Shown: piece after piece, positions 1 to 64,000 of the stretch
How the letters are laid out: each line of letters starts with the position of its first letter
How positions within the stretch are numbered: the stretch's first letter is position 1
NCBI GenBank assembly: GCA_950295325.1
Contig: OX485803.1
Span: 42,115,554 to 42,179,553 of the forward strand
Length of the DNA: 64,000 nt
Direction: 5' to 3'
Origin: Polytrichum commune
Lineage: Eukaryota; Streptophyta; Polytrichopsida; Polytrichales; Polytrichaceae
Position numbers and translations under genes: made by a program
Notes under the pieces: model-generated
What the model was told of the DNA's origin: nothing
The model's input: only the letters and a program-made list of their open reading frames with translations
Databases searched by the model: none

Positions 1-1479
1 TTCTTCTGTAGATGGAGCAGTGTCATTGAGATTAATGTTCCCGAACTCGTGGTAATGGAAAACACTGTCCCCATTCTCCTCTTTCCACATGCGGACGCTC
101 AAGGGATCTCGAGGATGTTTTTGCCACAACTGGGTTGCCCTTTTCTTACATAAATTGTACACATCGTCTGGCATGATAAACGTATCCCTACTACAGGGCA
201 TGTTCTCCTTGGCGCACTCCCAGACTTCTTTCTTGTGAAATGCCATAACTTGAGCTGGAGAAAACCCCTGGGCTAGCATAGACCGAATCCAGTTGCGTGT
301 ACGCCATGACAGTCTACCACCCAGAGAGTGCTTGAATCCAGCGAATGAACTACCATGGCATGGTTGTCCAACCCGATTGAAATGATTCATTCCATGGTAC
401 TGAATCTCGCAGAGATTGTTGTCCATGTAAAGCTGCTTAGCTACAAAATTACATAAGCATCCACGCTTAGATGTCATGCCGGCTTGCACCCGGCTTGCCC
501 TCCTCTGCTTTCTAGGTCCTATTCTCGCAGGTCCAGGTACTCCGTCCATGACCATGGGACGTTCTAAACCATAATCGGATTCAGAGGACACTTCAGCAAG
601 CACTAGAGGAGTGAGGGTAGGTGGCCGTCCTATCTTCCCTCCTTTCGTTTTCTTTGCCTCCGCAGCAGCAAGCTTGGCAACTTCCATTGCAGCCTTCTTC
701 TCTTGTTTTTGTACCCGCTTCTTCGCATTCTTCTGATTTGTAGACATCTTGGACTTTAAGGCGTTGGCAAATATCTTGTCTACCTCTTTCTTAACCTCGC
801 CTGTCCTATCCAGAGGACCGTATTCGCACTGAAATCTGAGACATGACGGAACAAATCACAGGGAGTACTCTTGTAAACATAGATCGAACACTGTCATAGA
901 GTACGATGCAGTTGTGCAAGCCTCAAATTGCAAGGGGGGGTTGCATAAAACATTCACATAATTAGGTTACAGTGGAACTCACTTAATTTTTTGCAGGAAA
1001 CTACCTTCCTTTGCATTTTCTACAGTACCTTCCTTGTGCCCTAAGCTGGGAACCTCGTTGAAAGTGCATGGGAAGTCTCGCATGCTCTGCTCTCCAGCCA
1101 CAAAATCACCGAGTCTATCCCAAGGAATGATTGCACTACGAGTATCCCTGCTCCTTCCCCATCCTTGATTTGTTCTCTCTTCCCACATAATATCAGTCCT
1201 GTCGAAGTGGCCTTCAGGTGGAACTTGTAACTTTGCCCTCAATTTTTCGAGGGTAATGTCCCGCACCCTTGACGTCTCCCCTGCCATGGCTCCCGAGGTC
1301 GACTTGGTGTCCTTCTCGGTATCCTTACCTCCAGATACATGTGCGTCCGAATGAGCAAATCCGTCCAGACACGGATTGCAATCTCCCTCGTACAAACCTC
1401 CCTCGTACAAATCTCCCTCGTACAAACCTCCAACGAAGGGGACATGCTCCGCCCCGAGGTCCACAACGTCGTCCTCCAT
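1..1479 (-). CDS. MULE-transposase-like zinc-finger protein, 5' part of a two-exon gene (runs off left edge)
   Basis: Model: join(1..835, 983..1479) on the minus strand, 444 residues to the window edge. The start is the first ATG (1477-1479); the reading frame also continues upstream without a Met. The intron at 836-982 (147 bp) has a GTGAGT donor and a CTCAG acceptor and joins the exons in frame. Residues 17-33 hold a GLYEGD-type repeat made by three tandem 15 bp units. Residues 204-230 are Lys/Ala-rich and probably helical. C292, C294, H313 and H317 (RGCLCNF ... YHGMNH) look like a zinc-binding unit of the kind found before the DDE domain of MULE-type transposases. A helix-rich stretch with SPAQVMAFHKKEVWE follows. 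No stop interrupts the frame in either exon. The catalytic domain, if present, lies outside the window. It may be an active or domesticated transposase; the family call is from pattern memory only. Confidence 0.6.
836..982 (-). other. Intron of the left-edge gene
   Basis: On the minus strand the intron starts GTGAGTTCC directly after ..AAAATTAA and ends ..CTCAG before ATTTCAG. Using these sites the split codon becomes AA|A (Lys) and both flanking frames stay open. The alternative acceptor 7 bp downstream would shift the frame, which favours this model. Confidence 0.6.
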
Positions 1480-1900
1480 CCAGGACAACTCCCAGGACGG
1501 CAAAACGCTATGACGCCATAGCTCTCAGGACGGCAACACTGTGGTGTTGCACCGCGGCGGAGGAGGAGCACGGCGGCTGAAGCAGACGGAAATGGGGGCA
1601 GTAGGGCGACGGGGAGGGGGGTGGGTTGGCAGAGGAGGGAGGCAGCGACGGCGGATCGCGAACGGAGACGGGCGACGGACTTGGGGACGACGGGCGGAAG
1701 TTCCCGGGTTGGGTGAAGTCGCGGGTCGCGGGATGGGTCGCGGAAGTCTGGGTGGGGGGGGTCTCGGAGGCCGGGCAGGGGCGGGCTGCCCGACGGGGAG
1801 CGCTACCCGCGGGAGGCCCCCGCCAAACGCTCGTAAGACTACATTACAGAGATCCGTCCACCATGGCCAGGGATTCGTGGCACTCAACTAAAGTCATCCA
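1480..1900 (-). promoter_or_regulatory. GC-rich promoter / 5' leader of the left-edge gene
   Basis: A sharply GC-rich block (about 1525-1830, with many CGG, CCG and GGGG runs) lies directly upstream of the ATG at 1479, while sequence beyond 1900 is AT-rich. The position and composition suit a CpG-rich promoter and 5' UTR. Long open frames on both strands here are composition artefacts. No TATA box could be chosen with confidence. Confidence 0.35.
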
Positions 1901-1904
1901 GTAA

Positions 1905-2640
1905 CAAAAATCAGATGAGTCCATCAAGTAGCTCGGATGAAGCTTACTTTAGTGAAACGCCTCCCAGTTGGCATGTCAGACCTATTTTCTCCCTCATAGC
2001 TATTTTGTAAATATTAATTAGTTCGCAAGGGGCAATGATGTGGCCTTGGATGCTCTAAGCTTATTTTCTAACCTCCAATGAGTTGTTTCCAAGGCCATGA
2101 TGTGGCTTTGAATTCCACATGGTTATTTTGATAAATATCGCAAGATATCAATGTGTGCAATATATAATTATGACGTGTTGTCAAAGACATTTTTTTTATT
2201 CATAAATCAATTCATTTTGCACGGGTGTGATTGCTCAAACATTTGTAATATGTCAAAATAATATATATAAGCTTATGATAAATTGGTGAACTAAAAAAAT
2301 AAATTAAATATTGTCATTATTATATAATGACATTTATTTTAAAATAATTAATATACACCATATGATGAGGATAAATTATTATAATAATTCAGATAGGCTA
2401 TAGTCAGAAACTTATGATTTTTAGACTATACCCATCCATAACGTTGTCCCACAAGTCTAATTCCAAATAACATATCATTTATTTATACCTTATATTATAT
2501 TACTTAAAAATTATATTTATATTTATATTTTTGTTATATGTTTTGTATTCTATCTTCATTGTTTTATTTTTGTCACCTTATGAACACTTGCACTAATCTA
2601 TCATTAGAATGACAAAGATAATTTTAAATGGTAAGCCACA
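1905..2640. other. AT-rich spacer, no gene seen
   Basis: Strongly AT-rich DNA with short A and T runs and simple TATA-like stretches (2300-2540). It separates the GC-rich promoter from the end of the minus-strand gypsy element. No coding frame, RNA gene or clear repeat was recognised. Confidence 0.5.
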
Positions 2641-2643
2641 AAA

Positions 2644-3475
2644 TTATAACCTCAATGTTAATGAGGATTTTGTAATGTTTTTGACCTCCAAGGTAATTAC
2701 GAAAGACAACCCCTTGGTCGCCAAGTGCGTGGCTACATTACAACTAAATTGCGCTCGACCCACATAGTCCGCCCAATCTCTTTGGTCCGCCCCCACCAAG
2801 TTCCTCAAGTATTGCTTCGAGACTTCATTCACACGCTCCATTTTCCCATTCATTTGGGAATGTAAGGCCGTGCTAAACCTTAGTTTCATTCCGACCTTCT
2901 TAAATAAATGCATTGAAAATGCACTTGTGAACTTTGGATCTTGATCCGACACAATCACTCTTGGCAACCCGTGGTGCCTCAACCATCCTTTGAGAAAAGG
3001 CTATGCGGTTTCCAACGCGGTTGCGGTTCCCACAATCGACACCATGTGTGCCAACTTGGCAAACCGCTCTACTATCAACAAGATGGCATCATACCCATGT
3101 GACTCCGGCAAACTTGTGATCAAGTCCAGGCACATACTATGCCATGGCCCCGACGAGATACGCAACAGTTGCAAGAAACCACCTTGCTTTTGGTAAGAGG
3201 CTCAGTTCACTTGGCGCTTCATCCAAGCCTTCACAAAGTGGGCTATATCCTCCTTTAATTATGCACCGCCAATGGTACCTCCTTGACACCATTCTATGGC
3301 GGTTTTTTCTTTCTCCTTTATGGCTGGCACTGTGACTATCATATTCTTCCTTCAAAACCGATAGTCTCAACTTGCATTGTGGCACATACACCCAACTTTG
3401 CTTACACTTGAACAATCCATCCACCAATTTAACCTCTTTGAGCACATCGTTCTTGCAAAGCTCACCTAAAAACAT
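2644..3475 (-). pseudogene. Integrase of Ty3/gypsy element (relic)
   Basis: The core domain is visible as two conserved blocks: VIVSDQDPKF with the second catalytic Asp, and a block ending KMERVN that carries the catalytic Glu. Further upstream a degraded segment around the first Asp reads WHSMCLDLITSLPESHGYDA. The N-terminal zinc-binding region (about 3475-3200) is frameshifted and has stops. The protein would join newly made retroelement DNA to the host chromosome. It can no longer be produced, because at least two frames and several stops separate the blocks. Confidence 0.75.
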
Positions 3476-3517
3476 TTGTGCTTCGGGGTAGTTAATTTAC
3501 CCCTCCCGTATCTTGCA

Positions 3518-3868
3518 TCATAAGTTTCCTTCGCCGGCACACATTAGCCATAAGGTTTGGATGGTTCTCATTGCTTGGAACTCTTCCCGTCTACTTAGCG
3601 CATCCAGCACCACATTTCCACGGTTTGGTTTGTGGATCAAATCCACATTTATAAGCGCCAAACTATCATGCCACCGCAATGACTTGGCGCTCACTTGCGC
3701 TTCTATGTCAAAATACTTTAAGAACACATTGTCCATGTAGACCTTTGCTTTGTGTGACCCCAAATAATGTCGCCACATCTTCAAGCAATGCACTACAACA
3801 AAGAAATTCTTTGTCATGAGTCGGTTGTCTTCTTTGACAACCATTGAGCTTTGTGCTACCATATGCAA
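3518..3868 (-). pseudogene. RNase H domain of Ty3/gypsy element (relic)
   Basis: An open frame of about 116 codons contains FFVVVHCLKMWRHYLG, VYMDNVFLKYF and a tail VVLDALSRREEF. This is the usual end of gypsy RNase H and the tether to integrase. The YMDN Asp matches a conserved position in this family. The N-terminal strand carrying the first catalytic acid lies inside the tandemly repeated block next to it and is scrambled, so the domain is incomplete. Confidence 0.75.
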
Positions 3869-4805
3869 TGGTCATCCATCTTACATCAACAATTCGCCAT
3901 TGGCAAAGTCACTTACCTCCGTATGCATATCAAAAGGTTTGTCAAACTCCGCGAATTTGAGCAGAGGCGGCGAAGATAATTGGGTCTTAAGCTCGTAAAA
4001 AACTTGGTGACAAGTATCATCCCACTCTTGGGATAGCCATTTTTTTCACAAGTCGGACAAGGTCGGACAACCATCGAGCTTCATGTTCTCATATGCAATG
4101 GCCATCTGTTGGCTCGGTTGGCCTTCTGTCTCAAAAAAAAAACAATGGCCATCCATCTTGCATCAACAATCCGCCATTGGGAAAATCACTCACCCCCGTA
4201 TACACCTCAAAAGGTTTGTCAAACTCCGCAAACTTGAGCATGGGCGGCGAAGAGAACTTGCTCTTAAGCTCCTAAAAGACTTGGTGACAAACATCATCCC
4301 ACTCTTGGAATAGCCATTTTTTTGACAAGTCGGACAAGGTCGGACAACCATCGAGCTTCATGCTCCCATTTGCAATGGCCATTCATCTTGCATCAACATC
4401 TGCTAATGGTAAAGTCATTCGCCCCCGTATGCACCTCAAAAGATTTGTCAAACTCCGCGAACTTGAGCACGGGCGGCGAAGAGAACTTGCTCTTAAGCTC
4501 CTAAAAGACTTGGTGACAAAGCCCATCCCACTCTTGGGATAGCCATTTCTTGCACAAGCCAGACAAGGTCCGACAACCATTGAGCTTAATGCTCTCATAT
4601 GCAATGGTCATCCATCTTGCATCAACATCCGCCAATGGTAAAGTCCTTCGCCTCCATGTGCACCTTAAAATGCTTGTGAAAACCCGAGAATTTGACCATA
4701 TCTTGTGAAGAGAACTTGCGCTTAAGCTCCCCAAAGGCTTGGTGACAAGGCTCATCCCACTCTTAGGATAGTTATTTTTCTTGAACAAGTTGAGGATGGT
4801 CCTAA
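3841..4805 (-). repeat. Four tandem copies of a ~230 bp RT/RNase H junction segment
   Basis: The same segment starts at 3841, 4071, 4348 and 4577 (periods 230, 277 and 229 bp). Each copy contains the minus-strand coding block between the RT connection and the start of RNase H, including ADVDARW, IAYESIKLNGC and RPCSSSRSL-type frames. The second copy is longer because of an extra ~47 bp with an A-run near 4108-4150. Copies differ by scattered substitutions, so the amplification is not recent. Confidence 0.8.
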
Positions 4806-4923
4806 CAACCTTAGAAAACTCTCGAATGAAGTGGTGGTAGTAGTTGGCTAGGCCAACCAATGACCTTAGTTCACTTTGAACCAAAGGCCATTTCTCCTCT
4901 TGCATTGCCTTGACATTCTTCAT
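4780..4923 (-). pseudogene. C-terminal RT fragment of Ty3/gypsy element
   Basis: The open frame ends with EEKWPLVQSELRSLVGLANY and YHHFIREFSKVV, the conserved block directly after the RT palm in gypsy elements. The frame is uninterrupted for about 50 codons. The palm with the catalytic Asp pair is absent upstream. Confidence 0.75.
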
Positions 4924-5249
4924 GTTCGTCCACCAACTTTATTTGTCACCACATACCTCAAGGACTCAATATCTCGTTGAACAAAGTTGTTTTCTACTCC
5001 TTGGCGGTAATTTTTTGAGCAACACATTGGTGAATACATCCTCGTATCTTACCAACATCCCACAAATGTGGTTTGGGGGAGGCCATCTTTCCTAGCCTTC
5101 CCATGAGTTTCTTGAAGTTGCTCCAATTGAACCACAACCACTATTATTATTTTTTCTCATTTATTCATTTGGTCCATTAAGACCAAATTTGACTCGGTTT
5201 CTCCTACCATAGGAGTCATTGTCAATTTGTAGTTCAATTCTTTCTCATT

Positions 5250-5640
5250 ATGGCACATCACAAATGCACTGCAAGCTCACCGACTTGCACCTCACATCTA
5301 TCATGTGAGATTTAAAGAAGGTGGCCTTTACAATGACATGCACCTCATTTATTTCACATAGTGTGAAATCTTGACAAAAATCCAATATCCCAGATTAAAA
5401 GGTCACATGCATCGCCGCCTCCTTTGCCTCATGCGGTCACCCTTTGCAAACCGCACCTTGGTAGGCTTGCCCGCTCCACCGGTTGGCAAGCCCCAACTCC
5501 CTTGTGAGCTTTGGGCTCATGAAGGAGTGCGTTGCTTCTTTGTCAACCCATTAGATATTTCTCCCATTGATTCCGGCCATAATATACAAATGACTTGGCC
5601 TTGGCCTAAGGCTTCCAGCGTTGGCCACAAATCCATCATC
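5250..5640 (-). pseudogene. Retropepsin-like aspartic protease of Ty3/gypsy element (relic)
   Basis: The minus-strand frames read ATHSFMSPKLTRELGL, then KPTKVRFAKG, then DFTLCEINEVHVIV. This order is typical of gypsy protease: the region just after the DTG active site, the flap region and the following strand. The active-site DTG itself is not preserved (the residues before ATHSF read VDKE). Frameshifts separate the blocks. Confidence 0.6.
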
Positions 5641-5905
5641 TAACATTCGGTCCACAGCAACAACATGATTTGGCTTGGTCCGCAAAGCCAACTTTTAACA
5701 TTCTGTCTGCGACACAAATATGATTTGGCTTGGTACCACAAGCCAACTTCTAACATTTCATCCGGGGCACAAACATGATTTAGCTTAGTACCATAAAGCC
5801 AACTTCTAACATTCCACTCACGGCACAAATTTGATTTGGCTTGGTACCACAAATCCACCTTCTAATGTTCCATCCGTGGTACGAGAATGATTTGCCTAGG
5901 TATAA
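5640..5905 (-). repeat. ~56 bp tandem repeat, about five diverged copies
   Basis: Five units share the pattern 'ctaacattc...gcacaaacatgatttggcttggtaccacaa', starting near 5641, 5697, 5752, 5808 and 5864. They abut the protease end of the minus-strand gypsy relic and may belong to it. The minus-strand frame encodes a periodic WYQAKS...NV peptide with no known fold, so it is read as a repeat by-product. Confidence 0.75.
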
Positions 5906-6138
5906 TGGGCCAAACTACTTGTGTTCATTTCCTTGGGACCTCTTTCGGCTAAAGCCACTTTGTGATGGTGCTCTTCTAATTTTAATGATCCCCGCTACGT
6001 CCTCAAGAGACTTTGGGGACTTGAATTTGTTCAAGTATGGGCTCCAAAATGTCAAGATCTTGTCAGAGTAGGGTTGCGTATGACTATTTTAAATAAGTTT
6101 GTGGGGCTTTTGATTGGACTGGAAGGAGGAGAGCCTAA

Positions 6139-6623
6139 GGGCCACTTCACACACGAGACTGAGAGCCCGTGACCATTCACTTCAAGCACTCTCATTGGTG
6201 GAAAAGGCGGACATAGTCCAAGCTTGCTTCACATTACGCTTGAGGGACCAACGGAGAATGTGAATGCAAGATGGATGTAAAGTCTACATGGCATCAAATC
6301 GATCATGTTTCATGGTCACTTGGACTATTCTCAAAAACCATCTTTTGGAGGTAGGCCTAACACAAAACCGCGAAACCATGGCATTTTGAATGCTCACATC
6401 TATTGATTTATTCTATTTAATCATGTGTGAGGACTTGTATGAATAAAAATTCATTGGAATAGCATCTGGTTTAGGGCACAATCACTACGGCTTCACACTA
6501 CACTTGAGGACCCGTAACCACACTACATGGTTTTGGAAGTGTCTTGGGACGGCTTTTGGACATTTTTTGTTGGGCTCTCATAATTTCATGGTCACGGCTC
6601 TTGGCTCATGTGTGAAGTGGCCC
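6139..6623 (+). mobile_element. PIF/Harbinger-type (Tourist-like) MITE, left copy
   Basis: 485 bp, bounded by terminal inverted repeats GGGCCACTTCACACACGAG / CTCATGTGTGAAGTGGCCC. TAA is present on both sides (6136-6138 and 6624-6626), which fits a 3 bp target duplication. It has no coding capacity. TIR and TSD type match PIF/Harbinger-derived MITEs; no transposase source is in the window. Confidence 0.7.
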
Positions 6624-6783
6624 TAACATGGTGTTATGTCACTATGTTGCATTCTTGCTAGTTTACGTAAGTTCACTGGAAAATATGAAATGCATTCAGT
6701 TTATAATGTGAAGATAAATTAATAGATGGTAATTTTTTTTTTATAGTAACGAGCACGATAATAAGTGGTAAGATACGACCTAA

Positions 6784-7281
6784 GGGCCACTTCACACACG
6801 AGCCAAGAGCCGTGACCATGAAATTGTGAGAGCCCAAAAGAAAATGTCCAAAGGCCATCCCAAGACACTTCCAAAACCATGTAGTATGGTCACGGGTCCT
6901 CAAGTCTAGTGTGAATCCATATGTGTTGGGCCCTCAACCAAATGCTATTCCAATGAATTTCTATTCAGCCAGGGCCTCACACATGATAAAATGGAGCAAA
7001 CCAATGGTTGTGAGCGTTCAAAATGCCATGGTCTTCTGGTTTTGTGTTGGGCTTGCCTCCAAGAGGTGATTTTTGATAATAATCCAAGTGACCATGAAAC
7101 ATGATCCATTCAATGCCGTCTAGGAATCCATGTAGACTTTACATCCATCTTGCATTCACATACTCAGTTGGTCCCTCAAGCGTAGTGTGAAGAGAACTTG
7201 GACCGGCCCCGCCTTTTCCACCAATGAGAGTGCTTGAAGTGTAATGGTCACGGGCAATCAGTCTCGTGTGTGAAGTGGCCC
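6784..7281 (-). mobile_element. PIF/Harbinger-type MITE, inverted right copy
   Basis: 498 bp with the same TIRs as the left copy but in reverse orientation. The flanks are TAA (6781-6783) and TTA (7282-7284), so a clean direct target duplication is lacking. This is expected if the copy arose by inverted duplication rather than by its own transposition. Confidence 0.65.
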
Positions 7282-7397
7282 TTAGGCTCTCCTCCTTCCA
7301 GTCCAATCAAAAGCCCCACACACTTACTTAAAATAGTCATACGCAACCCTACTCTGACAAGATCTTGACATTTTGGAGCCCATACTTGAACAAATTC

Positions 7398-7977
7398 TTG
7401 GCCAGTGCTATCTTCAAAATCAACTTCTTGGCTTCAATGGATGGAATCAACTCTCCTACTGCCAACATGATCTCCACTCCAACTAGATGTTCACTCAATG
7501 CTCAGTTCGCAAATTCCCATCTCATCCATAGAACAGATATTTTTTCAGGTCAAGGTGATCAAGCCTGCTCAAAGCTTGTCCTTCTTTTCTCAACAACGTG
7601 TCTGTGAGGCCAAGCTAGAGTAGTTGAAAACATTATATTCTCTCAAAACCACACTCGCTACAAACAAGTATCCATGCATTGGTTGGCGTTCACCTGCAAG
7701 TGGTTAAATGAACCGATAATAACTGCTTGGAAATGGTTTGTTTCTCTGCTTCCAGTGCACCCATTCAATCAAAAACCCATCTCATATTTACAACCCTCTA
7801 TGAGATAATGTCCATCGTATCTAATTACAACCTTATTGACCCCTGATCACTCAAGCCAAGGTCTGCATTCAAAGAAGTGTCTTTCGCTCATCAATGAATG
7901 ACCACAATTGCAGGCTTCAAATTCTTCCAAAATGCGCAATGCCATGAATTGGATGACAGTGGATATAAACAAGGTAT
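7398..7977. other. Spacer, no gene seen
   Basis: Unique-looking AT-rich DNA. An 80-codon open frame at 7365-7607 (plus) starts inside the inverted repeat and resembles nothing known. No RNA gene or repeat was recognised. Confidence 0.4.
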
Positions 7978-8319
7978 GTGGGTGTTATTCGGTTACTTTT
8001 CTTAATCGAACAACTATAATTCATTGATGTGTGGTTTGGTGAGAATCAAAGAACATACGACATAAAGACACATGTTTAAAAGAGATTGGACTACGTTTTT
8101 CAAATTTTATTAACTGCTCTACACTCAATAGTGAACACAACATGAAGATCTATGTATTCAGTTAAGGATTCAACAAACATGCACTTCTGAAATCTGTAAC
8201 TATACTGGGGGAGGTCCCAGTTTTCAATCCGATTTTGGCTGATACAAGACAATTTTTGTTGTGTGTATCTAATTGAAAGAAGTTGGAGAACATGGAAAAA
8301 TTAACCCAATAACACCCAC
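7978..8319 (+). mobile_element. MITE-like dispersed repeat (family R1), copy with inverted ends
   Basis: The start, GTGGGTGTTATTCGGTTAC, is the inverted complement of the end, ...AACCCAATAACACCCAC. Internal blocks 'tgtggtttggtgag' and 'aaaagagattggacta' recur at 9.8, 11.3, 27.9 (minus), 30.2 and 34.2 kb (minus). About 342 bp, non-coding. The target duplication is unclear. Confidence 0.55.
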
Positions 8320-9761
8320 ACACCACTCTACTTTGTCACTGTGAACTACTTGTAGATTCTGAACATCACTTGTCTCTCCAGTTGAGTTTCAATCCTGAAA
8401 ACAATTGTCAGAATCCTGTCTCCAGCTTTATGTCAGGTGCAAAAATTTGGACACATTGTTTTCTAGTATTCTGTTTCTGTGTGCAAATGAAAACTCATTG
8501 CCGAAAGTAACAAAGACAATCACGACACCTCGCAAACGCCAACGCCATGCCAAAGAACCAGAAGCCAAATACTCAGGAGTTGACACTTTGAACATTTTTT
8601 TGAGCAATATCACGTTTTGCGACAGATGCAAACTCCCACCTCAAGTATGTTGGCATCTTGTTCAGAGGAATATTCAAAAGGCGAGCATCAATATTGACGT
8701 TCGAAAATGAGGAGCTCACAATAAGTTGCAAACAAGTGACTGATTTCTACCTCCACAATCCTACAACTCATTTTAGTGGATGTGGTTTTCTTTGATCCAT
8801 TGTACGGGAACGAACATCAAAACTGCGAGTTCTCAAGAATTAATGAGAAATCTTGTACAAACCAGTACATATTTCACAAACGGAGCCAAATGCTACCCGA
8901 AACGTTCATGTGCAGGAGTTGCACATTATTGTGAGCTAAATGCTTTAAAGTTGAAGACATTGAATGTTGGGGAATGTAAATTCCTTTTGTCAGTTCATTT
9001 TGGGCTCCAGTTGTCTTTGAAGAACGAATGTAAGTCTGTCAGCCACTTTGGGCAGATTTCTTATAAGTGCCTGCCATAAATATTTTAGATCTTCAACATG
9101 TGAATCCTTTTCCATATCCCTGCATGCTGGTCATCTATTCCACATGTTGGTTCTCAGACCCAATCTTGTTCACTTCACGTTTACTTAACACATGCATGAG
9201 TTGGTCGCCATCCATAGAACGACAAGTTAGTCAGAACCACACATAACAGCAAAGAACTAGTATTTAGGCAATTATGGACTTTTCATAAGTTCGGAAATAA
9301 GCAAGCAGTTTTTGGAAATGTGAACACTTGTGCTTTAAATAATGTAATTTGTACTTGTCATGTAGCCAAAATGTAGGTGATGGTATATTATAAGATTGTG
9401 GACATGATGTGTGCAAACCTTTGGCATCACAGTGGAGATATTCTAACAATGAGTGTGCGATGGTAGTTCAATCCAGAACTGCCCAAAACGCCCAAAATTA
9501 TCTAACTACTAGTTTAAAAAAGGCAAGGTTCCTTCTTCCGTTGAGCCTCTCACAAGCCTCTCTTGCATGAATGGCCTTGAAATGTGAATAGGTCTAGTGG
9601 AAGATGATCAAACCAAAATGTTGACACAAGATATAGTGTATTTTGCTTCAAAATAGTCTAATAATGTATTGTATTGATCATAAAAGAACAACACAATTAT
9701 GTTGAATTGTATTGATAACCCTACTTTGACAAGTTACATTTAGACTAGCCTCTACTAAGGT
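8320..9761. other. Spacer, no gene seen
   Basis: AT-rich DNA with only short frames (the longest is about 100 codons at 8405-8710) and no recognisable domain. No element ends were found. Confidence 0.4.
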
Positions 9762-10335
9762 AGACAACCTTTATTCGGGTACTTTGTTTGGACACTTATA
9801 TTTGAATGGTATGTGGTTTGGTGGGGCTCCAAGAACGGATACCAAAACGATATGTGTTTAAAAGAGATTGGAATGCAAGCTCAACATATGATAACCATTC
9901 CAAGTTCAATAGTCAACATCATTTGGGAGACCTATATACCCGTTTAATGAGCAAGATCAAGAATGTTCGCTTTCATAGTGAATACACATTCATTGGAGCT
10001 CTGAAAATCATGAGGAAAGTGGCTACAACCTTGGTTTGGATCAATGATCGGGAAGATTTTTGGGCATAATTGGTTCAAATCCTAGTGTTTGCAAGTCCAA
10101 CCAGTTACATGTTGACATCCTTTGGTTTTTCTATATGAATTTGAGGTATATTTCATAAATTCCTCTAAAGTGATCGGTAATTCTCCCGAAGTCTTGAACT
10201 TCAACCGGTTCATATGTAACTAACCGCCGGTTCTCCCCGATCATAGGCTTGGATTTGCTAACCATCTTGTACTAATCGCATGTTTCGCATCTTAGGTAAA
10301 GTGGGCTATTTGGAAAAAGTAACCATTTGAGATCC
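9762..10335 (+). repeat. Dispersed repeat R1-related copy carrying a nested MITE
   Basis: Begins 'ttcgggtactttgtttgg' and includes 'aaaagagattgga' and, near its end, 'gctaaccatcttgtactaatcgc'. The same blocks, in the same order, occur at 11216-11715. The copy is interrupted at 10044-10245 by a MITE that the 11 kb copy lacks. Confidence 0.55.
10044..10245 (+). mobile_element. ~200 bp MITE (family M2)
   Basis: Inverted ends ATGATCGGGAAGA / TCTCCCCGATCAT enclose 'cctagtgtttgcaagtccaa' and 'ataaattcctctaa'. Related copies lie at about 25806-26030, 33650-33852 and 21138-21450 (minus). Non-coding. The superfamily is unknown because the target duplication is not clear. Confidence 0.6.
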
Positions 10336-11215
10336 ATGTACCTTAGGTCGTACTAGTGCATGGGAAAGTTGTTGTTTATCCGATTGAGTACTTGAGTCTG
10401 CCACAAAATATTACCTGTGGCTATGCACTCAAAAACTATTTTCTGCAGATCAATGCATAGCAGGCTCTTGGCACTGCACTCCAAGCACAAGCACAGTAGA
10501 GCAAAAGAACATAGTTCATTCCAAAAATTGGAAGTGCACTCAAGTTCCACTGCTATTCCAAAATTCAAATAAACAAAACAACGGAATTTTCCGATATCAT
10601 CTTTACATATATTTATGTGTGTGTTATACGCACATGTGTTTGCCTGGTTTTTGTGTGCGTGAAAAGATTCTTGGGAACAATCACCCTAAACAAATGTCAG
10701 AAGTGATGAACTTTTTTGAAAATTCGTTATTCTTCTTTGTTTTGGGGACAATTTGAAGTGCATCCAATCGCAAAGGGAATCACTTTCATGATATTCTTCG
10801 GCCTTTATGAATTGTTTTATGGGCCTTAGAATATGGTGGAAGTGTTCTGATAGACTGAACTTGGGGTGCGAATAGTATGTTGTTTGGGTCTAACTTTCAG
10901 GTTGTAGTGTCTCATGTATTTGTGTGTCAGCCATTTATATATCCATATTTACACCTACACATGACCAACATATGACATGTTTCCAATATTATAAACATAA
11001 GCAAGGCTAGGTAGACGCAAAATGCACACAAGATACAAACAATGAAAAATGTTTAGTCCAAGCCACTGACTAAAAAACCCTCAACCCGGATCTTGTGGGG
11101 TCGTGTGACAATGTCCATCCATCAAAGCTCCAAAATCAAACTATCCACATCTCTTAGCAATAAGCTCCCTCAAGCATCAAATGGAATCCAAAGCATGTAA
11201 GCTACACAACCCTTC
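10336..11215. other. Spacer, no gene seen
   Basis: AT-rich sequence without a convincing open frame. No repeat ends were recognised. Confidence 0.4.
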
Positions 11216-11715
11216 TTTGGTTACTTCTCTTATTAGGACACCTACATTGGAGTGGTATGGGGTTTGGTGTGGCTCCGAGAACAAATACAACAAGACATGA
11301 ATCAAAAAGAGATTGGATGTGTGCTCAAAATATGATAGTCATTGTAGGCTCAATTGTCAACATGATTGCGGGTGACCTACACAACCATTTAACGAGCACG
11401 AGAATCTTCCGAAACATTACTCATGAGTTGATGAGTTGTGTTCATGGGCCCATCAATAGATTCAAGAGTATAGACTCCGGATTACTGGAATGTTAATGCT
11501 TCAAACTCAATTTTGAAGTCAAGGTAGTTGAACACAACTCATCGGCTAAGTAATGCTATGTCACTTCGATAGTGTATAAGATACTCATATGATCTCCATA
11601 ACTGATGAAGAAAGTGTCGATGACCTCAACTTGGATATGCTAACCATCTTGTACTAATCGCGTGTTTTCTTCATATCCTAGGAGAAGTGGGGTAGTTGGA
11701 AATTGTAACCATGTA
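11216..11715 (+). repeat. Dispersed repeat R1-related copy without nested MITE
   Basis: Parallels the 9762-10335 copy: 'ggtatggggtttggtgtggctcc', 'aaaaagagattgga', then 'gctaaccatcttgtactaatcgc'. It provides the uninterrupted version against which the 10044-10245 insertion can be judged. Confidence 0.5.
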
Positions 11716-12053
11716 AGCTTAAGACATATCTACCTCAGCATCATCACAAGAGGTGAATGCTATGAGTGAACGCAGCCATGGCAGATAACTTTCATATGTA
11801 TATTCGGACCTTGGCAGTGTGGTGAATGATTGATCTGCACTCACAGAAGTGCAAATAAATGCGCTAGCCTTTTCACACATGCTTTCCACCTTGAACATTC
11901 TCCAGCTCCCATTGGTGTGCAGATAACTTGTCATATCCGATTGGGTAGGAGGATTCATTCTATATGATGCGAATGCCGTCCGTAGAGAGCTCTTCATTTA
12001 GACAAAGAATCATTGTTCTCTCATCAACCTTTGCCATGCATCATTCTGACCAG

Positions 12054-12363
12054 TGTGTATGTTTGACAAAGTTTTTGGAAGTTTTTGACATTTGACACGC
12101 AAAAACTTGCACAAAAACAAAATGCATGTCAATTGACATGCACAACTTACATTTTGACATGTAGTGTGACTTGTGATGAAAAAAGCCACATGTCAATTAA
12201 CACTTTAGAATTTGAAATGACACGTATCACTTGACATGTGACATTGAGGTGACATTTTAGAATAAAATGTACATGTCAATCAACATTCATTTTTGTTTTT
12301 GAAAATGTCATGTGACACTTTGGATTTGAAGTTGGATGTCAAATGAAATTTGTCAAACAGACA
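12054..12363. mobile_element. TGACA-rich small inverted-repeat element
   Basis: Ends are inverted: TGTATGTTTGACAAA at 12056 and TTTGTCAAACAGACA at about 12349-12363. The interior is packed with 'gacatgt', 'acatgtc' and 'tgacat' words in both orientations, so the strand can fold extensively. No coding capacity. MITE is the most likely identity; no target duplication was found. Confidence 0.5.
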
Positions 12364-13085
12364 CATTGATTCCGACATTAGTTGAGACCCACTTGGAACC
12401 CATTAAAAGCTACATTCGGTGTAGGTAAATTTGAAATAGTTAAAAACTCAACGGAGAAGTCTAGATAGGGAGTGCAATAGGAAGTCGTTTCACATCACCC
12501 ACCAAAAGGAGGGTGAAACATGCCCCTCCCCCCCCCCCCCTTCTTATAGCAAGGTGAAAATGTTGATTTTCATTGTAGAGCTCCAAAATTGTTGTTTCGA
12601 ACAAAATAGTTTTCAAATCACAGTCACCAATTTCAAATCGACCTCGATTGGGACAAGTAAGCAATAAACTTATAGGGACACATCTTTTGACTATTCCCCC
12701 ACATTAGAAGTTGTGAAACGGATACATACTGCCAGAGCAAATGAAAGTAAAATGAAGCTACACTCGGTGGCAGTGTTTTTTTTTTCAAAAGAAATGGGTC
12801 TCTACATTGGCTCTTGGCCCATCCATTGGCTAGCTTCTTTGGCAATTTGAGTTGGCTTGAAGGAGCCCTAGCTGGCCACGTGGGATGACTTAACATATGG
12901 CGAATGCGACTAGATGTCATAGAAGGTTTGAATATGTGGCGATATATAATTTTTTTGGGGCAAGTGTATGTGGCTATGTTTTGCCAACGTAGAGTTGAAA
13001 TATGGCCCCCACTTCCTACGTTGTTGATGTAAATGTGGCTAATACAACCCAAAGTACATTAAAATTTGGCTACATCTAAGATTCA
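12364..13085. other. Spacer, no gene seen
   Basis: A C-run lies near 12527-12540 and a T-run near 12776-12785. The 139-codon minus frame at 12633-13052 has no recognisable motif. Confidence 0.35.
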
Positions 13086-13175
13086 ATATACAAAAAATAT
13101 TTGTTCCACGGGGGAATTGAACCCCGGTTTTTCAACCCTGCACCCTCAACCATGCCACACATGCTTCAAAGCAGT
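13085..13175 (-). other. tRNA-like box A/box B sequence (possible SINE head or tRNA pseudogene)
   Basis: On the minus strand, TGGCATGGTTGAGGG (13143-13157) resembles box A and GGTTCAATTCC (13113-13123) resembles box B of internal Pol III promoters, with starts about 34 bp apart. A GC stem GGGG...CCCC flanks box B as in a T-arm. The acceptor stem is not paired and the anticodon arm is poor, so this is not a functional tRNA gene. Confidence 0.3.
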
Positions 13176-13427
13176 ACCCAGACACCACAATCTTGAGGTA
13201 TAAATTCATGCCCTCCCTCGTCATGTTCCAAAAATTGAGTGTGGGTTTAGTACATTGGGTACCTCTCATAGAACTAGCACTGCACTAGTCCTTCATTTTC
13301 CAAGCCACTACTTTGTTGTTGCTAGCTGCCCCTAACCTTTGCATACATCAACTACCATTGCATTTAGAAACTACTTCCAGCAACATACATTAGAACTCAT
13401 CTAAGTTTCTCCTCCATAGTGAACCTT

Positions 13428-15791
13428 CTAGGCTTTCCAATCTGTTATGGCCGTTTGGTAAGGGAAAGTGTTCAAGGTATAAAAGTCTTGCGCAAACATG
13501 CGGACCACCAAGTCTAGGTGGGTTGTAAGCCGGTTCCTCAACTTGCTCTTCAAGAAGGACAAGGAGCTAAATGTTCTCTCATCTTCCACACTACCCAACA
13601 CTTGAACGTGAGCAATCTCAGCGACTTTCATGAACTCGGAGAGTTTCGCTGAAATAAGGGCATTGCTAGAAAGCTTGCGCCAAAGTCGGGACATCGGGTT
13701 TTCGGTCATAGGTAAGGCCATGGCAGCTTGGGCATTTGATATCATGGTGATTTTGAAGAAGGAGCTTTGGAGCTCTAGGTTGCGGATGTCAAGGGGTGGA
13801 GGCACCCACTCCTCAGCATCCTCGGTCTCAGCATCCACAGGTACCCACAACTTCTTCGTTGTCCCATAGAATGATTTCAGTGTTGCAATATGCCCAGGAT
13901 ATGTAGCCTCGAATGTATCATTCAGCCAATATTGGGGGTAGCATATCCCCAAAGCACACATCACCTCTTGGTGAGAGAACCTCTTCTCTAACTCCTCTAT
14001 AAGTTGTTTCGCTGCGCTGGTTAATTGCCGCTGCACCTCACCAAAGATGACCTCACGGTCAATCTTGTTCACCTCTTCCCACTGCCCTGGGAAGGCTACT
14101 GATCTCATGGTTGCCATGTGGGGCACACCCGCAACCCTGAAAACCAGGTGGTCTTCCTCACGATTGTAGCAGAACAACCAATCTTGTTCGATTACCATGG
14201 ACGTGTCATCTGCTAGTGACCGAAATGTGCTCAACTCCTCTCCGTGGAAAGCAAAGGTTGGATCTACATAAAGTCGATATAGATCACCCTGGCATATCTT
14301 GACCGCAGAAATGAAATCAACAATGTAACATGCTGGACTCTGTGCAAACTTGATGAGGGAATTCACAGAGTGCAGTATGGGCATCAAGCAAGGTAGGGTG
14401 AGCATGTTCTGCCAATCTAGGAGCATGGAAAGGTTCTTCTTTGTTGCAAGCTCCTTGGGCGCATCCACTGCCATCTTCGTCACCAAGGGTTTGTATTCCT
14501 CAAGCACCCTCCTTGCAGGTCCAAACATGGATATCCAACGAGTCTTGACGTTCCTAAGTATCTTGTTGCCTTTGGATTCCAAGCAAGCTGCTAGCTTTTG
14601 GAACTCAAGACTACGTTTGGGAGAGGAACTGAAGTAAGAGTACAGCGCTGCCAAAAGATCTTCTACATGTTTCACCACCTCAAACTCGGATAGGGTTTAG
14701 ACAGCAAGATTCGTGCGGTGTGCCATGCAATGGACACCCACCATGAAAGGAGTGTGCTTGTTGATAAGTTGTACAGTGACACCGGATTTAGCACCTTGAA
14801 ATGTAGAAACCCCATCTGCCCCAAATGTGATCAACCTTTCCCTAATCTTCTGCTCGGTTAGACCTCCATAAGCGCGAGCAGCATTGACAATGACAACAGT
14901 GAAATTATTTGTTGTCCCTCCTTCAATAACTCTCTCTAGGGTAAGGAGTGCAGGGGTTCGCTTCCAATTAATCTATCACAACATAACCATGGACACTAAT
15001 GCATTACTGACAGTCCACAGAAGTACCCTCATCACAAGACAAACTAAAGAAGTTAGCAACCTGCATAACCTCCTTTGTTCTCTTCAGCACAACACGCTCT
15101 ATCGCCACTGCCATTGCCTCCCACTATTGTCACTCCAGTGGTGGTGTGGATTGTTCTTTAATTTGAGGGTTTCAAATAAGACGTATATTTGCTCATAGTC
15201 TGTGATAGGTCTACCTCTCTGGAGCAAGTGTAAGAAGGTAGCAAACTGTATCCATTTCTTCTTCCTATCTCTAACCGTGTTCTCTGCGACTTGGGCCGCA
15301 ATACTATCTGTGGGGATGGCTGCAAACAGTCTTTCATTTTTTAGATGGATAGAGTTAAAATCCATGTACTTTTCCCCTACAACAACCCCATGACCAAGAC
15401 CCTTAGCGGTTTTCCTCCCTTGATGCTTCCAAAGATTATCGCTCTTAGCACATAAAATTATAGACTTCCCTCGGATTTTAGAGCAGACTTTGCAAATTAC
15501 CTTTGTGACCTCATCACCTTTGTAGATGGGTTCCGCCCAAGGGAAAATTGGCAACCATAGGAGTTGGAATTGACGAGTCTTGTCATACGTCTTTTTCTTG
15601 ACACTAGACTCTACCAACGGAGTTGCTGGTTGCACATCACCATCACCAAGGGTCAGGATATCAACATCAGAGGGGGGCAAATGACTACTACTAGCGCCAT
15701 TGGGATCAGGCCTAGAGAAAAATCTTCTAAATTTGAAACCTTTTGGAGGGGTAAGAGGTGGAGCCATGGTTATGGTCACAACTATGGCCAA
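13428..15791 (-). pseudogene. hAT-superfamily transposase, broken
   Basis: Minus-strand order: an N-terminal part with a BED-like zinc motif (CKVCSK ... NLWKHQ, about 15350-15500); the first catalytic region with SCDEGTSVD (about 15030); FGADGVSTFQGAK and GVHCMAHRTNLAV (about 14800-14705); RNVKTRWISM; and the C-terminal dimerisation block VEDERTFSSLSFLKSKL near 13560. About 750 codons span the region, as usual for hAT. A frameshift near 15110, another near 14970 and a TAA at 14697-14699 break it. The last 416 codons (14678-13428) are uninterrupted. Transposon termini were not identified. It would have cut and pasted its own element; this copy cannot make a full protein. Confidence 0.85.
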
Positions 15792-15859
15792 AACGAAGAA
15801 AATAACAAAAAAAAAGCACCCAACGACCTAACAACTTCAAACTACAAACAAGACCACCT

Positions 15860-18290
15860 AAAAAACCAACCAGCAAGGATTTAAAGTACTTAAGGTTGCA
15901 ATCACAAATACATGCGGCGAAGGGGAGCCGAAAACTAGCAAAGGATGTGTCCTAACAAGGATGAAACACCACTTCAGCAATGAGAGCACCCACAAAAACC
16001 TCACCAAAACATTGGAAAAGGGTGAGGGGTCCGAAGACCACAAAGAGGGCGGTTGCCCATGGGAAGAATGCTCAAAAATATGGCTACAACCTATACATCT
16101 GAGGTATTCCTCCTCAAATACAAGGAGAGGGCCACAAGAACATGTCCCATAACCCTTGTCCAAACCCCAATGAGCAGAAATAAAGGAAAAAAAGACGGGG
16201 AAGGAGAAGGAGCTGGAGCTTGGTTGGGCTCGGCTCGGCTCGGCTCGGCTCTTGCCGGGGCTTGCCTCGAAAACCCGGCAGACCGTAGGACGGTGGGGAC
16301 TTTTTGTTGGCCCGGGCCGCGCTGGGGACCGTTGGTGCCCACGGTGGCGATGCCCTAAGCAATCTGCAACATCCTCCACCTAAGAATACATGAGAAGGGG
16401 CCAGAACTTGAAAGGGGGTGATGGTTGGGAGTTTGCCTTGCGGATTCGACATGGCCATGGAGGTTTAAATTTGAACATTCATTCAAGCAATAAACTGTAG
16501 ATTTTGTAAGTGCAGCCGCCGCCACACAATCACCAGCCAACCTACACACCCATAACTCCAAGAGATCTAAAGGGTTCAACTACCAAATACAAAGTGAAGA
16601 TGACATGTGAGGCACTAAGGATGGAGCAGCGAGGATGGAGCGCCAAGGAGCGGCCAGATCAACAAACAGGGCGCGGGGAAGGAACCAGGTGCAGTTGCCA
16701 GTCGGGTGCAGGTGCACAGAGCGGAGCACATGCAGGGAGCGGGAGCGGCAGCTACAAGGACTCAGGAGCGGAGCAGGTGCAAGGAACGGAGCAGGTGGCG
16801 GGAGCGAGAGCGGAGCAGGAGCAGGAGCACAGGTGGCTTCAAAGCGGCAGGAGAGGAGCAGAGCGGCGATGGAGAAGCACACAACGGGCTTGGGGTGGCG
16901 AAGGCAGCAAAGGGAAGAGATGACGGAAGAGGCGAGGGGTTGGAGTGAGGGTTAGGGTTTGGGCCCCCTATCCCTCAGCCGTTAGATCGACGGCGATACG
17001 GGCGGCCGTGATTGAGCCGGGGGGTGGCCTCTAACACCGTGGTAACGGGGCCGGGTTGGCTACAATGCATGCCGCCCGACCCGGTTTGAGGCTAACCCAA
17101 CGGGCATTTTCAAAATAAACCATGTGTAAACATAGCATGGCCCTAACTAGTGTAGCAAAATACATCTGTATAGCCAGATATAAAAACGCTGCTCAGTGGT
17201 TGCTTTGCAATGAACCAACTTACAACCCTAAGTTTGTAGTTACTTTGGCTATCAAATTTGAATCATATTGTTGCCACGTTTTATCCTTGAAATAAAATGT
17301 TTATGAGAAAAGACGTCAACGTAATCAGTGATTGTGCTCATAGTCCTTACCACTAGCAAGTTTGTATTGAATTTGGACACAAATCAATGAACCAACTTCT
17401 TCATTCAACCTTCAATTAAGTACAAGGCTTACACATGCTCAAGACGGGTTGCTTATGCGATTTGGAGTTCGTAGTATGCACATCTATAAGGTAACCGCAC
17501 CTATGACCACCCAAACTTTGGTGAATTAAAATCTTGATTCTTTTTTAGTAATGTCAACACAAAAATTAGCATCACCGTGTGTGTAACGACTTTCCACATC
17601 TAAGTTTCATTTATAATTTTAGTTCAAATTGTTAAGAATATCAAATAATCATCGCATTGCAATCTACAAAATAATACAACGTGATTTCACTCTCCCTAAT
17701 AGATGAGTTCACGTACTCAACACAAATGCACAGCCTAGACATCCAGCCTCCCAAATTCTATTGTAAATAATGTAAATCCTATGAATATACGAGTCATGTT
17801 TACTACTACACCATTCATGGTATATAGTGTCACTTATTGTTCGAAATTACACAATTCTATAACTTCTTGCTAACATCACAAATTTTTATTAAAGTCATTG
17901 ATGTTGTATATTGTCCGTAAACCCTAATAGCCTTGCGTGATCCCACATAGTAAGGGACACTAAATACCATAAATGGTGTAGCACATTATTTTTTTGGTAA
18001 TCACTTATTCGATTTAAGCTTGTGTTTGTTTCATTCACAGTGATAGAGCATGTAGTAGTTGGATTGATTGAAGTTGAAAACCATGGGGAATATTTAGAGA
18101 ATGAAAACGGATCTCTGGCACTGAAGACAGGTACTGTACATAAGTTAGTACTCTGTTGAAAGCCCAAACAGGCCACTGGCAGTATTTAGGTACTCTCACC
18201 CAATGGTACTGGTACTATAGCCACGTGCAATTGTAACAATGGGACCCCCAGATTCTATTGGGAAAGTGACGACGCTTATCTTGACACAAT
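15860..18290. other. Repeat-biased spacer with GC-rich patches, no gene seen
   Basis: A (GGCTC)n pentamer tract lies at 16227-16251, a GAGCGGAGCAGG-like purine-rich tract at about 16620-16930, and a GC-rich patch at 16960-17100. Overlapping frames on both strands here are low-complexity and not gene-like. From 17100 to 18290 the DNA is AT-rich and unremarkable. The GC patches may be the upstream region of the hAT element. Confidence 0.45.
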
Positions 18291-18296
18291 CAAATA

Positions 18297-19397
18297 AGGT
18301 AGGAATACCATAACCCTATGTTCGGGGAAAACCGACGGCTAGTTCATTATCAGCCGACAGATTTCCCCTCATGGTCAGTCCAAATTTCCAACCATCGGAT
18401 GGCAATCCGACTGTAATTTCAATCTTCCGGCAATAAGCCGATGGACCAGAAAATGTCCCAGAAATGTAGCCGATTCTTCTTGTGAGTTGCTGGATTTCAG
18501 CCGGAAGCATCCATAGCGCTATTTGTCTGGGGCATCTGATGATGCACTTGAGGAAGTACCCTAAACCTTGAACTTTTTGAATTATGCAACCTTTCCATGA
18601 TGAAATCCAATTGCTCCTATGAAGAATTGGGGGACCCTTGGCCTTCAAGCGGTGAAGGCATTGCTAGGTTCAATTCCTGCCAAGGATATTAACTCTTCAA
18701 ATTTAAAGTTTTGAACGTGCCTTTTCTTTTCGCTTATTCAAGATTTTGTACTAAGAAATGATTTCTAATAACTTTTCATACATTTTTTAAACAATTAGTG
18801 CCGAAATGAATTCCATTTTATCGGATATTGGCCGATGAAAATGTGAAAATATACGCAATTGGCCGATTGATTTTACAAAAGACCGGCTCTTGCCGATGTA
18901 AATTGGAAAAAATCCGACCCTTCGTAGCAACTACCGGCAATTAGCCACCAAGGCTTCAAAAACTTCCCGAACTCTGCCATAACCCGTGAAAATAAGGTGA
19001 TTCGCATTGAAGACATGGTCTTACAATCGTGAAATAAATTTCCAAGATAGACGAGAAGGATTCATGAAGAATGCAAGTTGTTTCATTTTTTTCTCTCTTT
19101 TTTGTTCTGTACAAAAAAGTTCTACAATTTTTCAAAGTGGAAAGTTGTCAAACCCCCTACTTAATCACTATATTCTCCCTACACTGAACACGGTAATTTT
19201 GCATTTCCATAAAGAATATCACCTGAACCAGTTACCTCATGAGTACATTAACACTTGACTCCCATTGGCTACACTAAGTGTACACGCATTGAAGTTGCCC
19301 CCTTGTCATGATCGGTTTTAGAAATGGCACTTCACTATTATGACGGCGGTCTAGTGCACGGGTAGAGGGTGGTTAACCGGTTCGGGTATTTCTACCT
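18297..19397 (+). mobile_element. TA-flanked inverted-repeat element (family M3), copy 1, with nested insertion
   Basis: The TIR AGGTAGGAATACCATAACC at the left and GGTATTTCTACCT at the right are bounded by TA on both sides (18295-18296, 19398-19399), as for Tc1/mariner-type elements. The right ~410 bp matches 22499-22919 block for block. The extra 660 bp near the left end is a separate insertion (18317-18976). Non-coding. Confidence 0.7.
18317..18976. mobile_element. Nested 660 bp insertion in M3 copy 1, 9 bp target duplication
   Basis: CCATAACCC flanks the insertion on both sides (18308-18316 and 18977-18985), while the paralogue at 22499 has this site once and uninterrupted. The ends are imperfect inverted repeats (TATGTTCGGGGAA / TTCCCGAACTCTG). 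The interior has many GCCGAT and ATCGGC words that could be transposase binding sites. An 8-9 bp duplication fits a hAT or Mutator-type non-autonomous element. Confidence 0.7.
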
Positions 19398-19399
19398 TA

Positions 19400-21137
19400 G
19401 GGTCCCAATGTCATTGTTCCTCTTTTACACAAGAGAATAAAACAAGCACGAATGCACATGAGACACCAAATTTTGTACATCACAAGAAGCTTCACAACTT
19501 AAACACAATATTGTGCTAGTTATGAGCTCGAACCACCTGAGCATAGGAGAGATGCGAGATGATCCTCTCTCCTCCCCTGAGCTCTCTCTCTCTCTTATAC
19601 CCGAATTCACTCTTAGTCCTATCCATCTTTATCCATAGTATCTAAGAGATACTTTTAGAAGTCTCAAGTCTTACAAAATTAGAGCGAAGCTTCTCTATCT
19701 ATATACATAGATGGTTTCACGGTATGATCCCTTCTTATTTTTTGGCTCAATCACAATCCTCTAGTTAGAACTTATCTAATTCCAACTTGATCCAATCATC
19801 CATTCTTCTTATTGGAATTGTTTGATTCCAATTTGAGTTAGACAACTCAAGTGTTGGGAGTTGTCTAACTCCTGTGCACATTTCCTTTATGGGTTCTAGC
19901 CCTTGTGCATCATTCTCTCTTGGGTTGTTTGACCCAATTCTTTCTTTTGGAGTTGTCTAACTCCAAACACCATATGCTCACATGCTAAGTACAACAAAGT
20001 ATGACCAATCTTCTTCTTTTTTCTTGTATAATCCAACGTTATATCTTTTAATCCAAGTATGTAACCCCCGATGTGAGATGGAAGGTCTATTTCGTACATA
20101 ACATGGACAATCAATGCAGACAAATAAATATCTACAAATGTCCTTATTGGTTGTTGGACACTTCAATGTCCCCATTTGAAGCAAAGGGAAGAATCATCAC
20201 TTGTAGGTGACCTTGAACCGATACATGGACAGTTGTCCAAATGGAACAATGAAAATGAATCCCAAGTTGCCAAGTCATAGTAGCACTTTAAAGATGTTTG
20301 AGAAATATATTTTTACGTGGGCTTCTCCTTACCACTAGGGTATGTGACCTTATGATTGTGGCCACTTCCAACATAACATACCGATTTTGGTTGTTGGATC
20401 GGGTCGGGAATGGTCTCCTCCGGTTAGCAATTCCGAACCATGAAATGGTCTACTCAAGTGTCACAATTAGACTTGCAATACATGCGTTATGTGAGATCAT
20501 TATGAAAACAATCGTCCTCTTTAGGTGATCACAAAGGCCTTTCCATTTGCATCCACCATTGAACCTAAAAGGTTAACGTATTCTGAACATATAATCGAAT
20601 CTCATTGAAACACACATCGTTTTGATGTCCATTCTTAACCACAAGCCTTGCCATATACCAATCAAGGATAGGTAACTTTTTGGAAGAGTAACCACAAAAG
20701 GTCCACCGTACCTTAGTGCAATCATGAGTTCGCATTGACCCATTGAAGGGACCACGTCAATACTTGACTTCTGTCATAAACGCAATTCTCTTGTTTCTTT
20801 TAGTTCTTATTTTCTATTTATTCTTCTAGATTTATTGTACAATGCGAGGGGGTGCTAATAATGTTTCGCTAGAAAGGTGTCAACAGTGACTTCAATCAAG
20901 CAGGTAAATTGTTCATCTCTTGCTAGAACTTGAAGTCTCTCCCGGCCTCTCGGTTCATCTCTTCACGCCTATAGTTGCATCACGGTAACGTGATCAACAA
21001 TAGGCCAACGGGCTCTCAGTCACGCCGGTACCTGGTTACGGGCGTTATTTTTTTATTTTATTTTATGTTCTCCTGGCCCCCAAGGCTAAGAAGGAATTGC
21101 CACATAGGATTGTACAGGGCTCGAACCAGCCACTGCT
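19400..21137. other. Spacer with short palindromes, no gene seen
   Basis: A cluster of 'ggagttgtctaactcc'-like palindromes occurs at 19840-19970. No open frame exceeds about 76 codons and none has a recognisable motif. Confidence 0.4.
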
Positions 21138-21450
21138 CAGGAAGAACCGGTGGTTGGTTACAGATGAACCGGTTGAGTTTGAGAAATAACCGGTTGAAGT
21201 TGAAGACTTCAAGAGAAGTACCGATCATTTTAGAGGAATATGTGCAAGAACATACCTCAAATGAATTAAAGCAAAACTGGAAGATGTGAACATGTAACGA
21301 GCTGGATTGAGAATTACCAATCATTTTAGAGGAATCTATGGAATATGCCTCAAATGAATGAAAGGAAAACTGGAAGATGTCAACATGTAACCGGTTGGAT
21401 TTAGAATCACTAGGATTTTGACCGACTATGCCCAAACACTTCCTTGTCAC
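21138..21450 (-). mobile_element. M2-family MITE copy (minus) with an internal duplication
   Basis: The reverse complement of the M2 sequence starts 'ggaagaaccggtgg' and runs through 'aaataaccggttgaagttgaagacttc'. A block of about 110 bp ('atcattttagaggaat...ctggaagatgt...aacatgtaac') is present twice, at about 21224-21300 and 21321-21395. Confidence 0.5.
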
Positions 21451-22498
21451 TGGGACCATATCTCTCATCCATCATGCATAAACACTTGACCCCCACCCCC
21501 GCCTATTAATTTATGGTTGTATCATTTCAAATGACTTTGACGAGACTAATTCAGGGTTCAAAAAACAAATTTCAAAAGCTAACCTTTGGGTTGCATTCTA
21601 TTTCCGAGTTTTGCGGTTGGATGAAGGAGAGGTATATATGCTCGTATGCAATAATTCCCTCTCGTCCTCGACATGTATACCAAATTTTATGCCAAATATG
21701 TGGATTTAAGGCCACATTGTATTTGTAAATTTAGGAGCCACTACCATAAAAATACATCGAAGGAATTATTGTATATGAGAGTACCTCACGTTCATCCAAC
21801 GCAAACGACATGAAATAATAGTATGTGTCCCATAGGTCACTTTTTCCTAGTTGATTTGACACTGGAATCAACTTTAGAAACCCCGAATTATACTGCTTGA
21901 GTTCATTTGAGATGAATCGGCAACAAATCTATATGGATGAAGTTTATGTGTTGGATGAATGAGAGGTAAACTTGTATACAATTTTATCCTCTCTCTCACA
22001 CACACACACACAACCACAAGCCTAAATTTTACCTGGTCTGGAATATCTGTTACGTATGAGATGAAAAAGTGTGGTCTCCACATGACCCCACCACAAAATA
22101 AGGTAGGATCCGCAATGATTCTATGACTGTAAATGTTGGTTTGATTGACCCAAATAGAGGAAGACCAACCCCATCATTAACTTGCGTAACTTATTTCCCG
22201 GTGTTGTTCTCATGCCCCCGGATTTGGGGTGTGCATGTTCTAGATATCTCCTTGAAACATGCTATGTTGTTTCTTTATTCATGCAAATCCTTAATATTAA
22301 AGACAACTACACTCTAAACTCCGCATGCGGCATCCAAAGTGCCGTGATACTAAGTAACTTTGTAGTGTTGGCATGTGTACCATGTGACATTTTGGAATAA
22401 TACAAAGTGCAACTTAACACACACCGCTCCAATTCAATCCAAACGCTCAATATGCTCCAACCCTAATGCATCCACCGCGACTCTTGTTGCTCGCACTA
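21451..22498. other. Spacer containing three copies of a GTTGGATGAATGAGAGGT-type motif
   Basis: Motif copies lie at 21615-21664 (+), 21759-21800 (-) and 21950-21995 (+), and a short CA repeat at about 21997-22012. No gene was recognised. Confidence 0.45.
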
Positions 22499-22919
22499 AG
22501 GTAGAAATACCATAACCTGTGAAAATAAGGTGATTTGCATTGAAGATATGGTCTGACAATCATGAGATAATTTTCCAAGATAGACGAGAAGGATTCATGA
22601 AGAATGCAAGTTGTTTTATATTTTTCTGTCTTGTACAAAAAATGCTACAAATTTTCAAAGTGAAAAGTTGTCAAACCCCCTACTCGTTCACTAGATTCTT
22701 CCTACATCAAACACGGTAATCCGCATTTCCATACAGAACATCGCCTAAATCGGTTACCTCATGAGTACATTAACACTTGACTCCCATTGGCTACACTAAG
22801 TGTGCACGCATTGAAGTTGCCGCCGAGCCATGATCCGTTTTAGAAATGACACTTCACCATTATGATGGTGATCTAGTGCACGGCTAGAGGATGGTTAACC
22901 GCTTATGGTATTTCTACTT
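22499..22919 (+). mobile_element. M3-family element, copy 2 (uninterrupted)
   Basis: 421 bp with TIRs AGGTAGAAATACCATAACC / GGTATTTCTACTT, flanked by TA at 22497-22498 and 22920-22921. It is collinear with 18986-19397 of copy 1 and carries the empty site for the nested insertion. Tc1/mariner (Stowaway-like) is the likely superfamily from the TA flanks. Non-coding. Confidence 0.7.
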
Positions 22920-25115
22920 TAATTCACACCATTGCAGTTCACTTCATTGCAAGTGGAAAGAAAGAAAGCTCCACCAACTTACGGTCTCGTTGACCACTCA
23001 CGGAACACGAGATTTGGGCGAACTAACCCATACACTCGTTCTTTGTTGGATGTCTAAACCCTTGCCTCCAAGGAACTAGTGTACAGGTCGCTTTGTCCTA
23101 GCCTGGAACACGAGTAGGACTAAATCATGGAGAAGGGGAAGTAATATCACCTAGTCTATTGTTTGTATTTGTGTTGTGTTGGCCGTGAGTTTGGAAGCAG
23201 TTGAGCGAGTAAGTAATAAGTCACTTAAAACCTCAAAAACACAACGTTGACGATCTAGCACACAAATACCGGAGTAAGTATGTCGGAGTAAAATTAAAAT
23301 TAGGGAACGATGAACATGGCCTTGTGATATTATGCAATGTGGCAGAGAGAGGTAGTTGGAGTTGTTCTAGCATTAATGCTAGAACCCATGATATGTTGGA
23401 GAGAAATTTGACAACAAGGAGTGAGATCTAAGTTAAGAATATCCGTTCCCTATGGTTTCAGGGTTTAAGAGAAGGAGTAACACTAAGGAGGTCGATATAA
23501 CAGAGTTTGAGAGTGTAATTGGAGGGTTGTGGTGAGGATTGCCACGTGCCTCCACCAATGGCAAATAAACCGAAAACGGGTGAATGACCACGATTGGTGC
23601 ACTAGACTAGAGGTAGAATGATTGTTGTGTGGACCCAAAATGACTAATGGTAAATGTGGTGGTCCTGCAAGGATGCATTGATCGGTGGGGTGCATTGATT
23701 GGGTGGATAGGTGTTGTTTCACACCACTTGCGATCACTTTTGGGTCCCATTGAGTTAACCATTTTGTGGGCATTTGTATGCAGAATAGGATATTATGATG
23801 CTCAATTTACGGAGACTCTACTATACAATTTGGCAGTTTGACTTACTTGCCTCTTTGGGGAAATACAACTTATAAATAACTGGTATAAACTTATGAAACG
23901 ACTTGCATTCCTCGTCGTTTCCTCTACTCCATTTGTGAAGAATATTGCACGTATTTCAAGCCACTCTTTTTGGCTAAATCAACTCATTCTCACCATTTTC
24001 GGTCATTCTATCTTATAACCCGATCCAACAAGGAGGATAATCACCAACGAGTAATAGGATTTTCACATTGACATACTTTTGACTTTCATGTATACAATTT
24101 CATTATGTCCAAATTTATGTATAAATGTAGACTACCATAATACCTAGTTATTGCTAAGAGAACGGGCTCACATTCACATGGGTGCAATAACATCTACATG
24201 TCTTCTTCTTCTTTTCCCCTGTCTGCTGGGAGAAGAAGATGGTGTTCTTATAGTCTTGCCAAACTCACTCTTAAGTCTGGATTTCTCAAGTAACAATGGC
24301 CCTTCAATATTACATGGGTCACCACTTCTAGAAGTATGGAGCCTTTGTAAGTAAATTGGAGACCAACACTCTTTGTGGCACATCTTTATTGTAAGTTCTA
24401 GTTGTTACAAAAATCATGATGACTACAAATAGTGTGATCCACGTTGATTTTCAAGCTATGCCGAATATTATGTTTGCTGCATCGATTGAATTTTTCTAAG
24501 AGCTTGATGTGGGTGAATATTTCACTTTGTGCTACTCTTGGTGAAAGACGACTATTTTTTTGGGTAAGATGTTGGTTAAAAGTCTCAAGGAAGACTAAGA
24601 GAAAGATCCGGGATTTTAGTCACATTGATTTTTCACCCACAATAATAAGGTTATTTAGAGTGGTTTGGACATGTATAACACTAGTACGTGCCCGTGTTGT
24701 CCTAGTCCTTCGCACTTGTGCATATGATGCATCACCTCAATCCCGCCACCCTTTCCGGAACGTTACTTAACCAATACACTAGCAAATTTAGTAAATGCAA
24801 TAAGTAGCTTGTGATGTACCCAATATACCCCCCCCCAAAAAAAATAAAAAAATAAAAAACAACAACAACAACAATCATCCAAGTCGGTGCATAACATTGC
24901 TAAAAGGCGAGGAATCTTGTTCTCTTTTCTAATGTTGGGTACGACCTTCATGCTCTATAGTGTCAAATGAATAATCATCGTTGTTACGTCCTTGTTGAAC
25001 TCAAATTTAGATTGAAAGCTCTAGTATGTCAAGGATCTCATTGTTTTAATCCTAGGCCTACACAATAACTCGGCAGACTGAAGTATGCTACATAGTCAAC
25101 ACTAAATATGTGTTG

Positions 25116-25122
<7 letters not shown>
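22920..25122. other. Spacer, no gene seen
   Basis: Mixed-composition DNA with short frames only. A C-run followed by A-rich simple sequence lies at about 24828-24870. Nothing was recognised. Confidence 0.4.

Positions 25123-25156
<34 letters not shown>
25123..25156. repeat. (GT)n microsatellite
   Basis: An uninterrupted GT dinucleotide run directly follows a short TA stretch. Likely length-polymorphic. Confidence 0.9.
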
Positions 25157-25157
<1 letters not shown>

Positions 25158-25292
25158 CTCTCCACTCCACCTGTAATTGTTTTCACTCTATTTAAACTCC
25201 TATCATAAGGTCATTAGGATTGATGATGTCTTGGTGGACTTCATAAACTTAAGGCTGAGCTAGATGAAGGGTCCCTTCAATCGTGTAGCTTA

Positions 25293-25651
25293 GAGCATCC
25301 TCAGCCCACACAAGGTACTCGCTCCCGGCATCAAAGTTTGCAGGGAGCCCGGCGAATGGGAGGGAGGAAGAGGCGGGAGGGGGGTCCAGCCCTGCGCCCG
25401 GCAAGCGCCCCCGGCACACAAGCTTCTACACAAGCTTCGCTCCTCCTCATGCCATGGTGGCCTCTGCCAATACAGTAGCGGGAGGACAAATTCTCACTGC
25501 AAACTCGAAAAAAATGCTGAGAGCGGGAGTACTTTTGACGGGACCCGCTCCATAATGGGACGGGTAGCGAGGCCGTTGGCCCGAACCCTGGGCACCCTAA
25601 TCCCGGCAGTTACCATTGCCGGGAGAACACCATGTCCGACTGAGGATGCTC
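25293..25651 (+). mobile_element. PIF/Harbinger-type MITE with GAGCATCC termini, copy 1
   Basis: TIRs GAGCATCCTCAG / CTGAGGATGCTC are flanked by TTA on both sides (25290-25292, 25652-25654). The 359 bp interior is GC-rich (GGGAGGGAGGAAGAGGCGGG), unlike its AT-rich surroundings. It shares TIR and TSD type with 40745-41161. Non-coding. Confidence 0.7.
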
Positions 25652-25805
25652 TTAGGTATATTACTTGGAACATGCCCTCACAACAAAACACAATAACTGA
25701 TTGAATCGCGTTTAATATTTTAAGTTTATTGATGATAGTCGTGAGTGAGTGAGGGAGACTCTCTTATTCGGAACCATTGATCGGAGTCCAGTCCTTGTGA
25801 TCAGC

Positions 25806-26030
25806 GATAGGGGAGATTTAATGGGCATAATCGGTTGACATCCTAGTGTTTGCAAGTCCAACCTGCAAGGCTGCATGTTGGCATCCTTCGGTTTTTCTAT
25901 ATTAATTTGAGGTGTATTCCATAAATTCCTCTAAGTGATCGGTAATTCTCCTGAAGTCTTGAACTTCACCCGGTTATTTCTCAAAGTGAACCGGTTCATT
26001 TGTAACTAACTGTCGGTTCTCCCCGACCAT
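25806..26030 (+). mobile_element. M2-family MITE copy
   Basis: Collinear with 10044-10245: 'ggggagattta', 'cctagtgtttgcaagtccaacc', 'ataaattcctctaa', ending 'cggttctccccgaccat'. Confidence 0.55.
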
Positions 26031-26340
26031 TGCTTGTGATTCTTTTGGGTCCAAATTGTTTAATGCCGCCCAAACTGATTCTTGCCGTAGTTCAGACTCC
26101 AAATGGATTCTTTCCACATTTGCAGAGGGCACATAACCTCACCACGGGGCACTGTGAAGACACTCAAGTCTAACCATTGACTTTGTTTAAGATTCCAACT
26201 ACGAAAATGAATTGCAGGTGTATGTTTGGTAGCATTTACCAACTTACCAAGGGGAAGGGTGAAAATGCTCATTGTTGTGTAGGGTCCGGGGATTTTTTTG
26301 TATTGACACCTAATTCATGATCAAAGACGTTGACTTGATG

Positions 26341-26630
26341 TGCATAACGTTCTTCAAATCACACGTTTTGTTCAAACCTAGTAACTAAGGTGGTCACGGG
26401 TATAAGTGTAGTATGGGTGGAAAGGTAACTGGCAACTGTAAGTTAGTTTGGGTGGAAAGGCCACTGACTCCCCCATTACCCAAATATGCATAACGTTCTT
26501 CAAATCACACGTTTTGTTCAAATCTAGTAACTAAGGTGGTCACGGTATAAGTGTATCATGGGTGGAAAGGTAACCGGCAATTGTAAGTTAGTTTGGGTGG
26601 AAAGGCCACTGACTCCCCATTACCCAAATG
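26341..26630. repeat. 146 bp tandem duplication (two copies)
   Basis: 'tgcataacgttcttcaaatc' starts at 26341 and again at 26487. The copies stay aligned to 'ccattacccaaat' at each end with few differences, so the duplication is fairly recent. Confidence 0.85.
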
Positions 26631-27719
26631 TCGCATGGGTGGAGCCGGGCGATAGGCTAGGCATGTCAATCTCCCCACGCGCTTAGGTAGCAACAAACTC
26701 ATAATCAGTTTGAATGACGGGGGAGATATGGATTATGGACAAGACACATGAATACTATGTGGAATAATGTGGGCCCCATATAACAATCATATGCATCACA
26801 TTAATCTAATGTTGAGATTAAGTAAGTTAGGGTGATATGGCAATGACTTTATGGGGGTAGTTTTTCATTGTATGATCCATGGTAGGTGTTGTGGAACGAA
26901 ATCCAAATTGCAAAGACATATATTTTCCACACTCTTCATCATCAAGCCATGTAAATGATCTTACAGTTTGATTGTGTGGCAACCACCTAGAGAAGGTGGC
27001 ACAAGACACTTGCCGCTACATGACTAGTCACGTAGGTCACTCAAATCAACATGGCACATCGACTTTAGCCTAGAAAGTCATTGTAGCGTTACAATTCAAC
27101 GGCTTCAAGCCTCCATTAAGCCCAAGAGCCATCAAAGGACATCAAGTTTAACGGAGTCAACATGCCTCTCCTTTTTCAAATATAAGTTGAATGTTGAGGG
27201 TGACAATAATATTTATTGGTTTGTGCTTGCATGTTCTTTGTTTTTTTTTTGTCACAAAGGATTAGGGTTACCTCATATAACAATGTCATGGGTTCATGGC
27301 TTAGCTCATTCCATGAGGTAAGCTGATCATTTGGTTATTTATCTTAAAACGAGCATCTGTACTTGAGTGGTGGTGTGTGGTTAGGCGTGGATCTAAAAAT
27401 GGATTTAAAAAAATACATGTTTTAAAAAATAGATTGGGTAAATACTTAAAAATTGTTTAGCAATCTAAGCTCAATAATTAACATAATTTAAAGGGGGGAA
27501 GAGAGACTACATGATCATCAATTTGACAATGAACAAGATATTCATATATTGCATCCCAAAACAATGAGGGAACATTGGCATCTTGCACTAATGGCTTGTG
27601 TTCACATCCCATGTGAAGCATCAGGATTGGAGCCAATGCTCTAAACTAATGAGTGAAGATAACACATGTTCATAAGACTTCAGCTCAAACATGAAAATGG
27701 CTTAAGATCACGACATCGG
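26631..27719. other. Spacer, no gene seen
   Basis: AT-rich DNA; 27340-27560 shows weak similarity to the R1-related repeats. No coding frame with a recognisable motif. Confidence 0.4.
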
Positions 27720-28063
27720 AAAGGTCATTTGAGTGTTGTTTGATTTGTTTTTCATTTCATCCAACTTCTACCTATTAGATTCACACAACAAAACTTGCCT
27801 TGCATCAGTGAATCTACGATGAACCATGAACCCCTTTTATTCAATTCACGCTTCTCATAAACACATCGTAGTCAATTCCTCAACTGAATACATAGGTCCT
27901 CCCACTGATGTTCACCAGTGGCTGTGGAGTCATGAATAAAATTCGAAGATATAGTCCAATCCCTTTTCGGCATGTGTCGCGAGGTCGGTCCTTCGATCCT
28001 CACCTAACCACACACCGATCGAAGACAAGTGTCCGATCGAGAAGAGTAACCGAATAACACCCG
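27720..28063 (-). repeat. R1-family dispersed repeat, minus-strand copy
   Basis: The reverse complement begins 'gggtgttattcggttactcttctc' and contains 'tgtggttaggtgaggatc' and 'aaaagggattggacta', matching the 7978-8319 copy in order. It ends in a degraded inverted terminus near 27720. Confidence 0.55.
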
Positions 28064-28576
28064 CATGTGGTAGACTTTTACATGATTGAAACTCCAAAGG
28101 CAAAAAATCCAATGGCATAAGCTTATATTCATGACAAAAACTGCCAGAATGCGGGTCCTGGAGAATAGGCATGGAGCCACTAACATAGACTTTCTACGAT
28201 TCAAGCCACCGTGTCATGCATCATAGATAGGTGGCTATGGATGCACTTTAGCTCCAGATAAGATAGGCTCCACACCCTCCCACGTCTATAAAAAAAAGGA
28301 TATCATGAGTCATCTACTCTGAAGATGGTAACTATAATGGGCAAATCTAGTATGTCTCGTGGGTGGTGTGAACTTCGCTTGCGTTGACTGTAGGGTCCAC
28401 AACCAAAGAAACTCCAAACTTGAGCGATCTTGTCGGTCAAGAACAAAAAACTTGCCAAAAGATAGGGGGGGGGGGGTTGCTTTTTGAACAATATGTATGT
28501 TGGCCTACGACATTCAATCCATCCTTTTGTATTCGATGATTGCATCACATCATGAAATGGTGCAACTGCAGACCTA

Positions 28577-28920
28577 CAGTCTACCCTCTATAAATGTTAA
28601 CCCTCGGGAGTGGATCAAAGTTAACATTTCTAGAGGTGTTAACAGTTAACAATTATAAAAATACTTTTTTGAGCAATATACAAATCTTAACAGGATGTAG
28701 AGAGAGGAATGTAACTGGATGTGTAGTTTTTATCATCCATATTATGGTTGTATTTCATTCGTTAACATTTATAGAGTCAAATTTACAAAGAAGGGAGTAC
28801 CATTTTGTTAACAGTTAACACGATTAACATTTATAGTGTGCAATATGTGGGGAGTAGAAGAAAGTTAACATTTAGAGAGGGTTAACACTTATAGGTGTAA
28901 CATTTATAGAGGGTGGATTG
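28577..28920. mobile_element. pogo/Tc1-mariner-type MITE
   Basis: 344 bp. Left end CAGTCTACCCTCTATAAATG; the right end is its near-perfect inverted complement (CATTTATAGAGGGTGGATTG). It is flanked by TA (28575-28576, 28921-28922). The interior has several GTTAAC and 'aacagttaac' palindromes. CA(G)T-type termini with a TA target fit pogo-like elements. No transposase. Confidence 0.7.
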
Positions 28921-28922
28921 TA

Positions 28923-30154
28923 CATTGTTCATGATATTTGGTGTCACAAATTGTATGAAGTTACCCAATGCTATACTTCTTTGGGCTAAGAATGTAAGCG
29001 TTTAGCAAGGAAAGTCATTTATGTTGAATAATCACGTATGTACGACCTATTTAAGATTTGTTGTTGGCAAAAAAAAGCCCAAGAGATGGGATGTACAGTA
29101 AGAAGCTATAGAATTGCGCAGTTCCAAGTGGTAGGTGACACAAAGTACCATAAATGTGTGTGGTGATTTTGTGTTACTGTTCCTCCTCCTTCCTAACCCT
29201 CGTCATCCTTTAGCACAATCCAATGAAAACTTAGTGAACAACAACCATGGAAGCCAACACACAAATGAACTCTTGCAAACATGAAATAGATCTTCTAAAA
29301 CCATGTCCACACAAGGGTCAAGCCTTGGTCTTTGATAGTAGGAGAAGTCCTTCTTGGTAGGGAAAGTGCATCTCTTTCCAAGTTTGCTTTTATTAGTAAG
29401 GATTTTATGTCCTACTCATAATAACTTGAATGGATGTAACAAAATGTAGATTCACAAATGCATACAAGACAAAAACTTCTATCAAAATGGACACTCCCAC
29501 TAGTGCGTGTCAGTCAATGATCCTAGTGTGGGCATGGTATAAGTCACCATCTAAGGCTTTCACCCTCATGAAATGACACCTACAATAATATTAATAGGAT
29601 CCACACCATCACATACTTAGGTTCATGACTGGGCCCTTGTTGATTGCACATGCAAACAACAATGATTATCCCAAATTGTGTCTTACTATTTGAAGTTCCA
29701 AAGTGCTATAACTATTTAATGAGAATGTGAAATTTTACCATGCAAAATCATCTATGTGCTGTAATGTCCGAACAACCTAGAGAACTTTCCTTAGTAAAAA
29801 TTGAACTCCTGAGTAAGGCATTATTGCATTGCGTAATTCCGAGTAGTAACACGCATTGATCGAGATAATCAGTGAAGTATCTTTTCATGGTAACTCATCT
29901 CAACAGAAAGAAAACAAAAGAAAATGAAAGAAAAAAAGACATGGAGGACATGCGGCCACTGTGTGCTTGCAGATGCAGACAATGGTTTTGCAAGCTAAAG
30001 CTTAGAACTTAAAAGCGATAATTTAACAATCATAATATATGATGGGAGGCTGTCCTAAACGGAACACTGTATCTATATAAGAAGGCTCATTAACACTCCA
30101 AAGGTGACCGTGTTGTGGTTGTGGTTTAGGTGTGCTTACCTTACTTTAAAGTAT
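28923..30154. other. Spacer, no gene seen
   Basis: AT-rich DNA without a coding frame of note. Two short stretches (28950-29010, 29080-29170) resemble parts of 17820-17960 in word content only. Confidence 0.35.
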
Positions 30155-30469
30155 GCATGTGTTATTCAATTACTTCCTTGATCAAACACATGTAATTGAT
30201 TATATAGTTTGATTGAACGAGGGTCAAAGAACAAACACTTTATAGACACACGTCTAATAGACATTGGACTACATCTTCTCCTTTCATCAATGAACATAAT
30301 TAGGAAGACCTATACAATCAGTTTAGAAACCAACAAACATATGCTTCCAACAGCCAATTTTCGACACGATAGAGTTCATGTCTCATCATAGATTTGCTAA
30401 TGCAACACAAACATCGATATGATCAATAGAGGGTGGAGAACAAGAGATGTGAACCAAATTACACCCACA
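30155..30469 (+). repeat. R1-family dispersed repeat copy
   Basis: Starts 'atgtgttattcaattacttc', contains 'gggtcaaagaacaaacact' and 'gacattggactacatcttc', and ends 'ccaaattacacccac', the inverted form of its start. Diverged but collinear with 7978-8319. Confidence 0.5.
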
Positions 30470-32125
30470 ATGAAAGCGAAGGGCTCTTATTCACGTCGGT
30501 GATAGAATCACCCATGCTAATTTTCCTCTTCTTTCTGGCCGTGCACTCCCATTATCGAGGTGTCAAAGTGTCATTGTACATTTGCATACGGACAACTATG
30601 AATCTCTGGCCTGTGAGCTGGGCTCCTGTGACCATCATATTATAAGCCCTGTGTTCTGCATGCATCTGACAAGTTGGGTTTGGGCTGGGTACTTATTATA
30701 AGTCCATTTGTTCATAAGTCCAGTCCATTTGGCATGAGCCAACTTTTTATTGGCTATGTCCTGAGGGAAGAGACCTAGGGGTGGATTCTGAAATGGGCCA
30801 AAGTTTGGAAACCAACTGGAACTGGTCATATATGTGTTATGCTTTTATGGTGTAAGTAACTCGCTCTTCGAACGGAGTTCAGTCGTAAGTTAAGTGGGTG
30901 TTGATCTAAAGTGGTCTTTGAAATGAGCCAAAGTTTGGCCTAGGTTGGACAACTTACCTGAATTAGCCACGCGTGCACAATAAGAATAGGGTAGAGCACT
31001 CTTGTGACCAGTTGCTTGCTTTTTATTCGAGCACGTGGCTACATGTCCTTGTTGGATCTTTTGTTTCTCATTTGGAAAACAGAGAGGTGGTTACAATGAA
31101 AATGAAGTTCGATGTAAATTTTACGGGTCTGGTAAACAAATACCCGACCCAACCATTAGAATGGGTTGCCATTACAATAGTTTACTAGCTTCTTTGTTTT
31201 GTATATATTTGTCTTAAACAATCATGTCAACTTGGCTACCGGCACTTCACCTCGCTACAATGTGCACCTCTCATCCGTCCATGTTAAGAACACTCCCGTG
31301 ATAATAGTGAAGTCATTTTTGTGTCCTATTTGACCAATTGTGGATTCTTTGAAACTAACCCCATGTCAAAAAAAAGTAACCTTCGACTTACATAATATTT
31401 TGGAGCGGTTTTATTGGATGAATGAGAGGTGGCTTTTCAGTTCGCAACATCCATGTGAACTCCATCCTTTGTGGATGAAAGGGTTATAGTACACATCCCC
31501 CACAAGTTGAACGTTGATTTATTCCAATTACATTCCACTACATTGATACGGGTATTTGATGCATATTCCAAAGTCAAATAGTCTTAAATAGACATTAAAA
31601 GATATAAAACAACTCTTTACATTTTCACCTTAATAATGGTTGAGTTTACATAGACACCATGTCACAATTTGTCAAGAGGAAATCATCACATATGAGCATA
31701 CCTCTCATCCATCCAACATTAAAAAAAAACCCCGTGACCCCCCTCCTCTGTAAGTTTGTGGCTTAGATCCATCTTTGATGATTTCAACTAAATTAACACA
31801 AAGTCTCCAAAACATGACATTATCTAGCTAAATTAGCCCGCTCCTCAGCTACAAAATATTGTGGGCCCATTCCATGTTGAATGAAATATTGGTGCAAACG
31901 GGGGTTGGGTTAAAACATTGCCTTGAACAAGTTGTGACTTTCGTAACCAATCTTCATACATATTAATCAAATTGGACATATATATATATTTCGAAGGCAG
32001 CTACCACGATCTATTATATCTAACAATTGTAGCTGCCATGACTAGTAATAGCCCGTCATGAACCCAACTTACCCCACTAATCCTACCCCATTACCAAGCT
32101 TAATCCGACAACCTCTACAATAAAT
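30470..32125. other. Spacer, no gene seen
   Basis: Contains copies of the GGATGAATGAGAGGT motif at 31413-31430 (+) and 31691-31717 (-), and repeated 'gggccaaagtttgg'-type phrases at 30790-30940. No gene was recognised. Confidence 0.4.
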
Positions 32126-32201
32126 CTTTGCCCGAGGCCCTTCCAAATGGCAAAGGAACATTTGGAACATTCCAAACCATTTGGAAGGGCCTCGGGCAAA
32201 G
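32126..32201. repeat. Perfect 25 bp inverted repeat (hairpin), 26 bp loop
   Basis: CTTTGCCCGAGGCCCTTCCAAATGG (32126-32150) is exactly reversed and complemented at 32177-32201. Both arms lie in a GC-richer patch, and the word 'caaaggaaca' follows the left arm and overlaps the end of the right one. It may be a small RNA-type fold-back or an inverted duplication scar. Confidence 0.8.
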
Positions 32202-33067
32202 GAACATCCTCCCCCGCGGTCATGGAACATGCCATGCGGTTTGACAAAAACCCAAGTGGTATGAAACGGGACAGTAAGTGGGCCATTGGAGGTGAAGTTA
32301 CCGGGTCCCAAGTTTTCAAACTCCATACATACAGTAGCAAGCAGTCCCCACCTATAAGCAACGCAACGGTAATTGGAGTTGACATTGAAGAATCCTCCCT
32401 GCATCGTTCTTGAAAAACCTTGGCAAATACCTGGACCCACCCAACTCAACAAGGAGGTTGAAGAATGGAATGAGTAGTTTGGACGTCAAATAAACTAACC
32501 TCTAAACTTCATGTCATTTAATGGCCCTTTATGTTGGATGAATGAGAGGTATGCTCGTAATGCGACAATTCCCTCTCACCATGGCCAATGACTCGAGGTA
32601 CATACACTCGTACACAATAGTATCGGCGCGACAATTGGTTCACTTGCAAAACACTTAACTTGCCCGCCGTTGACTTGGAATCGTGGGGGAGTGGTCCTCT
32701 TTCGAGTGACATGTGGCTCACATATAAGGTAAGCTAAGCTAAACTAAGCTAGCCAAGGTCTGGTACTATTGTACAACCCTGTTACATGTGCACATTGTGC
32801 TTGGGTTCGCTAAGAGAATGGCAGGAGACACACATGTGAGCCATTAAATCTTGTTGTGGTCAGAGAAATGAAGATATGCATAATGATACAATTTGTAAGT
32901 ATGTACTATGTTAAGAGGCACTTTAGATGGGGTTCCAACAACATGGAGCAAACCCTATTGGCCGAGAGGTATAAATTGGACTAAAGTCCTTTAGATGAGG
33001 GTTCAAGACTAAGAAAAGGCAAAGTGAGGTGTCTTGTGCATGGCATAAGTTTGGAGGGAAACACTAA
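32202..33067. other. Spacer, no gene seen
   Basis: One GTTGGATGAATGAGAGGT copy lies at 32533-32579. A 127-codon minus frame at 32069-32452 overlaps the hairpin and has no recognisable domain. Confidence 0.4.
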
Positions 33068-33600
33068 GGGCCGCTTTACACCTAGAGGCCGGGCCAATTT
33101 CCCTTGAGGCCGACCGCACAAAATTTCAGCCTTTTTTGGGTTGGAGGCCGGCCTCTACTACACATTATAATAAGATCATACTGGGGGCCAATTTTCCCAT
33201 ATGTAAAGGCCCTCGGGCCAAGAAGCCAAGCTGATTCAAAAAAATTAGCCTAATCCAACGGATGTAGCATAATCTAAGATAGAGCCTTTAGATTCCACAT
33301 AATCCAATGGATCTAGTTCACTTAAAAAAATTATACTTTATTTAAGAAGATTTTTTTAGTGGAATATGACATTGGCCTCTAGGCCAAGAATTGGCCTTCC
33401 ATTTTGGGTGCACCCAATTCAACGAGCTCGGGCCGTGTCATAACATACATTTTTTAATTTAAAAAATCATACCACCAAATCGGCCCAGCCTCTAGATGTA
33501 AAGGGGTTGGGGCCGATTTGAGCCTTTTGACCAATCACAAATGAGGATTTCAAGCCTCTTACACAACGAATTGGCCCGGCCTCTAAGTGTAAAGCGGCCC
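33068..33600. mobile_element. PIF/Harbinger-type MITE with GGGCCGCTTTACAC termini
   Basis: 533 bp between TIRs GGGCCGCTTTACACCTAGAG / CTAAGTGTAAAGCGGCCC, flanked by TAA (33065-33067, 33601-33603). The terminal pattern GGGCCRCTTYACAC is shared with the 6139-6623 MITE, suggesting one superfamily lineage. The interior holds several GGCCTCTAGG-like words in both orientations. Confidence 0.75.
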
Positions 33601-33649
33601 TAAGAGTTCGAATCAAGGAATGAAGCTCAGAGGAGAGCTCAACATGTAG

Positions 33650-33852
33650 TGTCCGGGGAGATTCTTGGACATGATCGGTTGAGATCCTAGTGTCTCCAAG
33701 TCCGACTAGTTACAATACCATTTTTTTTGGTTTCCTTTCTATAAATTCCTCTAAAATGATTGGTTATTTTCCTAAAAGTCTTGAACTTGAATGGGGTATT
33801 TCTCAAACTGAATTGGTACATCTATAACTAAGTAGTCGGTTCTCCATGTTCA
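33650..33852 (+). mobile_element. M2-family MITE copy
   Basis: Collinear with 10044-10245: 'gtccggggagattcttgg', 'cctagtgtctccaagtcc', 'ataaattcctctaaaatgat', ending 'cggttctccatgttcat'. Confidence 0.5.
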
Positions 33853-34002
33853 TTGAACCCATGTGTTGGAGAACAACTTGAAAGATAAGATGCAAGACAA
33901 AAAAAAATTCGGTTCAAGGGTTCAATTTGCCTCAAATTGCTTTCAAACTGCTCCCTATGTTCTTGGATTATGGACCTCCATCTAAAGCGCCCCTAATGCA
34001 TG

Positions 34003-34335
34003 TGGATGTTATGTGGTTCGTTTTTTTTTTTATGTTCTCCAACTTCTACCGATCAAATTTACACAACAAAACTCATGTTGCATTTGCAAATCTATAATGA
34101 AACATTTGCAAAACTTGGATTGAGAATCGAACCTCCCCTAATTTAGTTATGGTTATCAGAAGTGCATGTTTGTTGATTTCTTAACTAGATATCACATGTC
34201 CTCCCAATTGTGTTCAATATCGAGTGTAGAGTAGATTTGAAAGTGTGGTCCAGTTTCTTCTAAACATGTGTCTTTATGATGTTTGCTCTTTGATCCTCAC
34301 TCAGCAACATATCAATTAAATCTAGGGGGTCTGAT
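34003..34335 (-). repeat. R1-family dispersed repeat, minus-strand copy
   Basis: The reverse complement contains 'tgaggatcaaagagcaaac', 'aaagacacatgtttagaag' and 'aaactggacca', in the order seen at 7978-8319. Ends are diverged. Confidence 0.45.
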
Positions 34336-35783
34336 TCAAAAAAAAGTAGCCACACTTGAGGCCCATCTATCTTAGGTACTCACAACTCATACGAACCTCA
34401 ACCTGTCGAGAAGGTCCCTCCCTCCATGCATCTCTCTCTTTCTCTCTCTCTCTCATCCATGGACTCCAGCTCCTCCTCATCAGTACTTGCCTGCCTTGCT
34501 CTGCGGAGCGGCAGCAATAATAGATTGCTTTGTTGATGCTATGATCATGGCCCCATCGCCACCTAACCTTATTAGTCAGCGCACGGCATGCCTCCGTAGC
34601 TCACGCACACTCACAGGAACGAGAAGATCACAACTGCCGCTGGAAGGAAGCAGAGACCGAAGGCTCGATCGGAGGAGGAGGAGGATGAGGAGGAGGTAAC
34701 TAATGTGGGGACGCTCTAAGCGAAGGAAGAAGAGGGAGCCCACCATTAGTAACTAATGTTAGTGAGACCACACTGAGTTACTTAGGCACTTCTGGTAGTT
34801 TCGGAGATCTTAGGGCCTAGATGCCTCCCAAGTTGCAGTAATTAACCTAGTTGCGGACTCGCCTGTGGTGTGAAGCAAACCCAGATCCGGTGCAATCTCC
34901 AACTTCGCATGCGCTCTCTAGTCGAGCCTCTGGGAGTTCGTTGCCTGCAAGGCATGGGAGTTTCGGAGCTTTGTGTTGTGTCCAGGTTGAGCTGACACTC
35001 CAGCCCTGCCACTACTTGGATTGGCAATGGTCTCCTGCCTTTTTACACTAGTAGTAGTTGTTTCTGGTTCGTTGCTTCGCAGAGGGTTTGACTTCCAAAG
35101 TTTTGCATCTCGTAGCAGAGTGCCAAGTTTTGATCTTTAGCACTTTGGAGTAGTGGTGGTGGTGATTGAAGATACAGAGAGAGTGTGTGTGTGTGGTCAT
35201 TTAAAGTCGTCGGCGGAGGAGAAGGCAAGAGACCTCTGTATGTTTTGGGGGATTTTTGGGTTCTTGGTGTTTGGAGTACAACTAGCTGGGGGTCATGTTT
35301 GATCCGTGCAGATGAGGGACTGCTTTCTCTTGTTCTTTTTCTTTAAACCAGTTTCTTGTGTGAGGATAATCTAATTTCCAGAGTTGACAGAGGAGCTACA
35401 GGTGGTTGTTGCATGGCTAGGATACATAGTTGAAGTCCTCGGAGGAGGTGAAGGCGATAAGGAGAGATCATTGCATGTTATGGGGTTTTTTTTGGGTTCT
35501 GAGCAGTGTGATCGCTGGATTGGGGTTACGTGTCATCGGCACAGATGAGGAGGAGCGGCGGCGTGTCTTTTTCTTAGTATTTTCTTCGGACGATTATGGC
35601 GTGAGGATAAATCTAATCAACAGAGTTCAAGCGCAGAGGACCTACAGTGAGGTGTTGGTCGCATCACCTCGGGGGAGGAGGTGAGAGGGAACTTGAGGAG
35701 AGCGGAACATTGTATGGTCTGGGGGTTTTTGGGCAGTGTGACCACCGGATGTGGGTGATGCATAATCCGGAACAGTGACGATC
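34336..35783 (+). promoter_or_regulatory. Promoter / long 5' leader of the glycosyltransferase-like gene
   Basis: A CT-rich microsatellite (34432-34456) of the kind common near plant transcription starts lies about 1.3 kb upstream of the ATG. From about 35205 the leader holds three diverged tandem units of about 230 bp (starts near 35207, 35435 and 35665), each with a 'ctcggaggaggtgaagg'-like block followed by 'tgttttgggg' and 'cagatgagg'. Upstream ATGs are present, so either a spliced leader or translational control is possible. The exact transcription start cannot be set from sequence. Confidence 0.4.
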
Positions 35784-37160
35784 ATGGTGCCGCACGTCCT
35801 GTTGAATGTGTGCGACTCTGCATCATTCCCGGGTACAGAACAAGAATCCCCTAGTGCAGTATCAACAGCAGCATGCCAAGTGCACCAGATTCGAAACTCC
35901 CTCCAAGGAATGATGGCATCGTGGTGGAAGGTGATGGATTTCAAGCGGGTCAAAATCTGGTTACCATTTTTGGGCTTGGCGGTTCTCTCGCTCTGCCTAG
36001 GTTATCAATTCCTAACCCCGCTCCAGGCACCTTGTGAACCCGGATCACTCGCTTGTGCTGGCCTCCAATTCATCAGCTCATCGCAAAAACCAAAACCCCG
36101 CGACCAATTTCAACCTCTGTATACAGATCAACGAAGAATTGCTGTCTGTTTGGTCGGAGGAGCCCGGACGTTCGAGCTCACAGGGAAGACTCTGCGGAGG
36201 CATTTGCTCGATGTTTACAACAATACGGATGTGTTTTTGAATGCTCCGTTGGACGCAGATTCACACAAATTCACGCTGCTGACAGGCCGAAACTTGAAGG
36301 CAGCGAGGATCTTCGAGCCTGAGAGGCTTCCGGAGACGCTGTTGGCCCAGCAGGCGATCACGGCGTGGGGGAGCCCGCATGGGTTGCAAGGATTGTTGCA
36401 ATACTTCAATTTGGTGGAAGGGTGTTGGGGAATGGTGAAGAAGTACGAGGTTCAACACGGGTTCAAATACGATTGGGTGATCCGGACGCGCGTCGACGGG
36501 TACTGGAATGGCCCGTTGCCGGACATTGCAAATTTGTCGTCAGAGTTTTATTACGTTGCGGAAGGGTCAGATTTCCACGGGTTGAATGACCGGTTTGGAA
36601 TGGGTGACAGCCGGACGAGCCGCGCGGCGTTTGCACGGATGAGCTTAATTCCCGTCCTGCACGAGCGCGGATACCGGGGGCTGAACTCGGAGGCTGCGTA
36701 CAAGGCGCAATTGATCGTTTCTGGGGTTCCGTTCCGGCGGATTCAACTCCCGTTCTGTATAATGACGGGGCGGACGAACTCGTTCCCGCCGTCGCCGTAT
36801 GGGTTATTGATTGCGGACATGGCGACGCGGGGGCCGCTTAGTGGGACATACTGTCGGCCGTGCGACTGGCCGGCGAACTCGACGATGTCGCATGCGATTG
36901 TAAACGGGATGATGCAAGACTGGGACTGGCCGGGAAAGGTGGACGACATCGTCGTGTGCAACGCGAGCAATGTTTGGGCGCCCAATTGGCGTGAGATCGG
37001 GGAGGAAATATACAAGCGGGACGTCCCGGGGGCGAAGCTCTTGCCCGATCCCACGGCAAGGTCGCAACACAAGTGCGTCGCCGAGGTCACTGAATTCTCA
37101 ACGCAATGGGAGGTTTGGGACGCGCCTTCCGCCGATGTGCTCTGCAAAGCGCGCTTTTAA
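35784..37160 (+). CDS. Type II membrane glycosyltransferase-like protein (plant family of unknown function)
   Basis: An intronless frame of 458 codons from the first ATG (35784), or 417 from the twin ATGs at 35910/35913. The latter would give a more typical short cytosolic tail (MASWWKVMDFKRVK) before a single membrane anchor, WLPFLGLAVLSLCLGYQF. The lumenal part contains RIAVCLVGGARTFELTGKTL, then WVIRTRVDGYW, an R-x-R-x-D block like those that bind nucleotide sugar or metal in related Golgi enzymes, then FGMGDSRTSRAAFARM. Several Cys residues near the end (CRPCDW, CNASN) could form disulphides. This architecture suggests a Golgi enzyme acting on wall polysaccharide or glycoprotein, but the substrate is unknown. 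The CDS is clearly GC-richer than its flanks. Antisense frames of up to 134 codons are shadows. It is the only complete, undamaged gene in the window. Confidence 0.8.
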   Translation: MVPHVLLNVCDSASFPGTEQESPSAVSTAACQVHQIRNSLQGMMASWWKVMDFKRVKIWLPFLGLAVLSLCLGYQFLTPLQAPCEPGSLACAGLQFISSSQKPKPRDQFQPLYTDQRRIAVCLVGGARTFELTGKTLRRHLLDVYNNTDVFLNAPLDADSHKFTLLTGRNLKAARIFEPERLPETLLAQQAITAWGSPHGLQGLLQYFNLVEGCWGMVKKYEVQHGFKYDWVIRTRVDGYWNGPLPDIANLSSEFYYVAEGSDFHGLNDRFGMGDSRTSRAAFARMSLIPVLHERGYRGLNSEAAYKAQLIVSGVPFRRIQLPFCIMTGRTNSFPPSPYGLLIADMATRGPLSGTYCRPCDWPANSTMSHAIVNGMMQDWDWPGKVDDIVVCNASNVWAPNWREIGEEIYKRDVPGAKLLPDPTARSQHKCVAEVTEFSTQWEVWDAPSADVLCKARF

Positions 37161-40100
37161 TCGACATTGCATCCGATCCGTTCGACATGAATGAATGTTC
37201 GGGCCATCATTCTAAAGACTTCGCCCGGGGGTTGAATTTCCTGAGTTTGGGTTCGTATAGTCCAACTGGCTGTCGGAGTTCCCGGTGTAGATCCTCTCTC
37301 CTCTACGAATCAGGACCCATCTACGATGACCAACTTTGGTCCGGTGAATGATGCTGGAGGTGACAGATTCGATGGTGATGGATTCGATGGCGCTGGGTGA
37401 AGTCCCCAAGGTTAACTCCAGGACTTGGTTCAGATGGTGAGCCCGGACCCACTTGCATCTCCTGCTTGGAATTTGTGGCCGTTGCAAAAACATTATGGAG
37501 TATTGCAACATAGGATGGATCCCATCGCTGCCTGCCTCTTTTCATCATACTTTTAGGGGTTGAGCGTCTCTACTGCACTTAGTCAATGTATGTGTAGAAG
37601 GCACAAGTGTTGTCAAGAGGGATTCCATGGTGTCTCCATCTGTCGTTTTTTGGGGATTGCCACCTTTTGCAAGCTTCAAATCTCACTACCTCTTTGCCCT
37701 GCTAACTTCACAGGTTTTTTATTGTTAGAAACCTGAATAGGTGGGGTCAATCCATGCAATAACCTTTGTGGACCTTATTGGCTCCACTCCCAAGAGTTTG
37801 CATGGTAGTTTACCTCAAGAAACTAAGGGTAAAGAGGAGAGAGATGAGGTGAGAGAGAGATGGGTTCCCTGCGTTCTTCGTCTTGAGTGTACAGTAGACA
37901 ACATGATTTAAGCAAAATTCTTGAAGGTCCACGTAGAGGAGAAACTTACTCTCCATTGGTCTCTTCCATGGTCAATTTGGCCATTTTGAAATAACACCAA
38001 CACATTATTCTTCAATGGAGCCAGTTTTTTCCAAAATAATAATATTTAAAAAAATCCAGATATCAATGCAGCTGCTTTAGTTCAAGAACTAAAAGGCTTC
38101 TTTAGATTCCGGAGGTGAGTTTCCATCTAGGCTGCTGTCCCACCAGATTCTAAATGATAGTGGATCAGAGGTGTTCACATGCTGTTAAGGACAAGTTGCC
38201 ATCCAACCTCATTTTGACAGTCTGCTAGAAAATGGAGGGCTGCAGACATGGGGTTTCATGCGCCCACTAATGAATCTTAAACTTACACTTACAAGTGTCA
38301 ATTACCAAAAGATTGAAGACCGATTTTAAGAGGAGGAGGAGGTTCATAGGTGGTCCTCGTTATGAGAAGATGGGAGTAGCTAGTTGGCACATATAATCCT
38401 TACCCTACAAGATTCCCTCTACATTTGGTCGGGTTTGTCCTTATTCACACTAGAATCTAGTGGGCAAGCAGCCTACATGGAAACTCACCCTCAGTGCCCT
38501 GGTGGGTTGTAAAATTTATCAGCAACAGTTGCTGATCATAAGGCTTTTCATCACCATTGACACTAATTATTTCTAGTTTGCTTTTAAGTTTTGTAGGGTG
38601 CTATATTGGACATCCAGGCTTCTCGAAATTTTTTTCCCCTGTATGTTTGACCTAAAGTAAGGAGCTATCATGTGGCACTGTCATCATGGGGTTAGGCTGA
38701 TGGGCTGTTGGGTAGTTAAATTGATGTTTCACAAATCTCATCTTAATGTATATGTAGTTGGTTATGCATACATACATGTTGTGCTCAAGCTCAAGCTTGT
38801 ACGTTGGGGAAGGTGGGGGGGGGGGGCAGGTAAGAAGAATGAGCCCTTTTATGTGTCAACCACACTAGATTACTTGTTTTGTTAGATCTTGACTTCGTAC
38901 AGTGATTTTTCTAGAGGTTTGTGCTTTTTTAGATTGGCGGCTACAAAATTCCAAGAGTTTCCAAGTTTTGATAGTTACATTGAGTTTAAGTTTGGGCCTG
39001 AACTTGAATAAAAGAGGCATAAAAAATCATTCATTTAGGCACATTGTACTCTCGACGCTCAACTTACACTAAGGACTGACCCGCCAGTCCTTGACCTAAC
39101 TCTTGGCATTTTTGCAAGGATCTTGAAGGTTTGACTGTTCCCAAATAGGAATTCCCAGTTGCTCAAGTCTGATCCATGCAGACCAGGCCCCCATGCCCAT
39201 TGCCAATGTCGAAAGAAAGTACTCGTGGACTAATCTGATGTCCTCTGTTATAGACTTATTCCTGATTTTTGTGCACTACTCCAAAGAATAGAATAACATC
39301 CAATTTTGGTTAAGTACTTGTTTTTTCCTATCTTTACATTTGTTAATGTGCAGTACAAGGTTAAATAATGCCTGTGAGTGAAAGCGTACAGATAGTACAG
39401 ATAGTACATCAAGTCTACCCTTAAAATTTTATTTGGTTCCACTTTCACTGGATCTTCTGCAGTTTACTTTTGACATTTGGTCCGGAAAAGACATCTGGTC
39501 TGGCATAGCCTATTGGTCAATTTAATAATCAATATGCATTTTCAGGTAACAATAGCCTGCTAATTTCATGAGCATTGGTGAATCATGGAGAAGAAATTAG
39601 TTGCAAAGACATCAAATTAGGGGCCGGGTTACACCATGGACCATGAAGTTGGACCATGGAAGTTAATCTATTTAGTTTTTCTCACTGTAAAATTTGTTGG
39701 ACCATGTCAGTGGATAATGAAGGTCTCTAAATATGGCTTTTGAAGATCTCAAACTCCAGGGTCATTCTGACATTTTTTCCTTGGTGTAAACTGAAGTGGG
39801 TTCATGACTAATTCAACAGCCAGTCATTGATTTTACAGGGACTTGGGACGATTTCACGGTCCACTCTGTACAAAACCCCTCAGTCTATCCAAGGTCATTG
39901 AGATGAATCAGCAACATACCTAATGTTGGGAAGTCTTTATTTAGGATGGGTGAGAGGTATGCTTGTGAACGAAAATTCTCTCTCCGTGTCTCATCAGTTC
40001 CTCCAACTCTTAGTTGCATGCCATAGTAGAATGGTTCATTTTCATTCCACTGGTTACAACTTGTCACTCTACATGTGTTTTCATGCTACAAATAGTTCAC

Positions 40101-40744
40101 AGATGAATTGAATCTATGTGAGAACTTGATATATCACATGATTGAACAAATTCTAAAAGGTACAACAATTTTTTTTTTTTTTAAAGAAATTCCCTCCCAA
40201 GAATGTGCCATCCTTCTTCATTGTAGAATGCAAATCTAGGAGAGGAGATTCATGCATTGATATCCACAATTGAGAAGAAGTATTTCTTTCAGGCTAAGCA
40301 AGAGTTGACATATAACACACATATAACATAGTGCTCTAAAGGAGCATAGTACATCATAAGAGTACAAGACAACTGGGAGCCCCATGGAAACGTCACCAAT
40401 GTGAACAAGTTTTAGGACATGCAATTGCACAAAGTTACCTCACTTCCCAGATAAGAATATTGTTTCCTTCTCATAATATACTATTAGGTTCCCATGAATA
40501 ATTTATAACTTAGTTATACAATATCACCTTAGTAAAGAGGAACTATACACACAAAACTATTGTAGTGAGTGGCTCTTACCAAAAAAATGATAGCAACCTT
40601 AAGAACATGAAGCACGGCCCCATGGCCATATAACATTCCTAATAAAATCATAAAAGCAATACTATCAATCGTCCTAAACTTTAAACTCTCATCACCCTTG
40701 TGCGTGCATGTTGTTGACGATTTTTATCCTTGGCACATTGCTAA
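37161..40744. other. 3' flank and spacer, no gene seen
   Basis: The first few hundred bases probably hold the 3' UTR of the preceding gene. Beyond it the DNA is AT-rich with a G-run at 38815-38826 and a GAGAGGT-motif copy at 39943-39985. No further coding frame was recognised. Confidence 0.4.
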
Positions 40745-41161
40745 GAGCATCCCCACTAGATCGGGTACACGCCAAATAGAGTATATAATATTTTATACCT
40801 TTGGGGAGCCCTCCATCTTGGGCGGGGCAGCTCATCTTGAGTCAGAGCCCACCAAAGCCTAGGCATACCCCCGGTATAATTAGGAAGCAATCAATAAGAC
40901 AACGACACCTATTATCTGACATGGGATAAAGTAGGATATCAGAGTATCTGATATTAAAGTAATCTCTTGGCGGGCCGGAGGAGGGCCGCCATATGAACCA
41001 TTTATGGCGGGGGAAGGCCTTTACTATACCCAGGCCGGTTCTAAATTATGGGGGACCGGACATTGGTGGGGCTCAATTTATGCCGGTACCGCCACCTAAG
41101 AACCCGGGATGCCCCATTTTTGGCGTTGGCATGCCCTATGCCCGGTCTGGTGGGGACGCTC
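40745..41161 (+). mobile_element. PIF/Harbinger-type MITE with GAGCATCC termini, copy 2
   Basis: TIRs GAGCATCCCCAC / GTGGGGACGCTC are flanked by TAA on both sides (40742-40744, 41162-41164). 417 bp, GC-rich toward the right end, non-coding. Terminal sequence and 3 bp target match the 25293-25651 element. Confidence 0.7.
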
Positions 41162-41164
41162 TAA

Positions 41165-43400
41165 TAAACTTGCAATTTCCAACGCAATAATAAAAATCCA
41201 ATGATTTAAGCGATGGTGTACATTGAATGATAGTGTTGTTATACCATTCACTAATGGGTTCAGCTGGACAACATCAACATATCAACGTCGGTGCTGACGA
41301 TGATATGCAAGGATTCCCAGACCTTTCCGGCTGAAAATCTATTGTTGCTAGGGCGTCATTTGCAGAGCAAGATCTCCTTAAGTTCTTATATTGTCGCAAT
41401 GTTGACGCTGAGCACAGCGCTGGTTCGTTAACTTGGCGGGACAACTATAAATGGGCAACCATGCGGCTTTTGCTTCAAAAGAGTGTGAAAAGTTACAGTA
41501 ACTCTTGAGAATGCTCAAGCGGATAATTACCGCAATGACGTGGGTGCTCACCTGCATTACACTTGTAGTCTTCTTAAAAGTTCTAACCTTCATTCTAGTG
41601 GAACAATTGACCACTTGCAATCCTGCCCCTTACCAATTGGGCATTCTTGAAAGAAATAACCCCGTGTCATCTGTGACTCCGATATATTTTTCCCGCCATT
41701 TCGTAGAAGCAGTTTCTAAAATTCGCAATCCATGGATTTACAGAGCCAACAGCAGCAATGCACCACAGTCGCTGCTTCCCATTCACAAGAGTGCAGACGG
41801 AGCCTAGTCTGCTTGCATCACAACATTCAAGCCATGTCAATTTTGCTCTATGGTCTCCACAGATAAATCTACCTCCTGGCATCCTCATCCGCTGCACCAG
41901 CAGGAAAAAACACCTTCTAACAACAGTTTTGGGTTAATGTAAATACACTGCATGCTCAAGACCATAACTAATCCACACTTTGATCTGCCAATGCAATTCA
42001 GCACCACAAATCGATTTCTTCATCACCGTGCAAATCCTCAGGGTTGTCGACATCATAGAAATTGTTGTCAGGTGACCTCCTGCTCCATCCTTGCATGGGT
42101 GAATTCACCTTCTTCGCAGTCAGTTCCGTTCAAATCACGTCACCCCCTACTTCTCTACTCTCCTCCGCTGCAGAGTCCAAGGCACCTCTTAGAGCTGATC
42201 TAGTCATCAGCACCATCTTTTCCCAGCCTTCAAATTTTGCAATTTCTATTTGCTTCTCCTTGGGTTCTTCATGAAAGGTCTTCCACTGCATATGTGACAG
42301 CCAGCACCTACTCCAGTTTAAGATTCTCGGCACTGCAGTAATGCTCAACTTTAACTGCTCTTCCTTATTAGGCAGAATTGCTCACGAGTGATTTGCCCGT
42401 ATTGCTTCAAGTTTACTGTTTCTTCCACATCATCTTATCAGTCTTATCTAGCAGAAAGTTTCAATATTTCCAGAAGCTCCCAAACAAAAGCATAACTTTA
42501 AGCCTACTTATCTCCAGTGGACAGGGTGCTATCCAACTACCTACTTCATAGCAATCACACTACAACTGCCAGCTACATTCAACGATTTTCCAGTGAGTAG
42601 GCACAAAATACCAGTGTAATTCACTTTGAAGATATCAAGGCAAAAAATTGCACTCAATCACTGAATCAAGACCCTTTTAACTGTGTGTGGGCGGCAACAC
42701 CAACAAGAATAATTTTAGATCACATACGTCTCCAGAAAAGATTGCACATCCCCGCAATGCAATGCAGTGGGTGTGAGAGTCACAAACTCCGAGGGAAGGT
42801 CGTGGGGAAGTTTAAGTGCTGCTACATTCTGACACGGAGGCGCCGGTTGAGGTGGCCAGTGCAATGTGTGATGTGCATCCGGCTCGGAGACACCTTCAAC
42901 ATCAAGCAGCTGCCATCTATTGTTAGCGGCAGATTGCTCCATCCTGAAGGACGGAGGGACGACGTTGTATCCTTCGACGGTGCAGGGCGTTAAAGTGCAC
43001 TGCAACTGTGGCGTGCAGAACTCCGAGCTTCTTCATCCCATGGTAAACTTATCAACCAGGTGGTAGAAAATGTCCTCGTCAACAGTAACAAGGGGTACAT
43101 ATCCGCTAATGAGTTTACCATCTCAATTTCCACAAAATATGGCGGGTGACTCACCGATCAGCCCTCTCCGCCAGGTCTCAATTCCCAATAAGGGCTCACA
43201 CCTCCACTAAACCAGCTTCCACCAGGATCTTTAACCCGGAACCTCCGGAGACAGATCAGTAACGTCGTTGGGTCGACATCGATCACTAGATGTGAGGTGC
43301 CAATAGAATCATGACCGCCGGAACCATCGGAGGCAGCGCCTTAACGTCTTTTGGGCTGACAATGCAAGTAGGACAGGTGTGTTATGGCAAACCCAGTCGT
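41165..43400. other. Spacer, no recognised gene
   Basis: Several frames of 70-102 codons exist on both strands (for example 42715-43005 minus, 41505-41807 plus). Their base composition is more gene-like than the neighbouring spacer, but no domain is recognisable. A non-coding transcript or an old pseudogene is possible. Confidence 0.3.
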
Positions 43401-43401
43401 T

Positions 43402-43750
43402 CCTGGATCTGCATCTGCATCCGGGAATGAAAGGTGGCCTCCACCCAGAATGCAGATGCAGATCCAGGCAAAACTGCCACTCATTCTACCTTACTATCAA
43501 AGATTTTTCTCTAAAATGATTTGTAGTTTTCTGCAGTCCTACCATATTGAGCTGTCTTTAGTGAAAAGCCGCCATGAAGTTGTTTGTCCTTAGCTGATAG
43601 TAGGCTCCCTGCATATCTCGCCGAAATGCAAGGAGTTCTGCACTTCCTGTATTACTTTACATCCAATTTTAGGGTATAACAGGGTGAATGGGCCAATATC
43701 CTGCATCTGCATCCGCATCGCAGATGAGAAAGCGCAAATGCAGATGCAGG
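43402..43750. repeat. Pair of CTGCATCTGCAT hairpins, possible fold-back element
   Basis: CCTGGATCTGCATCTGCAT (43402-43420) is exactly inverted at 43450-43468. CCTGCATCTGCAT (43700-43712) is exactly inverted at 43738-43750. The outer arms of the two hairpins are themselves inverted relative to one another, as in an element with subterminal hairpins. No target duplication was found. Confidence 0.55.
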
Positions 43751-45469
43751 TGCATGGTCACTAGGCTTGCCCTTAACGACGAAAGAGGCCGGGCAACAAG
43801 GAAGCGGCTCCAAGTTCTGACGTTAGTACCACTGAACTCTACTACACTAAATAGGATATTTAGTGTCTGATTATATTAGTGTTGTTACCGCCCTACCCTA
43901 CTCAACACTAATTTTCAAGTTTTTGATAATTAGGGTCGTTGTCTTCCCATCGGCCCACCTTCCTACTCGCTTACAGCTTCTCCGCTAGGAATTAGACTAG
44001 CGCTCGAGGGGGCGTGGTTCTTGGGAGTGATTGCGCTTCAAGGTGTTATTTTCATACGAGCTCTTACAGGTGTTGACTGTTGCTGCAGAATTGAGCGCAA
44101 AATTTAGTATACTGCTTTTTCTTGGGTGGTTGAGGCTGTTGGAGTTTGTGTGAAGGATTTTGGTTCACTGCATTTTTGGCACTGGATCTGCTTGAAAAAT
44201 CTAGTACTTGGAATGTGCTTTGTTTCCCCTTACATAAATCTACTTTGAATTTTGCAAACCTGCTTTGTTTCAAGGCTGACTGTTCAAGGTCTTAAATTTG
44301 CGGATTACATAACATCATCATCAAATTGTGCTACTTCATCTTTGAACTCAAAGTTAACAAGATCATCAGCTGCAGTAGCAGAAGCAAAATATTGCAACAA
44401 CTTTCGAGCGAGCAGAACTTCCATCATAACTAATACTCAATTCAAACATGTCACTTCCACATATTACCATAGTTGATATTTAGTGCTTGAGTTTACATTT
44501 AGTATTACTTATTTTCATAGCTTTATTGATATTTAATGTATGCGTTCGTATTTAGTGTATCAAACACTAAATATCCTATTTAGTGAGCAGCTACAATTTG
44601 TAGGCATACATCCCTCTTACCAATGAAACCTACCTTGACGTCCGTGTATATCTCAACACTACACTAAATATTGTATTTAATGTAAGCACAATAAAGTGGA
44701 CAGTTCCTAATCCTCGCATTGGTTTAAGTCAAAGTGATGCAAAATTATATGTTATCTTTGAGTTTTGTGAAGAGAAAAACCATAAACATTTCAGACCTTG
44801 TGCAGCCACTAGCCCACGAACTTTTTTGGCTAGTGGCTAACCCAATAGGTAAGAGTGTGAGGCCAAACCCACCACCCTTAAGCGTCCTAGTCCGGGTGAT
44901 GGTTTTGAGAATCACATGTATTGTTTGTGTATTGAAAATGCTCCCTTCACACCCCAAGGCATTTATGTCATTTTGAATCACTTTGTTTATTAATGGTAGC
45001 CTCTTGACTTATGGCCGAATTGGCCTTCTCAAGGGTCCAACCGGCGGCCTTGGCAACACAAGCTCTCAAAGATATTCCCCTTTGGCCTTTGATTATCCTC
45101 TCCTTCACTTTTCCATTGCTAGAGTCTTCCACTTTCTCCATCGGCCTAACCTCCTTCGTCTCGCCACCGCGGATGTCCTCCACCTTCTCCATTAGTAATC
45201 CAAGTGATTTATTTTGACCAATAGGTTCAAGTGTTGAAAAACACTTTTATCAATGGTTCAAGCACCAATACATTCAAAAATCACACATGCCCTACCTAAC
45301 CTAATGAATCCAATACTTACCTAAGGCCTAAGATATTCTAAAATAATCTATTGTGGTCTAAGGTTAATTTGTGGTGAGGCCGCTAAGGTTACTATGTATT
45401 GATTCGTTAAGTGAAGGCCTAACAAGGCTTAGCCCGAGCTTAATCCAAGATTTGCCCCGGCCCAGTAGA
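43751..45469. other. Spacer with CACTAAAT inverted words, no gene seen
   Basis: 'acactaaataggatatttagtgt' lies near 43843-43867 and 'aacactaaatatcctatttagtg' near 44563-44585, with a third partial copy near 44658-44680. Frames on both strands at 44968-45217 are repetitive (EKVED... on minus) and unrecognised. Confidence 0.4.
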
Positions 45470-46287
45470 GTTAGCTAGTTGCCCCAGTTGGGCTTCGGCC
45501 AGCAGAGTTGTATCTGGTAGCAAGTAAGCTAGATGCCCCAGTTGGGCTTCGGCCAGCAAAGTTGTATCTGGTAGCAAGTCAGCTAGCTGCCCAGTTGGGC
45601 TTCGGCCAGCAGAGTTGTATCTGGTAGCAAGTAAGCTAGATGCCCCAGTTGGGCTTCGGCCAGCAGAGTTGTATCTGGTAGCAAGTAAGCTAGATGCCCC
45701 AGTTGGGCTTCGGCCAGCAAAGTTGTATCTGGTAGCAAGTCAGCTAGCTGCCCAGTTGGGCTTCGGCCAGCAGAGTTGTATCTGGTAGCAAGTAAGCTAG
45801 ATGCCCCAGTTGGGCTTCGGCCAGCAGAGTTGTATCTGGTAGCCCAGTCAGCTAGCTGCCCAGTTGGGCTTCGGCCAGCAGAGTTGTATCTGGTAGCAAG
45901 TAAGCTAGATGCCCCAGTTGGGCTTCGGCCAGCAGAGTTGTATCTGGTAGCAAGTAAGCTAGCTGCCCCAGTTGGGCTTCGGCCAGCAGAGTTGTATCTG
46001 GTAGCAAGTCAGCTAGCTGCCCAGTTGGGCTTCGGCCAACAGAGTTGTATCTGGTAGCAAGTCAGCTAGCTGCCCAGTTGGGCTTCGGCCAACAGAGTTG
46101 TATCTGGTAGCAAGTCAGCTAGCTGCCCAGTTGGGCTTCGGCCAGCAGAGTTGTATCTGGTAGCAAGTCAGCTAGCTGCCCAGTTGGGCTTCGGCCAACA
46201 GAGTTGTATCTGGTAGCAAGTCAGCTAGCTGCCCAGTTGGGCTTCGGCCAGCATAGTTGTATCTGGTAGCAAGTCAGCTAGCTGCCC
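45470..46287. repeat. ~54 bp minisatellite, about 15 units
   Basis: The unit 'gccccagttgggcttcggcc' + 'agcagagttgtatctggtag' + 'caagtaagctagat' repeats about 15 times as 53-55 bp variants. Units 1-3 are repeated as units 4-6, giving a 161 bp higher-order period. Variant bases (cagcag/cagcaa/caacag; taagctagat/tcagctagct) define subfamilies. The 93-codon plus frame (45776-46057) is a by-product: the array has no start context and drifts out of frame because of 53 bp units. Confidence 0.95.
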
Positions 46288-47029
46288 CCCTTAAATGACA
46301 CCACCTTAGGTGCTAATCAACCATCCACTAATTTCTTCTTCCTTGCACTTTGGCTAAATGATCTAACCTACACCGCTAATGAACTAAACTAATCTAACAC
46401 ACACTACTCTAAGAGCTACTTACTTCACACACCTTGTCTCAAGCTCTAAGAGCTCACCCCCTTTAGAAACAATGAGAGAGAGAGCTTAACTAATTAACTC
46501 CACTAAAACTAATAACCTACACACGTGGCTCAAGCTCTTGAGGACTTGCTCTCTTGAGAGCGCTTGATGGAGAGAGTTGTAAATGAGAGAGAAAACACCT
46601 TAAGTAGCAAAGAGGGAGAGAGGGAGAGAGAGGTGAGGATAGGGTGAGAGGATTAGCACCTCCAATCACAATCCCTTAACCTTCACCTCTAAAGTAGGGA
46701 CTAATCCCCATCCACCAAGCTTCCTTCTTCCTAAACTAACAAGGTGGATCCAAAAGTGGGCATTTAACCCGCGGAGCTCACCTTGCTTCACCTTACCCCC
46801 TACTCACATAATCAAGGCATTATCCTATTGAACTTAACCCTTGAAATAACCACCCAACACATTCTAAAGCCTAAACTTAAATCCAAATCACACTTCACTC
46901 TTTTTATGTTTTGTGAATAATCATAACACATCAAAGTCAAACTAAAATTGGTTTCGAAGAGTTAATCACCACATGTGGGCACCATTTTGGGCTCACAAAG
47001 AGTTATGGCTTAAAACAAAACTTGAAAAG
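46288..47029. other. Spacer, no gene seen
   Basis: AT-rich with GA-rich simple sequence at 46610-46640. No frame of interest. Confidence 0.4.
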
Positions 47030-47447
47030 AATGGGCTAGCCCAACTATAGCTAGATTGAGGCCTAAAAAATATGGGCTAGCCCAACTAGCTATTAGCTAA
47101 CTAAAGATAGGTCACATAGCTCAATTGGGTCAAGCTAGATGAGGTAGCCAAGTTGCGTGGAAAACAACATTGCATTTAGACTTGTAACATATGGCGATAC
47201 ATATGAGGAGCTGCAAATAGAGGATGATGATGGTTTGTTGGTCGAGAATGGCGAGCAACATGAATTAGACATCGATGACACTAAATGATTTCGACTAGTA
47301 TGAAATATGATTGTATTGATAAAACGACACCTCCTTGAATTCAACATATGAGCTAGTTATGCTAGCTTTTCATATTAGCTAGCCCATCTATATGGCAAGA
47401 TTGAGGCTTGAAAAATGTGGGCTATCCCAACTATGGCTAGAGCAAGG
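47030..47447 (+). repeat. ~41 bp GGGCTAGCCCAACTATGGCTAG minisatellite, left block, with a small ORF remnant
   Basis: Units of the form 'tatggctagattgaggcc' + 'taaaaaatatgggctagcccaac' occur at 47030-47100 and 47395-47447, the same repeat that resumes at 58928-59095 beyond the retrotransposon. Between the two blocks a plus-strand frame (about 47147-47288) reads FRLVTYGDTYEELQIEDDDG and ends at a TGA. It could be the acidic tail of a transposase, but it is too short to assign. Confidence 0.55.
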
Positions 47448-47757
47448 TGTCACGGTATGCGGTGTCGGCGGCCATACCTCATCCGTGGAGTTTCTACATT
47501 TAGACTTGGATGGATAAATCTTAAGAGTTGGAAAGGTGCTCCTAAATGAGGAGTCTCCTCCTTAGCTTCGCATTCTTGCTAAGTCAAGCCTAATGAGTGA
47601 GTGTGTGAAGATTGCATGTTTTTGTAATGAAATCTTCAGTTTCTCTCCCCTTACTTACAATTTTATATTTTCCCGTGGTAGATTGAAAGATAACTTAATT
47701 CATAGTGTGCATTTGAAAAGAAAATTAAAGCTCATACTAGGGTTTGATTCTCTTCCT
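47448..47757 (+). repeat. 5' LTR (partial)
   Basis: Starts TGTCACGGTATGCGGTGTCGG and matches 58489 onward in order ('tcggcggcca', 'ggtgctcct', 'gaggagtctcctcctt', 'gattgcatgtttttgtaatg', 'actagggtttgatt'). Homology stops near 47757, so the 3' end of this LTR is replaced or deleted. Many substitutions separate the two LTRs, so the insertion is old. Confidence 0.7.
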
Positions 47758-49001
47758 TCTCACTTGGCAAAAATCCTTCATTTTTCTTATTTTTTTTTCA
47801 TTCTTGATATATAACACGCAAGGGAGAGCATGAGGACAAGGAGTGACGAAGTTGCGGAATGTTGGAGCAAAGAAAACCGCAGAGTAACAAAAAGAAGAAT
47901 GCTTGCTTCGGAATGACACATCAAGGTGAATTATGGTGATGAATTCTTGAATTGTCCATGAAATTTCTTGTCATTTCATCGCTTGCAAGCTTCAATTCGC
48001 GCCATTGAGCTGTAAAAAAAAATCTTGGTTCGGATTGACGACAAAATATTGATTAAGAAAAGAGAAAAAAATCAAAAATCAAAGGTGCGGGAGAGCCGAC
48101 TTCGGGAGCTGAAGCCCTTAGTCGGCTCTGCTGCAACTTACTAGCCTACTAGCCAAGTTGTGGGGCCTGGGCGCGGCTGGGCCCTCCCTCCTAGCTCCCC
48201 CAACCTTCTAGCCTACCCCCTTATCCCACGGATTCCAGGGATTTATTAGGGGGAGGGTGAAATTTCTATATTGTAGTGAGGAGATGAGAAATGTGCTTAT
48301 GTGTGATTTCTTTTCCGCGGCAATGGGGATATTTCACGCTTGACCACCAAGCATATGCAAGTGTCAGTTGCGCATTGTCACTTTTAATTTTAGCTTAAGT
48401 ATTGTTTGACAAAGAATATCGAGTACTACAAGTGCATTGCTTTTTGTATTTCGTAGTGGTATCTTCCCACGTGGCGGGTTGTATTCCTGGAAATTGCCAG
48501 CATTGCTGCATTTTTTGTTGTGTTAATTTGTGATAATGTATCGTGGAGTTGAGGTCGGACTGATGACTAACAAGACCTTTGTATTTACATCAAGTGGGCC
48601 ATGCTTGTATTCTTTAATGATGAGGTTGGGTTGATAACCAACATACTATAAAGTTGGTGGTGGTTGCATGTACAAATTGCCTTTCATATTTTTTATTTTT
48701 ATCTTGATAACATACATACGTTCTTTAGCTAGGAATCATTGACGATATAGAAGAGGGGACGTAACAAGGCATTTGAGACCGATTTTCCGTTCGAGTAGGA
48801 ATCATTTTCCTATAAAATTGGAAAATTTGGTTTAGAGCATGGACGAGAGAGAAGCATCAACGTAATAGAAATTTTAATGACTGATATGCATTCGAGTTTT
48901 TATTCTAACATATGAAATATGAAGCGCTTCAAACTTATAAGCAGTGGAAGAATATTCATTGGATGGAGTTATGCTAAGTAGAGCGGTACTAGGAGAGTCA
49001 A
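47758..49001 (+). other. Untranslated leader of the retrotransposon
   Basis: No open frame of note. A 10 bp-stem hairpin AGAGCCGACT/AGTCGGCTCT lies at 48092-48129. A primer-binding site could not be chosen because the LTR/leader junction is lost. Confidence 0.4.
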
Positions 49002-50060
49002 ATGAAGTTGGTTCTCGCATTGAAAGAGTGTGCGACTGCTAATTTATTAGCCGCTCTTGTGCTTAAGATAGAGCAAACAAAGGACATCTTTATAGTGGAT
49101 GTGGAAGGGCCTTTCTATGGTGAACCTAAGAAGAAAGTTTCTGCTTCTGTACCTATGAATACGTCAAGCCCGATCTTTATTTTTCTAATGTTATGCTTAG
49201 GCTACCCACGCGGCATTAGGTTCTTAAGGGGCTCCGCCAGAATTTGATCCTCTGTAGGAATCTTATTTTCATTTGGAGGAGGAATACGGTAGTTTTTGTC
49301 AGAATCAAATGCAACGGATTCAACATTTCAGGCAGAAGAAAGACGATACGCCTTGTACCATATATACGAGGTTGGTCAAATTTGCCAAGGAGTCTGGAGG
49401 TATTTTCGCAGAGAAGCAATTGGTGAAGGTTTTTTTTGTCAAAGGTAAACAAATGCCTCATTTAGCATTGCCTAAAATTATTATGGGTTATGGTGGGCGG
49501 ACAATACTTGCAAAGGCATTCATTATTGTGGAGTAGTGTGATCGTGCAATGTGCGAGCATGATGTCACTTACTTGGTATCCTTGCTATTGGATTCTAGCA
49601 AATTCCAAAGAAATTTTGTTGTAACTAATAAATTTATCAGAGTCAGAGATAAACAAGACCTTATATTAATGGTCTTGTTAAGAGTTTGACCACGATAAGA
49701 AGGATTTTCCTTCGAAGCAAAAGAAGGACCACACTGTGAATCATCCAAAATGCAAGCCAACTGTCTCCACTAAGGACTCAATAAAGGAGGTTATGACACT
49801 TTACCAAAGCAGTGGAAGTGTTCCTATTGTGGGCGGAACAATCACGTGGTGGAAAATTACTTCGCTCTTCATCGAGAAAAAAAAAAGTATTTCTTCCGAA
49901 CGAAAAAAGCGTTGGAGGCGAAAATTGGCATCTCAGAAGAGAGGTTAAAAAATTTGGCGTCATCTGACCAAATCTTGGAAACACTGGCTCAACCGGAGCT
50001 AAGGTTAGATATTCTACTCTGGGTTATTATATGTTTTGAGCTTCGGGCATGGTCGTAATT
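49002..50060 (+). pseudogene. gag (capsid/nucleocapsid) relic with CCHC zinc knuckle
   Basis: Frames read QKKDDTPCTIYTRLVKFAKE and ALPKIIMGYGGRTILAKAF, a gag-like helical region. They are followed by Lys-rich KKDFPSKQKKD and a zinc knuckle CSYCGRNNHVVENY, with C at 49819 and 49828 and H at 49843. The fourth ligand is Tyr (49858-49860) instead of Cys. Gag would package the element RNA. Several frame changes (near 49250, 49540 and 49700) show that it cannot be translated. Confidence 0.65.
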
Positions 50061-50530
50061 CTAGTATGTAGACTTCAAATCTGGCGACCGACATGATACA
50101 CACGTTAGCATCCAAAGTGTTGCACACACCTTTGTTCACAGTGATGCAATGTCTAAGGTTTTCCACCTAGCAGGTAGAATTTGGAAGGGAATGCATCATT
50201 ATCATCTCTAACTGTGGCTCAAGCCACCGTAAACTTTCTTGTCACTAAGGATCCCGTGGAAGCGGTTAAACGGCGAGCGAGACTTACAGTGGAGGCTATT
50301 GTTTCTTTTGACGCAAACATCCCAGATAACAGGGGGTCAACCACATTTTATAACTCACCAAAATGCGTGGAAGCAGTTTATTTGTCAAATGAAGCTGCTA
50401 AATCTGCACGTAAGCGTCGAGGCATTTCGACCCAACGTCCTACATATGGTGAATGACACCAACATTTTGGTGGTTAGTTGCTTGGGGACAACCTCGGGGG
50501 GTGCACCTTTCATTAAAACCTAGAATCACG
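50061..50530 (+). pseudogene. gag-protease linker remnant
   Basis: Two overlapping frames (50181-50456 and 50239-50523) of 90-94 codons. The first holds TVAQATVNFLVTKDPVEAVK. No catalytic motif is visible. They probably belong to the polyprotein between gag and protease. Confidence 0.35.
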
Positions 50531-50734
50531 TGCGTTCACTGCATACTCTAAAAACCCCCTATATACAAGTTATTTTTTGTGAAATGAAGTAATACACATA
50601 CAATTGCCACAATAAATATACAAGTGACAATATGTATACACAAAAATAATCCATTCATATATAGTCATTAACATAAGTATACAAATATACTTTTGAACAA
50701 TAATCAACCCCTATAATATGTATAACAAAATATC

Positions 50735-51760
50735 CTAGCTTTCATCAGCAAAGTCGTTGAAAACTTTTTCATCTCCTGGATGTAACTCATAAACATTTGA
50801 TTCACCAATATATGTCATTATAGCCAATGCAATTATTGTCTCTAAGTCTATCATCAAATGATCAGTAAGATCATATGTCCACTTGTTGTTAGCCCCTTTT
50901 AAATACCAACATAAACCAATCTCCACGTTTGATGGACGGTCCATCAAGTCAATTGGATCCTCGGGGGGGGGGGGGGGGGGCAGTGTGTTAAAAAATTAAG
51001 GATATAGGTGCGAACAACCACTATTTTACAGGGGGGTATTACTTTCAATTCTTTTTCTTTTTTCACATGCTATCATTATGTGATTTTCTACTTTGGGTTA
51101 ATAGAAAAATGGCTTGCATTACTTATAATTCCAGATGACCTATTATCCCATACCCTATAGTACTTTAAAGATGTCCAGTGCCATTTTTGATACCTTATAT
51201 TACTCTTAAGTCCATTTATAATTTTTTGCCCCCATGTTTTTAAAATACCCTATCATTTGTTCGCACGTATATTGCTACTCCAACCAATGAGTACCCCCCC
51301 CCCCCGAGATTGGATCCCTATACTCCACCCAACGATTACCAAACTTCCTCCGTATCTTATAAACTCTCCCAACAAACCAAACATGAACTCGAGTAGATTT
51401 TTTTGGCCTACCTCGTTTTTTCACAGTTTTAGTTTTAGGTGTGTTCAAAAAACACACACCACAGTCACAACCAAGCTTTAACAAAGTGTCATGGTTTCCA
51501 ACACTCTGGAGTTTAGGCTTCATATATAATATGCCAGCTCTAATTCGAGTCAACCGATCTTTAGACAAAGAAGGATTGCCTTTCAATTGACTAACAAGTG
51601 TACTTTTAAAAATTCTAGACTCCCCTACCATTACATAAGCCACAGTTGACTTTGCATTTGATAGAGACGGAATTTCAGAACGAGGCCATGACAATGTCAA
51701 GACTTTCGGTGATTCCCACGGCAGCAGTAACCGTAGGGACGCTGAGAAGCGCTGGAAGCA
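50735..51760 (-). pseudogene. Unknown AT-hook-like ORF, split by a 348 bp insertion
   Basis: The minus-strand frame runs from about 51760 through LTRIRAGILYMKPKLQ, LGCDCGVCF, KKRGRPKKSTR (AT-hook-like) and WFVGRVYKIRRKFGNRWVEY to the insertion at 51308. It resumes at 50960 with DLMDRPSNVEIGLCWYLKG and ends at a stop near 50735 (...FNDFADES). Across the insertion the frame is continuous if one copy of the 9 bp ATTGGATCC duplication is removed. At least 210 residues; the start is not clear (first Met about 30 codons in). The family is not recognised. It is antisense to the retrotransposon and lies between gag and protease, so it probably arrived as a separate element. Confidence 0.5.
50961..51308. 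mobile_element. 348 bp MITE with poly-G termini and 9 bp target duplication
   Basis: ATTGGATCC is present at 50952-50960 and 51309-51317. Ends are TCGGGGG(n) and (n)CCCCGAG. Further in, GATATAGGTGCGAACAA and its inverted near-copy (TTGTTCGCACGTATATT) extend the terminal repeat to about 70 bp. A 9 bp duplication fits Mutator-type elements. The homopolymer ends are unusual and may include sequencing slippage in run length. Confidence 0.7.
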
Positions 51761-52219
51761 ACAGTTGAAAGAAGGAAAAATGAAGCAGTTGTCGGCAAAA
51801 GAAGTAGGCTATGCGAGAAAAGAAAACAAAAACCTTCAGCGCCCGACAAAAAGAGAAATCAAAAACCTAGGGATGGGAGGGGAAAAAGGTCCTTGTTACT
51901 TTGAGCTGAACGAATCATTTCAAAACCCTATTACTGCCTCTTTCCCCGATATTACCTTCACACCTTGTACATGGTTCATACTACCCTATAAGGTTGCTAA
52001 CGAAAATCGTTAATCCTAGTTAATCCTAATTTCATCCAATATGAAAACTTATGATATGTAGTATAGTAACAGTACCATACAAGTACAATTATTGTATACT
52101 TTTTAAAGGCCTTCCATATATGTACGTAACTATAAATTATAACATGTATACCATATATATACGTAATACGGCAAGGTCCAAATCAATACCCCTCCTGTGC
52201 ACTCACGTATACTCGTACA
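51761..52219. other. Non-coding segment between the AT-hook ORF and the protease
   Basis: Purine-rich at 51760-51890, then AT-rich. The 82-codon plus frame (51765-52013) is lysine-rich and unrecognised. It is probably part of the foreign insert or its promoter region. Confidence 0.35.
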
Positions 52220-52549
52220 TGTTTAGTACAGTGCACCCCCCGAGGGGACAACGCCATTTGGGTTGCTCCCCAGTGTGTAATGATGCATTCGGGGACGAAA
52301 TCAATTATGATCAGCAAAAGGTTTGCCCAAGTATTACGGTTGATGAATTGGTTATTTGCCCATTTGCCATCATCACATTTGTTGGCCACTGGTTATATTC
52401 GGAAGCCATTACAACATAATTTCCGAGTGAAGCTTGAACATCCGCCCGCATTTCTTCTTCTCATGTGTGCGATGACAGTTGCGACCAACTACGACATTTT
52501 AGTTGGTCATCAAACACTATATTTTCTCGGTTTTGATTTAATCAACTAG
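52220..52549 (+). pseudogene. Aspartic protease of the retrotransposon
   Basis: The active-site region reads MHSGTKSIMISKRFAQ, followed by CAMTVATNYDILVGHQTLYF. In this family the residue before S/T-G is the catalytic Asp. Here it is His (codon CAT at 52286-52288), so the enzyme would be inactive even if made. The YDILVG block corresponds to the second half of the retropepsin fold. The frame is open for about 90 codons. Confidence 0.7.
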
Positions 52550-52880
52550 ACTGAGAAGGTTTGGATCCGACATGGTTGGTAGGTTGGGGACAGTTGAAAG
52601 GAATTTATTCCTCTAGCATTCGCAGTAGTTGTGACCACAATACAATTATCCATGGTTTTAGATGTGGTACTATTGTGGACCCATTGCTGAGGATCAATGG
52701 GAGAGGGCACAAAATGATGCATAGGTTCATCATCCCAAGGATCCTCTTCCTCCCTAGTATGATTCTACCGAACTTTTCCGTAAGTGTGAAGACATTGTCC
52801 CCTCTCGCGGTTCTACAACAACACCCATATGGGATATCCCATTGGCGTTGGCACATCCCATTTCATGGCGTCCAACAGAC

Positions 52881-53840
52881 AAGGGAATTAGTTTGGTGAA
52901 ACTATTTGGGGGCACCGGGATAGGATTGGCGGCCGTACTGGAGACTGATCTCATGATTCAATAGTATGTCTATGTGGATGACAATGACGTGTCCACCCGT
53001 ATAGCTTAGCACCATTTCCACTAGTTGATGGTCTTGTACCCACAATAGTTGGAGCCAACTGCCATTCGTGGTTGTTTTGCACGTCTTCCTTATGATGTAC
53101 CACTTATCAGTGAGGCAGACTTACGCAGGTTGGGCCCCATGAATATGGCAATAACAAGATGGCCATGCCAAGGCCACTCACGTGTTGGAGTAGGCCAGGG
53201 TTGGAGGATCCGAGGCCTAGTCTTTTTTGAGACCTCATCCGCTCATGTAGTGGTGGTTTGCCCACCAACCTTCTCTTCCAGAATACATATTCGAGAATGT
53301 ACCTCTGTTGGAAGACTTTTCGGACAAGGTGTTGGAAGGTAGACATTATGTTTGTCAACACCTTGGTGATCTCATTTTTGTGGATGCCGCGGGCCTTGGT
53401 TCTTATGCCCACCGGCCTCGGTGGCTTTGGACCAACCTCACACCGTTATCCACTTTAGCTACAACATTTTTTGCAGTCCCTTCACCTTCTGATAAGAGGG
53501 TGGAAGACATCTTGGATTTAAACCAAACCTCTTTGCCGGTTGTTCAAAATGATTTACTCCGGTTGGCATTAGTCAATAAAGTGGGGCACCATGGAGGGCC
53601 TAACTTTTCCACAGTCGTTTGCATTCCGCAATCGAGGGCTTGGTATAGAGTGGGATGCTCTCACCAAAACCACACCGAACCATTGGCTGACGATTGGGAG
53701 CGTGCCGTGGAATTTTGAATTGGCACCACAACAACTTTTGGCCTTTCTGAGGGCCAACAATGCTTCGTGTTGGACCAAACCATGGATCTTAAAACCATCA
53801 TATGGACTGTTGGTTTATGCCTTGCATTGCAACAACATTG
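52881..53840 (+). pseudogene. Cytosine-5 DNA methyltransferase domain of the retrotransposon
   Basis: Motifs in canonical order: motif I VKLFGGTGIGLAAVLE (from 52896; SAM-binding glycine loop); an acidic YVYVDDNDVSTR segment as in motif II; motif IV RWPCQGHS with the catalytic Cys at 53166 followed by a G-rich GVGQG; motif VI FENV (53290-53301); motif VIII-like SYAHRPRWLWTN (about 53401-53436); and a C-terminal TMDLKTIIWTVG near 53776. Motifs I to IV share one frame over about 270 bp despite four TAG stops. A frameshift separates IV from VI and another lies near 53720. Domain length (about 320 codons) suits a DNMT3/DRM-size catalytic domain, and HRxR-x-x-W-x-N resembles the DNMT3 region. It would methylate cytosines, perhaps in the element's own DNA. 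Inactive here. Confidence 0.8.
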
Positions 53841-54137
53841 TGGTGATCAGTTGTTGTCCCTGGGGACGGAGGACTCTAATCAGGGACACAACGGTCCACA
53901 TCTATAAACGAGGGAATTGAGGCCATGGTTGTAGAAGCCGAACGAATCTCTCGATTTGAGCAACAAATGATCGAAGAGCTTTGAGCTTAATGGGTTTATA
54001 CTGCTTTGGCTTCTCCGCCTCCGGTAGTGGCTTCGTCATCACATATCGGTGGTGATGAAGAGAGGTTAGACTCTATTATTGGCACTGAGGTTGGGGGCAT
54101 GGTTAATGTCCCCTCTTCTTAGTAGCAGCTAAAATTT

Positions 54138-56060
54138 GTGCCAACATCAGGTGGTTCCCCTCTAATGGAGTGGGAGACCACAAAGTTTGATGATTGGCCA
54201 TTGGAATTAGGCCTTTATCTCACTAGTGCTGAGGCATGGAAGGTACGAGCGTTCGTTTGCTCGTATCATAGGTGTTTTGTTTACAGCCTTGAAGACCTTG
54301 AAGGCTATAAAGAAAAATCCATGCACATTCAATTGGAGGACGACCATTCTATTTTTCGAAGACCTTATAGGCTATGTGTTTCCGAGAGGATTGGCGTCAA
54401 AACTCAAGAGCTCTTGGCAGCAAGGATGGTCGAACTCTCCAAGGAGGAGTATGTTTCTGCTACGGTTATGCCATCGTAGAATGATATCTTTGGCAATTGG
54501 ATAGAGAAGCGGGTGTGCGGGGATTACAGTCCAATTAACCGAAAGACGAAGTTGGTTCAATAGCCCATGCCAATGCCGGAGTTGTTCAATGTCATTGGAT
54601 TGTCTCGAGTCTTTAGCACCCTAGACTTGATATATGGCTATCACCAGCTCCCATTACTTATAGGAGATCGACTGAAAACCACATTCTGGAAGTTAATCAG
54701 AATGGAAAGGATCAACTGTACCATTGGAAATTTCTTTCATTACGCCTGAAGAATGCACCTAGTGAATTTTAGAGAGTGATGGACCAGATTCTCTCTGGCT
54801 TGTCTTTTGCTCGATGTTACATTGATGATGTGATCATCTTCAGCAAGACAACACATGAGCATGTAAGACATCTACAAGCCATTTTTTAACGGTCGCAGCG
54901 GTAGGAATTGCGTTTGCACCATGGTTGTCGCGCACCTCTCCATGAGGAGTGCCCGAAACACCATGGGCACAAGGGGGACCCCGGAGTGACACCCGGGACT
55001 TGTGGCGCCGTTGGTGAGAGGGCCCAAGTGATCCTAGTGTGGGCGAGGGCCCCGGGCGTTGGGAACGCCTCCCACCCATGGAGACTAGGAGGCACAAGGG
55101 TAAGGCCATGAGCTATGCGTAGCTCATGGCGTGGTGATTCTAGAATGCTCAAGAACACCTCAATCAGAGGTGTGAGCTAGGAGTTATGGCCATTTGAGTG
55201 GGGCGCTGTCCCGGGACAGCGCCCTGGTACAGCAGTGCCTGGGAGTGATTCCCGGGACTGCAAAGGTTCAAACAGGCATAACTTCCTCAAGACTTGCCTG
55301 AATGGGGCAAGTGAGGAGTCCATCGGCATGTACGTGAAGCGTAGATGAAGATGAAGTGGTTGGTTGTTATGATCAGACATCATACAAGGAAGTTATGATG
55401 GTCTGAAGTTGCTGGGGGCTTCTAGGCCCAGCGGCTAAGGGAAAGTGTCCACTTGGCCCCAACTCTTGGTAGAGAGACAAGAGGTTGGTTGACGGTGGGG
55501 TAGGGGCCCCGCGTAGAGTCCTAGAGGCTTATATGGGTGAGGTGGTGTGGCCTCACCCACCCGAGGCCGAACGGCAAGGCTTCCATGGGCTTTGGCCTAT
55601 TGTGAGGCCATAGTTGCCTAGTATGGTTCGGGTTGTTGTAGTGTTGCTCCGGCAACGCGATGATCAACATAAGATTGGACTTCCATGGATGGAAGTCCAC
55701 ATTGGGGAAATGGGTTACCGATTAAGGGGTGAGTCCCGAAAGCAAAGTAGGAGGGTTGGCTCCCTCCTATGAACTATTGGTCCGGGGTAAGAGGAGCTAT
55801 CCATTAGCATGGCGGAATGCGAATGGTTAGCGCTCGTAACCTTTGCTAGAAACGAAAATTGGCAAGATTGCTAAAGGGGCTAGCAAGGGTTGCGACAATG
55901 GCAAGTGCAAGTATTTTCATGACCGACTAACATATCTAGGTCATATGATTATCCAATAAGGTCTTGGGGTGCAGCAAGCTAAGGTAGACGCTTTGCAAAA
56001 GATTTTGGCACCGGTCGATGTGCCGAGACTTTGTGCTTTCTTTGGTTTGGCGAATTCCTT
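54138..56060 (+). pseudogene. Reverse transcriptase of the retrotransposon (interrupted)
   Basis: The pre-RT segment FVYSLEDLEGYKEKSMHIQL is followed by FRRPYRLCVSERIGVKTQEL, VIGLSRVFSTLDLIYGYHQL (first catalytic Asp) and CYIDDVIIFSKT (intact YIDD, about 54820). The frame enters ELRLHHG at 54905-54924, is cut by a 973 bp insertion, and resumes with GKCKYFHDRLTYLGHMI and AKVDALQKILAPVDVPRL. Stops at 54478, 54561 and 54748 and frameshifts show decay. The YIDD acids survive. Confidence 0.85.
54925..55897. mobile_element. Solo-LTR-like insertion in the RT gene
   Basis: About 973 bp between two ATGG copies (54921-54924, 55898-55901). Its ends are TTGTCGC / GCGACA, so TG...CA termini with a short inverted repeat, as for LTRs. 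Removing it with one ATGG restores the reading frame through LHHG-KCK. It is GC-richer than the host element and has no coding frame; a TTATATGG word near 55530 could be a TATA box. A complete internal region is absent, so a solo LTR is the simplest reading. Confidence 0.65.
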
Positions 56061-56179
56061 TGTCGATTTGTTAAGAACTTTAGCTTGATCGCCAAACCTC
56101 TCACCATTCTGACAAGCAAGGACCTACCTTGGAGTTGGGGTCGTGAACAACAACAAACATTTGAGACATTGAAATAGAA

Positions 56180-56450
56180 ATTGGGTGCGGAAAAAACAAC
56201 ACTACGAAGGCCAATTATTCGTCCTATGAGGGAGAAGCGTTGGCGGCGGTGTGGGTTATTGCCCATTTCCGGCTCTATGGTCAACATTTTACTTTAGTGA
56301 TTAACTATCAGCCTTTACGGTGGCTCATGGAGTCGGATAAGCTTATTGGCAAGCTTGCCAGGTGGGTCTTATTATTCTAGGAATACGACTTTGAGATGGT
56401 ACATCGATGCCGGTATTACCAACTTCGATGCAGATAGATCCTCACGCAAT
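56180..56450 (+). pseudogene. RNase H domain of the retrotransposon (5'-deleted)
   Basis: LGAEKTTLRRPI runs almost directly into NYSSYEGEALAAVW, then FTLVINYQPLRWLMESDKL. The first strand with its catalytic Asp is deleted between the two. The tail LARWVLLF and the following tether are frameshifted. Confidence 0.7.
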
Positions 56451-56799
56451 TCAAGTCCTTTGGATGAGGATTTGACCGGAGGCAAATGGCATGGGGATTT
56501 TTAATGAAAGGCGATTCCAGGTTGGCACACAGTTGTTTACCTTACTTTGTTTTTAGCGTTGCTACTAAGGTTCCAATACAGGGCTCGGATGATGAGATTG
56601 ATCAACCTCAAGCTATTGCGGATATATGGGAGGACCTTCCCGTATTGCATAAGCTTCAGCAAGGGATTTTTTTCCTTATCTATCTCGGCAATTGAAAGGG
56701 ATGGGATTGGACATTGAATAACAAGGCTCCGTTGGAAAAAAAACAGATTTATTATTTCGATTATGATTGGATGAGACAAGGTGTATTATTCCTACACTG

Positions 56800-57720
56800 G
56801 ATCAGTATGTCTCCTTGGTGCAGCAAGTGCACGAGGAATTTGGGCATTTTAGCGTACGCATGACACATTTGATGTTGTGTGGCTAATATTGGTGGACTGG
56901 TATGTATAAGCAGGTGGTTGCTTATGTCGGGAGGTGCGAAGTTTATGACCAGGTCAGATTTAGCTTCAACACCTTATCACCTCAATTACAACCCTTACAT
57001 ATCATGGGATTGGGATACCGTTGGTCGTTGGACTTTGCAGGACCATTGATGGTCACACCACGTGGAGCAAAGTACGTGTTGGTGATAGTGGAGCATTTTG
57101 GCGAGTGAATTGAGCTTGACGCTCTTGCCCAAAACTCTGCAGAGTTGACCGCGACACCTTTTTTAGATCGTGTGTTGGCACGTTTTGGAGCACCGGTTGA
57201 GGTATTGACGGATCAGGGGAGAGAATTTCTCGGTGCTTTTGAGGAGTTGTGTATTTAGGCTCTTATAGTTCACTGTACCACCTCACGGGATCATCCGGAG
57301 GTGGATGGCTTGGCTCAACGGGTTGTTCAAACAACCAAACATGGTTTGAGGAAATATGGATTCTTTTGGGGGAGCCACCGAGATTGGGACCTTATGTTGC
57401 CTTGAATTGCTATGGGCTATCGATTTAGTAGGCAAGCCTCTTTGGTGTCCTACAACCTGTATTAGTTGTTGTATGGACATGAGCCTATACTTCCGAGTTT
57501 TATTCAGGAAAAGCTAGCTTTTGTTGTGGACTTGGATGACCCAAACATTTGGGTAGAGTGTTTGCAGGAGCGGGATCAATTCTTCCAGAGGGCCATACCT
57601 ATGATCATAGAAAATTTGTCCATTGCTTAGCACCGTGACACATTGCGTTCTGCATGCATTCATAGTAGTACTTACCGACCTCAATTCCAGAGATTTCAGC
57701 AGGGGGATTATGGTTATATT
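56800..57720 (+). pseudogene. Integrase of the retrotransposon (catalytic Glu lost)
   Basis: Order: a zinc-binding N-terminus (VHEEFGHFSV ... YVGRCEVYDQ); LDFAGPLMVTPRGAKYVLVI with the first Asp; VEVLTDQGREF with the second; then EVDGLAQRVVQT, where the catalytic Glu is Gln (CAA). Downstream sequence continues through a C-terminal tail (RFQQGDYGYI ... ILRMKEVLPSGLLLLEG) typical of the chromatin-facing end. Stops at about 57106 and 57257 add to inactivation. Confidence 0.8.
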
Positions 57721-57915
57721 TAATGTGAGGCGCCTACAACATTTGATGTTAGAGCGGGGTCCACTATCCTTCGGATGAAGGAGGTGTTGCCGAGTGGTTT
57801 GTTGTTGTTAGAAGGCAAGGAATGTCGGGAGCAATCCAAAAAGTTTGTCCCATGTCATCTACCCATTGAGGATACAATTCATCATGTATTGGCCGTCGTA
57901 CCAGAGGATGTTCTA

Positions 57916-58049
57916 TGTTTTGTGTGTGGGAGAAGAAATGAGTGGCTACTATGCTCTTGTATCATCGGTGTCAACGTGGTTGGCATATGGCATGCGTGAG
58001 GCCACCCTTGACATCTCTACCATTTGGACAGTGGAATTGTCCTCGTTGT
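57916..58049 (+). pseudogene. PHD-type zinc finger at the C-terminus of the retrotransposon polyprotein
   Basis: Ligands match the C4HC3 pattern: CFVC (57916, 57925), then after a one-base frame change LLYHRCQRGWHMAC with Cys at 57969, His at 57984 and Cys at 57993, then QWNCPRC (58038, 58047). The third ligand position is Tyr (TAT, 57960) instead of Cys. The Trp two residues before the last Cys pair is present, as expected for PHD fingers. PHD fingers usually read histone H3 tails, so this module could have guided integration or the methyltransferase. Confidence 0.75.
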
Positions 58050-58488
58050 CAAGGATCTTCAGTACCTAGTGCTTCCACCAGTTGTATTCAATGATCCTGT
58101 GTGGTTTTCACTGTGTTGTGCATGCCCAAATATAAAATGAAGAGTTATGGTTTAGAGACGCAATTGAACGTGAGACGATAGAATTAATTCTTTGGAATCT
58201 GATGGCCAAACATCAAAGGCGATTAAAGATAGGACTCACACTACACCCAACCTACAGTTCCTTAGAATAACATTCACCACATTAGTTGATTACGGATCAA
58301 TTCTTCATTATCTATGTCCTTTGGATTGGTATTGGTCCTAGCAGCTTGGCGGGGCTGCATAGTCAACTAAAGGGGGACCATATGTAGGTGTGTTATGTAT
58401 GTGTGCATTTATTATGTTTTAGTGTTATTTGTTAGTGGTTGTTGGTACTCGAGTTGTAGTGATACACGATCGTTATTTACACGACAAC
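58050..58488 (+). other. 3' untranslated region of the retrotransposon and LTR-tail fragment
   Basis: No coding frame. Sequence at about 58388-58487 ('tgtatgtgtgc', 'tatgttttagtgttatttgttagtgg', 'ggtactcgag', 'ttatttacacga') repeats the last ~95 bp of the 3' LTR (58835-58927). A piece of a second LTR end thus lies just inside the 3' LTR. Confidence 0.55.
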
Positions 58489-58927
58489 TATCACAGTATG
58501 CGGCGTCGGCGGCCACACCTTATCTATGGGGTTTCATTCATTTAAATTTGGATGGATGAATCCTAGGAGTTTGAGAGGTGCTCCTAAGTGAGGAGTCTCC
58601 TCCTTGATTTAGCATTCTTGCCAAGTCAAGCCTTGTGAGTAAGTGTCTGAAGAGAGCTTGTGTAAGGTGAAGATTGCATGTTTTTGTAATGAAATCTTGA
58701 GTTCTTATTTCCTTACTTACATACTCTTTGAATTCTCCCGTGGTGGAGTGAGAAATAACTTGACTCATTGTGTGCATTTGAAGAGAGAATTAGAGCTCTT
58801 ACTAGGGTTTGATTATCTTCCTACTTTGTGGAACTATGTTGTGTATGTGTGCCTTTGTTATGTTTTAGTGTTATTTGTTAGTGGTGGTTGGTACTCGAGC
58901 TACAGTGACACATGATCACTATTTACA
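58489..58927 (+). repeat. 3' LTR
   Basis: About 439 bp, starting TATCACAGTATGCGGCGTCGG (TG end changed to TA) and ending ...CACTATTTACA before the minisatellite resumes. Collinear with 47448-47757 over its first ~320 bp. Confidence 0.7.
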
Positions 58928-59095
58928 CGATAGAAGCCTGAAAAATATGGACTAGCCCAACTATGGCTAGATCGAGGCTTGAAAAATGTGGACTAGCCCA
59001 GCTATGGCTAGATCAGGGCCTAAAAAATACGGGCTAGCCCAACTATGACTAGATCGAGGCCTAAAAAATATGGGCTAGCCTAGCTAGCTAATGGA
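58928..59095 (+). repeat. ~41 bp minisatellite, right block
   Basis: Four units of the form 'gatcgaggcctaaaaaatat' + 'gggctagcccaactatggcta', the same repeat as at 47030-47447. Confidence 0.8.
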
Positions 59096-60344
59096 CTGTA
59101 AAAGGTTTGGAACATTTAGAAAATATATTAAATCTACAAAGCCAAGCAATTTATGTTGACAAAAAAAAATTCAAAAGAACTCTACATATTTTAAAAGATG
59201 GTGTGAGTTGTGTGGAAGTAGGTGCTATTGAACTTGGTAATTACCTAAATTTTGTTATAAATATGATAAAATTCAAATAAATTGATGGTTTTATACATAC
59301 TTATGTGATGATGCCCTCAAGTTCATTATGAAATCAAGAGATACGAGAGAAAATATTTAAGAAAATGAAATATATGACCAAAACCAAATTTAAATATTTT
59401 GCTTTTGAGCATCACTTTTAATGACAAGTTTTGAAGATCTCATTTTGATATTCTATATTTTGAGTATTTAACACAAAAATAAAGGTCACCATGAAAAAAA
59501 GTCTGAATTAAACAACACTTTGCTACCACTTTTACACTTCTAACCAAAATAAAAATATGATTTTAATATACTGGAGCAGTTGTGTGGTCCACTTTACCAT
59601 GCTTGTACCCTCATATGGTATTTTCTGTCATTGTGGTAAATTTTCGAACACTTATTATGAATAAGTTTACAAGTATGGTCATTCCAACTTACTTTTAGTT
59701 CATCCACAATCCAAAACCCTACCTACTCGGCAAGGTTGCTTATATGTGTTTGCATGCTTCCTCTTCCTCGCCCACTCTCTAGGTTGCGCACCTCTTCTTC
59801 CTTGCCCACTCTTCTATGGGTTGCGCCATCTAGAGACTACGTCCACCCTAACAACTCCTTCGCGGTGTTGTTGCAACAAGTGCAAGTTGCTCCTTCACCA
59901 TGGATTTCTCTCCCACTTTGCTCATTGGCATTGTGACCATTATGTGCTCTCTCATATTGCCAAGTCAATTGTATTCCGTTACTTTGTGATGGGCAATGTC
60001 AACTGTACAGGAATTTGTTCCTGACATGTTTCTTTCTAATCATAAAGGAGAGATCGCACTAAACTAAAGGCTCATGATTTGCTTTTGGTATTGCAGCATC
60101 ACTTTTTGATGAAAGACGAAGAAGATGGCGTAGAGAAACGGAGTGGCTTCAGTCCGTGAGTGACCATATTGTTGAGCTTGTGCTGTCATGTACTGAGGAT
60201 TGCCTCCTGCAAGGAAGCTCGGCACAAAATTTGCTGCATGATGCACCTGGATATTTAATGTCAATGCACAAGGATAAATGTACATGTCATTTTAGTGCAG
60301 TATATCATATATATTATCATGATATTGAATTATAGTACACTGCA
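59096..60344. other. Spacer, no gene seen
   Basis: AT-rich with A- and T-runs. The frames at 59736-60024 are serine/leucine-rich and unrecognised. Confidence 0.4.
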
Positions 60345-60352
60345 AAAGTATA

Positions 60353-61576
60353 GGGGATCGCTATTTCCACACATTTTTTGCCTAGATTCACACCTTTTTG
60401 CCGGTTCGGTTGCCGTGTCACTGAGGCGCTATATATGAGATTCTTCATGGTGCATCCGGACCGTTGATCCACCAAGGCCCATCCAAGGGCCTGAATGATC
60501 CTAGGTGGCGGTGGGGTGGGGTGGGGGGGGGGGGTGGTGCTTGCCACCAAGGCGGGGTGGGGCCGTGGGCCTCATGTCTTTTTTGGGGAGGCCGGATTTA
60601 GGGTGGTGTCGGGCCTAGTGGCTAGGCGGGCCCAGTGGCTAGGCCTACTTATTATATAACTAGTTGGTTAGCCTTACTCTACTTACTAAATAACTAGTTG
60701 GTTAGCCTTACTCTACTTACTAAATGACTAGTCGGTTAGCCTTACTCTACTTACTAAATAACTTGTCCCGGAATTGATGGGAACTCGTACCCGTTAATGT
60801 AGATGGGTCTTAAATGGTTAATTTTCAAACTAGCCTACTTATGGCATGATATGAAACAAGTAGGTTAGTACGAGATGGTTAGCAAATCCAAATCAAAATT
60901 TAGGAGCTCATATGAATTTAGGAGCTCACATGTATATTTGAGTGGTATATGTGCAAGTCTTGAAGTTAGGTATGGAGACCTATATGATCATTATTGACAC
61001 CATAATAATCTTCACTTTGATAATGACTAAGATATTCATATGAGCTCCTAAATTTTGATTTGGATTTGCTAACCATCTCGTACTAACCTACTTATTTCAT
61101 ATCATGCCATAAGTAGGCTAGTTTGAAAATTAACCATTTAAGACCCATCTACATTAACGGGTACGAGTTCCCATCAATTCCGGGACAAGTTATTTAGTAA
61201 GTAGAGTAAGGGTAACCGACTAGTCATTTAGTAAGTAGAGTAAGGCTAACCAACTAGTTATTTAGTAAGTAGAGTAAGGCTAGCCAACTAGTTATATAAT
61301 AAGTAGGCCTAGCCACTAGGCCCGACACCACCCTAAATCCGGCCTCTCCAAAAAAGACATGAGGCCCACGGCCCCACCCCGCCTTGGTGGCAAGCACCAC
61401 CCCCGCCCCCCACCCCACCGCCACCTAGGATCATTCAGGCCCTTGGATGGGCCTTGGTGGATCAACGGTCCGGATGCACCATGAAGAATCTCTTATATAG
61501 CGCCTCAGTGACACGGCAACCGAACCGGCAAAAAGGTGTGAATCTAGCCAAAAAATGTGTGGAAATAGCGATCCCC
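60353..61576. mobile_element. Long fold-back transposable element with 8 bp target duplication
   Basis: 1224 bp. The left arm 60353-60917 is nearly identical to the reverse complement of the right arm 61034-61576, with a 116 bp loop. AAAGTATA flanks both ends (60345-60352, 61577-61584). Ends are GGGGATCGCTATTTCC and its complement. Each arm contains three to four tandem ~34 bp units ('taactagttggttagcc' + 'ttactctacttactaaa') and a G-rich tract. No coding capacity. The 8 bp duplication suits a hAT-mobilised fold-back element. Confidence 0.85.
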
Positions 61577-61584
61577 AAAGTATA

Positions 61585-63681
61585 TTACAACTTTGCAGTC
61601 AAATGTTCCCTTTCCCGTTTAGAATAGCAGAAAGATTTCTTACATCTGCTAGGAAGCATAGCTTGAGATTTTCTATCCTAACAAAAGAAATTCCGAAATA
61701 GATTATATTCTAGGAGTCTGTTCACATTCTAGCTCACACATTTTAGCTTCAGGAGATGTAATACATACTTTGCCTTTCAATAATGGAGATTCGATTGACA
61801 TTGATTCTATGAATTATGAAGGGTATACTATGATATGAGCATCTGCTTGACCACAATTTGGATGATGTATGCATTAATTTGAAAGATTCAACCACCTAAC
61901 ATTGAAGGAGATAACTATAGCAATTCTAATAGTCCATGTAAACCATAGGCATTTAAAACTGATATGCAAGGTTCAGATGCTGAGGACAGATGACACATTT
62001 GCCAACTTACATGTTCAGCACACAAACACCATTGGACAGCCTCAACCAAGCCCACATTCTCATCAATCAATTCAAGCCACAGAATTCAAGCCATGTTGTC
62101 AACTACACACAGTAGGTAACCATGAGAGGAAATCTCATGTCATTGGCCATAGTGACGATTGGGTGCCTCATAACCCTAAACCAGTGCCGTTGCAAAAATG
62201 AGAAATCAGGTTGCATCAAACACACAACATATTGCTCTGAACAAATCTAATGGCATCAGGCAAAAGTACATGGAGGAAAGTTTGTCGCAAGATCATGAAA
62301 TGTACCATCCTAACCTTGTAGTATTTGCATGCCCTCCTCCACAAGTATGTTTAGAATATGCCAATGTTCCTGTAGTTGTTCAATAGCTTTTGGACAGAAG
62401 GAACTCTGAGGGTAATTGTAGCTGAAACAAACAGATAGGCTACAGAGGTCTTCCAGAATGGTCAAAGTAGGGGTGGTGAAGGAAACTAGAAACACTGTTA
62501 GTGAATAGTTACTTATGCGTGGTGTTATGCATTCAGGACACCTAGTTCTCACTCGGTACTGGTTGTGATTCCAATTGAACAAGTGATTACAATGTCAGTC
62601 ACCCATGACTCCTTCCTACTGCTATATCCAGAACATCTACAAAAAGGATAATCTCCTAAACATGGAGCACTACTACTAGTGACACAGTTTTCTGCAAGTG
62701 TCCCACATCATTGATGTATCCAGTATAAAGCATTGACGTTGTTGTTGTCAGGTGCCATTTTCATGCAGAAGCATTCATGCTTGATGGCACTTTCCTTCGT
62801 GACTCTAGAAAACTTTAAATTCTTAAAACCTTGTTAACTCCACTAAAAAACATTTTTTGGCAATTGCTGCTATGGCATGGACGATGCATACAGCTGAATG
62901 TCCCGGTCTTCAAATTTCCTGCAAAACACACACTCAGATCAGGTCATCACAAATATGTGGGAAGCCAAGACACATTACAAGGGCTTCAACCAAGTGACAT
63001 GTTTGTGATCATCCAATTTCCTTTTATTTATAAAATACAGAAATCATCAAGAATCATCATACCTGGACAGGAACAATCTTGGGGTGCAGGTGATGGAGGT
63101 TCCCCTGCATAGATGTCTGGCTCAAATCTGCTATCTATGGAGATTTATTGTAGAACTTCTCATAAGTTACGGAATTCATGTCATTTACAGTGGTATGCAC
63201 AGATATCCCATTTCAATGTCGTTCCATCTCCCAGGCTGCATAGGCAAAGAGAACATGTCTTGATTGTAATCAAGACAGTTGCCACAGCCTTCATGCCTTG
63301 ATCTCCAAAGCCCCTACGACTTAACTGGAAATAGAGGAATCCATTTGTCACTCTCCTTATTCAATACAATTGAGGCCAACAATGCACTCATCACCATCTG
63401 TAGTGGTCAAGCTAAGCCATTTTTGCTGACATATCTCTTCTTCATTGGCTACAAGGAGGCACATTATCATTCGTAATTGATGACCCTGACATGGCCTGGC
63501 CACTACATCCAGTGATAGACTCGTGTCAGCTGCCATCAGCAGTAGTAGGCACCCAACCTACCAAGCCCACATCCACTACGTAGTTTGTTACCACAAAACA
63601 CATGGCAGGGAAGACACACAACGTGCTGATGGGCCTGTTTTGAGTAGCCAACTCCCACCCAAACCAGAACCAAAGAGGTTG
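61585..63681 (-). other. Downstream region of the U-box gene, no separate gene seen
   Basis: The part closest to 63681 is likely 3' UTR of the minus-strand U-box gene. The rest has frames under 100 codons with no recognisable motif. No repeats with defined ends were found. Confidence 0.4.
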
Positions 63682-64000
63682 TTAGAAGTATGACGATTGA
63701 TTGTGGAGAATGTTCAGCTGGGCAAGAATCTTAGCTGCCAACGGACGCGTCGCATTAGTTCCCTTCTGTGTCAAATCGATGAGTGGCATCTGTGCTGTGT
63801 TGCAATACTCCCTCTTATATTTCTCAATGCGGAATATCTTTTCCAACATGCACACTGCCTGTTCCTTGGCACCCACTGTGCCGACTGTGAGCAACCTGAC
63901 AATCTGCCGAACACCGTCGGCTTCCGCTATCACTTCGACTCCATTTTCTAGGTGTGATTCATCAAGTAGCAGTGTGCTTAGGGCGTACAATGCTGCTTCA
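63682..64000 (-). CDS. U-box / armadillo-repeat E3 ubiquitin ligase, C-terminal exon (runs off right edge)
   Basis: An open minus-strand frame from the edge to a TAA at 63682-63684, 105 codons. It reads ALYALSTLLLDESHLENGVE, then GVRQIVRLLTVGTVGAKEQA and VCMLEKIFRIEKYKREY, two ARM-type helical repeats, and ends ILAQLNILHNQSSYF. This tail and repeat spacing resemble plant PUB proteins of the PUB45/PUB6/PUB7 group, which carry an N-terminal U-box and transfer ubiquitin to substrates held by the ARM repeats. The U-box lies outside the window. No damage is visible. The first apparent Met of the local frame is not the protein start. Confidence 0.8.
   Translation of the reverse strand, partial: EAALYALSTLLLDESHLENGVEVIAEADGVRQIVRLLTVGTVGAKEQAVCMLEKIFRIEKYKREYCNTAQMPLIDLTQKGTNATRPLAAKILAQLNILHNQSSYF

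Follow-up and report, generated by a model that had tools for sequence, protein, structure and literature searches.

An interrupted Ty3/gypsy-type element with a decayed methyltransferase

The window (the whole stretch of 64,000 nucleotides analysed here, located at C1:42115554-42179553 of the host genome) contains a Ty3/gypsy-type element spanning positions 47448-58932, from terminal repeat A1 to terminal repeat B2, which is interrupted twice and whose right end was read directly. Its repeats and coding remnants all lie on the + strand. The left end is formed by A1 (47448-47761), which begins with TGTCAC and is 74% identical to the A repeat of copy L023 (blastn). ORF1 remnants follow (48714-50496; tblastn matches to ORF1 of L023, L027 and L013), comprising a gag-like part and a spacer with stops and frame changes. 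The gap between ORF1 matches is filled by a DNA-transposon-like insert (50493-52244) with 14-bp inverted ends (CTCGGGGGGTGCAC) and an 8-bp flanking repeat (GGGACAAC); this insert itself contains an inner insert (50960-51308) bounded by poly-G/poly-C. Next come a retropepsin-like protease remnant (52244-52660; 53% identity by tblastn to residues 717-862 of L027 ORF1, the Asp_protease_2 model staying below cut-off in open copies), a decayed, DNMT3-like cytosine-5 methyltransferase (MTase, 52689-53886), and a fast-evolving tail that runs from the MTase to a UAG stop (53883-54074; tblastn and segment divergence). The counterpart of the stop between ORF1 and ORF2 of open copies lies at 54123-54131 (UAG then CAGCTA, of the form CAR-YYA), and the window reads TAGTAG then CAGCTA over 54120-54131. 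Downstream are remnants of the reverse transcriptase (RT) and RNase H (54126-56380, interrupted at about 54986-55896; tblastn to ORF2 and Pfam RVT_1 and RT_RNaseH), of a DDE integrase with H2C2 zinc finger and rve core (56740-57939; 69-76% by tblastn, and Pfam), and of a PHD finger at the integrase C-terminus (57942-58049; Pfam PHD E 0.0028, below a cut-off that is exceeded in L014 and L028). Terminal repeats B1 (58386-58489), A2 (58491-58825) and B2 (58837-58932) close the element, with blastn identities of 87% to L024 B, 84% to L023 A and 91% to L024 B, respectively. As A1 and A2 are only 78.5% alike, the window copy is old, and its ends no longer carry matching 4-bp duplications (AAGG on the left, GAAG on the right).

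The MTase block displays motif I (LFGGTGIGLAAVLE), motif IV (WPCQGHS), motif VI (FENVPLL), motif VIII (HRPRW) and a C-terminal block in this order, scattered across three reading frames with in-frame stops. We compared it with open copies from the same host genome, namely L027 from subfamily S2 and L013 from subfamily S1. Against the MTase part and tail of L027 ORF1, positions 52689-53201, 53242-53886 and 53883-54074 show 65%, 63% and 67% amino acid identity (tblastn, E 0.0 for the linked matches). Identity to L013 is 44-48%, except for one stretch of 15 residues (53198-53242) at 73%. The MTase domain of L027 matches PF00145 (E 8.6e-13), as do those of 14 out of 14 open copies. Searched in isolation, pieces of the window MTase yield no such match: four short pieces hit no Pfam family at E<=1 and no NCBIfam family, one piece returned four chance rows in the PDB (E>=0.33) and another none, and in the three frames scanned as they stand, with X for each stop, Pfam recognised RT, RNase H and integrase but not PF00145. 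These pieces are too short and too broken to be assigned to a family. A chance occurrence of the motifs is ruled out by the tblastn matches to open genomic copies.

Thus, positions 52689-53886 are unmistakably a decayed C5-MTase, with protease remnants immediately 5' and the RT immediately 3'. The original prediction of C5-MTase motifs in canonical order between protease and RT, on the same strand as both, is confirmed by the tblastn matches to L027, and its placement in a Ty3/gypsy-type element by the Pfam domains of open copies together with the order of tblastn matches in the window. The MTase does lie at the predicted 52881-53840, with a start set about 190 bases too late. A search with the DNA methylase family profile, which had been suggested as a check, fails on the window pieces and succeeds on the open copies.

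The methyltransferase recurs across a family with young copies

We searched the host genome (407.8 Mb in 64 contigs, seven of them large, which suggests n=7) for relatives. The PF00145 profile gave 123 scored matches among 353 candidates and, when two match lists are merged, at least 211 distinct MTase loci are present. Among the best 150 of 1527 RT candidates, a listed MTase match precedes the RT by 0.3-8 kb, in the same orientation, in at least 135 cases (the remaining 15 may have one among unscored matches), and 127 of these 135 show a spacing of 1.30-1.45 kb. The predicted association would have been contradicted by relatives lacking an MTase between protease and RT; such an MTase is instead the rule. 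With the shorter PF00145 list alone, the figures are at least 32 of 80 RT matches, and at least 19 of 32 when ORF2 reaches 900 aa or more. At 15 of the 150 MTase places listed, an open frame of 1386 aa has no stop within the match. In addition, A1 and A2 are 99.3-100% identical in eight of nine copies (94.6% in L015), so some insertions are young. Jointly with the life cycle proposed below, we consider it probable that a DNMT3-like C5-MTase is a regular part of a Ty3/gypsy-type family in a land plant, of which the window block is a remnant.

ORF1 encodes, in order, a gag-like part, the protease and the MTase. In the two copies analysed with Pfam, PF00145 is above cut-off and aspartyl-protease models are below theirs. 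As no Pfam gag model matched ORF1, the gag label relies on position and on a zinc knuckle in L027, itself below the Pfam cut-off. By contrast, RVT_1, RT_RNaseH, Integrase_H2C2, rve and PHD all exceed their cut-offs in the two ORF2 analysed. ORF1 and ORF2 share a frame and are separated by a single UAG, followed by CAATCA, CAATTA or CAACCA (all CAR-YYA) in 15 out of 15 copies examined (15 of 18 MTase-bearing loci, L001, L002 and L006 being left out). Some plant viruses are known to have leaky stops with CAR-YYA after UAG; we found no literature pairing CAR-YYA with a retrotransposon. The MTase is located with the protease on the gag-protease side of the stop, and would join the RT in one polyprotein only upon read-through. 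Its predicted location between protease and RT holds, with the difference in detail that it belongs to the gag-protease ORF, outside the RT-integrase ORF.

The PHD finger is present in all seven ORF2 read. Its nearest PDB relatives include CHD4, PHF12, DPF2, PHF21A, KMT2D, KDM5 and ATXR5, a class whose members we take to read mostly histone H3 unmethylated at K4. In most S1 copies, the leader from A1 to ORF1 also contains a complex set of direct and inverted repeats (L009-L028, odd loci, about 5120-5520).

Class of the methyltransferase

A profile built from the MTases of the 14 open copies retrieved 57 PDB sequences at E<=1, with DNMT3A, 3B and 3C chains occupying the top 29 rows (DNMT3A leading at E 9.1e-13). 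Weaker rows include M.HaeIII (31 bits), tobacco DRM (31), M.HhaI (28), Arabidopsis DRM2 (22) and DNMT2 (20), and no DNMT1 or CMT chain appears at this threshold. Foldseek agrees, as the 50 rows listed out of 1295 are all DNMT3 entries, for an AlphaFold query model that is poor (mean pLDDT 44.3). Profile and fold comparison thus support DNMT3 as the nearest class, nearer than CMT or MET1 as had been predicted, with pairwise scores that place the elements only slightly nearer to DNMT3A (113 and 87) than to DRM2 (86 and 73). The DNMT3A and DNMT3B catalytic domains have profile, fold and motif order in common with the element MTase, in which motifs I-X are unrearranged (14-row alignment and DNMT3A alignments). 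However, the likeness does not extend to motif IV, which is PCQ in all 14 aligned copies and PCN in DNMT3; nor did Pfam detect an ADD or PWWP domain in two ORF1. The name DNMT3 has likewise been given to published retroelement enzymes for their catalytic domain.

Plant DRM enzymes have a related catalytic core, but their motif order is rearranged, yielding a split profile match, unlike the element MTase. Besides element copies, a DNMT3A search of the host genome recovered a single further locus (C2:4703600-4703959) among the 150 scored of 299 candidates. This locus is a DRM exon of 120 residues, 63 of 119 being identical to DRM2. DRM is plant-specific, and its presence in the host genome supports the prediction of a land-plant element. 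The host DRM exon shares 26-30 of about 110 residues with the elements; this low identity and the motif order rule out that the MTase was derived from the host DRM. No host DNMT3 was detected among the 150 scored of 299 candidates, a list filled by element copies. A moss DNMT3 exists, and DNMT3 has been lost in flowering plants, according to passages of PMC9994747.

Terminal repeats and joints

In nine of ten fetched pairs, A1 lies to the left of the ORFs and B1-A2-B2 to the right (A-ORFs-B-A-B); the tenth pair (L009/L010) shows no A1/A2 pair in the fetched stretch. Reading by eye, we found perfect 4-bp target duplications around TGTCAC...CACGACA in nine out of nine copies (GAAG, TTAT, TAGC, CATC, ATTG, ACTT, GATG, GAAG and TGTC). 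The elements thus end in TG...CA, with A on the left and B on the right, unlike identical LTRs. The inner B1-A2 border reads GACA-GC-TGTC. With any two bases allowed in the middle, this B-A pattern was counted 175 times genome-wide and never in the backward control, and the two middle bases are GC at 85 of 100 B-A places listed. B begins right after a purine-rich GGGGGCA and A ends beside a putative priming stretch; these neighbours suggest that the LTR corresponds to B+A.

We examined the A2-B2 border at 29 sites (20 hand-picked sites and nine pairs). At 23 of them the same two points are joined, point changes being allowed, and six are altered: L020 has lost 28 nt at a 4-nt microhomology (CTTG), L080 retains 12 nt of the purine tract, L086 retains ACT from the primer side, one extra A is present in each of L089 and L090, and L082 is also altered. 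To judge from their sequences, the altered joints are likely the trace of linear cDNA end-joining into a two-LTR circle, in which the integrase would then cut the B-A palindrome. One copy carries a tandem duplication of 133-138 bp in both A repeats (L013 4414-4679, L014 3978-4239), as expected if both A repeats derive from one template.

A proposed life cycle

Given the leaky CAR-YYA stop context, the MTase would be a gag-level product, and low-frequency read-through of the UAG would yield RT, integrase and PHD finger as a read-through product. The MTase would be packed together with RNA, RT and integrase. Reverse transcription would then produce a linear cDNA with LTRs of the form B+A, whose ends would be joined into a two-LTR circle. 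The integrase would cut the palindrome GACAGCTGTC at the inner B-A border, with loss of GC, and a permuted circle would be inserted. The MTase may methylate the cDNA, the circle or the site of insertion; by analogy with published relatives that have been tested, CpG would be its likeliest target. CG methylation by retroelement DNMTs is reported in the abstract of PMC5890265. The PHD finger, of the class reading H3 unmethylated at K4, may guide or retain the complex. What the element gains from methylation is a matter of guesswork, perhaps a host-like chromatin disguise or a limit to its own damage.

We regard this overall explanation, an MTase-bearing family with read-through, circle integration, methylation and PHD guidance, as probable. 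More tentative, and in our estimate slightly less than evenly balanced, is the specific combination of two-LTR-circle integration (the joined cDNA ends being ignored and the LTR palindrome cut, giving an asymmetric permuted insert) with a DNMT3-like MTase made at gag level and a PHD finger of the H3K4me0 type, in which the circle would be methylated before entering matching chromatin. The CpG observed/expected ratio is 0.65-0.77 for the ORFs of the elements and 0.64 for the window element; it is 0.55 for the window outside that element, and flanks have 0.39-0.86. The element values are no lower than the surrounding 0.55, and so give no hint that self-methylation has lastingly added to CpG methylation at the host level. 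CpG content thus does not point to the suggestion that the element could methylate its own DNA or alter host silencing.

Alternative explanations

The A-B-A-B arrangement might have a DIRS-like origin, in which a B1A2 template closes the ends and the A2-B2 border is merely inherited. Its repeat order does match that of the DIRS-type and KnitGypsy elements in the figure legends of PMC5890265, but we find this origin rather unlikely in view of the DDE-type integrase and 4-bp duplications, and of the fact that B starts after the purine tract, A ends by a primer-site-like stretch, and altered A2-B2 borders retain pieces of exactly those neighbours. The MTase could also act on host DNA or on RNA instead of the element's own DNA. 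RNA methylation has been raised for LINE-type relatives in the discussion of PMC5890265, and the PHD finger might direct the complex to chromatin of the host; against this, the closest fold is that of the de novo DNA methyltransferase DNMT3, and we hold such a target to be unlikely.

Two further alternatives concern the enzyme itself, and we give little credence to either. Derivation from a phage or bacterium rather than from a eukaryotic DNMT3 would fit PCQ in motif IV, and the copy alignment did retrieve 28 MTases from viral contigs (a single window piece found no relative there and the RT found nothing); the best of them, at 48.7 bits with the element profile, comes close to DNMT3A. A search of phages gave 518 records with a weak match. 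DNMT3A nevertheless has the top score (51.3 bits), and a 23-row tree separates the elements, DNMT3A and DRM2 from 17 of the viral-contig MTases with support of 95/93, in a topology with an unsettled bootstrap, long DNMT3A and DRM2 branches and no trusted root. It is also quite improbable that a single capture left the elements with a passenger MTase that has lost its use and is decaying in most copies. Stops in the window copy and in many listed copies would agree with it, as would a pN/pS within young S1 copies of 0.60 for the MTase (0.10 for RT), which indicates that recent constraint is weak or is blurred by post-insertion mutations. Between S1 and S2, however, dN/dS is 0.126 or 0.146 for the MTase (two computations), which is well under 1 and comparable to the gag value (0.092); RT has 0.041, integrase 0.029 and the PHD tail 0.111, these ratios coming from pairwise counts with dS near saturation (1.9-2.2). 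On these counts, the MTase is under purifying selection over long times in two diverged subfamilies, less strictly than RT. The S1 and S2 MTases, about 64% alike, both keep the catalytic motifs, and the 1386-aa frames without a stop in the match also argue against a mere passenger.

Relation to known elements

The closest description is that of KnitGypsy-Dnmt3 from Klebsormidium nitens, reported in the main text of PMC5890265 to have Gypsy domains, a conserved DNMT3 under purifying selection and A-coding-B-A-B repeats. Compared by this published description, the present elements are alike in their Ty3/gypsy domain set, unrearranged DNMT3-class MTase, repeat order and purifying selection, and differ in their land-plant host, gag-protease-side MTase before a UAG, PHD finger, 4-bp duplications and joint evidence. 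That main text contains neither 'PHD' nor 'readthrough', and 'TSD' for a LINE-type element only. More broadly, in the literature passages searched we found no MTase on the gag side, no leaky stop, no PHD finger and no circle joints. SymbioDIRS-Dnmt3, described in the same main text, is likewise a retroelement with a DNMT3-class MTase and A-coding-B-A-B repeats, but it has a tyrosine recombinase where the present elements have a DDE integrase and 4-bp duplications. Split direct repeats are common to DIRS and the present elements; no tyrosine recombinase matched in the two copies scanned, which have an rve integrase instead.

Relative to Ty3/gypsy LTR retrotransposons in general, the protease-RT-RNase H-integrase order is kept (with protease models below cut-off) and TG...CA ends with duplications within the usual 4-6 bp are found in nine out of nine copies, whereas the two ends carry A and B in place of identical LTRs. 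As in chromoviruses, a chromatin-reader-type domain lies behind the integrase; in two ORF2, Pfam found no chromodomain there but a PHD finger. The Phygy and Selgy lineages are described in PMC6317226, whose main text contains no occurrence of PHD or methyltransferase. In titles and abstracts, covering few subscription papers, we recognised neither a land-plant MTase-carrying case nor any gypsy element described as having split repeats or passing through a circle.

DNA-methylating LTR elements, described before from one alga, are thereby extended to a land plant, where many copies are young. Two questions become open to test: does an element benefit from bringing along the silencing mark of its host, and can circle joints be the normal substrate of a DDE integrase? 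To our knowledge, textbook LTR biology excludes the latter for retroviruses.

Other features of the window

Outside the element, the window contains a tandem array at 45469-46288 (repeat unit about 54 bases long, with about 94-96% similarity between copies) and long imperfect palindromes at 60353-61576 and 6023-7397 (91% and 84% self-complementary, respectively). An open frame at 35766-37160 matches DUF7796 (E 5.6e-129) and is probably a host gene.
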